A DNA stretch of 44,422 bases, from the NCBI GenBank assembly GCA_017645585.1, contig JAGCOF010000003.1, positions 1 through 44,422 of the forward strand, given 5' to 3'. A program made the translations under genes and the position numbers. The DNA comes from Bacteroidales bacterium (GTDB lineage Bacteria > Bacteroidota > Bacteroidia > Bacteroidales > P3). Each line of letters opens with the position of its first letter. Position 1 is the stretch's first letter. Shown one piece after another: positions 1-44,422 of the stretch. A model generated the notes under the pieces. The model searched no databases. It was not told the origin of the DNA and saw only the letters and a program-made list of their open reading frames with translations.

Positions 1-831
1 CACCGACATCTCTTCGTTGAAGAGTGGTATGGTACGCTTGATGTCGCCGAGGGTCTTGCTGAAGTGGTCTTCGGCCAGCTCCTCGAGGGCCTCGCTGCGC
101 AGCACGTAGCCAGTGATGAAGTCCTCCTCCTCGGCATACACGGGGATACGCGAGAAGTGGGAGTAGTCGTCCGAACGGTAGAACTGCTTGAGGGTCATCT
201 GCTCCGGCGCCGTGGCGGCCACCACCCGGGGGGTCATCACATCATAGGCCTTGATATCGTTCAGCTTGATGACATTCTGGATTATCTTGTTCTCATCTTC
301 GTCGATGACGCCTTCGTCCTCACCCATGTCGGCCATGGCGGCCACCTCCTCGCGGCTCACCGATGTCTCCTCGTCGTCCTTCCTGGCGATGAGCCTGGTG
401 AGCCACTGCACCAGTATGACGATGGGATAGAGCACTACCACCAGTATCCGTATGGTGTAGGCCGTGAATCCCATCAGTCGGCGCCAGCTGTTGGTGCCGA
501 TGGTCTTGGGGATAATCTCACCGAATACCAGGATAAGGATGGTGACTATGGCCGACACCAGGCCAAACCAGTGGCTTCCAAACACCAGCGTGGCCTGGCG
601 GCCCACGCCGGCGGCGCCTATGGTGTTGGCGATGGTGTTCAGACTCAGAATGGCCGCGATGGCACGGGCGTTGTCAAGCTTGTAGCGTTTGAAAAGCGCC
701 GCGGCCTTGTAGCCCTCGTCCTCGCGCATGGTGATATAGCTCAACGGCGTCGACAGAAGCACCGACTCTAGCACCGAGCAGAGGAACGATATCGTCATCG
801 CGCCCAGAAGGAATACTATCAGTAAAGTCAT
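1..831 (-). CDS. CNNM/CorC-family membrane transporter (DUF21 + CBS), 3' end outside window
   Basis: The 277 codons visible open with a hydrophobic N-terminus (MTLLIVFLLGAMTISFLCSV) followed by further membrane segments typical of the DUF21/CNNM domain, including VFGEIIPKTIG around residue 100. After about residue 170 comes the linker and start of the CBS pair (NKIIQNVIKLNDIKAYDVMTPR), so the cytoplasmic nucleotide-binding module has begun. Proteins of this family are usually about 420 residues, so the last third is missing beyond the window edge. Family members are linked to magnesium or cobalt efflux; in Bacteroidetes the gliding/type IX-associated GldE is a relative, and which one this is cannot be decided here. 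The ATG at 831 directly follows a tandem heptamer tract that fills the gap to the upstream carboxyltransferase gene, suggesting co-transcription. Confidence 0.85.
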   Translation of the reverse strand, partial: MTLLIVFLLGAMTISFLCSVLESVLLSTPLSYITMREDEGYKAAALFKRYKLDNARAIAAILSLNTIANTIGAAGVGRQATLVFGSHWFGLVSAIVTILILVFGEIIPKTIGTNSWRRLMGFTAYTIRILVVVLYPIVILVQWLTRLIARKDDEETSVSREEVAAMADMGEDEGVIDEDENKIIQNVIKLNDIKAYDVMTPRVVAATAPEQMTLKQFYRSDDYSHFSRIPVYAEEEDFITGYVLRSEALEELAEDHFSKTLGDIKRTIPLFNEEMSV

Positions 832-892
832 TCGTTAATCCGTAATCTGTAAACCGTAAACTGTTATCTGTAAACTACCAGCTACCTGCTAC
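832..892. repeat. 7-nt tandem repeat tract at a gene junction
   Basis: Degenerate heptamers (cgttaat, ccgtaat, ctgtaaa, ccgtaaa, ctgttat, ctgtaaa, ctaccag, ctacctg) run in phase through the whole gap between two minus-strand genes. On the coding strand the upstream gene's TAG stop lies in the first units and the downstream ATG follows directly after the last unit. It is one of several similar tracts in the window. Confidence 0.85.
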
Positions 893-2658
893 TCCACCCA
901 TCCCACTACGTCGCCTTTCTTCACCATCTGGCCCTGCTTGGCGCAGGTGTCGATAATCCGGCCGCCTTTGACGACGGTGAGGGGCACGATGGCATACGAG
1001 GCCTCGATATGGGCCAGCGTGGCGCCTTCTTTCACCTCGGAGCCGGGGGTCGGCGCCGTCGACTGGTCGTCGAAGCGCACCTCCCACAGCATGCGGCCCG
1101 TGGCCGTGGCCACCAGCGGCGTGGCACCCGGGTGCTTGGGGGTGATACAGTTGAGGGCTATGCTCTCGGCCGTGGCGGGAGCCTTGGGGGCCTCCTTCTC
1201 GGCACGCAGCTGCGCCACCTCCTTGTTGAAACGCTCCTTGGCGATGCCGCTCTTGTAGTCGCGGTACTGGCGGTCGTGCATGGCCAGCTCGAAGAGCTCC
1301 TCGTCGTCCTCACCGCGCTCCCAGCCGTTCTGCTCCATCTCCTTGATATATTCGGGCAGCGCGTCGGGATAGGCATCCTGCGGCACACCGGTGTAGAACT
1401 CCATGCCTTGCTGCTTGGCCAGCTCGACGATTTCGGGTGCCAGCTGGCCGGGCAGCTTGCCCGCACGGCCCAGTATCATGCTCCACGAGTCCTTGTCGAT
1501 CTGGCTGAAGCGCGGCTTGCCCTGCGCCATGGCCAGCAGGTTCATCACAGCGATATTCTTGGTATACTGGCTGAAGGGGGTCACCAGCGGAGGGTAGCCC
1601 AGCATGGGCCAGATGTGCTCCACCTCCTGGAACAGCTGCACCGTCAGCTCCTCGAAGCTCACTTCGGGCTTGCCGTTCTTCTTCAAGGCCATGTTGATGG
1701 CGCCGTGCACACCGCGCAGGTCGGTCATCATCGAGCCCATCATGCCGCCCGGCAGGCCGCAGCCCACCAGCAGCGACGAGCTGATGCGGTTGGCGGGGTT
1801 GATGTACAGGCCCAGGAAGTCGTCGATGAACTCCTGCGTCAGCTTGCGGGCTTCCATATAGGCATCCATGTTGATGTCTTTCACCTGGAAACCGGCATCC
1901 TTCAGCATGGCCTGCACGCTGATGACGTCGGGGTGCACCATGCCCCACGACAGGGGCTCCATGGCGCAGTCGATCACGTCGGCGCCCGCTTCGGCCACCA
2001 TCAGGGTGCTGGCCATCGACAGGCCGGGGCCCGTATGTCCGTGATACTGAACCACGATATGGGGATACTTGGTCTTGATTTCCTTCACCAGACGGCCCAG
2101 CGTGGCGGGACGGCCTACACCGGCCATGTCTTTCAGCGCTATCTCGTCGGCGCCGAACTCCACCAGCTTGTCCACGATGCCCATGTAGTACTCCACCGTG
2201 TGCACCGGCGAGTGGGTGATGCTCAGGGCGGCCTGGCTGATCATGCCGGCCTCTTTGGCATACTTTACGCTCAGCTCCAGGTTGCGCGGGTCGTTCAATC
2301 CGCAGAACGAGCGCATGATGTCCACACCCTGCGCCTTCTTCACCTTGCACATCAGCTGACGCACGTCGGCAGGCACGCCATACATGCGCAATCCGTTCAG
2401 GGCGCGCTCCAGCATGTGGGTCTGGATGCCGGCCTTGTTGAACTCCTTGGTCCAGGCGCGGACGGCCTTGTTGGGGTTCTCGCCGTACATCAGGTTCACC
2501 TGCTCGAAGGCGCCGCCGTTGGTCTCGATGCGGTCGAAGCAGCCCATGTTGACGATGACGGGGGCGATGCGTGTCAGTTGGTCCACGCGCGGCTGGTACT
2601 TACCGCTGCTCTGCCACATATCGCGGTATACCAAGCTGAATTTTATCTCTTTTTTCAT
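889..2658 (-). CDS. Biotin-dependent-type carboxyltransferase (oxaloacetate decarboxylase alpha / pyruvate carboxylase B / transcarboxylase 5S family)
   Basis: This 589-residue protein has the HMGL-like TIM barrel of carboxyltransferases. RD..QS lies at residues 12-17, the metal- and carboxyl-binding lysine in ALKDMAG near residue 178, and the HxH metal ligands in YHGHTGPG near residue 205. A conserved carboxylase domain follows, then a C-terminal biotinyl/lipoyl-like domain (about 512-589). Known members move CO2 between biotin and pyruvate, oxaloacetate or methylmalonyl-CoA; the exact substrate cannot be fixed from sequence. The C-terminal domain lacks the biotinylated lysine: the usual EAMKM is EASYA, with Tyr near residue 555. 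A separate biotin carrier would therefore be needed, and none is in the window. A strong promoter and a terminator-like hairpin lie directly upstream, and the CNNM gene follows. Confidence 0.9.
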   Translation of the reverse strand: MKKEIKFSLVYRDMWQSSGKYQPRVDQLTRIAPVIVNMGCFDRIETNGGAFEQVNLMYGENPNKAVRAWTKEFNKAGIQTHMLERALNGLRMYGVPADVRQLMCKVKKAQGVDIMRSFCGLNDPRNLELSVKYAKEAGMISQAALSITHSPVHTVEYYMGIVDKLVEFGADEIALKDMAGVGRPATLGRLVKEIKTKYPHIVVQYHGHTGPGLSMASTLMVAEAGADVIDCAMEPLSWGMVHPDVISVQAMLKDAGFQVKDINMDAYMEARKLTQEFIDDFLGLYINPANRISSSLLVGCGLPGGMMGSMMTDLRGVHGAINMALKKNGKPEVSFEELTVQLFQEVEHIWPMLGYPPLVTPFSQYTKNIAVMNLLAMAQGKPRFSQIDKDSWSMILGRAGKLPGQLAPEIVELAKQQGMEFYTGVPQDAYPDALPEYIKEMEQNGWERGEDDEELFELAMHDRQYRDYKSGIAKERFNKEVAQLRAEKEAPKAPATAESIALNCITPKHPGATPLVATATGRMLWEVRFDDQSTAPTPGSEVKEGATLAHIEASYAIVPLTVVKGGRIIDTCAKQGQMVKKGDVVGWVE

Positions 2659-2675
2659 ATTACAATCTATTGATT

Positions 2676-2715
2676 AAAAAAACATTACCCCAATTTAACA
2701 ATAATTGGGGTAATG
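2676..2715 (-). terminator. Terminator-like hairpin overlapping the start of the carboxyltransferase transcript
   Basis: A perfect 13-bp inverted repeat (2683-2695 with 2703-2715, arm CATTACCCCAATT, 7-nt loop) is followed on the minus strand by seven T (2682-2676). It could terminate transcription from the surface-protein gene at 2754-3200. It also lies immediately downstream of the promoter at 2716-2747, so it would form the 5' end of the carboxyltransferase mRNA. Confidence 0.8.
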
Positions 2716-2747
2716 CAAAAGTACAACTTTTTCCTGATATGCAGCAA
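2716..2747 (-). promoter_or_regulatory. Bacteroidetes-type promoter for the carboxyltransferase gene
   Basis: On the minus strand TTTG (2747-2744) is followed after 20 nt by TACTTTTG (2723-2716), matching the TTTG-N19-21-TAnnTTTG consensus. The start codon is about 58 nt downstream. Confidence 0.75.
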
Positions 2748-2753
2748 AAAATA

Positions 2754-3200
2754 TTATCTCACCACCACTACACGGCGGGCGGGATGGTTGCCGACCTTGA
2801 TTAGGTAGGTGCCTGTGGCGGACACTTCGAAGCGCAGCGCCGAATAGTCGTCCTGACGCGTAGCCAACAGACGCCCCACAGCATCATACAGCCAAACGGT
2901 GTTGCCTTCCGCTCCCTCCACCACAATCTGCCCGTTGTGGATGTACACCTTGGCGTTCAACGCTTCCACACCGTCCACACCCGTCACAATCGTGTCGGGG
3001 ATAATCAAGGTACCAGCCAATGAAGACCCGTAATTGGGCATATTATACGAACAATAGGTCGCCTCTGCCTCCGTATTATCATTCCACAGTTGGAAATAAA
3101 CGAGATGATTGCTTGGAGTAATAATAGTGAAAGATTGTCCATGCGCCAGAGGCAGAAAACAATTGATTAAAAACAGAAACAATATTTGGATTTTCTTCAT
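2754..3200 (-). CDS. Small secreted protein with type IX secretion sorting domain
   Basis: The start at 3200 (MKKIQILFLFLINCFLPLAHGQ) gives a clear signal peptide; a longer reading to 3461 would bury it and run through intergenic repeats. The mature part has only about 60 residues of unrecognised sequence. It then has a C-terminal type A sorting domain (about residues 70-148) with the typical pattern GNTVWLYDAVGRLL, then SATGTYLIKVG and a final RRVVVVR. Such domains direct export through the type IX system and surface anchoring. The very short cargo is odd: the protein is almost only signal peptide plus sorting signal, so it may be a remnant of a larger surface protein or a small adhesin. A well-spaced promoter precedes it. 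Confidence 0.75.
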   Translation of the reverse strand: MKKIQILFLFLINCFLPLAHGQSFTIITPSNHLVYFQLWNDNTEAEATYCSYNMPNYGSSLAGTLIIPDTIVTGVDGVEALNAKVYIHNGQIVVEGAEGNTVWLYDAVGRLLATRQDDYSALRFEVSATGTYLIKVGNHPARRVVVVR

Positions 3201-3230
3201 ATAAAAAAGCGTTGATGTTATTTTTGACTG

Positions 3231-3261
3231 CAAAATTACGAAGAATAATTGGAATGGCAAA
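3231..3261 (-). promoter_or_regulatory. Promoter of the small type IX cargo gene
   Basis: On the minus strand TTTG (3261-3258), a 19-nt spacer and TAATTTTG (3238-3231) match the Bacteroidetes consensus. The ATG at 3200 is about 30 nt downstream, which supports the chosen start. Confidence 0.75.
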
Positions 3262-3356
3262 ATTATATTTTCTCCCGCCTGCGGCGTAATCTTTAAATCA
3301 ATATTGGATTGATGGATTACCGCCGAAGGCGGGGAGGTAAAAAAACGGCGATAAAA

Positions 3357-3392
3357 ATAGGTCGTGCACGACCTAAATGGGTGGTCGGAGGC
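3357..3392. repeat. Direct repeat copy 1 with an 18-bp perfect palindrome
   Basis: TAGGTCGTGCACGACCTA (3358-3375) is its own reverse complement. It is followed by aatgggtggtcgg. A second, slightly diverged copy lies at 3633-3668, about 276 nt away in the same orientation. The size and symmetry suit a REP-like element or a dimeric protein site; no function is shown. Confidence 0.75.
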
Positions 3393-3540
3393 TGGTTGGC
3401 GGTGGTCGGTTTGACCCCTGTGGTCCTCCAAAATGGTCTTTTGTCGGACAAAAACAGGCAAAAGCGGTGGTTTGGTGTGCTAATAACCATATTATGAGTC
3501 AATTAAATGCCGTTTTGCCATCCATGTCACTACGGACCCC

Positions 3541-3600
3541 CTCCGACTGTGGTCCGACTCAAGTCCGGGTCAACTCCGTGTCATCTCCGACTGCAGTCGG
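3541..3600. repeat. 11-nt-period tandem tract 3' of tatD
   Basis: TCCG recurs at 3542, 3553, 3564, 3575 and 3586, exactly every 11 nt, and the tract ends in the palindrome CCGACTGCAGTCGG. It lies just downstream of the last gene of the tatD transcription unit, as the other 11-nt tracts do for purF and the ZIP gene. Confidence 0.75.
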
Positions 3601-3632
3601 ACAAAAGGCGGTGTTGATACGTGGTTAATACG

Positions 3633-3668
3633 GATAGGTCGTGCACGATATAAATGGGTGGTCGGGAG
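3633..3668. repeat. Direct repeat copy 2 (TCGTGCACGA core)
   Basis: ataggtcgtgcacgatataa followed by atgggtggtcgg repeats the sequence at 3357-3392 with a few changes that break the outer palindrome while keeping the TCGTGCACGA core. It ends just before the tatD stop codon. Confidence 0.7.
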
Positions 3669-3676
3669 TGGGGCCG

Positions 3677-4474
3677 TCAGAGGCGGAAGAGTTCGTGGGC
3701 GGAGGCGGTGGTGACGTCGGCCACCTCGTCGAGGGTGATGCCGCGTAGGTCGGCGATGCGCTGGGCGATGAGGGGGATGTAGGAGGGCTCGTTGCGCTGG
3801 CCGCGATGGGGCACGGGGCTGAGGTAAGGGGTGTCGGTCTCGAGCAGCAGGCGCTCGAGGGGCACGGCACGGACGACATCGGCCAGGCCGGCATTTTTGA
3901 AAGTGACCACGCCGCCTACCCCGAGGTGGAAGCCCATCTCGACGGCGCGCTGGGCCTCCTGCACGCTGCCGCCGAAGCAGTGCATCACGCCGCGGTAGGT
4001 GCGCCGGTTGAGGTCGCGCAGCAGGCCGAAGACTTCGTTGTGGGCCTTGCGGATGTGCAGGCAAACGGGCAGGTCGAGTTCCTCGGCCCAGAGCATCTGG
4101 GTGCGAAGCACTTGGCGCTGCTCGGCCTCGAAGGTGCGGTCCCAATAGAGGTCCATGCCGATTTCGCCGACGGCAACGTATTTCAGTTTTGAGTTTTGAG
4201 TTTTGAGTTTTGAGTGGACGTGCTGGAGCTCCTGCTCGAAGTCCTCTTTGACCGAGGTGGGGTGGAGGCCCGCCATGGGGCGAAGCGTCAATGATGAGTG
4301 ATGAGTGATGAATGATGAATGGAGGAGGGCTTCGAGGCGCGGGGTGCTGGTGCTGTCGATGTCGGGCAGCAGCAGGGTGGTGACACCTGCGTCGAGGGCG
4401 CGCTGCAGGGCGTCGTCGCGGTCGGCGTCGAAGGCCTCGTCGTAGAGGTGGCAGTGAGTGTCGATGAAGGTCAT
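3677..4474 (-). CDS. tatD: TatD-family metal-dependent hydrolase
   Basis: This 265-residue protein starts FIDTHCHLYD, giving the HxH metal motif of the TatD/amidohydrolase barrel. It also carries VGEIGMDLYWD with the conserved Glu, CLHIRKAH, HCFGGS and ETDTPYLSP. Family members are Mg-dependent 3'-5' DNases or other phosphodiesterases active in the cytoplasm. The ATG at 4474 overlaps the stop of the upstream DUF2520 gene as ATGA, so translation is probably coupled. Two stretches look inserted, HSSFITHHSSLTL (near residue 55) and HSKLKTQNSKLK (near residue 90). Both are encoded by heptamer tandem tracts (4291-4325 and 4184-4215) and sit between conserved core segments, probably in loops. Confidence 0.95.
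   Translation of the reverse strand: MTFIDTHCHLYDEAFDADRDDALQRALDAGVTTLLLPDIDSTSTPRLEALLHSSFITHHSSLTLRPMAGLHPTSVKEDFEQELQHVHSKLKTQNSKLKYVAVGEIGMDLYWDRTFEAEQRQVLRTQMLWAEELDLPVCLHIRKAHNEVFGLLRDLNRRTYRGVMHCFGGSVQEAQRAVEMGFHLGVGGVVTFKNAGLADVVRAVPLERLLLETDTPYLSPVPHRGQRNEPSYIPLIAQRIADLRGITLDEVADVTTASAHELFRL
4184..4215. repeat. 7-nt tandem tract inside tatD
   Basis: cagtttt then gagtttt three times, then gagt, in exact 7-nt steps from 4184. Read on the coding strand it is free of stops and encodes SKLKTQNSKLK. It has the same unit type as intergenic tracts such as 6336-6366. Confidence 0.9.
4291..4325. repeat. Second 7-nt tandem tract inside tatD
   Basis: atgatga, gtgatga, gtgatga, atgatga and atgg follow in 7-nt steps. 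The coding strand reads through as SSFITHHSSL. It is independent of the tract at 4184-4215, with a different unit. Confidence 0.85.
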
Positions 4475-5256
4475 GAGTGCTGCTGGATGAGGTCGGTCAT
4501 CTGGTCGTAGAGTCGCAACAGCTCGGGCTGGTCGGCCAGCAGGCGGCGTTGGGCGTTGAGGGTGTGCTCGTCGCGCCGTGCGGCGGGCCCTGTCTGCTGC
4601 AGCCACAGGTTGCCGTAGTCCCACTTGCGGAGGGTCTGTTCGGCCAGCGGGCGCAGCATGTCGAAGTCGAGTTCGTGGGCCTGCATGTATTCCTGGGCGG
4701 TGGCGTTGAGGGCGTTGACGAAGTTGCTCACCATGGCGGCGGCCAGGTGCGCCTGGCGGCGCTGCTCGTGGTCGAGGTGGTAGATATGGGGGCTGATGAG
4801 CGAGGCCAGCCCTTCGAGGTCGGCGGCGGCCTGCGGGGTGCTGCCCTCGATGCAGAGGGGCAGCCGTTGGTAGTCCATGGCGATGTCGCGCACGAAGGTC
4901 TGCGGCGACCACAGCACACCGTGGCGGCGGCTGATGGGTTTCAGAACGGAGATGGGTGTGGTGCCCGAGGTGTGGACGACCAGGGCGTCGGGCAGGCGCA
5001 GGTCGAGGGCCAGGTCGTAGAGGGCGTCGTCGCTGACGGCGAGGATATAGACATCGGCGTCCTCGTCCAACCGTTGCCATTGGTTGACGGGGGCGGCGTC
5101 GACCCTGCGGGCCAACATCTGGGCGTGTTCGTATGAACGGGAAAGTACCTGGCGGATGGTGCAGCCGGCCTGGTGTAGCGCAATGGCGAGGTGGGTGGCT
5201 ACGTTGCCCGAACCCACAATGGAGACATTACGCAGGTTAGTATTCGTCTTCTTCAA
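4471..5256 (-). CDS. DUF2520 Rossmann-fold NAD(P)-binding protein
   Basis: A glycine-rich dinucleotide motif (VSIVGSGNVATHLA) opens the protein, followed by DADVYILAVSDDAL and VVHTSGTTPISVL. An all-helical C-terminal half contains AAMVSNFVNALNATAQEYM. This is the pattern of the ProC/DUF2520 oxidoreductase-like family, whose substrate is not known. No ATG lies close to the Rossmann motif. A TTG at 5256 (FSLKK, read M-K-K-T-N-T-N) gives 261 residues and overlaps the upstream DUF2795 gene by 20 nt. An ATG at 5349 would overlap it by over 110 nt and is less likely. The stop overlaps the tatD start (ATGA). It is the middle gene of the DUF2795-DUF2520-tatD run. Confidence 0.85.
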   Translation of the reverse strand: MKKTNTNLRNVSIVGSGNVATHLAIALHQAGCTIRQVLSRSYEHAQMLARRVDAAPVNQWQRLDEDADVYILAVSDDALYDLALDLRLPDALVVHTSGTTPISVLKPISRRHGVLWSPQTFVRDIAMDYQRLPLCIEGSTPQAAADLEGLASLISPHIYHLDHEQRRQAHLAAAMVSNFVNALNATAQEYMQAHELDFDMLRPLAEQTLRKWDYGNLWLQQTGPAARRDEHTLNAQRRLLADQPELLRLYDQMTDLIQQHS

Positions 5257-5458
5257 AGAAAAAGTCCTCTTTGGTGGGGTAGTCGGGCCAGATGTCCTCG
5301 ATGGTTTCGTATTGCTCCCCTTCGTCCTCAATTTCCTGCAGGTTCTCAATTACCTCCATAGGCGCTCCCGTACGCTGCGCATAATCAATCAATTCCTCCT
5401 TGGTAGCAGGCCACGGGGCGTCCTCAAGTTTCGATGCTAATTCTAATGTCCAATACAT
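5237..5458 (-). CDS. DUF2795 domain protein
   Basis: This 73-residue acidic protein begins MYWTLELASKLEDAPWPATKEEL and ends EDFFFEEDEY. It closely matches a very conserved Bacteroidetes family in which a short helical domain (LIDYAQRTGAPMEVIENLQ) precedes an acidic tail. No function is established. The ATG at 5458 fits the conserved N-terminus; the open frame continues upstream to 5524 but without conserved sequence. A TACTTTTG promoter box (5489-5482) lies about 25 nt upstream, making this the first gene of its run. It overlaps the next gene by 20 nt if that gene starts at TTG. Confidence 0.9.
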   Translation of the reverse strand: MYWTLELASKLEDAPWPATKEELIDYAQRTGAPMEVIENLQEIEDEGEQYETIEDIWPDYPTKEDFFFEEDEY

Positions 5459-5481
5459 ACTCTGTTTCTCAAAAATTTTTG

Positions 5482-5489
5482 CAAAAGTA
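5482..5489 (-). promoter_or_regulatory. Promoter -7 box for DUF2795-DUF2520-tatD
   Basis: TACTTTTG on the minus strand matches TAnnTTTG and lies 24 nt before the DUF2795 ATG. I do not see a well-spaced TTTG at -33, so the call rests on one element and position. Confidence 0.5.
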
Positions 5490-5524
5490 CATCTTTTTCC
5501 AATACTGAAAAAAATATTTTTCAA

Positions 5525-6070
5525 TCAACTGATATACAGGTCCTCTTCCTTTCCTGCCATCACTACCGAGTGCCGTGCGAGGACGAACAGGTAGTCCGAA
5601 AGACGGTTGAGGTAGCGCAGCAGAATGTCGTCCACTTTGGCCTCGTGGGCAAGGGTGACGACACAGCGCTCGGCGCGTCGGCAGACGGTGCGGCACACAT
5701 GGCATTGTGCACCCACGGTGGTGCCGCCGGCGATGACGAAGTTCTGCAGTTTGGGCAGCTGGTCGCTGATGGTGTCGATCTGGCGCTCCAGCATCTCCAC
5801 CTCCTCTTCTTGCAACTGCGGCAGACGGCCGTAGATGGCCTCGTCTTCGGTGGCGAGGAGGGTCTGCAGGGTGAAGAGGTTGTGCTGCACGGCCTTCAGC
5901 TCGTCGTAGTAGCCTCCCGCCAGCGGACGCATCAGTTCGGCCAGCAAGCCGATGTGCGAGTTCAGCTCGTCGACGGTGCCGTAGGCTTCTACGCGCACGT
6001 TGTCTTTACTTACGCGGCTGCCGCCCACGAGCGAAGTGGTGCCGCTGTCGCCGGTTTTGGTGTATATCAT
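5525..6070 (-). CDS. Cob(I)yrinic acid a,c-diamide adenosyltransferase (PduO type)
   Basis: The 181-residue protein starts MIYTKTGDSGTTSLVGG, the ATP-binding N-terminal motif of PduO-type adenosyltransferases. It has VEAYGTVDELNSHIG, CRRAERCVVTLAHE (the RRxER signature) and YLNRLSDYLFVLAR near the C-terminus. The enzyme transfers the adenosyl group of ATP to cob(I)alamin, making coenzyme B12, the cofactor of methylmalonyl-CoA mutase. Length is normal for the family. It starts 11 nt after the NifU-like gene ends and is the last gene of the S41-TlpA-Mrp-NifU run. A second B12-related signal, the riboswitch at 30795-30975, shows that the organism handles cobalamin. Confidence 0.93.
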   Translation of the reverse strand: MIYTKTGDSGTTSLVGGSRVSKDNVRVEAYGTVDELNSHIGLLAELMRPLAGGYYDELKAVQHNLFTLQTLLATEDEAIYGRLPQLQEEEVEMLERQIDTISDQLPKLQNFVIAGGTTVGAQCHVCRTVCRRAERCVVTLAHEAKVDDILLRYLNRLSDYLFVLARHSVVMAGKEEDLYIS

Positions 6071-6081
6071 TGGTTTAAAGT

Positions 6082-6327
6082 TTAGATTTTCTCTACCGAT
6101 TTCACTTCGGGGATGGCGCGCTTGAGGGCCTGTTCGATGCCCTGCTTGAGGGTCTGCATGGCGTGGGGGCAGCTGCCGCAGTGGCCTTTGAGGCGCACGA
6201 TGACGACACCCTCGGCGGTCATGTCCACATACTCCACGTCGCCGCCGTCCTGCTGCAGGTAGGGGCGTATCTGGGCAAGGGCGTTCTTTACTTTCTGCTC
6301 GATGACAGGTTTCTCTTGGTCGGTCAT
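6082..6327 (-). CDS. NifU C-terminal-like Fe-S scaffold protein
   Basis: This 81-residue protein has the NifU C-terminal fold alone: RPYLQQDGGDVEYVDM, then LKGHCGSCPHAMQTLKQGIEQ with the cluster-binding CxxC at residues 50 and 53. Such proteins carry and deliver a 4Fe-4S cluster between two subunits. It follows mrp, which encodes an Fe-S carrier ATPase, so the pair probably acts together. The start ATG directly follows a heptamer tract (6336-6366). Confidence 0.92.
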   Translation of the reverse strand: MTDQEKPVIEQKVKNALAQIRPYLQQDGGDVEYVDMTAEGVVIVRLKGHCGSCPHAMQTLKQGIEQALKRAIPEVKSVEKI

Positions 6328-6335
6328 AATCTTGG

Positions 6336-6366
6336 GTTTTAAGTTTTGAGTTATAAGTTTTAAGTG
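6336..6366. repeat. 7-nt tandem tract upstream of the NifU-like gene
   Basis: gttttaa, gttttga, gttataa and gttttaa follow in exact 7-nt steps, then gtggtgc. The tract lies 9 nt from the NifU-like ATG on the minus strand, within the 70-nt gap after mrp. Confidence 0.88.
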
Positions 6367-6393
6367 GTGCTGTTTTGGTGCGTCAGCCCGCTT

Positions 6394-6424
6394 AAAACTA
6401 ACAGCTTGCAGCTCTCAGCTTACA
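6394..6424. repeat. 7-nt tandem tract encoding the Mrp C-terminus
   Basis: acagctt, gcagctc and tcagctt (6401-6421) form three 7-nt units. On the minus strand they encode the last residues of Mrp (KLRAASC), and the TAG stop follows directly. Confidence 0.7.
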
Positions 6425-7483
6425 TAATTCTGTGATGGTGTTCTTGGCCAGCTCGTCGAAGGCGGCACGCACGGGGTCGTGCAGGTCGGCCGGGTCGAAG
6501 AGGGCGGCGGGTTTGCCGTTGTCGCCACTCTCGGCGATGCTCTGCACCAGCGGTATCTCGCCCAGCAGGGGGATGTTCATCTCTTCGGCCAGCTTTCGGC
6601 AGCCGCCCTTGCCGAAGATGTAGTATTTCATGGCGGGCAGTTCGGCGGGGGTGAAGTAGGCCATGTTCTCCACAAAGCCCAGCACGGGGATGTTGACGGC
6701 CTCGTTGCGGAACAGCTCGACGCCGCGCACCACGTCGGCCAGCGCCACCTGCTGCGGGGTGCTGACGATGATGGCGCCGCTCACGGGGATGCTCTGTGAC
6801 AGGGTGAGCTGTATGTCGCCCGTTCCCGGGGGCATGTCGACCACCAGGTAGTCAATCTCGTCCCACCAGGTCTCTCCCAGCAGCTGCTTCAATGCACCGC
6901 TGGCCATAGGTCCGCGCCAGGCAAGGGCCTTGTTGGGGTCTACAAAGAAGCCAACGCTCATCAGCTTGATGCCGTACTTCTCGATGGGCAGCATGTAGGT
7001 CTTGTCGCCCACACGGTGGCCGTAAATTTCCTCGCCCTCGACGCCCAGCATGATGGGGATGGAAGGACCATAGATGTCGGCATCGACGAGGCCGACTCTG
7101 GCGCCTGTCTTGGCCAGCGATATGGCCAGGTTCACCGCCACGGTGCTCTTGCCTACGCCACCTTTGCCCGAGGCCACCACGATGGTGTTGCCGATATGTG
7201 CAAACACCTCCTTGAACTCCTCTTTGGGGTCGGGTTGGGGCTTGCTGGTGAGGTTGATTTCCACCACGGCGTCGTGATCCACCAGGTCGTGGATGGCGTC
7301 GATGCAGTCGTCGCTCATCTTCTTCTTCATGGGGCAGGCCGGCGTGGTGAGCACCAGGTCGAAGCTCACCTTTTTGCCGTCGATCTTGATATTCTCGATC
7401 ATCCCCAGCTCAATCAGGCTGCGGCCGAGGTCGGGGTCGTTCACATGGCTCAAGGCCATTTCTATCTGTGTGGTTGTTATCAT
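6398..7483 (-). CDS. Mrp/ApbC-type Fe-S carrier ATPase
   Basis: This 361-residue protein has an N-terminal MIP18/DUF59 domain (about 1-80) and a deviant P-loop (VASGKGGVGKST, about 103-114). The SIMIBI-class motifs DADIYGPSIPIMLG, DMPPGTGDIQLTLSQ and STPQQVALADVVRG follow. Mrp proteins bind a bridging 4Fe-4S cluster and pass it to apoproteins. The cluster CxxC of the E. coli-type protein is not seen after GFVENMAY, as I believe is usual in Bacteroidetes forms. The stop of the upstream TlpA gene overlaps the start as ATGA. The C-terminal tail (LCKLRAASC) is encoded by a heptamer tract, so the original stop may have been displaced. Confidence 0.93.
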   Translation of the reverse strand: MITTTQIEMALSHVNDPDLGRSLIELGMIENIKIDGKKVSFDLVLTTPACPMKKKMSDDCIDAIHDLVDHDAVVEINLTSKPQPDPKEEFKEVFAHIGNTIVVASGKGGVGKSTVAVNLAISLAKTGARVGLVDADIYGPSIPIMLGVEGEEIYGHRVGDKTYMLPIEKYGIKLMSVGFFVDPNKALAWRGPMASGALKQLLGETWWDEIDYLVVDMPPGTGDIQLTLSQSIPVSGAIIVSTPQQVALADVVRGVELFRNEAVNIPVLGFVENMAYFTPAELPAMKYYIFGKGGCRKLAEEMNIPLLGEIPLVQSIAESGDNGKPAALFDPADLHDPVRAAFDELAKNTITELCKLRAASC

Positions 7484-8541
7484 TCTCCGAATATCTCTTT
7501 AAGTTTCTGTTCTAATTCACCTCCGCGCAAATTACGTGCCAGGATGGTGCCGTCGCGGTCGACGAGCACGGTGGCGGGTATCGAGCTGATGCCGTATACT
7601 TTGCCGCCGGCTGAGCTCCAGCCGCGCAGGTCGCTCACATGGTTGGGCCATATCAGGTGGTCGTCCTCGATGGCCTTCAGCCAGGCCTCGCGGTTGTTGT
7701 CGAGCGACACGCTGAAGATCTCGAAGCCCTTTTCATGATACTTCTGGTAGGCCCGTACCACATTGGGGTTCTCCATGCGGCAGGGGCGGCACCACGAGGC
7801 CCAGAAGTCTATCAGCACCACCTTGCCACGCAGGTCGCTCAGCTTGCGGTCCTTGCCGTCGCGGTCGGCCAACACGATGTCGGGCGCCTCCATGCCGGCA
7901 ATCACCGCCGAGCTGACCTTCTGGTTCACATGCTGCACAAACTCGTTGTTCGGGTAGCGTCCTATGAGGGCGTCGCGCACCACCTTGTAGAGGGGGGCAT
8001 ACTGCTCGAAGGCGCTCTCGAAGTAGGTGACCAGGAAGGCGCTCATCAGCACCGACGCGTTCTGGCGGATGAGGCTCTCCATGATGGTGGGCACACCGCT
8101 CTGCAGGTGCTGGTCGGTGCGCGCGTCGTCCATCAGGTTGTTATACTGCCGGTAGAGCTCCATATTGGGCGACCCTTTCACCTCATTGATGCGCAGGTAG
8201 TTGGTGCTCTTCAGGTATTCCATCTTCATGGTGGCCTTCTCCTTGGGCAGTATGATGACGTGCACCATCGGCGTCTGCGGCAGCGTCAGGGTCAATGCCA
8301 GGAAGACGGGCTCGGTGGCCTCCACCTCCACCTTGACGTTCCCCTTGTCGTTGGGCATCAGGGTGTCGTAGGGCACCAGACGGCTGCCTTGCGGCATGTT
8401 GACCACTATCTTCACACCCTTGTCGAGGCCGGTGGTGGTGACGGTCAGGCTGCTTTTCTGTGCCCACGTGAAATTACACACTGAAAAGGCAAAAAGAAGC
8501 AACAGGCTGACGTATTTCACTCTGTGCATTGTAGTCTTCAT
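7480..8541 (-). CDS. TlpA/ResA-like thiol-disulfide protein with N-terminal DUF4369-like region
   Basis: A signal peptide (YVSLLLLFAFSVCNFTWAQ) leads into a beta-rich N-terminal region of about 200 residues that resembles the DUF4369-type domain common in Bacteroidetes. A thioredoxin fold follows with APDIVLADRDGKDRKLSDLRGKVVLIDFWASWCRPC (WCRPC active site). Its cis-proline region is ISSIPATVLVDRDG. It probably reduces or oxidises periplasmic thiols. The ATG at 8541 starts 2 nt after the protease stop; 8553 (overlapping the protease by 11 nt) and 8529 are alternatives. The stop overlaps mrp by ATGA. Confidence 0.9.
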   Translation of the reverse strand: MKTTMHRVKYVSLLLLFAFSVCNFTWAQKSSLTVTTTGLDKGVKIVVNMPQGSRLVPYDTLMPNDKGNVKVEVEATEPVFLALTLTLPQTPMVHVIILPKEKATMKMEYLKSTNYLRINEVKGSPNMELYRQYNNLMDDARTDQHLQSGVPTIMESLIRQNASVLMSAFLVTYFESAFEQYAPLYKVVRDALIGRYPNNEFVQHVNQKVSSAVIAGMEAPDIVLADRDGKDRKLSDLRGKVVLIDFWASWCRPCRMENPNVVRAYQKYHEKGFEIFSVSLDNNREAWLKAIEDDHLIWPNHVSDLRGWSSAGGKVYGISSIPATVLVDRDGTILARNLRGGELEQKLKEIFGE

Positions 8542-8542
8542 A

Positions 8543-10138
8543 TTATTTTTCATTTTTCATTTTCTTCAAATCCTCGTCTTCCTGCATCACGATGCGATAG
8601 AAGAGCTCGTCGCCGTAGAGGCTCTGGCCGATATAGGCTTTCATGGTGTTGGCCATCAGGCGTCGCTGTGCCGTCAGGCTGCGGTTGTCGCGGGCTATGC
8701 CGGCCCTCTCGCCGCGACGCACCACCTCTTCAATCATCCTGTCGTCCACCTTGTATTGGCGGCGGAAAGCCTCGCCGTCGGCATAGCGCGCCAGCAGCGC
8801 GGCGGCGTTGCGCTTGACCTCGTCGAAGGCCACCCGGTTCAGCAGGCCCGCCGACGCCAGACGGTTGTAGTAGATGAAGGTGGTGTCCTTGCGGTAGGGC
8901 AGTATGACGTCGGGCGTGATGCCGCCACCGCCATAGACGGTGCGGCCGCCCACGGTGTAGTAGGGGGTGCTGTCGGTCACGCTGGCCACCGCCGTGTCGG
9001 CATAGGTCTCGTCGAGCAGTTGCTGCACATAATTGCGATAGTATTCATCGGTGCCGTCCGTGTAGGAACGTTGTATGCAGCGACCCGAGGGGGTGTAGTA
9101 GCGGGCTGTGGTGAGCAGCACCGCCGACCCGTCGCGCAGGTTGAACTCCGTCTGTACCAGCCCCTTGCCGAAGCTGCGACGTCCCACCACCTGGGCGCGG
9201 TCGTTGTCCTGCAGGGCGCCGCTGACCACCTCGCTGGCCGATGCCGACCCCTCGTCGATCATCACCGTCACACGGCCCGTGGTGAAGAGGCCGCCGCTGC
9301 GGGCCTTCACATCGTGGCGCCGCGAGTGGGCACCTTGGGTGTAGACAATCAGGCTGCCGGTCGGCAGCAGTTCGCCGGCCACGCCCACGGCGGCTTGCAG
9401 CGAGCCGCCCCCGTTGCCGCGCAAGTCGAGCACCAGGTGCTTCATGCCCTTGCTCTTCAACTGTCGCAGGGCAGTGCGAAACTCCTGGTGGGTGGTGCTG
9501 GCAAACGAGGTGAGGAGGATGTATCCTGTGGTGTCGTCGAGCATTGTGGCGCAGGGCATGGTGGCGCGGCTGACCACCCCGCGGCGTATGCTGTAGGTAT
9601 GCTTTGTGTTCTTCTCGTGCAGCACCTCCACCACCACCGTCGACCCGCGAGGCCCACGCAGGCGGGCCACCACGCTGTCGGCCGGCATGCCCACACCGCT
9701 CACCGTCTCACCGTCCACACTCACAATCATGTCGCCCGGCACAATGCCCACATTGGCCGATGGGCCGTCGGCCATCACCTGCCCCACGAAGGTCGTGTCG
9801 CCCTCGCGGTGCAGCACCAGGCCCACGCCCTCGAAGTTGCCGCGCATCATCTCGTCGGCATGTTCGGTCTCGCGGTAGGAGAGATAGGTGCTGTGGGGGT
9901 CCAACTCGCTGAGCAGCAGCGCTACAGCGCGTTCACTCACCGAGTCGATGTCCACCGTCTCTACATACTCCTTCTCCACCAGCTGCAGCACCTCGTCCAT
10001 CTTGCCCTGCAGGGCACCCGTGGTGGAGCGTGTGCGGCTGTTGGTGGCGAACATCAGGCCAATAAGCACCCCCATCACCATGGCTACAAGCACCAGGATG
10101 AAGTTGCCGGTTTGGGTGGATTTGTTTTCGCTGCTCAT
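8543..10138 (-). CDS. S41-family C-terminal processing protease
   Basis: This 531-residue protein has one N-terminal membrane anchor (about 13-33) and the helical lead ALLLSELDPHSTYLS. A PDZ domain follows (about 95-185, FEGVGLVL to GPRGSTVVVEV), then the S41 core with LDLRGNGGGSLQAAVGVAG. The catalytic serine lies in DEGSASASEVVSGALQD (about residue 300) and the lysine in RSFGKGLVQ (about 325). Such proteases act in the periplasm on C-termini of exported proteins; length is normal. It is first in a run of five tightly packed genes. The 223-nt gap upstream holds the purF terminator and an 11-nt repeat tract, so this gene should have its own promoter, though I do not find a convincing box. Confidence 0.95.
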   Translation of the reverse strand: MSSENKSTQTGNFILVLVAMVMGVLIGLMFATNSRTRSTTGALQGKMDEVLQLVEKEYVETVDIDSVSERAVALLLSELDPHSTYLSYRETEHADEMMRGNFEGVGLVLHREGDTTFVGQVMADGPSANVGIVPGDMIVSVDGETVSGVGMPADSVVARLRGPRGSTVVVEVLHEKNTKHTYSIRRGVVSRATMPCATMLDDTTGYILLTSFASTTHQEFRTALRQLKSKGMKHLVLDLRGNGGGSLQAAVGVAGELLPTGSLIVYTQGAHSRRHDVKARSGGLFTTGRVTVMIDEGSASASEVVSGALQDNDRAQVVGRRSFGKGLVQTEFNLRDGSAVLLTTARYYTPSGRCIQRSYTDGTDEYYRNYVQQLLDETYADTAVASVTDSTPYYTVGGRTVYGGGGITPDVILPYRKDTTFIYYNRLASAGLLNRVAFDEVKRNAAALLARYADGEAFRRQYKVDDRMIEEVVRRGERAGIARDNRSLTAQRRLMANTMKAYIGQSLYGDELFYRIVMQEDEDLKKMKNEK

Positions 10139-10221
10139 ACTTTACACCTATAACGCCGACATGCTTTTATTATTATTGTATATAGAAAAAAAAGTCCGTT
10201 ACCCCTATTCGCCGAACATAT

Positions 10222-10238
10222 CCTGCTGTTTCAGCAGG
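10222..10238. other. Short hairpin between purF and the S41 gene
   Basis: CCTGCTG, loop ttt, CAGCAGG. No T-run follows on the minus strand, so it is not a standard terminator. It lies in the leader of the S41 gene. Confidence 0.5.
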
Positions 10239-10241
10239 CGT

Positions 10242-10288
10242 ATTCTCTTGGTATACTCTTGGAAAACTCTTGGTATACTCTTGGGACA
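10242..10288. repeat. 11-nt tandem tract 3' of purF
   Basis: CTCTTGG recurs at 10245, 10256, 10267 and 10278, exactly every 11 nt (units ctcttggtata and ctcttggaaaa). Read on the minus strand the core is CCAAGAG, the same core as the tract 3' of the ZIP gene at 17015-17068. Confidence 0.9.
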
Positions 10289-10309
10289 ACATCGGGGCGA
10301 CCCCATGAA

Positions 10310-10349
10310 AACGGGAAGCACCCCCGAAGCGCTTCGGAGGTGCCCCGTT
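10310..10349 (-). terminator. Hairpin terminator of purF
   Basis: The sequence around the palindrome CGAAGCGCTTCG extends outward through gcacc/ggtgc to aacggg/cccgtt with small bulges. On the minus strand the hairpin is followed by the T of ccgttttc. It lies 13-52 nt after the purF stop codon. Confidence 0.7.
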
Positions 10350-10361
10350 GGTGTTGAGTAA

Positions 10362-12104
10362 TCAGGATTTTGCGTCGATGTAGTTCACGAAGGCCTGGTT
10401 GACGAGGCGTGTGCCGCCCGGGGTGGGGTAGTGGCCGGTGAAGTACCAGTCGCCCGGGTGGTTGGGGCAGGCCTCGTGGAGGCCTTCGATGCTCTGGAAG
10501 ACGAGCTCGACGGGTGTCTGCATGCCCTCCGGACGGAGCATCTCCACAATCTTCTGGTTGATTTCCTCGACGCTGAAGGGCTCGTAGATGGCGCGCACGC
10601 AGTTGTGCATCTCCTCTTTGGGCTTCTGCAGTTCGCGCTGGCAGGCCTGGTAGGTGTCGGTGACCAGCTGCCAGAGGCCCCGTTCCTCGATGAGGGCCAT
10701 CGTGGCGCGGAAGGCGCAGAACTCCTCCAATCGGGGCATGTCGATGCCGTAGTAGTCGGGGTAGCGTATCTGGGGCGAGCTGGAGACCATGACGATTTTC
10801 TTGGGATGCAGGCGGTCGAGGATTTTGAAGATGCTCTCGCGCAAAGTGGTGCCGCGGACGATGCTGTCGTCGATGACGACGAGGTTGTCCTCATGTGGGC
10901 GCAGGGAGCCGTAGCTGATGTCGTAGACGTGGGCGGCGAGGTCGTTGCGTGCGCTGCCGGCGGCGATGAAGGTGCGCATCTTGATGTCTTTCCACACCAC
11001 CTTCTCGGTGCGCACCTCGTCGTGCAGTTTGCGGAAACCGTCGGTGATGCCGTAGTAGGCCACCTCGGCGGTGTTGGGGATGTAGGAGAAGACGGTGTTG
11101 TCGATGTCGCCGTCGATGGCGCGCAGGATGGCGGGCGTCAGCAGTTCGCCCAGCCGTTTGCGCTCCTGGTAGATGTCGCGGTCGGAGCCGCGGCTGAAAT
11201 AGATGCGCTCGAACGAGCAAGCGCTCAGCTGCTTGGCGGGCATGATCTGTTCCAGGCGGCTCTCGCCGTTGCGGCGCACGATGAGGGCTTCGCCGGGTTT
11301 CAACTCGTGGATGTCGTCGCATTGCAGGTTGAAGGTTGTCTGCAGCACGGGCCGTTCGCTGGCGAGGGCCACAATCTCGTCGTCGCGGTAGTAGAACGCC
11401 GGCCGTATGCCCCAGGGGTCGCGCACGGAGAACATCTCGCCGCTGCCCGTCAGGCCGCACATGACGTAGCCGCCGTCGTAGTGCTGTATCGTGGTGCGCA
11501 GCACGTTGGCCATCTCCACGTGGTCGTCGATGTAGTGTGTGATGTCGAGTCCTTCGAGCCCCTGGGCCTTGGCTTCCACAAAGAGGCGTTCGACCACGCG
11601 GTCGAGCCGGTGCCCCAACAGTTCGAGGGTGAGGTAGGAGTCGCCATAGATGCGCGGCGATTGTCCTTGGGCGGTCAGGAACTGAAAGACCTCGTCGATG
11701 TTGGTCATGTTGAAGTTGCCGCACAGGCAGAGGTTCTTGGCGCGCCAATTGTTGCGCCGCAGGAAGGGGTGCACATACTGCAATCCGCTCTTGCCGGTGG
11801 TGGAGTAGCGCAGGTGGCCCATCAGCAGTTCGCCGGACACCTCCTCCGTCACGCGCGAGAAGATTTCGCTGATGGCGTCCTTGCCCTCGGCGCGCTCGCG
11901 GAACATGTATTCTGTGCCCGGCCCGTTCTGCAAGCTCACTGAGGCGATACCGGCACCCTCCTGTCCGCGGTTGTGCTGCTTCTCCATCATCAGGTAGAGC
12001 TTGTTGAACCCATAAGCCCACGAGCCGTACTTGCGGACATAGTAATCCAGCGGCTTCAGCAGGCGAATCATCGCCACGCCGCATTCATGTTTCAGCTGTT
12101 CCAT
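10362..12104 (-). CDS. Amidophosphoribosyltransferase-like protein (PurF family)
   Basis: This 580-residue protein has an N-terminal class II glutamine amidotransferase domain, with Cys8 after the short leader MEQLKHE, then GQEGAGIAS and GHLRYSTTG. The C-terminal phosphoribosyltransferase domain carries the PRPP loop VVIDDSIVRGTTL (about 408-420). The reaction is PRPP plus glutamine to phosphoribosylamine, the first step of purine synthesis. It is longer than the usual 470-500 residues, with extra sequence in the amidotransferase half (about 130-200) and at the C-terminus. Bacteroidetes often carry such a long form, perhaps beside a standard PurF. It starts 1 nt after pyrG ends, so both nucleotide genes are co-transcribed. 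Confidence 0.9.
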   Translation of the reverse strand: MEQLKHECGVAMIRLLKPLDYYVRKYGSWAYGFNKLYLMMEKQHNRGQEGAGIASVSLQNGPGTEYMFRERAEGKDAISEIFSRVTEEVSGELLMGHLRYSTTGKSGLQYVHPFLRRNNWRAKNLCLCGNFNMTNIDEVFQFLTAQGQSPRIYGDSYLTLELLGHRLDRVVERLFVEAKAQGLEGLDITHYIDDHVEMANVLRTTIQHYDGGYVMCGLTGSGEMFSVRDPWGIRPAFYYRDDEIVALASERPVLQTTFNLQCDDIHELKPGEALIVRRNGESRLEQIMPAKQLSACSFERIYFSRGSDRDIYQERKRLGELLTPAILRAIDGDIDNTVFSYIPNTAEVAYYGITDGFRKLHDEVRTEKVVWKDIKMRTFIAAGSARNDLAAHVYDISYGSLRPHEDNLVVIDDSIVRGTTLRESIFKILDRLHPKKIVMVSSSPQIRYPDYYGIDMPRLEEFCAFRATMALIEERGLWQLVTDTYQACQRELQKPKEEMHNCVRAIYEPFSVEEINQKIVEMLRPEGMQTPVELVFQSIEGLHEACPNHPGDWYFTGHYPTPGGTRLVNQAFVNYIDAKS

Positions 12105-12105
12105 A

Positions 12106-13701
<1,596 letters not shown>

Positions 13702-13740
13702 AAGATGATGAATTTGTATATTGATTGATTGTTTGATTGC

Positions 13741-15936
13741 TTAGTGAGAGAAAAGGATTTCCCTGTATTTCGGCAGCGGCCAGAGCTCGTCGTCGACAAT
13801 CAGCTCGAGTTTGTCGACGTGGTAGCGTATCACGTCGAAGTAGGGCAGCACCGTGTCGTGGTAGGCGATGGCGCGCTGTCGCTCGCTGGCGATGTGGTTG
13901 GCCTGCTTGCGGGCCTCCACCATGTTGTCCACGTTCTGCTTGATGGTGGAGATATGTGTTGAAAGCTCTTCGATGAGCGAGTCGTCGTGTGCCGAGAGGG
14001 TGCGTGCTTTGTCGAGGTCGTATACCTGGCGCATCTTGTAGACGTTGTCGAGCAGCGTCGACTGGTAGCGTGTGGCCACGGGGATGATGTGGTTGAGGAC
14101 GATGTCGCCCAGCACACGCGCTTCTATCTGCACCTTCTTCATGTATGTGTCCCATTTCACCTCGTTGCGGGCGGCCAGCTCGGTGCGGTTCATCACGCCG
14201 GTTTCTTCGAACATCTGCACCGATGAGGGCGAGGTGTAGGCATCGTATATCAGCGGCACGCTGCTTTCGCAATCCAAGCCGCGTCGCTCGGCTTCCTGGC
14301 GCCATTCGTCGCTGTAGCCGTTGCCGTCGAAACGGATAGGCTTCGACTCGCGGATATACTCACGCAGCAGCTCGAAGATGGCGTGCTCTTTCTGCTCGCC
14401 TGCCGCCATCCGTGCATCCACCTCCTGGCGGAATTCGCGCAGCTGCGAGGCGACGGCGGTGTTGAGTGCTATCATGGCGCAGCCGCAGTTGGCCGAGGAG
14501 CCCACGGCGCGGAACTCGAAACGGTTGCCCGTGAAGGCGAAGGGCGAGGTGCGGTTGCGGTCGGTGTTGTCGACCAGCACCTCGGGGATGTGTGCCACGC
14601 CGAGTTGCATGCGGCGCTTCTCGTCGAGGACGATGGCCTGGTCTTTGTCGGCGTTCTCCAGCTGGTCGAGCACCGACGAAAGCTGGCTGCCGAGGAAGAT
14701 GCTGATGATGGAGGGTGGCGCCTCCTGGGCACCCAGACGGTGGGCGTTGGTGGCGGTCATGATGGAGGCCTTCAGGAGGGCGTTGTGCTTCTTGACGGCC
14801 ATCATCACGTTGACCAGGAAGGTGATGAAGCGCAGGTTCTCCTCGGGAGTCTTGCCGGGGGTGAGCAGGCCGACGCCGGTGTCGGTGCCCAGCGACCAAT
14901 TGTTGTGCTTGCCCGAACCGTTGACGCCGGCGAACGGTTTCTCGTGCAGCAGCACCTTGAAACCGTGGCGGCTGGCCACCTTGTGCATCAGCGACATGAG
15001 GATGAGGTTCTGGTCGACGGCCAGGTTGGTCTCGTTGTAGATGGGTGCCAGCTCGAATTGGTTGGGGGCCACTTCGTTGTGGCGAGTCTTGCAGGGGATG
15101 GCATATTTGTATGCCTCGAACTCCAGCTCCTTCATGAACGACTGCACACGGGCGGGGATGGCACCGAAATAGTGGTCCTCGAGCTGCTGGTTCTTGGCCG
15201 ACTCATGTCCCAACAGGGTGCGTCCCGTCAGCAGCAGGTCGGGACGGGCGGAGTAAATGGACTCGTCGACGAGGAAATACTCCTGCTCCCAACCCAGATA
15301 GGAATAGACTTTGCGTACTGAAGGGTCGAACAGGTGGCACACATCGGTGGCGGCGCAATCGACGGCGTGCAGAGCCTTGAGCAAGGGCGTCTTGTAGTCG
15401 AGTGCCTCGCCGGTATAGGAGACAAACACCGTAGGGATGCAGAGGGTGTCGTCGACCATGAAGGCGGGCGACGAGGTGTCCCAGGCGGTGTAGCCGCGGG
15501 CCTCGAAGGTGTTGCGGATGCCGCCGTTGGGGAAGCTCGACCCATCGGCCTCCTGCTGTGCCAGCAGCTTGCCAGAAAACTCCTCAATCACGTCGCTGCC
15601 TGGCTGCCCGGCATACTCGATAAAGGCATCGTGTTTCTCGGCGGTGCCTTCGGTGAGCGGCTGGAACCAATGGGTGTAGTGGGTGGCGCCCATGTCCAGC
15701 GCCCAATTCTTCATACCCACAGCCACATTGTTGGCAATCTCGCGGTTGAAGGGTGCCCCGTTGTCGAGCACATTGCAGAAAGCCTTGTAGGTCTCTGCCG
15801 AGAGGTAACGCGCCATCTGTTTCCGTCCAAAAACATGGCTGCCATAATAATCGGAGACCATTCCCGCAGGAGGCTGGACGGCTACCGCTTTCTTGGCGAA
15901 AGCCTCCTGCAGCACTTTAAATCGAAGATTACTCAT
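13741..15936 (-). CDS. glnN: Glutamine synthetase type III
   Basis: At 731 residues it has the length of type III (GlnN) enzymes, not the roughly 450 of type I. It begins MSNLRFKVLQEAFAKKAV and has the type III signatures FNREIANNVAVGMKNWA, GWEQEYFLVD, KTRHNEVAPNQFELAPIY and GVNGSGKHNNWSL. It makes glutamine from glutamate, ammonia and ATP in the cytoplasm. The C-terminal helical region (ARTLSAHDDSLIEELSTHIS) is intact. It is first in a minus-strand series glnN-pyrG-purF of nitrogen and nucleotide metabolism genes. No TAnnTTTG box is seen in its upstream gap. Confidence 0.97.
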   Translation of the reverse strand: MSNLRFKVLQEAFAKKAVAVQPPAGMVSDYYGSHVFGRKQMARYLSAETYKAFCNVLDNGAPFNREIANNVAVGMKNWALDMGATHYTHWFQPLTEGTAEKHDAFIEYAGQPGSDVIEEFSGKLLAQQEADGSSFPNGGIRNTFEARGYTAWDTSSPAFMVDDTLCIPTVFVSYTGEALDYKTPLLKALHAVDCAATDVCHLFDPSVRKVYSYLGWEQEYFLVDESIYSARPDLLLTGRTLLGHESAKNQQLEDHYFGAIPARVQSFMKELEFEAYKYAIPCKTRHNEVAPNQFELAPIYNETNLAVDQNLILMSLMHKVASRHGFKVLLHEKPFAGVNGSGKHNNWSLGTDTGVGLLTPGKTPEENLRFITFLVNVMMAVKKHNALLKASIMTATNAHRLGAQEAPPSIISIFLGSQLSSVLDQLENADKDQAIVLDEKRRMQLGVAHIPEVLVDNTDRNRTSPFAFTGNRFEFRAVGSSANCGCAMIALNTAVASQLREFRQEVDARMAAGEQKEHAIFELLREYIRESKPIRFDGNGYSDEWRQEAERRGLDCESSVPLIYDAYTSPSSVQMFEETGVMNRTELAARNEVKWDTYMKKVQIEARVLGDIVLNHIIPVATRYQSTLLDNVYKMRQVYDLDKARTLSAHDDSLIEELSTHISTIKQNVDNMVEARKQANHIASERQRAIAYHDTVLPYFDVIRYHVDKLELIVDDELWPLPKYREILFSH

Positions 15937-16126
15937 TGTTTAATGATGGTTATATGTTATTGATGTTCAATCGTTTTGTGCAATTCTCCGCGAGAAATAA
16001 AAAACAAATAACGTGAAGGACACCATATTATTGCCTATTCAAAAAATTTTTTTGTTTTTGTCGCCGATATGCAATGAGAATGTCCGGCAACAGGCAGGGA
16101 ATTTCTGCAATCCCTATTAATGGTGA

Positions 16127-16157
16127 TTGTGCGTGTGGAAGAAAAAGTATATCTTTG
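16127..16157 (+). promoter_or_regulatory. Promoter of the ZIP transporter gene
   Basis: TTG (16127-16129), a 20-nt spacer and TATCTTTG (16150-16157) match the Bacteroidetes consensus. The ATG follows 20 nt later. The rest of the 241-nt divergent gap with glnN is AT-rich without further clear signals. Confidence 0.75.
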
Positions 16158-16177
16158 CAGCATCAAATTGTTAAAAG

Positions 16178-16969
16178 ATGACAGCTGTAATTATCGGAAT
16201 ATTATTGCCTTTGGCGGGAACCATGTTGGGGTCGGCATTTGTTTTCTTTATGAAAAAGGATATTCCCGACCGGCTGCAGAAGACCCTCTTGGGCTTTGCC
16301 AGCGGTGTGATGGTGGCCGCCAGCGTGTGGTCGCTGCTGATACCAAGTATTGAAATGGCCTCTTCCTACAGCTGCTCCCCTGGTTTGGGAGGTCTGAAGA
16401 GTGTGCTCCCCGCTGCCGGTGGCTTCCTGCTGGGTATGTGCTTCCTGTTGCTTATCGACGAACTGACGCCTCACCTGCACAACGGGGCCGAGAAGGCCGA
16501 AGGTCCCCGCAGCCGTCTGTCGCGCACCGCCATGCTGGCCCTCGCCGTCACCATCCACAACCTGCCGGAGGGTATGGCTGTGGGTGTGGTCTTTGCCGGC
16601 GAAGCGCAAGGGCTGACGCTTAGTGCCGCATTGGCAGTCAGTATCGGCATCGCCATACAGAATATCCCCGAAGGGGCCATCATCTCGATGCCGATGCATG
16701 CCGAGGGTAATTCGCGCTGGAAGGCGTTTCTTATTGGCTCGTTGAGCGGTGTGATAGAGCCTGTGGGTTCTGTCGCCATCCTTCTGCTGGCATCGGCGTT
16801 GGGGGTCGCTCTCCCGTGGCTGCTGGCGTTCGCCGCCGGAGCCATGATGTATGTGGTCATCGAGGACCTCATCCCCGAGACCGCCCAAGGACGCCACACC
16901 AACCTCTCCACCATAGGCTTTGCCGTGGGCTTTGTCTTGATGATGGTGATGGACGTGTTGTTGGGTTAA
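16178..16969 (+). CDS. ZIP-family divalent metal transporter
   Basis: The 263-residue protein has about eight membrane segments. It carries the paired ZIP metal-site motifs HNLPEG (about 126-131) and QNIPEG (about 160-165), plus IDELTPHLHNG in the cytoplasmic loop. ZIP proteins bring zinc, and often iron or manganese, into the cytoplasm; the sequence looks most like the bacterial ZupT/GufA group. It is a single-gene unit: its own promoter lies upstream, and an 11-nt tandem tract plus a hairpin terminator follow. Confidence 0.92.
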   Translation: MTAVIIGILLPLAGTMLGSAFVFFMKKDIPDRLQKTLLGFASGVMVAASVWSLLIPSIEMASSYSCSPGLGGLKSVLPAAGGFLLGMCFLLLIDELTPHLHNGAEKAEGPRSRLSRTAMLALAVTIHNLPEGMAVGVVFAGEAQGLTLSAALAVSIGIAIQNIPEGAIISMPMHAEGNSRWKAFLIGSLSGVIEPVGSVAILLLASALGVALPWLLAFAAGAMMYVVIEDLIPETAQGRHTNLSTIGFAVGFVLMMVMDVLLG

Positions 16970-17014
16970 ATTTGCTGCAAGACATCGGCGATGTCCTCCC
17001 GCGTGTCGCCCCGC

Positions 17015-17068
17015 CGACCAAGAGTCGACCAAGAGTTATCCAAGAGTTGCCCGAGAGCTGACCGGTAG
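17015..17068. repeat. 11-nt tandem tract 3' of the ZIP gene
   Basis: CCAAGAG or CCGAGAG recurs at 17018, 17029, 17040 and 17051, with a degenerate unit at 17062, exactly every 11 nt. It has the same core and the same orientation relative to the upstream gene as the tract 3' of purF. Both are preceded by tcgccccg. Confidence 0.9.
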
Positions 17069-17088
17069 CCGTCGGTCGGCCGAGGGCG

Positions 17089-17128
17089 AAAGAAACAGCC
17101 CGACCTGCAGTGTCGGGCTGCCTCTTTC
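17089..17128. terminator. Bidirectional hairpin terminator
   Basis: CAGCCCGAC (17096-17104) pairs with GTCGGGCTG (17112-17120) around ctgcagt, with A-rich sequence on the left and ctctttct on the right. It lies between the convergent ZIP and DUF6266 genes and could serve both strands. Confidence 0.8.
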
Positions 17129-17190
17129 TGTGTCCCTCCCCCGAGGGCTTAGCCGAGCTCGGCGTGACCGATGTACTCCGAGACAGAGGC

Positions 17191-17805
17191 TCAGTCGTGG
17201 GCGGCGCTGTAGACGAAGCCGTAGACGTGCACCTCGAGGCCGCTCCAGCTGTTGGGGTAGCGCACGCTGAGGGTGGCGCCGTCGGTGCGCTTGGCGGCGG
17301 CCGAGAGCACACCGGCCTTCGCGTCGGGGCAGTAGACGAAGGCGTAGATGCTGTCCTCGCTGCTGGCCTTGCCGATGCCGGCGTTGATGTCGGTCACGCT
17401 CACCGTGACGGTGCCGGGGGTCGAGGTGCCGATGGCGCTGCTGAAGACCACCCCGGTGAGGTTACCCCAGGAGCAGATGATCTTCGAGGGGTCGATGCTC
17501 ACATTGTCGGCCGCCGTGCCGGTGACGTTGGGGTAGTTCTTCGTCATGAAGCAGTTGTCGGGATACATCCGCTTGCTGGCGGCGTATTGTTTCATGCCGA
17601 GGGCCGTGGCGGGCGAGAAGATGCTGCCCATCGAGCGCATGAGGGCGAACTTGGCTCGCACCAGCTGCTGCGCCTCGGTGCGCGGGTTGCGGGGCTTGCC
17701 CTTGTAGATTGAGATTACCTGCTCGCCGAAGGCGTCTTTCTTGTAGACGAATCCGCCGAGTCTTCCTTGCCAGATTACCTGGGCGCTGTACTGACCTTTT
17801 GCCAT
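17191..17805 (-). CDS. DUF6266 family protein
   Basis: The 204-residue protein begins MAKGQYSAQVIWQGRLGGFVYKKDAFGEQ and carries KPRNPRTEAQQLVRAKF. This N-terminal GxLGG...NPRTEAQ..R pattern marks the DUF6266 family of Bacteroidetes. The rest is beta-rich (VTVSVTDINAGIG, YAFVYCPDAKAG). No signal peptide is present. The family has no known function. Its short basic N-terminal motif recalls phage or element structural proteins, which is only a suggestion. Here it sits at the end of a replication-like module. A TATCTTTG box (17878-17871) lies 66 nt upstream of the ATG. Confidence 0.75.
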   Translation of the reverse strand: MAKGQYSAQVIWQGRLGGFVYKKDAFGEQVISIYKGKPRNPRTEAQQLVRAKFALMRSMGSIFSPATALGMKQYAASKRMYPDNCFMTKNYPNVTGTAADNVSIDPSKIICSWGNLTGVVFSSAIGTSTPGTVTVSVTDINAGIGKASSEDSIYAFVYCPDAKAGVLSAAAKRTDGATLSVRYPNSWSGLEVHVYGFVYSAAHD

Positions 17806-17870
17806 AGTTTTTCAGATTTTTTTTGGTTAATGATTGGGATTGTTTTACGGTTTGATTTCGAAATCCGATG

Positions 17871-17878
17871 CAAAGATA
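17871..17878 (-). promoter_or_regulatory. Promoter -7 box of the DUF6266 gene
   Basis: TATCTTTG on the minus strand, 66 nt upstream of the ATG at 17805. No clear TTTG is found at the expected -33 position, so confidence is limited. Confidence 0.5.
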
Positions 17879-17898
17879 CGGCCTTTTTTCGTGGGGTT

Positions 17899-17950
17899 CG
17901 TGCGATTGCGGACGATGGCGTGCGATAACGTGCGATTGCGTGTGATTACG
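17899..17950. repeat. 10-nt tandem tract 3' of the DUF4248 gene
   Basis: cgtgcgattg, cggacgatgg, cgtgcgataa, cgtgcgattg and cgtgtgatta follow in exact 10-nt steps. The tract begins 5 nt after the DUF4248 stop on the minus strand. Confidence 0.85.
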
Positions 17951-17954
17951 GGGT

Positions 17955-18182
17955 TTACGGAGGCCCCAGCCAGTCGAAAATGGCCCTCACTTGGCGGGGG
18001 GTGAAGGTCTTGCAGGCGGTTTTGTAGCCCGCTGCCTGCAGCTCGTCCCACAGCATGTCGCAGCGCCGGATCATGGCCATCAGGTGGTTCACCGCCACGC
18101 GGGGCATGCTGTCCGGGAAGTAGAGCAGCGCCAGCTCTTTCTTGCTATAAGCGCGAATTGTGAAATCTTCTATGGTGTCCAT
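17955..18182 (-). CDS. DUF4248 family protein
   Basis: This 75-residue protein contains FTIRAYSKKELALLYFPDSMPRVAVNHLMAMIRRC and ends CKTFTPRQVRAIFDWLGPP. This matches the DUF4248 family, small HTH-like proteins that in Bacteroidetes often lie beside primase and VirE/DUF3987 genes of integrated elements. The SKKELALLY...FTPRQV layout suggests a DNA-binding helix-turn-helix, but no function is established. Its ATG directly follows a heptamer tract that also contains the stop of the upstream primase gene, so the two are co-transcribed. Confidence 0.85.
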   Translation of the reverse strand: MDTIEDFTIRAYSKKELALLYFPDSMPRVAVNHLMAMIRRCDMLWDELQAAGYKTACKTFTPRQVRAIFDWLGPP

Positions 18183-18218
18183 AAACTATAAACTTTAAAC
18201 TTTAAACCTTAAACTTTA
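18181..18218. repeat. 7-nt tandem tract at the primase/DUF4248 junction
   Basis: ataaact, ataaact, ttaaact, ttaaacc and ttaaact follow in exact 7-nt steps. On the minus strand the primase TAA stop (18204-18202) lies inside the tract, and the DUF4248 ATG at 18182 overlaps its end. Confidence 0.92.
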
Positions 18219-19092
18219 CATAGTATTCCGAGTAGTCCTTGCATCCCAGCGGCAGCTGGTGGTGCGTGAGGTTGGGCAGCAGGCGCTGCAGCTGGAGGAA
18301 AAGGCGCTCGCCGGGTTCGTCGCGGTCGGGGTACATGTGGAAGGGAGTTAAGAGTTGAGAGTTAAGCGTTAAGAGTTCGTCGAGGTCTTTCTTTTTCAGG
18401 AGGGTGGCCGAGGGGATGGCGATGGCCTTGTGGCCGGCCGAGAGCGCCGCCCAGCAGTCGGAGCAGCCCTCGGTGATGTAGAGCGGCTCGCCCTCGTGCA
18501 GGCGGCCGAGCACCGGCAGGTTGTAGATGCCGCATTCGGCCCCCTGCGGGAAGCGGAAGCGCGGCTGCGCGCCCTTCTGCAGGTTGCGGTTCTGGAGGCC
18601 CACGAGGCGCCCCTCGCGGTCGTAGTAGGGTATCTGCAGCCAATTCACGCCCTGCCGGTCGCGCCACGAGGTGAGGCGGCACCAGCGCACCACGCGCTCG
18701 TCGAGGCGCCGCTCGTCGAAGAGAAACCGCCGCGCTTCGGGCGAGAGCCAAGGCCGCTCAAAAAACTTCTCATACCTCTGTGCATCGAACGCCTTCGGCT
18801 CCGAAGGGGACGGTAAACGGTAAACCGTAAACTGTATACCATCGCCGCCGAGCCACTCGCACGCCTCCCGAAAGTCCTTATGCAAAAACCTCATCACCAA
18901 ATCAATCGTCCCCCCGTGCTCCCCGCACACAAAGCACCTATAGGTGTTCTTTCTTACGTTGAACGACAAACTTGCGTGGTGGTCGTCATGGAACGGACAC
19001 AGGCTCTTGTGTTGGCTCACCTTGAGCCCCAGCTTTTCCGCGACCCCCTCGATGGGGAGGTCGCGGAGCTGTTGAAGTTCTTGTCTATCCAT
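18202..19092 (-). CDS. CHC2 zinc-finger/Toprim primase of an accessory element
   Basis: The 296-residue protein has a DnaG-type zinc ribbon with Cys32, His35, Cys53 and Cys56 (CPFHDD...YRCFVCGEHGG). A helical segment ends at ACEWLGG, and a Toprim-like domain follows with PLYITEGCSDCWAALSAGHKAIAIPSA and HMYPDRDEPGERL (DxD). It is about half the length of chromosomal DnaG and lacks the helicase-binding end, as in plasmid, phage and conjugative-element primases. Two heptamer tracts are translated within it: FTVYRLP after the zinc domain (18809-18840) and TLNSQLLTPF just before the DxD motif (18345-18379). It lies 5 nt after the DUF3987 gene and ends inside a third tract. Confidence 0.92.
   Translation of the reverse strand: MDRQELQQLRDLPIEGVAEKLGLKVSQHKSLCPFHDDHHASLSFNVRKNTYRCFVCGEHGGTIDLVMRFLHKDFREACEWLGGDGIQFTVYRLPSPSEPKAFDAQRYEKFFERPWLSPEARRFLFDERRLDERVVRWCRLTSWRDRQGVNWLQIPYYDREGRLVGLQNRNLQKGAQPRFRFPQGAECGIYNLPVLGRLHEGEPLYITEGCSDCWAALSAGHKAIAIPSATLLKKKDLDELLTLNSQLLTPFHMYPDRDEPGERLFLQLQRLLPNLTHHQLPLGCKDYSEYYVKFKV
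18345..18379. repeat. 7-nt tandem tract inside the primase gene
   Basis: gagttaa, gagttga, gagttaa, gcgttaa and gagttcg follow in exact 7-nt steps. It is translated without stop as LLTLNSQLLTP, immediately before the catalytic DxD region. Confidence 0.9.
18809..18840. repeat. Second 7-nt tandem tract inside the primase gene
   Basis: gacggta, aacggta, aaccgta and aactgta follow in 7-nt steps. On the coding strand it reads QFTVYRLPS, between the zinc ribbon and the core domain. Confidence 0.85.
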
Positions 19093-19097
19093 AATCT

Positions 19098-20402
19098 TTA
19101 AACTTTACAAAGGTAGGACTTGGTTTTTGTGAAGAGACCTGTCTGTGTGGAGTATTCGATAAAACCACGGCTCATCCATACGCGCAGTTGACGTTTGGTA
19201 CCCTCCTTGGATTTGCCGGAACTCACGCGAAGAGCCTCTAATTGTGCTTCGTTGAAGGAATCGCTCAGGTCGTCAAGCATATTCTTTGGGCCTGTCTTGC
19301 TGGCATCGGTCGTGCTGATGTCGCCATCTTTCAGCAGGTCGCTGAATATTTGCATCTTGCTCCAAATGTCATGGTAAACCAGCCATTCCACCACATCGCC
19401 CATCGAGCGCGTCCACGTCTGTCCGTTGAGCACCCACATCACGCACCCCGCTTTCCAAGCCGACACCAGGGCACGCTTCGAGGCATCCCAGAGCACGTCG
19501 TCGTCGGTGAGGTCGGCCAGCGTGGCCATGTCCTGCGCCAGCTGGTCAATCCGCTTGTTCAGCGGGTCGATGACGAAGCGCCCTTTGCAGATGTCGAGTC
19601 GCACCAGGAACTCGTCCAGCTTGCGGTAGAACTCCTCCGAGTATTTGCCCTGTCGCGGAATGCGTCCATCGCGGCTGGTGCGGGCCTTGTAGGAGAAGAC
19701 CATGCGGCCGAAGGTGCCGTTGAAGAGGTCGTTCTTGTAGAACTTGCGTGTGGCGAAGGGAGTGGAAGAGATGGTGAGGTTGGCGCGGAGGATGGGGTTG
19801 CCCGTCACGCCGTCGGCGGTGGCCCTCAGGGCGCCGGCGCGCTGTCGGTCGTAGATATTGCGCAGCATCTGGCTAATCTGCCGGTGCCCGCCGCACATGC
19901 GGTCGGCCATTTCGACTTCTGGCATATTAAGATATTGTGTGCGCGCGCCGAAAGTTTCGCAGGCCATCGCGTTCTGCAGGAAGGCCGCCGAGGTGACGTC
20001 CGAGGGTGGAAACCAGAAGGCCACGTCCGGTCGGGCAGGCTTCTCCTTGTTGGCGCTCTTGGTCTTCACCTGCTTCTGCCATTCGACGAGCTTCTTCAGC
20101 TCCTCCTCGTCGTGCTGACGGAAATCCCTACAGATGGCCTCCACGAGGTTCGACAGTTGTCCTTTGTTGCCGCCTGTTTCGGCTACAAGGTTGGCCATCA
20201 TGCCACAGGGTTCCTTCCAACTGAGGTCGGGGTACTGGAATTCCGCGCCATTGATATGTGCGCCAAGTACGGGGAAAAGCATTGGTACAAGAGGTTCGTG
20301 CATGTCTTTCGAGGTCTGCGAGAGCAGCAATTTGATACATTCTGTCCCGTTTCCGAGGGTTGGCATTTGGGGTGCTGACTGTTTGCTGATATCGTATTTC
20401 AT
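19098..20402 (-). CDS. DUF3987/VirE-type protein
   Basis: The 434-residue protein matches the layout of DUF3987 proteins. LVPMLFPVLGAHINGAEFQYP comes first, then a nucleotide-binding-like stretch (LVAETGGNKGQLSNLVEAI, about 72-90) in which the canonical GK[ST] is altered. DVTSAAFLQNAMACETFGARTQYLNMPEVEMADRM and TPFATRKFYKNDLFNGTFGRMVFSY follow, and a C-terminal helical region ends GFIEYSTQTGLFTKTKSYLCKV. These proteins accompany primases in Bacteroidetes elements and are thought to be helicase-like. The altered P-loop leaves ATPase activity in doubt. The usual VirE N-terminal domain is missing. It is first in the run to primase and DUF4248, directly downstream of the inverted-repeat AT-rich region. 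Confidence 0.8.
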   Translation of the reverse strand: MKYDISKQSAPQMPTLGNGTECIKLLLSQTSKDMHEPLVPMLFPVLGAHINGAEFQYPDLSWKEPCGMMANLVAETGGNKGQLSNLVEAICRDFRQHDEEELKKLVEWQKQVKTKSANKEKPARPDVAFWFPPSDVTSAAFLQNAMACETFGARTQYLNMPEVEMADRMCGGHRQISQMLRNIYDRQRAGALRATADGVTGNPILRANLTISSTPFATRKFYKNDLFNGTFGRMVFSYKARTSRDGRIPRQGKYSEEFYRKLDEFLVRLDICKGRFVIDPLNKRIDQLAQDMATLADLTDDDVLWDASKRALVSAWKAGCVMWVLNGQTWTRSMGDVVEWLVYHDIWSKMQIFSDLLKDGDISTTDASKTGPKNMLDDLSDSFNEAQLEALRVSSGKSKEGTKRQLRVWMSRGFIEYSTQTGLFTKTKSYLCKV

Positions 20403-20435
20403 TGTCTTTTGCTTTTTAGAAGATTTTTAAATTGA

Positions 20436-20605
20436 CCAGGCGTTTCAGTTTCAGTTGTTTCAGTTGTTTTTCGAGGGGTGTCAATTTCTTCATCCTTTAT
20501 ATATATTACTTATTATTAATTAGTTATAAGTATTTATAAAGGGGTTTTGAAACATAACTGAGTCTCTGAAATCGAACTGAAACTGAAACAACTGAAACGC
20601 CCTGG
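20436..20605. repeat. Inverted short-repeat arms around an AT-rich core (candidate element origin or regulatory region)
   Basis: The left arm (20436-20474) reads ccaggcg then units of tttcagttg. The right arm (20572-20605) is its near reverse complement (tcgaactgaaactgaaacaa... ending cgccctgg). Between them lies a roughly 97-nt AT-rich stretch with ttatatatattac and ttataagtatttataaa. Iteron-like repeats around an AT-rich core, beside primase and DUF3987 genes, are what a small replicon origin looks like. A regulatory hairpin is the main alternative. Confidence 0.6.
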
Positions 20606-20617
20606 CCATTGGTTGGT

Positions 20618-21061
20618 TTACTTTGTCGAGCCTTTCTTCCCTATGCGGCCAGCGATCATCTTATCTACTTTCTGGGCGATGGCCAGCGCCTGGTGGACGA
20701 GGCGGTCGGGGAGGAGGTCGAGCTGGGCCTTGGGGAGTGTGAAGACGAAGTAGTAGCGGTTGTCGCGGCCGAGGGTGAGGGTGCTGTTGTCCTCGCGGAA
20801 GAGCGGTTTGTTGTGCTTGCGGCGGGGCCGCTCGGTGATGTAGACGTTGCCGTCGCGCATGGTCTGCACCTTGCAGTCGGCGATAAAGGGTTCCATCTCG
20901 GCGGCCTCCGTGCAGACGAAGTCGAGGATGTGCAGGTTGTTGTCGATGATGCCGAAGGTCATCATACCGTCGAGGGTTTCCGTTCTCTGAACATTGTTCT
21001 TTTTGTTGTTGCGTTTCATTTTTTTGAGTGTTGTGAGAAGAAGGTTGGAATCTTTGGCCAT
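20618..21061 (-). CDS. Hypothetical protein of the replication-like module
   Basis: I do not recognise this 147-residue protein. After a basic lysine/asparagine-rich lead (KKMKRNNKKNN) it has TLDGMMTFGIIDNNLHILDFVCTEAAEM, then a conserved-looking NRYYFVFTLPKAQLDLLPDRLVHQAL and a basic end (GRIGKKGSTK). No signal peptide or membrane segment is present. The ATG at 21061 is used; an internal ATG at MKRNNKK is possible. A TACCTTTG box (21124-21117) lies 55 nt upstream, just after a terminator, giving the gene its own promoter. It lies upstream of the inverted-repeat region, on the same strand as DUF3987 and the primase. Confidence 0.7.
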   Translation of the reverse strand: MAKDSNLLLTTLKKMKRNNKKNNVQRTETLDGMMTFGIIDNNLHILDFVCTEAAEMEPFIADCKVQTMRDGNVYITERPRRKHNKPLFREDNSTLTLGRDNRYYFVFTLPKAQLDLLPDRLVHQALAIAQKVDKMIAGRIGKKGSTK

Positions 21062-21116
21062 TTACCCGGGAACATCCTCCTCGCCTCCACTCGGGGTTAA
21101 ACATTGAATTCGTCGA

Positions 21117-21124
21117 CAAAGGTA
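21117..21124 (-). promoter_or_regulatory. Promoter -7 box of the 147-residue hypothetical gene
   Basis: TACCTTTG on the minus strand, directly downstream of the terminator at 21129-21158 and 55 nt before the ATG. No matching -33 box is seen. Confidence 0.5.
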
Positions 21125-21128
21125 GGCA

Positions 21129-21158
21129 CAAAAAAAGCACCGGAGTGGCTTCCGGTGC
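21129..21158 (-). terminator. Intrinsic terminator after the 169-residue hypothetical gene
   Basis: GCACCGGA (21137-21144) pairs with TCCGGTGC (21151-21158). On the minus strand seven T follow. It separates the two unknown genes into different transcripts. Confidence 0.88.
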
Positions 21159-21163
21159 ATTGT

Positions 21164-21236
21164 TAGTCCTTTTAGTCCTTTTTTTAGTCACAGGGGGTTG
21201 CCGCCGTTAGTCCCTGCGTTAGTCCTTTTAGTCCCT
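21164..21236. repeat. TTAGTCC tandem tract with 9- and 12-nt steps
   Basis: tagtcc or tagtca recurs with spacings of 9, 12, 23, 12 and 9 nt. On the minus strand the units are ggactaa, and the first contains the TAA stop of the 169-residue gene. The tract fills the space between that stop and the terminator. Confidence 0.75.
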
Positions 21237-21737
21237 TGAGCGGAAAATGAGGTCTATTTTAGCGGCCGATGGAGCTGCTGGCGGCTTGGTGTTCTGGAAC
21301 GACGGCGGCAAGGGCCTGTCGTTCTTGTCGTTGAATGCCGCGAGGGCCACCGACCAGCGCGACCCCAGGTGCTGGCGCACCATATAGGCCAGCTCGCGGG
21401 TGGTGCCGTGCCAGCGGATGGGCCCTGTGGCGGGAGTTCCCTCGCCGCAGAGCAGGTGGGTGAAGTTCGTGCCCGACACCTCGTCGGGGCGCAGCTTGCC
21501 GGCCGCCACCAGACGGCTGTAGACATCCACCCAATGGGCGCGCCGACGGGCGTCGAGTCCGAAATGGGGAGTGCGGGCGGTCAGCAGCGCGGGCGGCACC
21601 TCCCGTTCGAAGGGCAGCCTTGGGGGTGGCGGCTGGAAGGAGAATGTCATAGCCGTCTGCTGCATCGCGTAGATAAAGCTCACGATGCTTTTTACATTCG
21701 TTTCCAGCATGTTGAGTCTTTCTTCGATATCCATCAT
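21228..21737 (-). CDS. Hypothetical protein, possible element-encoded regulator
   Basis: This 169-residue protein is not recognised. It opens with a helical segment (IEERLNMLETNVKSIVSFIYAMQQTAM) that could form a coiled coil, then a proline-rich linker (SFQPPPPRLPFE). A compact domain follows with WVDVYSRLVAAGKLRPDEVSGTNFTHLLCGEG and ELAYMVRQHLGSRWSVALAAFNDK, which looks like a small alpha-helical nucleic-acid-associated fold. Its own TACCTTTG box (21839-21832), a leader hairpin and a terminator make it a single-gene unit. The stop codon lies inside the TTAGTCC repeat tract. The second Met of MMDIEE is an equal start candidate. Confidence 0.7.
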   Translation of the reverse strand: MMDIEERLNMLETNVKSIVSFIYAMQQTAMTFSFQPPPPRLPFEREVPPALLTARTPHFGLDARRRAHWVDVYSRLVAAGKLRPDEVSGTNFTHLLCGEGTPATGPIRWHGTTRELAYMVRQHLGSRWSVALAAFNDKNDRPLPPSFQNTKPPAAPSAAKIDLIFRSRD

Positions 21738-21760
21738 AGCTTATGTTTTTCGTAATGTAT

Positions 21761-21793
21761 CCCGTCATCCATTGTGTGATAATGGATTGCGGG
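21761..21793. other. Inverted repeat in the leader of the 169-residue gene
   Basis: cccgtcatccatt and aatggattgcggg form an imperfect 13-bp inverted repeat (11 pairs) around gtgtgat, between the promoter box and the ATG. It could be an operator or an mRNA hairpin. Confidence 0.6.
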
Positions 21794-22005
21794 ACGCGTT
21801 AAGTAAATCGTTTCACCTCCGAAGAGTATTGCAAAGGTACGGAAAAGCGCGGTACCTCCGCCATAAAGATATCAACATATGCAGTTACGGGGACAGCCGT
21901 TAATGACAACCTGCCGAGTCTCAGGCAGTCACCCTGTTGAGAAAAAAAATATCCGAAAAGTTATCCACAGACGGCCCTCACGAACGAGTGCGTGTGAAAT
22001 ATTAT

Positions 22006-22036
22006 TTTGTGGATTGGGAAAAAGTTCGTATCTTTG
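22006..22036 (+). promoter_or_regulatory. Promoter of the NfeD-SPFH operon
   Basis: TTTG (22006-22009), a 19-nt spacer and TATCTTTG (22029-22036) match the Bacteroidetes consensus. The ATG at 22064 follows 27 nt later and supports that start over the upstream alternative. Confidence 0.8.
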
Positions 22037-22063
22037 CAGTTTGAACATTTATACCTTTTTGAT

Positions 22064-22516
22064 ATGCAACTTCATTATTATTGGCTGATTGCCGCCATCA
22101 TTCTGATAATTGTTGAGATTTTTACCGCCGGATTCGGAGCGGTCTGCTTCGCGTTCGGTGCACTAGCTTCCGCTTTGGTTGGATACCTTGGGGGATCTTT
22201 CACTTGGCAGCTATCGATTTTCGCCATCGTGTCGCTGCTCACGTTCCTCTTTGTCCGACCATTCGTGCTGAAATTTCTGCAGAGAAAGAATAATGATGTA
22301 AAAACCAACGCAGACGCCCTCATCGGGAGGAGCGGCATGGTCACGGAGGAAATCGACCACAACAAACAACTCGGACGCGTCAAGGTTGACGGAGACGAAT
22401 GGAAAGCCGTCACAGAAGACGGACATCCTATTGCCGCCGGAACGGAAGTGATCATCATCGCCCGTGACAGCATCATTGTCACAGTAAAAGAAAAAAACAG
22501 AATAACAGAATATTAA
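22064..22516 (+). CDS. NfeD-family membrane protein
   Basis: Starting at MQLHYYWLIAAIILIIVEIF, the 150-residue protein has two or three N-terminal membrane segments. A C-terminal OB-fold follows (about 85-150, LIGRSGMVTEEI, GRVKVDGDEWKAV, GTEVIIIARDSIIVTVKEK). This is the short NfeD form that partners SPFH/stomatin proteins in membrane microdomains. The open frame extends to 22007, but that would place the start inside the promoter. It lies 12 nt upstream of the SPFH gene, the classic two-gene arrangement. Confidence 0.92.
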   Translation: MQLHYYWLIAAIILIIVEIFTAGFGAVCFAFGALASALVGYLGGSFTWQLSIFAIVSLLTFLFVRPFVLKFLQRKNNDVKTNADALIGRSGMVTEEIDHNKQLGRVKVDGDEWKAVTEDGHPIAAGTEVIIIARDSIIVTVKEKNRITEY

Positions 22517-22528
22517 AATAATAACGTT

Positions 22529-23482
22529 ATGACACAAATTGTATTAATAGTACTCATTGTACTTGTGGTAATTTATGTCCTCAGCGGCATCAAAATCGTA
22601 TCCCAATCCGAAACCCTAATTATCGAACGGCTGGGAAAATACAATCGCACCCTCAACGCCGGCATCAACATCATACTGCCGATAATTGAAAGAGCAAAGG
22701 ACACCATCGTCCGCAAGCAAAACGGATCGCTTACCAGCAGCTCACATATCGACATGCGCGAACAAGTGTATGATTTCGACAAGCAGAGCGTCATTACCAA
22801 GGACAACGTTATGACCGAAATCAACGCATTGATTTACTTTCAGGTGGTGGACCCGATGAAAGCTGTCTATGAAATCCAGAACCTGCCCGTCGCCATTGAG
22901 AAACTGACCCAAACCACTCTGCGTAACGTGGTCGGTGAGATGGAACTGGACGAGACGCTTACCTCCCGCGACACCATCAACTCCAAGCTGCGCAGCGTGC
23001 TCGACGACGCCACAAACAAGTGGGGCGTCAAGGTCAATCGAGTCGAGTTGCAGGACATCACCCCGCCCGAAAGCATCCGTTGCACCATGGAACTGCAGAT
23101 GCAGGCCGAACGCAACCGTCGTGCCGAGATTCTGAAAGCCGAGGGAGAGAAGCAAGCCCAGATCCTGAACTCCGAGGGTGAGAAACAAGCGGAAATCAAC
23201 GCCGCCGAAGCTGAGAAACAGGCCAATATCCTCAAGGCCGAAGGCGAGGCAAGAGCAAAGATTTTGCAAGCCGAAGCCGAAGCCACAGCCATCCGCAATG
23301 TCTCCGAAGCCGTTGCCGGCAGCGGAGCCAACCCCGTAAACTACCTGCTGGCAGTAAAATACATCGAGAGCCTGCGCGATATAGCCGGCGGACAGGAGAA
23401 CAAGACAGTCTACCTGCCATACGAGGCCACCGGTGTGTTGGGGTCATTGGGCAGCATCAAGGAAATGTTCAAACAGGCGTGA
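22529..23482 (+). CDS. SPFH-domain (stomatin/paraslipin, QmcA-like) protein
   Basis: This 317-residue protein has an N-terminal membrane segment (about 3-20) and then the SPFH domain. Typical motifs are VSQSETLIIERLGKYNRTLNAGINIILPI, RMREQVYDFDKQ-type sequence, ALIYFQVVDPMKAVYEI, and LRNVVGEMELDETLTSRDTIN. After about residue 190 comes a long coiled coil with recurring KAEGEKQAQILNSEGEKQAE units, and a short C-terminus follows. Such proteins form ring assemblies at the membrane and support proteases and microdomain organisation. It is co-transcribed with NfeD. The frame after its stop contains a helicase gene remnant. Confidence 0.95.
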   Translation: MTQIVLIVLIVLVVIYVLSGIKIVSQSETLIIERLGKYNRTLNAGINIILPIIERAKDTIVRKQNGSLTSSSHIDMREQVYDFDKQSVITKDNVMTEINALIYFQVVDPMKAVYEIQNLPVAIEKLTQTTLRNVVGEMELDETLTSRDTINSKLRSVLDDATNKWGVKVNRVELQDITPPESIRCTMELQMQAERNRRAEILKAEGEKQAQILNSEGEKQAEINAAEAEKQANILKAEGEARAKILQAEAEATAIRNVSEAVAGSGANPVNYLLAVKYIESLRDIAGGQENKTVYLPYEATGVLGSLGSIKEMFKQA

Positions 23483-23722
23483 TGCGCCGAGTTCAACGGT
23501 GATACCCGATGGAACCGCATCAATAAGGAGGTGCGTAAACTTTACCAACTCAATGCTTATCGAGTCCTCCTCCCACGCGCTCGTCAAGGAATGGTAATCT
23601 GCGTTCCTGAAGGGAACAATAAAAGAGATGCCACTGGTGAATATGAGGACAAGAGTCGGAAGCCCGAGATTTACGACAGCACCTACGAATACCTTAAATC
23701 TATTGGCATAAAGGAAATATGA
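23483..23722 (+). pseudogene. Remnant of a DUF2075 helicase gene (C-terminus only)
   Basis: Reading the frame directly after the SPFH stop gives FNGDTRWNRINKEVRKLYQLNAYRVLLPRARQGMVICVPEGN and ends EIYDSTYEYLKSIGIKEI. This is the C-terminal helicase motif region of DUF2075 DNA/RNA helicases, in which YRVLLTRARQGM corresponds to motif VI. The other several hundred residues are absent. GTG at 23531 is the only possible start and would make a 63-residue protein without function. Its TGA overlaps the ATG of the exonuclease-RecQ-UvrD gene (ATGA), so the intact ancestor was probably the upstream partner of that gene in one operon. Confidence 0.8.
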
Positions 23723-26700
23723 TTGCCTTTATTGATACAGAGGTTAGCTTTCAGAATAAGCAGGCAAAAGACTTCGGGGTGGTTCGAGAAGACGGTGCCG
23801 TGTTGCACACCAATTCATTGGATGAGTTTCAGCGGTTCATCTACAATTGTGAGTATATTTGTGGTCATAACATTATTAAGTTTGACCTGAAATACGCTGC
23901 CATTAAAGGCAAGCATACCTATATTGACACCCTTCCCCTTTCGCCACTGCTCTTCCCAAACAAACCTTATCACCGTTTGGTGAAAGATGACAAACTTCAG
24001 GTCGACGAATTGAACAATCCTGTCAACGATGCTAAGAAAGCCAAAGACCTCTTCTTTGACGAAGTGGAAGCGTGGAAACATCTTAATGGGCAGAAACAAG
24101 AGATACTCTATCAACTGTTACACGACAAACCGGAGTTTAGTGGCTTTCTCAAATATGTCGGATATTCCCCACAAACCCAATCTTCTCTTTTGGGGCGTCT
24201 GATATCGTATAGAACCGATATTAGCTCATTGATTGCGAATGAGTATCACGGGAAAATTTGTGGCAATATTAATATCAGCAAACTAACCAATAGCTATCCT
24301 GTAGAGTTGGCTTATGCCCTTGCTGTTATTGGGGCAGATGATATTATGAGTATTACACCAGCTTGGGTACAACGCAACCATCCACATATGGCCAGTGTGA
24401 TGAATCTGCTGAGAAATACACCCTGTGGAGAATGCGAATACTGCCGGAATCAACTGGATGCCCATAAAGGACTTCAAGAATTCTTTGGATATGATGAATT
24501 CCGTCTATTTGATGGGAAAAGGATGCAACAGGAGGCTGTTGAAGCTGCTATCCGTGGCGAGTCGATACTAACCATTTTCCCAACTGGTGGCGGAAAGAGT
24601 CTTACGTTCCAACTACCTGCCTTAATGGCTGGTCGAAATACGCATGGTCTTACAGTGGTCATTTCCCCGTTGCAATCGCTCATGAAAGATCAGGTAGACA
24701 ATCTTGCCGAACGTGGTATAAGTGATGCGGTAACAATTAACGGGCTCCTTGATCCAATCGAACGAGCCAGTGCAGTACAACAAGTGGCTGACGGTTCAGC
24801 GAACTTACTGTATATCGCACCCGAGATGCTGCGGAGCAAAACAATCGAACGCTTGCTTCTTGGCCGAAATGTGGTACGTATTGTTATCGACGAGGCCCAC
24901 TGTTTTTCTGCATGGGGACAAGATTTCCGAGTAGATTACCTATATATTGGCGACTTTATTCGTCATCTTCAAGAGCTGAAGCAACAGCAACAACCTATCG
25001 CTGTATCTTGCTTCACCGCTACAGCTAAGCAAAAAGTTATTACAGATATCTGCGACTACTTTATGCAGAAACTCAATCTGAACCTTAAAGTCTTTGCTGC
25101 CAATTCAGAAAGAAAGAATCTACACTACACAGTTATTCATTCTGACACAGACGATGATAAATACAACCAATTACGATCTCTTATTCTTGGCCACAATTGC
25201 CCTTCTATCATATATGTAAGTCGCACAAAACGCACCAAAGAGTTATCGGATCATTTAAGAGCAGACGGTATTCGGGCACTCCCATTCAATGGGAAGATGG
25301 AGGCTGCTGATAAAATACACAATCAGGATGCTTTTATGAATGGAGAGACTCAGGTTATCGTAGCCACCTCAGCTTTCGGAATGGGTGTTGACAAAAAAGA
25401 TGTGGGTTTGGTAATTCACTACGATATTAGTGACTCTTTGGAAAGCTACATTCAGGAAGCTGGTCGTGCCGGACGTGACCCCCACATGGAGGCTGATTGT
25501 TATGTTTTGTATGCCGATAGCGACCTTGACAAGCACTTCATCCTACTAAATCAAACAAAACTTTCCATTAGTGAAATTCAGCAGGTGTGGAGAGCTATAA
25601 AAGATATGACACAACAGCGTCCAACTGTAAGTTGTTCCCCTCTTGAAATAGCACGTAAAGCAGGATGGGGTGACGAAGTAGACGATGTGGAGACAAGAAT
25701 CAAGGCGGCCATTGCAGCATTAGAGGATGCTGGTTTCATTGAACGAGGTAGCAATGCTCCACATGTTTTTGCCACAGGAATCACCGTGGGAAACATGGAT
25801 GAGGCTCGTCGACGAATTACTCGTTCATCTTTGTTTGATGATACCACTCGTGAGGAGGCTGTCAGAATTATCAGCTCGCTAATTAGCCGTCGCGCAACAC
25901 AGCAAAATAGTGATGAAGCGGAAAGCCGTATTGATTACTTAGCCGATGTGTTGGGAATGTCGAAGGAATCCGTTATTCGCAATGTAAACCTAATGCGGCA
26001 AGAAGGCATTTTGGCTGACAGTCAAGATATGTTAGCAGGCCTTCCCAAAAGTAACACGATGCGTGAACTTAAAAACACATTGCAGCTTGAGCGATTCCTT
26101 CTCACAAACCTCACAGATAAGACTCGTGAACTGAACTACAAAGAGCTAAACGAAGAGGCTCAATCGCAAGGAATGTCTTTCTGTAATGTAAAACGCATCA
26201 AAACATTACTATATTTCTTGCGTCTTAAAGGATACGTAAGAAAAGAAGAACATACTGCAGCCGGAAGTGTAAGTCTTCGCTTGCAAGTTGATGCAGATGC
26301 AACAATGCAACATTTCGAACGAAGAGCAGGCCTTTGTCAATTTGTCGTAGAAACAATTAGTGCACAGAAAATTGAAAAGGATAGTTCTTTCGTTCCTTTC
26401 TCGTTGGTAGGTCTACTTAACCAATACAACACTTCTCAGTTATCGCTATCCGACCCGCCTACCCTTTCTGATATGGAGGAGGCGCTACTGTTCCTGAGCA
26501 AAAATGAATTGCTAAAAATTGAGGGCGGTTTCTTGGTTATATATAACACCATGCAGCTTAGCCGTAAAGTGGAGCGTAAGGCAAGATACACCAAAGAAAA
26601 CTATCGTCTACTGGATGAGTTCTATAAGCAGCGAATCCAACAAATTCATATTGTCGGTGAATATGCCAACCTGATGGTTCGTGACTACGACGCAGCGCTA

Positions 26701-28395
26701 CAATACGTAAGCGACTACTTCACCATGGATTATCGTCGCTTCATCAACAAGTATTTCAAGGAAGACCGCAAGACTGAAATCAACCAGAATATCACACCTG
26801 CTAAATACAAGAAAATATTTGGCACGCTATCCTCTCGTCAGCTGGAGATAATAAACGACAAGGAATCGCGCTATACTGTAGTTGCAGCAGGTCCTGGAAG
26901 TGGAAAAACTCGTGTTCTGGTACATAAATTAGCTTCGCTCCTACTACTCGAAGACGTGAAACATGAGCAATTGCTGATGCTTACATTTTCAAGAGCAGCA
27001 GCCACTGAATTCAAGAAACGTCTTATGGATTTGGTAGGAAACGCAGCACATTTTGTTGATATAAAAACTTTCCATTCCTATAGTTTTGATTTGCTCGGCA
27101 AACAGGGCTCACTTGAAGAAGCTGACAGCGTAGTGCAGCGAGCTGCAGAGATGATCGAAAATAGTGAGGTAGAAACTGCCAAAATTGCAAAAAGTGTGCT
27201 TGTCATCGATGAGGCACAAGATATGGGACCTGATGATTATCGTTTGGTACGAGCTCTCATGCAACGAAATGAAGAGATGCGTGTGATTGCTGTAGGAGAC
27301 GATGATCAAAATATTTATGCTTTCCGTGGAAGCAATTCGAAATACCTCCACTCGCTTGTGGTTGACCATAACGCTACATTGTATGAGATGACCGACAATT
27401 ATCGGTCAGCACAGGAAATTGTCAACCAAGCCAACCGTTTTGTACGGCGCATACCAAACCGTATGAAACACACCCCGATTAAAGCTGTAACAACAGATAA
27501 GGGTGTTGTGAAAACAATTCCTAATGATGCAAAGTTTGTTATTCAACGTTCGGCAATTAATGGTTCTACTGCCATTTTGACTCGTACCAACGAACAGGCA
27601 TTACAAGTGGCTTATCAGTTAGAGCAACATGGTATTCGTGCATTATTGGTGCAATCTGGCAGCGGATTCCGCTTTATTAATCTCGCAGAAGTACGTTATT
27701 TTGTCAAATATCTCGGAGATGAAGGCTCTGTTATAAGTAAAGACGTTTGGGAAGCCGCAAAAGAACGTACTTGCCAAAACTATGCCACAAGCCGACTTCT
27801 GCCAGCAATGAGACATTTTTGGGAAGACTACGAACAGATTAACCGGACAATCTATCGGAGTGATTTACGCCAATTCCTTTTGGAAAGCGATGTGGAGGAT
27901 TTTGTCTCATTCGACAACAACTGTGTGTTCGTAAGCACTATTCATAAAGCCAAAGGGCGCGAGTTTGACACAGTTCACCTCTTTGATTCAGAACCCGACA
28001 CCACCGATCCTGACGACCTGCGCACCATATATGTTGGTCTTACACGTGCTCGTCGAAACCTGTACATCTACAATAAGCCTGTTTTAGATCAAACCAACAT
28101 CTCTATAAGCCTCAATCTACATGATGTTTGGCTTGATTACTTCAAAGAGCGTAAAGATAAGGTTTTAAGACTGCGTAGCGGTGATGGTTTAAAATATTCC
28201 AATGGCTACCTTATCTCACAACAAGGCGACTTTATAGCATGTTTGTCAAAGGCGAGGAAACAGCAGATGGAGGAATTATATCAAAAGGGATACCATGTAA
28301 TCAGTGCTCAAGTGAGCTATATCCTCGCCTGGCGGCCTAGAGAAGAGCCACAGGAAGTAGCCGTTTGCTTGGCAAATATCATTTTGCAGAAATAA
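23719..28395 (+). CDS. Giant DEDD exonuclease-RecQ helicase-UvrD helicase fusion
   Basis: This 1558-residue protein combines three enzymes. Residues 1-110 resemble a DEDD 3'-5' exonuclease: Asp6 and Glu8 in FIDTEV, Asp56 in GHNIIKFD and Asp104 in NNPVNDAKKA. The usual His or Tyr before the last Asp is Asn here. A cysteine cluster (CGECEYC, about 237-243) precedes a RecQ core with Walker A FPTGGGKS (about 287), VIDEAHCFSAWGQDFR (about 390) and SYIQEAGRAGRD (about 580). Helical and winged-helix-like segments lead to a UvrD/Rep domain with AAGPGSGKTR (about 1055), VIDEAQDMGPDDY (about 1160), GDDDQNIYAFRGS and YVGLTRARRNLYIY (about 1437). It should act in DNA repair or defence. Codons are clearly richer in A and T than in neighbours, pointing to transfer. 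No promoter of its own is seen. Confidence 0.9.
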   Translation: MIAFIDTEVSFQNKQAKDFGVVREDGAVLHTNSLDEFQRFIYNCEYICGHNIIKFDLKYAAIKGKHTYIDTLPLSPLLFPNKPYHRLVKDDKLQVDELNNPVNDAKKAKDLFFDEVEAWKHLNGQKQEILYQLLHDKPEFSGFLKYVGYSPQTQSSLLGRLISYRTDISSLIANEYHGKICGNINISKLTNSYPVELAYALAVIGADDIMSITPAWVQRNHPHMASVMNLLRNTPCGECEYCRNQLDAHKGLQEFFGYDEFRLFDGKRMQQEAVEAAIRGESILTIFPTGGGKSLTFQLPALMAGRNTHGLTVVISPLQSLMKDQVDNLAERGISDAVTINGLLDPIERASAVQQVADGSANLLYIAPEMLRSKTIERLLLGRNVVRIVIDEAHCFSAWGQDFRVDYLYIGDFIRHLQELKQQQQPIAVSCFTATAKQKVITDICDYFMQKLNLNLKVFAANSERKNLHYTVIHSDTDDDKYNQLRSLILGHNCPSIIYVSRTKRTKELSDHLRADGIRALPFNGKMEAADKIHNQDAFMNGETQVIVATSAFGMGVDKKDVGLVIHYDISDSLESYIQEAGRAGRDPHMEADCYVLYADSDLDKHFILLNQTKLSISEIQQVWRAIKDMTQQRPTVSCSPLEIARKAGWGDEVDDVETRIKAAIAALEDAGFIERGSNAPHVFATGITVGNMDEARRRITRSSLFDDTTREEAVRIISSLISRRATQQNSDEAESRIDYLADVLGMSKESVIRNVNLMRQEGILADSQDMLAGLPKSNTMRELKNTLQLERFLLTNLTDKTRELNYKELNEEAQSQGMSFCNVKRIKTLLYFLRLKGYVRKEEHTAAGSVSLRLQVDADATMQHFERRAGLCQFVVETISAQKIEKDSSFVPFSLVGLLNQYNTSQLSLSDPPTLSDMEEALLFLSKNELLKIEGGFLVIYNTMQLSRKVERKARYTKENYRLLDEFYKQRIQQIHIVGEYANLMVRDYDAALQYVSDYFTMDYRRFINKYFKEDRKTEINQNITPAKYKKIFGTLSSRQLEIINDKESRYTVVAAGPGSGKTRVLVHKLASLLLLEDVKHEQLLMLTFSRAAATEFKKRLMDLVGNAAHFVDIKTFHSYSFDLLGKQGSLEEADSVVQRAAEMIENSEVETAKIAKSVLVIDEAQDMGPDDYRLVRALMQRNEEMRVIAVGDDDQNIYAFRGSNSKYLHSLVVDHNATLYEMTDNYRSAQEIVNQANRFVRRIPNRMKHTPIKAVTTDKGVVKTIPNDAKFVIQRSAINGSTAILTRTNEQALQVAYQLEQHGIRALLVQSGSGFRFINLAEVRYFVKYLGDEGSVISKDVWEAAKERTCQNYATSRLLPAMRHFWEDYEQINRTIYRSDLRQFLLESDVEDFVSFDNNCVFVSTIHKAKGREFDTVHLFDSEPDTTDPDDLRTIYVGLTRARRNLYIYNKPVLDQTNISISLNLHDVWLDYFKERKDKVLRLRSGDGLKYSNGYLISQQGDFIACLSKARKQQMEELYQKGYHVISAQVSYILAWRPREEPQEVAVCLANIILQK

Positions 28396-28422
28396 GGGGA
28401 CAAGGGGACAGGCACCTGTCCC
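28388..28422. repeat. Octamer repeat plus REP-like hairpin after the helicase gene
   Basis: aaggggac twice, then GGGACAGGCACCTGTCCC, an inverted repeat with 8-bp arms and a CA centre (28405-28422). Such sequences resemble REP elements; it may also help end the helicase transcript, although no T-run follows. Confidence 0.7.
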
Positions 28423-28449
28423 ACGCTATCCAACACCCAATAAGGTATC

Positions 28450-28485
28450 AGCGGCATATTATGTGTTTCAAGAAATGGCGTTTTT
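28450..28485. repeat. Repeat R copy 1
   Basis: agcggcatattatgtgtttc then aagaaatggcgttttt. Near-identical copies lie at 28871-28908 and 30372-30404, all in the same orientation. Confidence 0.85.
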
Positions 28486-28489
28486 CTTC

Positions 28490-28611
28490 TTCAAAATCTT
28501 CCATTCGCCGCCGAAATCACCACCGACTCGCTACAATTCGAGCTACAAGACCTCTGTCTCTACAACGAATACCTGGAAAAGACGCTCGACAGCCTCGAGC
28601 ATCAGCGATAA
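28490..28611 (+). pseudogene. Possible remnant of a gene 3' end
   Basis: One frame reads LPFAAEITTDSLQFELQDLCLY then NEYLEKTLDSLEHQR and stops at TAA (28609-28611). The helical composition and G/C-ending codons look like native coding sequence, unlike the AT-rich flanks. No start or family is recognisable, and it begins right at repeat R copy 1. It may be a gene fragment trapped between repeats, or chance. Confidence 0.3.
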
Positions 28612-28712
28612 AGGTTTTTCATAAAACATTTTTAACGTTGCGCAAAGCGAGAGGAGAGGGAGCTCGCTCACTTTCCCGAGCCAAAGCAATGTCAGCGAAG
28701 CTAATGTGAAGC

Positions 28713-28742
28713 GGGACCGTCATGCGTGGCGGTCCCTTTTTT
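28713..28742 (+). terminator. Intrinsic terminator, copy 1
   Basis: GGGACCG and CGGTCCC (28713-28719 with 28730-28736) enclose tcatgcgtgg and are followed by six T. A closely similar hairpin lies after the AAA gene at 30298-30331. Confidence 0.85.
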
Positions 28743-28774
28743 CAGGTAATCATGTGAACAGGTAATCAGGTGAC
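28743..28774. repeat. 8-nt tandem tract after terminator copy 1
   Basis: caggtaat, catgtgaa, caggtaat and caggtgac in 8-nt steps. The same sequence starts after terminator copy 2 (caggtaatcaggtgat at about 30332). Confidence 0.7.
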
Positions 28775-28870
28775 CGCTTATGTTTACATAAGTGACGCGA
28801 GCACATTATAAATTGAGCGTAGCGAAGATAAACGGAGAGTGAGCAAATTGTGAATTCTTTTCATCGGTAA

Positions 28871-28908
28871 AGCGGCATATTATGTGTTTCAAGAAATGGC
28901 GTTTTTTT
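28871..28908. repeat. Repeat R copy 2
   Basis: Same sequence as 28450-28485. It is preceded by gtgaattcttttcatcggta, which also precedes copy 3 at about 30351. Confidence 0.85.
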
Positions 28909-28981
28909 TCTAAAACAATTAAATATTGGTCGTGTTTTTAAACCAATTTGTTGCACAAAAACAACAGTTATTAAAAAAAAT

Positions 28982-29013
28982 GTTGCATGGGTGCAACAAT
29001 TTTATTATCTTTG
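28982..29013 (+). promoter_or_regulatory. Promoter with overlapping GTTGCA operator for the AAA ATPase gene
   Basis: TTG (28983-28985), a 20-nt spacer and TATCTTTG (29006-29013) match the promoter consensus. The -33 element lies inside the inverted repeat GTTGCA-tggg-TGCAAC (28982-28997), and another ttgttgcac lies about 35 nt upstream. Such placement suits a repressor, possibly autoregulation; this is inference. Confidence 0.7.
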
Positions 29014-29042
29014 CAGCGTGAAACTTTTATAAATAAGATCGT

Positions 29043-30253
29043 ATGGATACGCTTTTCAGAAAGAGTGACAGATTGTTAGCTAATACTTCGACGGATATCA
29101 TCCGCGAGAAAATGGACGAGATTCATTGGAACAGCCGACTCGTCAGCATCATGGGTGCCAAAGGAGTGGGGAAATCGACGCTCATCAAACAATACCTGAA
29201 GCAACACTACGCGCTGGGCGACCGCACCATGCTGTACTGCTCGGCCGATACCGTGGACTTTTCCATGCGCACCCTGGTGGGATTGGCAGAGGAATTCGTG
29301 ATGCGTGGCGGCGAACTGCTGGTGGTTGACGAGATTCACAAGTACCATCCCGGCACTACGGATTGGAGCCGCGAAATCAAGGAGATATACGAGCTGTTCC
29401 CCGAACTGAGGATGATTGTGAGCGGCTCGTCGCTGCTGAGCCTGAAGGAGGGCGATGCCGATCTCTCGCGTCGTGCCGTCAAATACACGATGCCAGGTCT
29501 CTCATTCCGCGAGGCACTCCGTTTCTATCACGGGATGACGTTCCCACAATGGTCGCTGGAGGAGATATTGGCACATCCCTACGACCTGTGGCAGACGGTG
29601 TCGTCGAAGTGCAAGCCGGTGGCGATGTTCAAGGAGTATCTGGAGAAGGGCTACTATCCTTTCCTGTTGGAGGGCGAGGGCGAATACTACACGAAGATTG
29701 AGCAGGTGGTGAATTATATCATCGATACTGAGCTGCCGCAGATTTGCAAGGTGGATGTGGCTAACGTCAGAAAACTGCAGGCACTCGTGGCGATGATTTG
29801 CAGCGAGGTGCCTTTGAGTTGAATGCCAACAGAATCGCTGCAGCGCTGGAAATCGGACGCGACACGGTGGTGGAGTACCTCAAATATCTGGGCGACGCCA
29901 AAGTGCTGAACCTGTTGTACTCGGACAAGAAAAAGATTGGCAAATTGACCAAGCCTGACAAGATATATATGGAGAATACTAACCTGATGTATGCCCTTGC
30001 GCCGACGAAGGTAGAGGTGGGAACCTTGCGTGAGACCTTTGCCATCTGTGCCCTGTCCGACTCGCACAGTGTCGAGTACGGAAAGGCGCAGGGGGACTTC
30101 AAGGTGGATGCGAAATACACCTTCGAGATTGGCGGTCGCAACAAGACATTTTCACAAATAGCGGGAGTGAAAGACTCCTACATCTTTGCCGATGACTGGG
30201 ACATGCCCGACGGAGCCAAGCTGCCGCTGTGGATGCTGGGGTTTCTGTACTGA
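29043..30253 (+). pseudogene. AAA_14/DUF4143-type ATPase gene with a frameshift
   Basis: The first frame (29043-29822) encodes a P-loop ATPase with Walker A GAKGVGKST (38-46), ELLVVDEIHKY (Walker B), IVSGSSLLSL and TMPGLSFREALRFY. After SEVP the frame breaks. The next frame continues with FELNANRIAAALEIGRDTVVEYLKYLGDAKVL, a DUF4143-like helix-turn-helix, and a restriction-enzyme-like end (YTFEIGGRNKTFSQIAGVKDSYIFADDWD) to 30253. One missing T near 29812-29816 (cctttgag) explains the shift, so this is a recent mutation, a programmed shift or a sequencing error. A restored protein would have about 403 residues, normal for the family. Function is unknown; members are common as isolated mobile genes. 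It is flanked by direct repeats. Confidence 0.85.
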
Positions 30254-30297
30254 TGTTTGACAGATAGATAGTATAGTAACATCACTATAGGTGAAAT

Positions 30298-30331
30298 GGG
30301 GGCCGTCATGCGTGGCGGTCCCTTTTTTTTT
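30298..30331 (+). terminator. Intrinsic terminator, copy 2, after the AAA gene
   Basis: gggggccgtcatgcgtggcg followed by gtccc and nine T repeats the hairpin of 28713-28742 with one arm mismatch. It lies 45 nt after the AAA stop. Confidence 0.8.
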
Positions 30332-30371
30332 CAGGTAATCAGGTGATATAGTGAATTCTTTTCATCGGTAA

Positions 30372-30404
30372 AGCGGCATATTATATATCTTCAAGAAATG
30401 GCGT
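30372..30404. repeat. Repeat R copy 3
   Basis: agcggcatattatatatctt then caagaaatggcg, slightly diverged from copies 1 and 2. With the terminator and octamer sequence before it, it closes the segment carrying the AAA gene. Confidence 0.8.
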
Positions 30405-30700
30405 ATAGAAGGTCGGGCAATAAATTTTGTCTTTCTTCATCGAGCGTTTGCCATTCTTCTGGTGGATGGCGATAGATCTTAGCGAAGCAGCCCGTTTCTT
30501 CAACGTCTTCTCGGCGAGGCGTATGGCGAGGATGGCGATGGGGATGGCCAGCACGATGACCACAATCAGCATGGGGACGTTGTCAATCACCGGCTTCATC
30601 AGCTCGTCGTAGCCAGCGGGCATCTCCTCGACGGCTGCGGCCAGCGAGCCTTCCGTGTCGGTCCACCAATGGAGCGTGTAGGGGAAGTGGTGATTTTTTG
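30381..30700 (-). pseudogene. Probable membrane-protein C-terminal fragment
   Basis: An open frame from a stop at 30703-30701 reads HHFPYTLHWWTDTEGSLAAAVEEM, then a long hydrophobic helix (MLIVVIVLAIPIAILAIRLAEKTLKK) and a basic tail. This looks like the last transmembrane helix and cytoplasmic end of a larger protein. The upstream end stops abruptly at the riboswitch promoter region and the last residues are encoded by repeat R copy 3, so both ends look broken. An ATG at 30623 could give 80 residues, but I do not recognise the family. Confidence 0.4.
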
Positions 30701-30725
30701 CTATTCAAAAAAAAGTGTATATTTG
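30697..30725 (+). promoter_or_regulatory. Promoter of the riboswitch leader
   Basis: TATATTTG (30718-30725) matches the -7 element. TTTG (30697-30700) lies 17 nt upstream, slightly closer than the usual 19-21. It lies about 70 nt before the riboswitch. Confidence 0.55.
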
Positions 30726-30794
30726 CAGCTGCAATGCTGCGGTTGTCTATTTCAGCAACGAGCAATGCAACAGTCCTTTGAATAAAATATTTCA

Positions 30795-30975
30795 TCGAGG
30801 TTCTCCCCTGAAAAGGGGGGACGAAGAGGGAATCACGTGCAAATCGTGAGCTGTCGCGCAACTGTAAATCACCGTTACATTCTTCGGCGGGCAAACATAG
30901 CCATTGGGTCGGCAACGACCTGAGAAGGCGCCGCGCTGAAGGGTGAAAGCCAGGAGACCTGCCCCGTTGAGTTTT
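30795..30975 (+). promoter_or_regulatory. Cobalamin (B12) riboswitch
   Basis: The aptamer hallmarks appear in order. cgaggttc opens the element; agggaatcacgtgcaaatc and gagctgtcgcgcaactgtaa form the core; ccattggg and gagaaggcg follow; the B12 box AGCCAGGAGACCTGCC lies at 30948-30963. Such elements bind adenosylcobalamin or relatives and usually lower expression of the downstream gene. It points at the CoA-transferase gene at 31124, with about 150 nt between, including an octamer tract. No clear intrinsic terminator is seen, so control may act on translation start. Boundaries are approximate. Confidence 0.92.
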
Positions 30976-31007
30976 TGGCAATGCTTTCGCGTCAAAGGCG
31001 GTTGTCT

Positions 31008-31055
31008 GTCGTAATGCGTTAATGTGTTAGTGCGTTAATGTATTAATCCGTGAGT
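31008..31055. repeat. 8-nt tandem tract in the riboswitch leader
   Basis: gtcgtaat, gcgttaat, gtgttagt, gcgttaat, gtattaat and ccgtgagt follow in exact 8-nt steps, between the aptamer and the coding region. The GCGTTAAT unit also occurs before the AraC gene (34912-34998). Confidence 0.88.
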
Positions 31056-31123
31056 TTTCTTTCCGTCGTTGTGTGTTGGCGTTGCCGCAAGGTGATGCAG
31101 TACAAACTAATATCAATATAACA

Positions 31124-32428
31124 ATGAATTGGAAAGAAGAATATAAACGCAAAGTATCGAAGCCTGGAGAGGCTATCAAGGACATCCACGACGGCGACTG
31201 TGTCGTTCTTGGCCACGCTGCCGCAGTGCCTAAAGTGGTGCCGCTCGCTATGGCCGAGCATTGTGAGGACTACAACGACGTCCTCATCTTCCACATGACC
31301 ACCCTCGGCGACAATCCACTCATTCATCCGCGCTGCTACGGCCATTTCCGCCATGTGAGCAATTTTCTCAGCGGCAACTCACGCGATGCCGTGAACCACC
31401 TCAACGCCGATTTCTTCCCCGCCTATTTCCACGATGTGCCCGAAATGATTGGTGATGAGATACCGTGTGATGTGGCTGTATTTCAGGCAACGCCGCCCAA
31501 TGAGGAGGGCTACTGCTCGTTGGGTGTTAGCTGCGACTATGCCCTTGCTGCCATCCGTCGTGCACGGTCGGTAATCATCGAAACCAACGAGTTTATGCCC
31601 TTCACCTATGGCAACGTGATGATCCACGTGTCGCAGATTGATCACATCATCCCCTGTGCCTACCATTTGCCGGAGTTGCACAGTGAAGCTCCCACCGAGG
31701 TGGAGCAAGCCATCGGCCGTCACTGCGCCTCGCTGGTGTTCGATGGCTCTACGTTGCAGCTGGGCATCGGAGCCATCCCCAATGCTGTCCTCAGCGAGTT
31801 GGGCGACAAGAACGACCTCGGCATCCACAGCGAGATGTTCAGCGACGGTGTGGCCGCATTGATGCGCGAAGGCATCGTCAATGGCAGCCGCAAGACGCTG
31901 CATCGCGGCAAAGTGGTGGCCACCTTCATCATGGGCAGCCGTGAGTTGTATGAATTTGTGGACGGTAACGAGAATATCGAGCTCTATCCGGTGGATTACA
32001 CCAACGACCCCCTCATCATTGCACAGCAGTATCGCATGGTGAGCATCAACTCATGCCTCGAGGTGGACCTCATGGGGCAGGTGGCCAGCGAGAGCATCGG
32101 CATGCGGCAGTATAGCGGCATCGGTGGGCAGATAGACTTCGTGCGTGGCGCCTCAATGGCCCGCGAAGGCAAGAGTATCATTGCCATGCCCTCGACGGCT
32201 GCCGGTGGCAGCATCAGCCGCATCAAGCCCTTCCTCACTCCGGGTTCGGCTGTCAGCACCACGCGCAACGATGTAAACTACCTCGTCACCGAATATGGTA
32301 TCGCCCGTCTCAAGGGACGCACCCTGCAGCACCGCGCCGAGGACCTCATCCGCATAGCACACCCCAACTTCCGCCCCATGCTCATCGAAGAGTATGAGCG
32401 GCGCTTTGCCACCAAGTTTGTGTGCTAA
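31124..32428 (+). CDS. Acetyl-CoA hydrolase/transferase family CoA-transferase
   Basis: This 434-residue protein matches the family I CoA-transferases that include 4-hydroxybutyrate, butyryl and propionyl-CoA:succinate CoA-transferases. LQLGIGAIPNAVLSEL is followed by GIHSEMFSDGVAALM, whose Glu forms the acyl-CoA intermediate. GIGGQIDFVRGAS, IAMPSTAAGGSISRIKPFL and YGIARLKGRTLQHRAEDLI come later. The enzyme swaps CoA between acids in the cytoplasm. The acceptor cannot be fixed; the small size favours the 4-hydroxybutyrate/butyrate group. MNWKEEYKRKV is the family-typical start; the open frame begins at 31073 without conserved residues. The cobalamin riboswitch upstream suggests a link to B12-dependent metabolism. 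Confidence 0.9.
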   Translation: MNWKEEYKRKVSKPGEAIKDIHDGDCVVLGHAAAVPKVVPLAMAEHCEDYNDVLIFHMTTLGDNPLIHPRCYGHFRHVSNFLSGNSRDAVNHLNADFFPAYFHDVPEMIGDEIPCDVAVFQATPPNEEGYCSLGVSCDYALAAIRRARSVIIETNEFMPFTYGNVMIHVSQIDHIIPCAYHLPELHSEAPTEVEQAIGRHCASLVFDGSTLQLGIGAIPNAVLSELGDKNDLGIHSEMFSDGVAALMREGIVNGSRKTLHRGKVVATFIMGSRELYEFVDGNENIELYPVDYTNDPLIIAQQYRMVSINSCLEVDLMGQVASESIGMRQYSGIGGQIDFVRGASMAREGKSIIAMPSTAAGGSISRIKPFLTPGSAVSTTRNDVNYLVTEYGIARLKGRTLQHRAEDLIRIAHPNFRPMLIEEYERRFATKFVC

Positions 32429-32450
32429 TATTGTCTCCGGCGCGTGACCG

Positions 32451-32990
32451 TCAGAGCATTGCCTCGATTTCCTTCTCGAAGTCTTTGGGCTCGGTGGTGG
32501 GGGCGAAGCGCTTCACGACGGAGCCGTCGCGCGAGATGAGGAACTTGGTGAAGTTCCACTTGATGTCGCTGTCCTTCTCCACGCTCTTGCTGATGGATTT
32601 GAACATCGTGGCGGCAGCCTTGGCCTTCAGCCCTTTGTATTCCTCATCGGGGGCCTGCTCCTTGAGGTAGGTGAAGATGGGGTGCTCGTCGGCGCCGTTG
32701 ACGTCCACCTTCTTCATAATCTGGAACGTCACACCGTAGTTCACCTGGCAGAACTCCTGTATCTCGCTGTCGCTGCCGGGGTCTTGGTGGGCGAATTGGT
32801 TGCAGGGGAAGCCGATGCAGACGAGGCCGCGGTCGCGGTACTTCTCGTTCAGCGCCTCGAGGCCCTCGAACTGTGGCGTGAAGCCGCACTTGCTGGCGGT
32901 GTTGATGATGAGCAGCACCTTGCCTTCAAACTGACGGAAATCAATCTCTTTGCCGTTACTTGCAACGGCCTTGAAATCATATATGTTCAT
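32451..32990 (-). CDS. Glutathione peroxidase-family (thiol) peroxidase
   Basis: The 179-residue protein has the GPx fold. The peroxidatic residue is Cys35 in NTASKCGFTPQ, with FPCNQFAHQDPGS and IKWNFTKFLISRDG supplying the Gln and Trp of the catalytic triad. It is the cysteine form, not a selenoprotein. Bacterial members usually take electrons from thioredoxin and reduce hydroperoxides. It is the last gene of a four-gene minus-strand run with ferritin-like, winged-helix and radical SAM genes (gap of 23 nt), and converges with the CoA-transferase gene. Confidence 0.95.
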   Translation of the reverse strand: MNIYDFKAVASNGKEIDFRQFEGKVLLIINTASKCGFTPQFEGLEALNEKYRDRGLVCIGFPCNQFAHQDPGSDSEIQEFCQVNYGVTFQIMKKVDVNGADEHPIFTYLKEQAPDEEYKGLKAKAAATMFKSISKSVEKDSDIKWNFTKFLISRDGSVVKRFAPTTEPKDFEKEIEAML

Positions 32991-33013
32991 TGCTTGGTTG
33001 TTATTGTTTTCTG

Positions 33014-34123
33014 TTACTGTTTGTTTTTAATTATTTCTTCCACCTCGTCGCGGTGTTCGTAGAGGGTGCAGCCGCCGGTGTGTGCCCAGCCGAGGATGCT
33101 GGCGTCGCGGAGGGTGCGGAAGAGGGGCGACCGGAGTGCCTCCTTGACGCCTATTTCCAGCACGTTGCTGTCGCTGAAGGGCGAGAAGGGACAGGGCTCG
33201 GCCGAGCCGTCGGGGCCGATGTGGAAAAAGCCGCGTCCCGAGGCGATGCAGCCGCCGGTGGCTTTCTCGTCGCCGGGGAAGGAGAAGAAGATGATGTCGC
33301 TGTACTCGTTGCGGCGCTGCAGCACAGTGGACGCCATACGGGCCACTTGCTCGTCGTCGAGGGCCAGGTGCTCGGTGCCTTTCTCGGTGGGCACGTACTC
33401 GATGTAGAAGAGCAGCCGGCAACGCTTCTCGCGCAGGGTGTCGATGAACTGCGGCGAGGTGACCAGCTCCATGTTCTCGCTGGTGACGGTGATGCTGGCG
33501 CCGAAGATGAGGTCTTCCTGCTTGAGCATATCCATCGACAGCATGGCGCGCTCGAACACCCCGCGTCCGCGCCGCTCGTCGGTGCCCATGGCCGTTCCCT
33601 CGATGCTGATGACGGGGATGATGTTGAGGTTGCGCTTGATGAGGTCGATGTAGGTGGGGCCGATGAGGGTACCGTTGGTGAAGACGGGGAAAATCATCTC
33701 CTTCACCGAGGCCACCGCCTCGATGACATCGCGCCGCATCATCGGCTCGCCGCCCGCCAGCAGGGTGAAGTTGACTCCCAACTCGGCGGCTTCCGCCATG
33801 ATGGTGCGCCATTGTTCGGGCGTGAGGGTGGCTTTCTGCTGCGAGGCATCGTCTTCGGCGATGCCATTGCTGCGGGCGTAGCAGCCTTTGCAATGCAGGT
33901 TGCAGGTGGTGGCAATACTGGCGATGAGGAACGGCGGCACCGCCAGCCCTTCCTTCTCCAGCACCTCGCGACGCTTCCGCTCCGACTTCTCCACCACCCG
34001 GCGCATTTGATGCACAAAACGTGCTTCCCGGGGATTGGAAAGCACGTTTCGGTAAGCCGCCGCCATGAACTCGCGGATGCCGTCGCTCATATAGGCGGCC
34101 AGGTCAAACTTTGTCTCGCTCAT
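33014..34123 (-). CDS. Radical SAM protein with C-terminal extension
   Basis: The 369-residue protein binds the radical SAM cluster through Cys74, Cys78 and Cys81 (CNLHCKGCYA). LLAGGEPMMRRDVIEA, FTNGTLIG and IPVISIEG mark the barrel. The C-terminus has two more cysteines in GGCIASGRGFFHIGPDGSAEPCPFSPF and a third in GGCTLYEHRD, a SPASM-like region that may hold another cluster. An N-terminal helical extension of about 60 residues is unusual. Relatives include peptide- or cofactor-maturing enzymes; the substrate is unknown. It lies 3 nt after a winged-helix gene and 23 nt before GPx, in an apparent oxidative-stress operon. Confidence 0.88.
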   Translation of the reverse strand: MSETKFDLAAYMSDGIREFMAAAYRNVLSNPREARFVHQMRRVVEKSERKRREVLEKEGLAVPPFLIASIATTCNLHCKGCYARSNGIAEDDASQQKATLTPEQWRTIMAEAAELGVNFTLLAGGEPMMRRDVIEAVASVKEMIFPVFTNGTLIGPTYIDLIKRNLNIIPVISIEGTAMGTDERRGRGVFERAMLSMDMLKQEDLIFGASITVTSENMELVTSPQFIDTLREKRCRLLFYIEYVPTEKGTEHLALDDEQVARMASTVLQRRNEYSDIIFFSFPGDEKATGGCIASGRGFFHIGPDGSAEPCPFSPFSDSNVLEIGVKEALRSPLFRTLRDASILGWAHTGGCTLYEHRDEVEEIIKNKQ

Positions 34124-34126
34124 AGG

Positions 34127-34300
34127 TTATTGGGCAGGTTCCCACTTGCAGCGGACGGGCGACACGATGGCACCCTCTTTCTTCAGTTCGGCAAAAGCCT
34201 TGTCCACTTCCTTGCGGTCGATCCCTGTGATTTCTGCAATCTTGCCAGCGTTGACGGGAGCGCCGAACTCACGCATGGCTTGTAGCACTTTCTCTTTCAT
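34127..34300 (-). CDS. Small winged-helix DNA-binding-like protein
   Basis: The 57-residue protein starts MKEKVLQAMREFGAPVNAGKIAEITGIDRKEVDKAF and ends EGAIVSPVRCKWEPAQ. It is a single helix-turn-helix/winged-helix unit widespread in Bacteroidetes and Clostridia beside ferritin or radical SAM genes. The start at 34300 fits the conserved N-terminus and falls 14 nt after the ferritin-like stop; the frame reaches 34336 but would overlap that gene. It could regulate the operon or serve the radical SAM protein 3 nt downstream. No function is proven. Confidence 0.85.
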   Translation of the reverse strand: MKEKVLQAMREFGAPVNAGKIAEITGIDRKEVDKAFAELKKEGAIVSPVRCKWEPAQ

Positions 34301-34314
34301 CGTTGTTCGGGGTT

Positions 34315-34770
34315 TTACATTTGTTTCACCAGCCAATTCTGGACACCGATTTCCTCGATCATGTCCATCTGCTCCTCGTCCCAGTAGAGGTCCTCTTCCT
34401 CGTCGGCGAGATAGGCCTTGGTGATGTCATAGGTGGTGGGGTCGGCGGCCAGGGCGGGCATAATCTTGTAGAGCGTATCCACGCCTTCGCGCTGCAGCTT
34501 GAGGTCGGCCTTGATGTACTCGATGGGATCTTCGATGAGCTTGCACTCTTGGCAGAACTTCACCTCCGGCACGCAGCCGAGGTCGAGCATGCGGTTGGCG
34601 TACTTCTCCACCCATTCCATCTCCTCGGTGTAGTGGTCGAGGTACTTCTGTCCCAGCTTTCCGAAGCCCTGCGACTTGAAAAGCAAGCCCTGCATCTTGT
34701 GCACAAAAGCACTACCGGAAAGTTCGTTCACAATCATCTGTGAAATCTGCAATGTCTGTGTAAAATCCAT
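34315..34770 (-). CDS. Ferritin-like (bacterioferritin-type) protein
   Basis: This 151-residue all-helical protein has four predicted helices. Acidic metal-ligand candidates lie in LDHYTEEMEWVEKYANRML (about 46-64) and YLADEEEDLYWDEEQMDMIEEIG (about 120-143), and an unusual CQEC lies near residue 75. It resembles the bacterioferritin/Dps-like group, but some ferroxidase ligands differ (no His in the EExxH position), so iron oxidation is uncertain. It leads the ferritin-wHTH-radical SAM-GPx run, and a well-formed promoter lies about 70 nt upstream. Confidence 0.8.
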   Translation of the reverse strand: MDFTQTLQISQMIVNELSGSAFVHKMQGLLFKSQGFGKLGQKYLDHYTEEMEWVEKYANRMLDLGCVPEVKFCQECKLIEDPIEYIKADLKLQREGVDTLYKIMPALAADPTTYDITKAYLADEEEDLYWDEEQMDMIEEIGVQNWLVKQM

Positions 34771-34836
34771 AATTTTTAGTGTTTATTGTTGATTATTAAT
34801 AATTTATTGATATGTATCGGATTGGATTTCCAACTG

Positions 34837-34867
34837 CAAAAATACAAACGTTTCCGTTTTCAACAAA
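34837..34867 (-). promoter_or_regulatory. Promoter of the ferritin-like operon
   Basis: On the minus strand TTTG (34867-34864), a 19-nt spacer and TATTTTTG (34844-34837) match the consensus. The ferritin ATG lies 67 nt downstream. Confidence 0.75.
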
Positions 34868-34909
34868 ATTCCAAACGACACAAAATTTGTCTGAAACGAT
34901 ACAATTTAG

Positions 34910-34998
34910 ATTGCGTTAATGCGTTAATGTATAAATGCGCCAGTGGTGACGCGCTATCCACTAACGCATTAACGCAATTCAACACTAACGCAATAATG
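34910..34998. repeat. GCGTTAAT octamer tracts in inverted orientation
   Basis: The left tract contains gcgttaat twice in a row, and the right tract contains the reverse form (actaacgc, attaacgc). ATTGCGTTAATGCGTTA (34910-34926) and its perfect complement (34962-34978) form a 17-bp inverted repeat around 35 nt. A further actaacgcaat follows at 34984. It lies between the ferritin promoter and the AraC start, so it could be a large hairpin in the araC leader. Confidence 0.85.
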
Positions 34999-35003
34999 TT
35001 ACC

Positions 35004-35894
35004 ATGTACAGTTTGAAAGATGCAATTGGATTATTTGCGGGCGACGCGACAAACGGCAGAAACGGCGCGATGTACTGCTTTGAGACCAATGCTGTGACGG
35101 CGCTGCGCACCAACGAGACGCAGGGGTTCTTCGCCTGTTTCGTCTTCACGTTGGTTGAAAGGGGGTGGTTGACGATTCGCTACAACGGTCATGAGTTGAC
35201 GTTCTACCCCGATGACCTCTACACCTACTCACCCGGCCTCCCCGTCACCGTCATCGCCACTTCCGACGACTTTTACGGGTTATCCATGATGGCAGACGAG
35301 CATGCCGCCATCGATATGCCCACCGTGCACGACCTCGTACACATCGCCTACCTGTCCATCGTGCAGCTGCACGAGCCGAAGCAGACGCTGCCCGCCGACA
35401 CCGCCCGGCACCTGGCCGCGAAGATGCGCGAAATCATCGGTTACCTGCAATCCGACCATATCTACAAGGCCGAAGTGTTGCGCCTGCTCTATGCCGTCTT
35501 CCTGCTCGACCTGCAGAACGCGCAGCACAGCGCCATCGTTCACCAGCATGTCCCTCAGCAGGTTTCCCAGCGCGTCGAGGAAATCTTCATCGGCTTCATC
35601 CACCTGCTGCCCGACCATTTCGCCGAGCACCACAACATCCCCTTCTACGCCTCTGCACTCCACATCAGCCCCGTCTACCTCTCGCGTGTCGTCCGTCAGG
35701 TCACCGGTCGCACCGTCGTCGACTACATCAACCATATGCTCCTCATGGAAGCTTCGTTCCTGCTGCGCAACTCGGAGCTGAGCATCACCCAGATAGCCGA
35801 CCGCCTCCACTTCGCCGACACACCCTCCTTCTCCAAGTTCTTCACCCGGATGAACGGGCAGCCGCCTTCTGCCTACCGCAACAAGAGAATGTAA
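35004..35894 (+). CDS. AraC-family transcriptional regulator
   Basis: The 296-residue protein has an N-terminal cupin-like sensor half (about 1-150) and a C-terminal double helix-turn-helix. The latter shows FYASALHISPVYLSRVVRQVTGRTVVDYINHMLLMEA and SITQIADRLHFADTPSFSKFFTRMNGQPPSAYR, the typical AraC pattern. It probably binds DNA as a response to a small molecule, which is unknown. Start is the ATG at 35004, directly after an inverted octamer-repeat structure. It is followed after 111 nt by the M6 protease gene on the same strand and might regulate it, or the divergent ferritin operon; neither is shown. Confidence 0.93.
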   Translation: MYSLKDAIGLFAGDATNGRNGAMYCFETNAVTALRTNETQGFFACFVFTLVERGWLTIRYNGHELTFYPDDLYTYSPGLPVTVIATSDDFYGLSMMADEHAAIDMPTVHDLVHIAYLSIVQLHEPKQTLPADTARHLAAKMREIIGYLQSDHIYKAEVLRLLYAVFLLDLQNAQHSAIVHQHVPQQVSQRVEEIFIGFIHLLPDHFAEHHNIPFYASALHISPVYLSRVVRQVTGRTVVDYINHMLLMEASFLLRNSELSITQIADRLHFADTPSFSKFFTRMNGQPPSAYRNKRM

Positions 35895-36005
35895 TGTCAA
35901 TTTGTCTATGGCGTGATGGGTTTTTTTATCGCTGCCGTACACAACATTTTGTATCTTCCGACGTTAATATTGTCTAATTTTTATCAATTACTGTCTGTAC
36001 AAAAA

Positions 36006-39000
36006 ATGAAGATGACAATTAAACGTTTTGTTTTGGCGGCCTTGCTGATGGCTGCAACCGCAGTATCGGCCTCGCCGGTGTTCAACATGCCTGTCGTCCG
36101 CATCCAACCCAACGGCGACACGCTGCATTGCTTTGTCTCGGGCGACGAGTATTATCACCGTCTGCACGATGCCGACGACTACACCATCGTCCAAAATCCC
36201 CGCAATGGCTATTGGGTCTTTGCCGATACCGTCCACACCGGAAAGGGCCGTTGGCAGGTGGTGCCGACACAGTATGTGGCCGGCGTAGTCAACCCCCGCA
36301 CGATAGCGGGCCTCCATCCGCACCTCGGGGTGGACAGGGAGACCTGGCTCGAGAAACAGAAGCTCTTCGATGTGCCGAAAGGCAGCGTGGATGCTCCGAA
36401 AACCTCGGGTGTCAACCACGGCCAGATGAACAATGTAGTGGTGTTCGTGCGCTTCAGCGACGAGACGGAGATCAGCACCCCTTTCTCCGACATCAATGCG
36501 ATGTTCAACGACTCGTCCGAGACCTCCACCTCAATGTACAGCTACTTCAAGAAGGTGTCGTACAACAAAATCAATATTGTCACCCATTACTATCCGACTC
36601 CGTCGGGCAATACGGTAATCTCCTACCAGGACAGCCTTCCGCGCTCCTATTACCAGCCCTACGATTCCACCACCAACACCAACGGCTATCAGGACGATGA
36701 CGAGCGCCGCATCCGCGAGTTCAGCCTGCTGGAGCGCGCCGTCAACTATGTCAACGCCAACTCGCCGGTGCCCAGCACGCTCAACATCGATATGGACAAC
36801 GACGGCTATGTGGACAACATCTGCTTCGTGGTCAAGGGCACTTATACGGGTTGGAGCGACCTGTTGTGGCCCCACAAATGGAGCCTCTACGACCGCCAGG
36901 TATACATCAACGGCAAGCGTGTCTACACTTTCAACCTGCAACTCGAAGGCAGCGGCACTCACTATTTCAGCAGTTCTACCTTCTGCCACGAGATGTTCCA
37001 CACCCTCGGAGCCCCCGACCTCTACCGCTACAACGTGGGCACCAATGTCAGCGGCGTGGGGCAGTGGGACTTGATGTGCAGCAACACCACTCCGCCGCAG
37101 CACATGAGTGCCTACATGAAGTGGAAATACGGCAATTGGCTTGACTCCATCCCCCAGATTACCGCTGAGGGCACCTATACGTTGCACTCGTTGGGCGACG
37201 ACGCTTACGACAACTGCTGCTACAAGATTGCCGCTCAGGAGCCGCACCAGTGGTACGTGCTCGAATATCGCGACAATACCGAACGCTTCGAGACCGCCCT
37301 CCAGGGCAAGGGCTTGCTTGTCTACCGCATCGACGACCGATACAACGGCAACGCCAGCTATGACGGCGTGAACTATTTTGACGAGGTCTACCTCTTCCGC
37401 CCCAACGCTGCCGATGACAGCACCAACGGCAACCTGTCGCAGGCCTATTTCAGCGGCAGTACCTCGCGCACCTCGTTCACGCCACAAACCAACCCGCACC
37501 CCTGGCTGACGGGCAACGTCATCGACACCACTTTCGCGCTGACCAACATCACGGTGCCGGGCACCACCATCAGCTTCACCTATATGGATTTGCGTGGTTG
37601 CGTGGAGCCCCATGACCTGTCGGTGTTGAACCTCACGGGCCATTCTGCCACCCTGACGTGGGCAGACAACGCTGGTTCCGTCCAGCTGCAGTGGCGTGTC
37701 AGCGGCTCCGCTACCGTCAACTCGGTGTTGGTGACAGGACAAAGTTACCTGCTGGACAATCTGCAGGTCGGCACCGAATACCAATGGCGCGTGAAAGGCA
37801 TCTGTGGCGCCGGCGACAGCAGCGCCTTCTCGCCCTGGGCTTCGTTCGTCACAGCCTCGTGCTATGAGCCGCTGACGACGGATGTGGGAACCGCCGAGAC
37901 CACCTACTATACCTTGCCCGTCAACAACTACTACGCCTACACTTACTCGCAGATGATATACACTGCTGCCGAGATTGGCGGCCCCTTGGAGATAACGAGC
38001 CTGTCGTTCAACTATTCCGGTGCCAGCGCTTCCTCCGCCAAGAGCAACTGCACCATTTATTTGGGTACCACCACACAGAGCGCCTTCTCTGGTCCTACCG
38101 CAGCCTTCCTCGTGCCCTTCTCGCAGTTGCACAAGGTGTATGAGGGTCCCATGGTGTGCGAACAGGGGTGGAACGAGTTTGTGCTCGACAGCGTCTTCTT
38201 CTACAACGGTACCGACAACCTTGTGATAGCCATTGACGACAACAGCTACGGCTACAACGGCACGAACTACCGTTTCTATTGCACCCCCACCCAGCAGTAC
38301 ACGTCGCTGACTTTCTGTAGCGACAGCGAAAACCCTGACCCCACGTTAATGTCCGACTTCAACGGTTACAAAAACCGCCTGCGCTACCGTCCCGACATAC
38401 GCTTCAAGGGCTGCCCCTTCCAGGTGCCTCCGACCTATGAGGTCACCGTGACGTCCAGTAACAGCAGCCAGGGTAGTGTCAGCGGAGGCGACACCTACGA
38501 CGAGAATGCCACCGCCACCATTACCGCCACTCCGGCGCAGCATTATCATTTCCTCTATTGGCTCTCGGGCAGCGACACCATTACTGCCAACCCCTATACC
38601 TTTACCGTGACTGAAGACATCAGCTTCACCGCCTATTTCGCTATCGACAACCATTATGTTTCGGTTCTTTCGGGCGATACGACCATCGGCCATGCCTGGT
38701 TTACCTATGCTGGCGAAATGCTGAATTCGGCCCAACTCCCTTATGGTACCGTGTTGAACCTGCACGCCGAAGCCCGTACCGACGTGGAGGGCTACCAATG
38801 CACCTTCCTGCGGTGGAGCGATGGCAACACCGAAGCCGACCGTACGCTGACGCTGACACAGGATATCCAGCTGACGGCAATATTCGAGTCGCAGCCCATC
38901 CAAGGTATCCAGACAGTTGCTGAACCCTTCGTTGTGCTGATGCGTGACGGTGGAGTCGAACTTGTGGGTGCTACAGGGGCAGAGGTGGCCTTGTATGACG

Positions 39001-39122
39001 CCATAGGGCGCTGCAATTGGCGCTCGGTGGCCGGCGAGCGGCAGTTCATCCCCGTCAGCCACGCCGGCGTCTATCTGCTTCGCATCAACGGGCAGGCGCA
39101 CAAAGTCGTTGTGCGTCGGTAA
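36006..39122 (+). CDS. Secreted M6-family metalloprotease with type IX sorting domain
   Basis: This 1038-residue protein begins with a signal peptide (MKMTIKRFVLAALLMAATAVSAS). A propeptide-like region comes next, then an M6 catalytic domain with the zinc motif HEMFH (about 328-332) in STFCHEMFHTLGAPDLY. A fibronectin type III-like domain follows (HDLSVLNLTGHSATLTW, about 535-620). A further beta domain and bacterial repeat domains follow (YEVTVTSSNSSQGSVSGGDTYDENATATITATP). The type A sorting domain (VALYDAIGRCNW to KVVVRR) closes it. It should be a surface or secreted protease comparable to immune inhibitor A-type enzymes. The end overlaps the convergent NUDIX gene by 38 nt. The frame reaches 35913, but the signal peptide fixes the start. 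Confidence 0.92.
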   Translation: MKMTIKRFVLAALLMAATAVSASPVFNMPVVRIQPNGDTLHCFVSGDEYYHRLHDADDYTIVQNPRNGYWVFADTVHTGKGRWQVVPTQYVAGVVNPRTIAGLHPHLGVDRETWLEKQKLFDVPKGSVDAPKTSGVNHGQMNNVVVFVRFSDETEISTPFSDINAMFNDSSETSTSMYSYFKKVSYNKINIVTHYYPTPSGNTVISYQDSLPRSYYQPYDSTTNTNGYQDDDERRIREFSLLERAVNYVNANSPVPSTLNIDMDNDGYVDNICFVVKGTYTGWSDLLWPHKWSLYDRQVYINGKRVYTFNLQLEGSGTHYFSSSTFCHEMFHTLGAPDLYRYNVGTNVSGVGQWDLMCSNTTPPQHMSAYMKWKYGNWLDSIPQITAEGTYTLHSLGDDAYDNCCYKIAAQEPHQWYVLEYRDNTERFETALQGKGLLVYRIDDRYNGNASYDGVNYFDEVYLFRPNAADDSTNGNLSQAYFSGSTSRTSFTPQTNPHPWLTGNVIDTTFALTNITVPGTTISFTYMDLRGCVEPHDLSVLNLTGHSATLTWADNAGSVQLQWRVSGSATVNSVLVTGQSYLLDNLQVGTEYQWRVKGICGAGDSSAFSPWASFVTASCYEPLTTDVGTAETTYYTLPVNNYYAYTYSQMIYTAAEIGGPLEITSLSFNYSGASASSAKSNCTIYLGTTTQSAFSGPTAAFLVPFSQLHKVYEGPMVCEQGWNEFVLDSVFFYNGTDNLVIAIDDNSYGYNGTNYRFYCTPTQQYTSLTFCSDSENPDPTLMSDFNGYKNRLRYRPDIRFKGCPFQVPPTYEVTVTSSNSSQGSVSGGDTYDENATATITATPAQHYHFLYWLSGSDTITANPYTFTVTEDISFTAYFAIDNHYVSVLSGDTTIGHAWFTYAGEMLNSAQLPYGTVLNLHAEARTDVEGYQCTFLRWSDGNTEADRTLTLTQDIQLTAIFESQPIQGIQTVAEPFVVLMRDGGVELVGATGAEVALYDAIGRCNWRSVAGERQFIPVSHAGVYLLRINGQAHKVVVRR

Positions 39123-39510
39123 TAATTTCTGCGTGATCGAAGGCCAGGGACGGTAGATCGGCGAGGGGCCACCAACGCACCTCGGCGGCATCGTCGCCGG
39201 CCTTCGGCTCTCCTGATTCCAACCTCAACAGGTAGGCTGCGGTGACGGTGCGGCCCCGCGGGTCGCGCCCCGGAGTGCTGTAGACGCCAATGAGGCGCAG
39301 GTCGCTTTCGGCGACCTGCAGGCCGGTCTCTTCCTGCAACTCGCGTATGGCGCAATGCTCAATGGTCTCGTCCATCTCCATGAAGCCGCCGGGGAGGGCC
39401 CAGCAGCCGCGGAAGGGCTCGTTGCCGCGACGGATGAGAAGTACTTCGCTGTTGCGGAGTACTACGCAGTCGGCGGTGAGCATCGGTCGGGGGTATTCGT
39501 AGGTGAACAT
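39085..39510 (-). CDS. NUDIX hydrolase
   Basis: The 141-residue protein has a complete Nudix box, GX5EX7REUXEEXGU, at residues 42-64 (GFMEMDETIEHCAIRELQEETGL), within ALPGGF...GVYSTPGRDPRG. That resembles ADP-ribose/NAD-type or 8-oxo-dGTP-type enzymes; the SQPWPFP-type NADH pyrophosphatase signature is absent. Substrate unknown. Its 3' end overlaps the convergent protease gene by 38 nt, so both proteins' C-termini share DNA. The ATG follows a heptamer tract that also holds the stop of the upstream EamA gene. Confidence 0.93.
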   Translation of the reverse strand: MFTYEYPRPMLTADCVVLRNSEVLLIRRGNEPFRGCWALPGGFMEMDETIEHCAIRELQEETGLQVAESDLRLIGVYSTPGRDPRGRTVTAAYLLRLESGEPKAGDDAAEVRWWPLADLPSLAFDHAEIITDAQRLCAPAR

Positions 39511-39540
39511 TTAGTTGTCAGTTATCAGTTGTCAGTTGGG
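39511..39540. repeat. 7-nt tandem tract at the EamA/NUDIX junction
   Basis: agttgtc, agttatc, agttgtc and agttggg follow in exact 7-nt steps. On the minus strand the EamA TGA (39527-39525) lies inside and the NUDIX ATG is reached 2 nt after the last unit. Confidence 0.92.
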
Positions 39541-40442
39541 GTGGCGGCGCGACTCTGGTTGACGACCCAAACGCCGGTGAAGACCAGCAGGGCGGCCACT
39601 ATCTTGGTGACGGTCAGTCGGTCCATGCCGGTCCAAATGGCTACGGCAATGGCGATGATGGGCTGCAGATAGCCGTACATGCTGACCAACGTGGGACGGA
39701 TGCGCTGCTGCCCCACAGGGATGAGGTAGTAGGCCAAGAAAGTGGAGAAGAATATCATGTAGCCTATCTCCCACCATACTTTGGTGGGCACGGCAGCGAA
39801 ATCGCTCTGCGGCAGATGGGGCAATGAGAAGGGGAGCGACAGCAGGAAGGAGGCCAGGAACATCCACTTCATGGAGGTGACCACCGAGTAGCGCGCTATC
39901 AGGGGGCGGCAGGTGCCGAGGTAGAGGGCGAAGACGATGTAGTTGGCGAAGCAGTAAAGGATGCCGATAGGCTCGGTTTGCGAGGGGCCGCTGGAGGCGA
40001 AAGTGCTCTGGAAGATGAGCCACAGGATGCCGCCGAAGCTGAGCGCCACGCCGAGGGCTTTCTTCCAGGTGATAGGCTCCTTCAAAAAAATGGCGGCCAC
40101 AAACATGGTGAAGATGGGAGTGGTGGTGCTCATCACCGAGAGGTCGACGGGGGTAGTGTGCGCAATGGCGTGGAGGAAAGTGAGTTGCGGCAGGAAGAGA
40201 CCGAGCACTCCGGCACCGCAGAGGCGCAGCAGATCCTTGGCGGGCACCTGCTCGCGGGGGGTGAACAGCGACACCAACCAGAAGAGGGCACCGGCCACAA
40301 GGGCGCGCATGGAGAAGAGAACGATGGGCTGCAGGCCTCCGTCGGTGGCAATATCGCGACACACCACCACGTTGATGCCGAAGATGATGTAAGCCGCCGC
40401 ACAGGCTAAGTGTCCGATTGCCACACGGTTGTGAGTTCCCAT
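39525..40442 (-). CDS. EamA/DMT-family transporter
   Basis: The 305-residue protein starts MGTHNRVAIGHLACAAAYIIFG. It has about ten membrane segments in two EamA repeats, for example FLKEPITWKKALGVALSFGGILWLI in the first and MYGYLQPIIAIAVAIWTGMDRLTVTKIVAALLVFTGVWVV in the second. DMT family members export amino acids or other metabolites; substrate unknown. The frame extends to 40472 but the ATG at 40442 fits the family. A TATCTTTG box (40469-40462) lies 20 nt upstream. The last residues (TPTDN) are encoded by a heptamer tract. Confidence 0.93.
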   Translation of the reverse strand: MGTHNRVAIGHLACAAAYIIFGINVVVCRDIATDGGLQPIVLFSMRALVAGALFWLVSLFTPREQVPAKDLLRLCGAGVLGLFLPQLTFLHAIAHTTPVDLSVMSTTTPIFTMFVAAIFLKEPITWKKALGVALSFGGILWLIFQSTFASSGPSQTEPIGILYCFANYIVFALYLGTCRPLIARYSVVTSMKWMFLASFLLSLPFSLPHLPQSDFAAVPTKVWWEIGYMIFFSTFLAYYLIPVGQQRIRPTLVSMYGYLQPIIAIAVAIWTGMDRLTVTKIVAALLVFTGVWVVNQSRAATPTDN

Positions 40443-40461
40443 AGAGAAAAAATTTCTGCTG

Positions 40462-40469
40462 CAAAGATA
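40462..40469 (-). promoter_or_regulatory. Promoter -7 box of the EamA gene
   Basis: TATCTTTG on the minus strand, 20 nt before the ATG. No clear -33 TTTG is seen; the box lies only 7 nt from the -33 element of the divergent purD promoter. Confidence 0.55.
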
Positions 40470-40475
40470 CAAAAT

Positions 40476-40506
40476 TTTGTAGTATTGGAATTTTTGTGTA
40501 ATTTTG
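40476..40506 (+). promoter_or_regulatory. Promoter of purD
   Basis: TTTG (40476-40479), a 19-nt spacer and TAATTTTG (40499-40506) match the consensus. The ATG at 40533 lies 27 nt downstream. Confidence 0.8.
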
Positions 40507-40532
40507 CAGTCGGAAAACTATGCTTTGAGAAT

Positions 40533-41822
40533 ATGAATATTCTTCTGTTGGGCTCGGGCGGTCGCGAGCATGCCATCGCCTGCAAAATCGCGCAGAGCGC
40601 GCACTGCAAGAAACTCTACATCGCCCCTGGCAATGCGGGCACCGCTGCCGTGGGTGAGAACGTGATGCTCAATACCTCGGACTTCGAGGAGGTGGGACGC
40701 TTTGTGCTCGACCACCATGTGGAGATGCTTGTGGTGGGCCCCGAGGCCCCGCTGGTGGACGGCATCGCCGACTACTTCGCCGAGACGCCTGCCTTGCATC
40801 AGGTGATGGTGGTGGGTCCCCGCAAAGAGGGTGCACGTCTGGAGGGCAGCAAGGACTACGCCAAGGCCTTCATGATGCGCCACAAGATACCGACAGCCCG
40901 CTACCAGACTTTCACTGCCGACACCCTCAAGGAGGGCGAGGCTTTCCTCGACACGCTTAAGGCTCCCTACGTGCTCAAGGCCGATGGCCTGGCGGCAGGC
41001 AAGGGGGTGCTCATTGAGAACGACCTAGCCACCGCCAAGGCGCACCTGGGCGAGATGCTGGGCGGCAAATTCGGATCGGCCAGCGCCAGCGTGCTCATCG
41101 AAGAGTATCTCAGTGGCATCGAGTTGAGCGTTTTTGTGCTCACCGACGGCCGTCACTACCTGATGCTGCCTTCGGCCAAGGACTACAAGCGCATCGGCGA
41201 AGGCGACACAGGCCTGAACACCGGCGGCATGGGCTCAATCAGCCCCGTGCCGTTTGCCGACAAGGAATTCATGAAGAAGGTGGAGGACCGCATTGTGAAA
41301 CCCACTGTGCGCGGCCTCGCCGAAGAGAAGATAGACTACCGTGGCTTCATCTTCGTAGGCTTGATGAACTGCGCCGGAGACCCCTATGTGATTGAGTATA
41401 ACGTTCGCATGGGCGACCCTGAGACCGAGAGTGTCTTCCCGCGACTGAAGAGCGACGTGGTGGAGTTGTTTATAAACACCGCCCGCGGCACCTTGGACCG
41501 CTGCACGCTGAGCGTGGACCAGCGCACGGCGGCTTGCGTGATGATGGTGGCCGGCGGCTACCCCGAGAGCTACGAGAAGGGCAAGGTGATTACACTCGGC
41601 ACTGACGTCGACGACGTGCAGGTGTTCCACTGCGGCACCAAACGCGGCAAGGAGGACGAATTGCTCACCAACGGCGGCCGTGTCATCTGCACCACAGCCC
41701 TGGCGGCCACGCTGCCCGAAGCGCTGATGAAGAGCTACAACCGCGCTGCCGAAATCGAGTGGGAGGGCAAATACAACCGCCGCGACATAGGTCAGGATTT
41801 GCTGAAAATAATGGTCAATTAA
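40533..41822 (+). CDS. purD: Phosphoribosylamine-glycine ligase
   Basis: The 429-residue protein begins MNILLLGSGGREHAIACKIAQS, the family's N-terminal signature. The ATP-grasp core includes YVLKADGLAAGKGVLI, LIEEYLSGIELSVFVLTDG, GEGDTGLNTGGMGSISPVP and YNVRMGDPETESVFPRL. It joins glycine to phosphoribosylamine, the second step of purine synthesis, directly after the PurF reaction. Length is normal. The frame is open to 40410 but the promoter at 40476-40506 and the conserved N-terminus fix the start. It is followed after 15 nt by an unrelated surface-protein gene on the same strand. Confidence 0.97.
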   Translation: MNILLLGSGGREHAIACKIAQSAHCKKLYIAPGNAGTAAVGENVMLNTSDFEEVGRFVLDHHVEMLVVGPEAPLVDGIADYFAETPALHQVMVVGPRKEGARLEGSKDYAKAFMMRHKIPTARYQTFTADTLKEGEAFLDTLKAPYVLKADGLAAGKGVLIENDLATAKAHLGEMLGGKFGSASASVLIEEYLSGIELSVFVLTDGRHYLMLPSAKDYKRIGEGDTGLNTGGMGSISPVPFADKEFMKKVEDRIVKPTVRGLAEEKIDYRGFIFVGLMNCAGDPYVIEYNVRMGDPETESVFPRLKSDVVELFINTARGTLDRCTLSVDQRTAACVMMVAGGYPESYEKGKVITLGTDVDDVQVFHCGTKRGKEDELLTNGGRVICTTALAATLPEALMKSYNRAAEIEWEGKYNRRDIGQDLLKIMVN

Positions 41823-41837
41823 TAAATAATTTGCAAC

Positions 41838-43235
41838 ATGAGTAAAATTAAACATTTGCTTCTTGCCCTGCTGGCAGTGATGTGCTTTTCCACAGCCGCA
41901 CGGGCTTTCACTGTGCAGTGGACGGGTGAGACCAACGTGGTCTACAACGCCCAGCCACAGAACGTCTTGAGCGCGTCGTATGTCGACGCCAACAATGTGA
42001 CGCACGCTTTGGCGCTCACCTTCACCAACGGCACCGAGGTCATCAATGCACCCAACTATCCGGTCAATGCCGGTGCATGGGTGGTGACGGCCTATTCGCC
42101 TTCGACCAGCGACCCGCTGGAAGGCGCCACCGCCATGCTTAACATCCAGCCCGCCACAGTGTTTGTGACCGGCGCCGCTGCCGAGTTTGCCAAGTTTGCC
42201 GACGGCACCTTGGCCGGTGTGGTCACCAATCAGGGTACCCTCAACGGCGTGCTGGGCAACGACGCGGTGAGCCACATCACCACCGCCATCTTCAGCGACG
42301 CCATTGTGGGCACAGGCAAGACCATCACGCTGTACTATGCCCTCGTGAGCGATGATGCCGAAGTGCTGAACAACTACATCCTCACCCCCTCCTCGCAGTT
42401 CTACACCAACTCTGGCGTGGTCATCCCCGACATGCAGCCCAATGAAAGTATCGGCCAACATGGCATCGACCTCTATGCCTATGGCTACTGCACAGGCACC
42501 GGCTACAGCATCAACTACCACCTCATCAGCGGCACCCCTGACCAATACCGTATCGACTTCGCCGACAGCCGCTTCACTGATGTGAATTGGACCAACCTGG
42601 CCACCGCCGGCGCCAACGGCACAATCGATGTCACCATCCCCGCCGCCGATATTCCCACGGGCGACTATGCGATGGACATCATCTTCCGCGACAGCCGCTT
42701 CCCGGGTCTTGAGAGCACCCCCATCACCGTGAACATCCACGTGAACCTGCCCCAGACCTACACCATGCCGCTGTTCGACAATGTCATTGCGCTGGTTGAC
42801 ACCTGCAACTGCTTCACCGACATACAGTGGTACCACCGTGCCGACGCCAACGCCGAGTGGCAGGCCATCCCGGGTGCCAACGACTACTACTACCGCGAAG
42901 AAGGCGGCTTGACGGGCGAGTACTTCGTGCGCGCCAAGATGAACGGCGTGGAGACCTACACCTGCCCGCAGAGCGATGTGACCACCCTCATCAGCGAGGA
43001 GCAGCAGGCCGTCAAGGTGTCGGCCTACCCCAACCCCACCGCCGAGAGTGTCAACGTGGTGGTCAGTGGTTCCAACACCACCACCCACCTGCTGCGTGTC
43101 ATCAGCACCGTGGGTGTCGAGATGGAGAGCCGCACCTTCGAAGGTCCGAGCACCACGATAGACATGCAGAGCTACCAGCGTGGCAACTATGTGGTGAGCG
43201 TGGACGGCGTGGTTGTGCGTGTAATTAGAAATTAA
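41838..43235 (+). CDS. Secreted beta-domain protein with a probable type IX sorting domain
   Basis: A signal peptide (IKHLLLALLAVMCFSTAARA) leads the 465-residue protein. The next part resembles MBG/YDG-like repeats: FTVQWTGETNVVYNAQPQNVLSASYVD and LNIQPATVFVTGAAAEFAKFADGTLAGVV. An Ig-like region follows (TVNIHVNLPQTY to FVRAKMNGVETYTCPQSD). The C-terminus begins VKVSAYPNPTAESVNVVV, the 'YPNPT' opening typical of type A sorting domains, and ends GNYVVSVDGVVVRVIRN. It is probably an adhesin or structural surface protein. It lies 15 nt after purD and ends in a heptamer tract that leads directly into the next gene. Confidence 0.85.
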   Translation: MSKIKHLLLALLAVMCFSTAARAFTVQWTGETNVVYNAQPQNVLSASYVDANNVTHALALTFTNGTEVINAPNYPVNAGAWVVTAYSPSTSDPLEGATAMLNIQPATVFVTGAAAEFAKFADGTLAGVVTNQGTLNGVLGNDAVSHITTAIFSDAIVGTGKTITLYYALVSDDAEVLNNYILTPSSQFYTNSGVVIPDMQPNESIGQHGIDLYAYGYCTGTGYSINYHLISGTPDQYRIDFADSRFTDVNWTNLATAGANGTIDVTIPAADIPTGDYAMDIIFRDSRFPGLESTPITVNIHVNLPQTYTMPLFDNVIALVDTCNCFTDIQWYHRADANAEWQAIPGANDYYYREEGGLTGEYFVRAKMNGVETYTCPQSDVTTLISEEQQAVKVSAYPNPTAESVNVVVSGSNTTTHLLRVISTVGVEMESRTFEGPSTTIDMQSYQRGNYVVSVDGVVVRVIRN

Positions 43236-43260
43236 GAATTAACCATTAAGAATTAAGAGA
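43224..43260. repeat. 7-nt tandem tract between the two surface-protein genes
   Basis: attagaa, attaaga, attaacc, attaaga and attaaga follow in exact 7-nt steps. The upstream TAA stop (43233-43235) lies in the second unit, and the downstream ATG (43262) begins 3 nt after the last unit. Confidence 0.92.
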
Positions 43261-43261
43261 T

Positions 43262-44422
43262 ATGAAACATATATTGACATTGCTCGCAGCTGTGCTGTTG
43301 ACCCTTGGTGTCAGCGCCCAGCAGAACGGGTACAGCAATTACGCAGGTATGACCTTGGGCGGAGGCCTGAACACGATGACCTTCAGCCCTGCAGACGGCA
43401 ACCAGAGCCTGGGTCTGGGCTTCGACGCCGGCCTGCACTATGCTCACTTCTTCAATGAGCACTTCGGTCTCGGTTTCGGTGTCCACTACACCTATGCCAA
43501 CGCCTATGCTCTCTACAACTTCAGCGAGACCACCACAGGCCTCACCCATCCCGGCAACCCTGGCGTGACCTACGACCTCTCCACCAATTTCAACAATTGG
43601 AAGGAGCGCCAGAACGTGCGCGTCCTCGGCATCCCCGTGGAGGCCTTCTGGCGCAACGAGCTGAACGACAAGTGGACCCTCATCGGAGGCCTGGGTGTGC
43701 AGGTTGACCTGCCCATTCGCGGCTACTATAGCGGTGCCGCCGGCGAATACAGCACCACCGGCACCTTCCCTGCATTGGGTAACTACGTGGTGAGCGACGT
43801 GCCGGAGCATGGCTTCAGCACCTATGACAATACCTTCAACGCCAAGATAGACAACCTGGCCGTCGTCGTCAGCCTCCTGGCCGACTTCGGCTTCCGTCTG
43901 GCCCTCAACGACAATTGGGGCCTCTACCTCGGTGTCTATGGCAGCTATGGCCTCACCAACATGCTTGCCGCCCAGCAGGATGCCCCGCTGGTGGCAGTCA
44001 ACACCGACGACCCCTCGAAGATTGCCTACAACGGCACCTTCGGCTCCAACCAGATCAACGCCATGCACCTGCTCCGCGCCGGTGTCAAGGTAGGCATCGA
44101 CCTGGGTTGGGACTGCCGCGACCGCAAGGCCGAGCGCCTGGCCGCCGAAAGGGCTGAAGCCGAACGTCTGGCTGCCGAGCGTGCCGCCGCCGAGAAGGCT
44201 GAGGCTGAGCGCATCGCTGCCGAGAAGGCCAAAGCCGAGCGTCTGGCTGCCGAGAAGGCCGCCCGCGAAAAAGCCGAGGCTGAGCGCAAAGCCGCCGAAG
44301 AAAAGGCTGCCGCCGAGAAAGCCGCCGCCGACCGTGCCGCCGCCGAGAAGGCCGCTGCCCAGACCGCTGCCGACCGTGCCGCCGCCGAAGCCGCTGCCGC
44401 CAAGGCTGCTGCCGACCGTGCC
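43262..44422 (+). CDS. Outer-membrane beta-barrel protein with long Ala/Glu/Lys helix, 3' end outside window
   Basis: 387 codons are visible. A signal peptide (MKHILTLLAAVLLTLGVSAQ) is followed by an OmpA/porin-like beta-barrel of about 255 residues with alternating aromatic strands (GMTLGGGLNTMTF, FGLGFGVHYTYANAY, WGLYLGVYGSYGLTN). From about residue 290 to the window end there is a highly charged alanine-rich helix built from units like AERLAAERA and AEKAAADRA, with no glycine or proline. Such stretches form rigid single helices or coiled coils, as in TolA. A peptidoglycan-binding OmpA domain may follow beyond the window; this is inference. Confidence 0.8.
   Translation, partial: MKHILTLLAAVLLTLGVSAQQNGYSNYAGMTLGGGLNTMTFSPADGNQSLGLGFDAGLHYAHFFNEHFGLGFGVHYTYANAYALYNFSETTTGLTHPGNPGVTYDLSTNFNNWKERQNVRVLGIPVEAFWRNELNDKWTLIGGLGVQVDLPIRGYYSGAAGEYSTTGTFPALGNYVVSDVPEHGFSTYDNTFNAKIDNLAVVVSLLADFGFRLALNDNWGLYLGVYGSYGLTNMLAAQQDAPLVAVNTDDPSKIAYNGTFGSNQINAMHLLRAGVKVGIDLGWDCRDRKAERLAAERAEAERLAAERAAAEKAEAERIAAEKAKAERLAAEKAAREKAEAERKAAEEKAAAEKAAADRAAAEKAAAQTAADRAAAEAAAAKAAADRA

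Follow-up and report, generated by a model that had tools for sequence, protein, structure and literature searches.

Heptamer repeats of the STRR type lie in the gaps between genes of cyanobacteria and vary between relatives. TAACTGA direct repeats have been described in Beggiatoaceae, Cyanobacteria and five Bacteroidetes (MacGregor 2015, PMC4679880). There they lie before start codons and over upstream stops, supply stops in all three forward frames, fall within ORFs in some cases and, in some genomes, are mixed with other heptamers. In Xanthomonas and Nostoc, the heptamers are GGGAATC and GGGGA(C/T)T, with slippage cited (PLoS One 2015, PMC4692102). In Xanthomonas, arrays most often comprise four units, are 89-93% intergenic and, where two related species are compared, sit for the most part between shared genes while varying in sequence and length. 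Both papers cite Mrazek 2007, and in the citing passages heptanucleotides are the most abundant class in most of the surveyed genomes and polymerase slippage is the idea put forward.

Here, we describe runs of 7-nt repeats in a gut bacterium of the order Bacteroidales, in and beyond a window of 44,422 nt (GCA_017645585.1, contig JAGCOF010000003.1, positions 1 to 44,422). They occur in gaps and in genes, and they suggest a genome-wide copying process that is tolerated where the damage is small, rather than a dedicated joint. Like the TAACTGA repeats, they have a period of 7 and form gap tracts before starts and over stops; the tract at 39513-39538 is of that unit type. The earlier study follows a single unit, and similar heptamers seldom form repeats in its main genome, whereas many units occur here. 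The TAACTGA sets are mostly intergenic and forward, whereas 60% of our tracts are genic, conserved enzymes included, and those at junctions divide into 16 sense and 17 antisense. Also unlike that system, two species here carry different units at one site. The Xanthomonas and Nostoc units are of the G-quadruplex type, whereas ours are A+T- or pyrimidine-rich with a heavy genic load; no GGGANTN or GGGGAYT unit was seen by eye among the 79 aligned tracts of the window's genome, and mean tract G+C is 0.28-0.48 by class. Our tracts can be classed with the heptanucleotide long simple sequence repeats of Mrazek 2007, as cited, in that they are tandem arrays of period 7 above chance. The citing passages mention neither species-specific unit families nor in-frame tracts in housekeeping genes, whereas both are present here. 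A literature search, with most subscription papers outside its coverage, returned no report of in-frame heptamers in housekeeping genes or of species-specific units at orthologous sites. Intergenic heptamers are already published; the genic load and the exchange of units at a kept period may be new.

In the window, 10 period-7 tracts reach a score of at least 10 (Table 1), whereas 20 block shuffles yield none; of the other periods between 4 and 15, each gives 0 to 3 tracts, apart from the harmonic period 14 (8). Five lie at or in same-strand gaps and had been listed in the initial annotation; all five are present in the sequence with a TRF period of 7. Five more had been missed: 4181-4215 and 4292-4321 in TatD, 18345-18377 and 18810-18836 in the primase-like gene, and 8545-8563 in the S41 peptidase gene. 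The gene names given earlier agree with Pfam for CNNM, carboxyltransferase, CHC2 zinc finger (primase-like), DUF4248, NUDIX, EamA, Mrp/NUBPL and one surface protein. The 57-nt gap (832-888) between the carboxyltransferase stop (889-891) and the CNNM ATG (831) is indeed made of in-phase 7-nt units, on TRF evidence for 836-873; its core is 836-871, and 871-891 holds weaker in-phase units, including the upstream stop (by eye). It had also been proposed that the upstream stop always lies in the tract and that the next start follows within a few nt. The stop is inside the tract at 18181-18218, 39513-39538, 43223-43258 and, on visual reading, among the weak last units of the first tract, but not at 6336-6365. 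At four of the sites, the next start is no more than 4 nt from the tract or overlaps it; at 6336-6365 the distance is 8 nt. The tract at 18181-18218 contains the preceding stop and also overlaps the start codon that follows. A known RNA element was considered and rejected: at the Rfam gathering score, the window has no match other than a cobalamin riboswitch. The riboswitch itself lies at 30781-30980 on the + strand (99 bits).

Table 1. Period-7 tracts of the window, with positions counted from its first letter.
Feature	Position	Strand	Evidence
Heptamer tract filling the carboxyltransferase/CNNM gap	832..891	.	TRF 836-873; own scan 836-871, score 11
In-frame AACTCAA units in TatD DNase, aa 87-98	4181..4215	-	score 25; translation
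In-frame CACTCAT/CATTCAT units in TatD DNase, aa 52-61	4292..4321	-	score 20
AACTTAA-type tract upstream of gene 6082-6327, in the gap after Mrp/NUBPL	6336..6365	-	TRF; score 11
Short tract forming the last codons of the S41 peptidase gene, same-strand junction	8545..8563	-	score 12; translation, Pfam
AACTTTA / TTTAAAG tract, primase-like/DUF4248 junction	18181..18218	.	score 22; TRF 18182-18218
In-frame AACTCTT tract in primase-like gene, aa 239-250	18345..18377	-	score 14
In-frame GTTTACC tract in primase-like gene, aa 86-95	18810..18836	-	score 14
AACTGAC/AACTGAT tract (TAACTGA-type), EamA/NUDIX junction	39513..39538	-	score 13; TRF
AATTAAG tract between two surface-protein genes	43223..43258	+	TRF 43230-43258; score 11

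The tracts are dispersed well beyond the window. Its own genome (G000; assembly of 1.93 Mb in 62 contigs, 83% complete) has as its nearest named relatives, by AlaRS, the Bacteroidales MAGs RUG279 (86%) and RGIG4993 from roe-deer rumen (82%). In 714 kb of it (the window and 40 further stretches), period 7 gives 79 tracts, period 11 gives 87 and period 22, the double of 11, gives 24; each remaining period from 2 to 24 gives at most 10. In these scans, as in those of the seven-species sample, arrays explained by a shorter period were dropped; the score thresholds of 10 and 12 are our own choice, and genes come from our own gene caller, with Pfam checks for the named proteins only. The congener G012 has 108 period-7 tracts in 879 kb, at densities inside and outside genes (0.079 and 0.483 per kb) about equal to those of G000 (0.077 and 0.446), which corresponds to some 110-120 tracts per Mb in these two species. 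Across congeners the load is strongly unequal: 11.1 tracts per 100 kb in G000, 4.5 in G022, 10.0 in G001, 11.2 in G012 (first 80 kb) and 13.8 in G050. G016 and G029 had no tract in 80 kb apiece, an outcome with a probability of 0.00014 at the G000 density. In G092, a 60.8-kb sample holds 5 period-7 and 2 period-8 tracts; period 8 is a family there and was rejected as the rule of that genome.

The tracts had been described as standard joints between genes. They are enriched at same-strand junctions: for G000 and G012 together, without 10 tracts at contig edges (2 in G000, 8 in G012), there are 57 in 92.0 kb of same-strand gaps (0.62 per kb), 8 in 40.5 kb of divergent gaps (0.20), none in 13.2 kb of convergent gaps and 112 in 1,435 kb of CDS (0.078). 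Same-strand gaps exceed CDS with p=1.7e-27 and divergent gaps with p=0.001, and the enrichment repeats in the second species (36 tracts in 56.4 kb, against 21 in 35.6 kb in G000). The word "standard" does not survive the counts: only 30 of 441 same-strand junctions of G000 carry a tract with a score of at least 10 (for gaps of 20-60 nt, 13 of 73), and 112 of the 187 tracts in the two species lie inside genes. Nor are tracts tolerated in gaps only, as had been suggested, since conserved proteins also carry them in frame. Mean tract G+C is 0.43 and 0.48 in CDS versus 0.33 and 0.28 outside. It is thus location that sorts the units, and not the units that determine location.

In-frame tracts were found in the genes of TatD, RsmE, AlaRS, TruB, shikimate dehydrogenase, PrmC, a SpoU methylase, adenylosuccinate lyase, RNase H1, QueA and a TruA-type pseudouridine synthase. 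Three have positions essentially between Pfam domains: the first RsmE tract (aa 66-75, domains at aa 17-62 and 74-233), the SpoU methylase tract (aa 92-103, domains at aa 5-85 and 104-242) and that of RNase H1 (aa 58-70, domains at aa 6-49 and 99-173). In the primase-like gene, the tract at 18810-18836 lies directly past the CHC2 zinc finger (aa 21-81). Others are within Pfam domain spans and not in linkers: those of PrmC, QueA, TruB, adenylosuccinate lyase and the second RsmE site. The TatD tract at 4181-4215 is covered by the TatD Pfam match. The term loop, as used here, is deduced from alignments. Both TatD tracts coincide with gaps in the alignment to the solved YcfH, and at TatD loop 1 (4292-4321) G000 has 6 aa more than 29 congeners, in an alignment of the best 30 of 57. 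The AlaRS tracts are inserts of 2 and 6 aa; they did not turn up in the 22 further Bacteroidota sequences of the alignment, though two other AlaRS loci (L105, L142) bear tracts of their own in the gene.

The initial annotation had held that the period is kept while unit sequences differ between tracts, and this proves true even at orthologous sites. At the place of the TatD tract at 4181-4215, congeners carry other repeats; the TatD linker is occupied by an AATTCAA array in G001 and an AATTCTC array in G006. For RsmE, the best 30 of 105 matching genomes were surveyed, and each of two loops bears a period-7 tract in 13 of these 30 species. By eye, loop 2 shows such units as AACTCTC, AATTGTC, ACCTTTC, AATTCTC, CACTCTC, CACTTTC, CACTACC, AACTTTC and AATTCAA. 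Loop 1 often keeps its length, measuring 18 residues in 10 of the 13 tract-bearing rows and in 8 of the 17 others (9 if G046 is counted from the aligned cysteine); rows with palindrome-like inserts have 21 to 25. Tract presence at loop 2 is scattered on the tree, with 10 changes and no clustering beyond shuffles (298/500), which fits independent birth too. In eight genomes, units labelled by eye could be compared between the two RsmE sites, near relatives G036 and G056 included; four of the eight have one unit at both, a result reached in 144 of 40,320 permutations.

Similar exchanges separate G000 from G012. At one position in QueA, G000 has AATTCTC and G012 has ACGATAC, unrelated units with zero net length difference, and common tract positions with different units are also seen in RsmE (two), the shikimate dehydrogenase gene (two) and TatD loop 1; the listed pairs of one pair comparison are those of at least 50% identity only. 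Of 43 windows, 33 differ in net length from the ortholog by an amount other than zero or a multiple of 7 aa, by a rough measure over +-12 residues in which compensating indels are possible, and which takes in four pairs at no more than 57% identity and rows at contig ends. Many G012 tracts accompany inserts of at least 10 aa. The EamA/NUDIX adjacency is found in 10 species, with clear tracts only in G000 (AACTGAC) and G113 (AAACCTT) and a weak one in G084 (AACTGnn). The period scan gave no tract at this junction in G012, G115, G083, G010, G118, G007 or G101, and in G115 a degenerate pattern is visible by eye only; G057 has a GTAAACA tract before NUDIX with no EamA match there, and in G096 an EamA gene match was not found at the NUDIX site. 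That so few species have a tract at this junction counts against the copying account favoured below, for which the RsmE and QueA comparisons carry the argument. All comparisons are interspecies, and among the congener matches listed for a 5-kb query none exceeds about 85% DNA identity to G000; at this distance, copying, overwriting and independent birth at permissive sites are not directly separable.

The many units have a degenerate consensus in common. When the 79 units of G000 are aligned by rotation and strand, they reach 5.75 bits, versus 4.37 +- 0.08 for letter-shuffled units; the distinct units of all samples reach 4.76 bits, versus 4.03 +- 0.09. The consensus is approximately [AC][AC][CT]T plus three letters. 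A single common unit is rejected by the 58 distinct units among 120 tracts, which were found in 5 of the 7 species sampled. A strict core-plus-spacer binding motif is weakened as well: the reversed consensus motif at spacing 7 is as common in G000 as the forward one (66 vs 65), and mismatches within tracts depend only mildly on phase (p=0.03 in G000, 0.0009 outside CDS, 0.10 in CDS and 0.41 in the other species). Units are specific to genomes, two tracts having the same unit with probability 0.056 within a genome versus 0.015 between G000 and G012 (0/500 permutations), whose overall G+C is 0.559 and 0.549. Of 119 congeners, 44 have CACTYTC triples, the number of matches per genome ranging from 0 to 75; the reversed control, ACCTYTC, turned out to be a real family itself, with 58 matches in G000 and none in G007, G019, G025 and G098. 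AACTGAC is the consensus of 8 of the 79 G000 tracts, the EamA/NUDIX tract also holding an AACTGAT unit, and AACTGAY triples are present in 13 of 198 Bacteroidota genomes. A period-8 family, CAATCARN, was noted in 39 of 119 congeners, with 131-176 matches in G052, G037 and G105 and none in the other 80; its control gave none.

How, then, do the tracts arise? They belong to a dispersed, fast-changing population of heptamer arrays of some 30 nt, and it is about an even call, in our judgement, whether this population is generated by template misalignment and inter-locus copying and filtered by tolerance. During DNA synthesis, the nascent strand would misalign by one 7-nt register or switch to a similar tract elsewhere, copy one or more units and then realign. 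Misalignment without realignment could give birth to a tract or lengthen it; with realignment, units would be overwritten at constant length, keeping the frame and homogenising the units. Selection would purge tracts that break frame, put stops in genes or damage promoters or terminators, and tracts would survive in short spacers within operons and in protein segments that tolerate indels. The patterns above show that the tracts are dispersed, that units are specific to genomes at a kept period, that one protein loop frequently holds its length, and that tracts are sorted by reading frame; from them we infer synthesis that misaligns in steps of 7 nt and sometimes switches between tracts. Plain insertion also occurs, as the net inserts at TatD loop 1, in AlaRS and at many G012 tracts attest. 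A more specific version, concerted evolution, we put forward only tentatively and consider somewhat doubtful: unlinked tracts would be rewritten to the current units of the species by short template switches that keep register and often length. It assumes 200-280 arrays per genome, as extrapolated from the sampled densities. On this reading, the copying machinery would set the period and the unit would be a species "dialect", with protein segments passively rewritten, frame intact, and no recognisable reverse transcriptase needed.

Local slipped-strand growth only, in which a chance 7-nt-spaced microhomology grows and then decays by point mutation while selection leaves gaps and tolerant segments, would be in keeping with the dominance of period 7, as in the published surveys that suggest polymerase slippage (PMC4679880 and PMC4692102, in their passages citing Mrazek 2007). 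It would also give tracts that tend to end at one consensus position, as growth from a seed would, and ends fall on the consensus T in 28 of 79 tracts, with about 11 expected. But local slippage alone does not account for units that are common to loci of one genome and different in two congeners of similar G+C; moreover, the RsmE loop length is often unchanged, and the 33 of 43 windows with net changes off the 7-aa step, rough as that measure is, do not sit well with it. We consider it unlikely as the whole account, and slippage growth possible as a contributor. Insertion of the arrays by a mobile or selfish element, either MITE-like or reverse-transcribed, could explain the species-specific amplification, the net inserts at some sites, and the palindromic and period-8 dispersed repeats seen by eye in the same TatD and RsmE loops. 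It is rather improbable, given that RsmE loops often keep their length and that no terminal inverted repeats were noticed by eye in the tracts read. Dispersal by a reverse transcriptase is specifically disfavoured: RVT_1 was not found in five tract-bearing genomes (G000, 83% complete, G001, G002, G007 and G022), while G029 has one but shows no tract in 80 kb. It seems, then, that no RVT_1 reverse transcriptase encoded in the genome is required.

We rate function-based accounts lower still. Binding sites for an RNA- or DNA-binding regulator upstream of starts, as proposed for the Beggiatoaceae TAACTGA repeats, would agree with a unit consensus well above shuffled units and with the 14 of 33 junction tracts whose end lies -3 to 15 nt from the start codon that follows. 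We nevertheless find this very improbable, in view of the absence of orientation bias at junctions, the majority of tracts inside genes, the different units of G000 and G113 at the same EamA/NUDIX junction, and the tractless 80-kb samples of congeners G016 and G029. The initial annotation had offered, as one of two possibilities, a universal translation stop and spacer, the heptamer rhythm being selected at operon joints where three stop-bearing units close all frames. Tract density is indeed highest in same-strand gaps, junction tracts lie at or over the upstream stop in 13 of 33 cases (G000) and 27 of 57 (G000 and G012), and 42 of these 57 have stops in all sense frames. But 35 of the 57 have them in all antisense frames too (Fisher p=0.23; 20/33 vs 16/33 for G000 alone at the lower threshold), the consensus points either way at junctions, most tracts are in genes, 411 of 441 same-strand junctions do without one, and so, in the scan, do 7 of 10 species at the EamA/NUDIX junction. 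Strand symmetry disfavours the universal stop, to which we give almost no credence, and the tempting inference of operon "joints" or designed stop codons was removed as unsupported. The junction stop codons are better seen as a by-product, because stop-rich, A+T-rich units persist only outside genes: 26 of the 75 tracts outside CDS are closed in all six frames, versus none, necessarily, of the 112 in CDS.

If template misalignment with inter-locus copying is indeed the source, a non-random replication process writes short peptides into conserved enzymes of a species-rich genus, and some loop sequences in these proteins may hold little functional information. The tracts would also preserve a natural trace of templates misaligning by a fixed step of 7 nt, and the dominance of heptamers among longer bacterial repeats would become testable through strain comparison.

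Finally, we note other repeats in these genomes. The loops that host heptamers also hold, by eye, in-frame palindromic or REP-like repeats (L048 and L197 in the TatD linker; L272, L287, L288 and L291 in RsmE loop 1). In the TatD linker, G037 has a period-8 array and G046 and G062 have a palindromic repeat (by eye), while G012 and G002 (L203, L207; by eye) have an AATTCGnnT repeat family and longer duplicated stretches. Several contigs (L006, L010, L012, L014, L030) start or finish in a heptamer tract or within 10 nt of one, so tracts probably break assemblies. A second dispersed class, of period 11, is represented in the window at 3542-3589, 10240-10284 and 17015-17064. The 87 arrays in the 714 kb of G000 comprise 39 in divergent gaps, 37 in same-strand gaps and only 3 in CDS, and such arrays are present in the seven species sampled. 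Several are inverted pairs, for example TTCTTCAACAG facing CTGTTGAAGAA, which suggests promoter or leader elements, or RNA hairpins. In two upstream regions (L025 16895-17258 and L037 114-477), two period-11 arrays are followed in common order by an AACTGAC tract (by eye), apparently a duplicated regulatory module.
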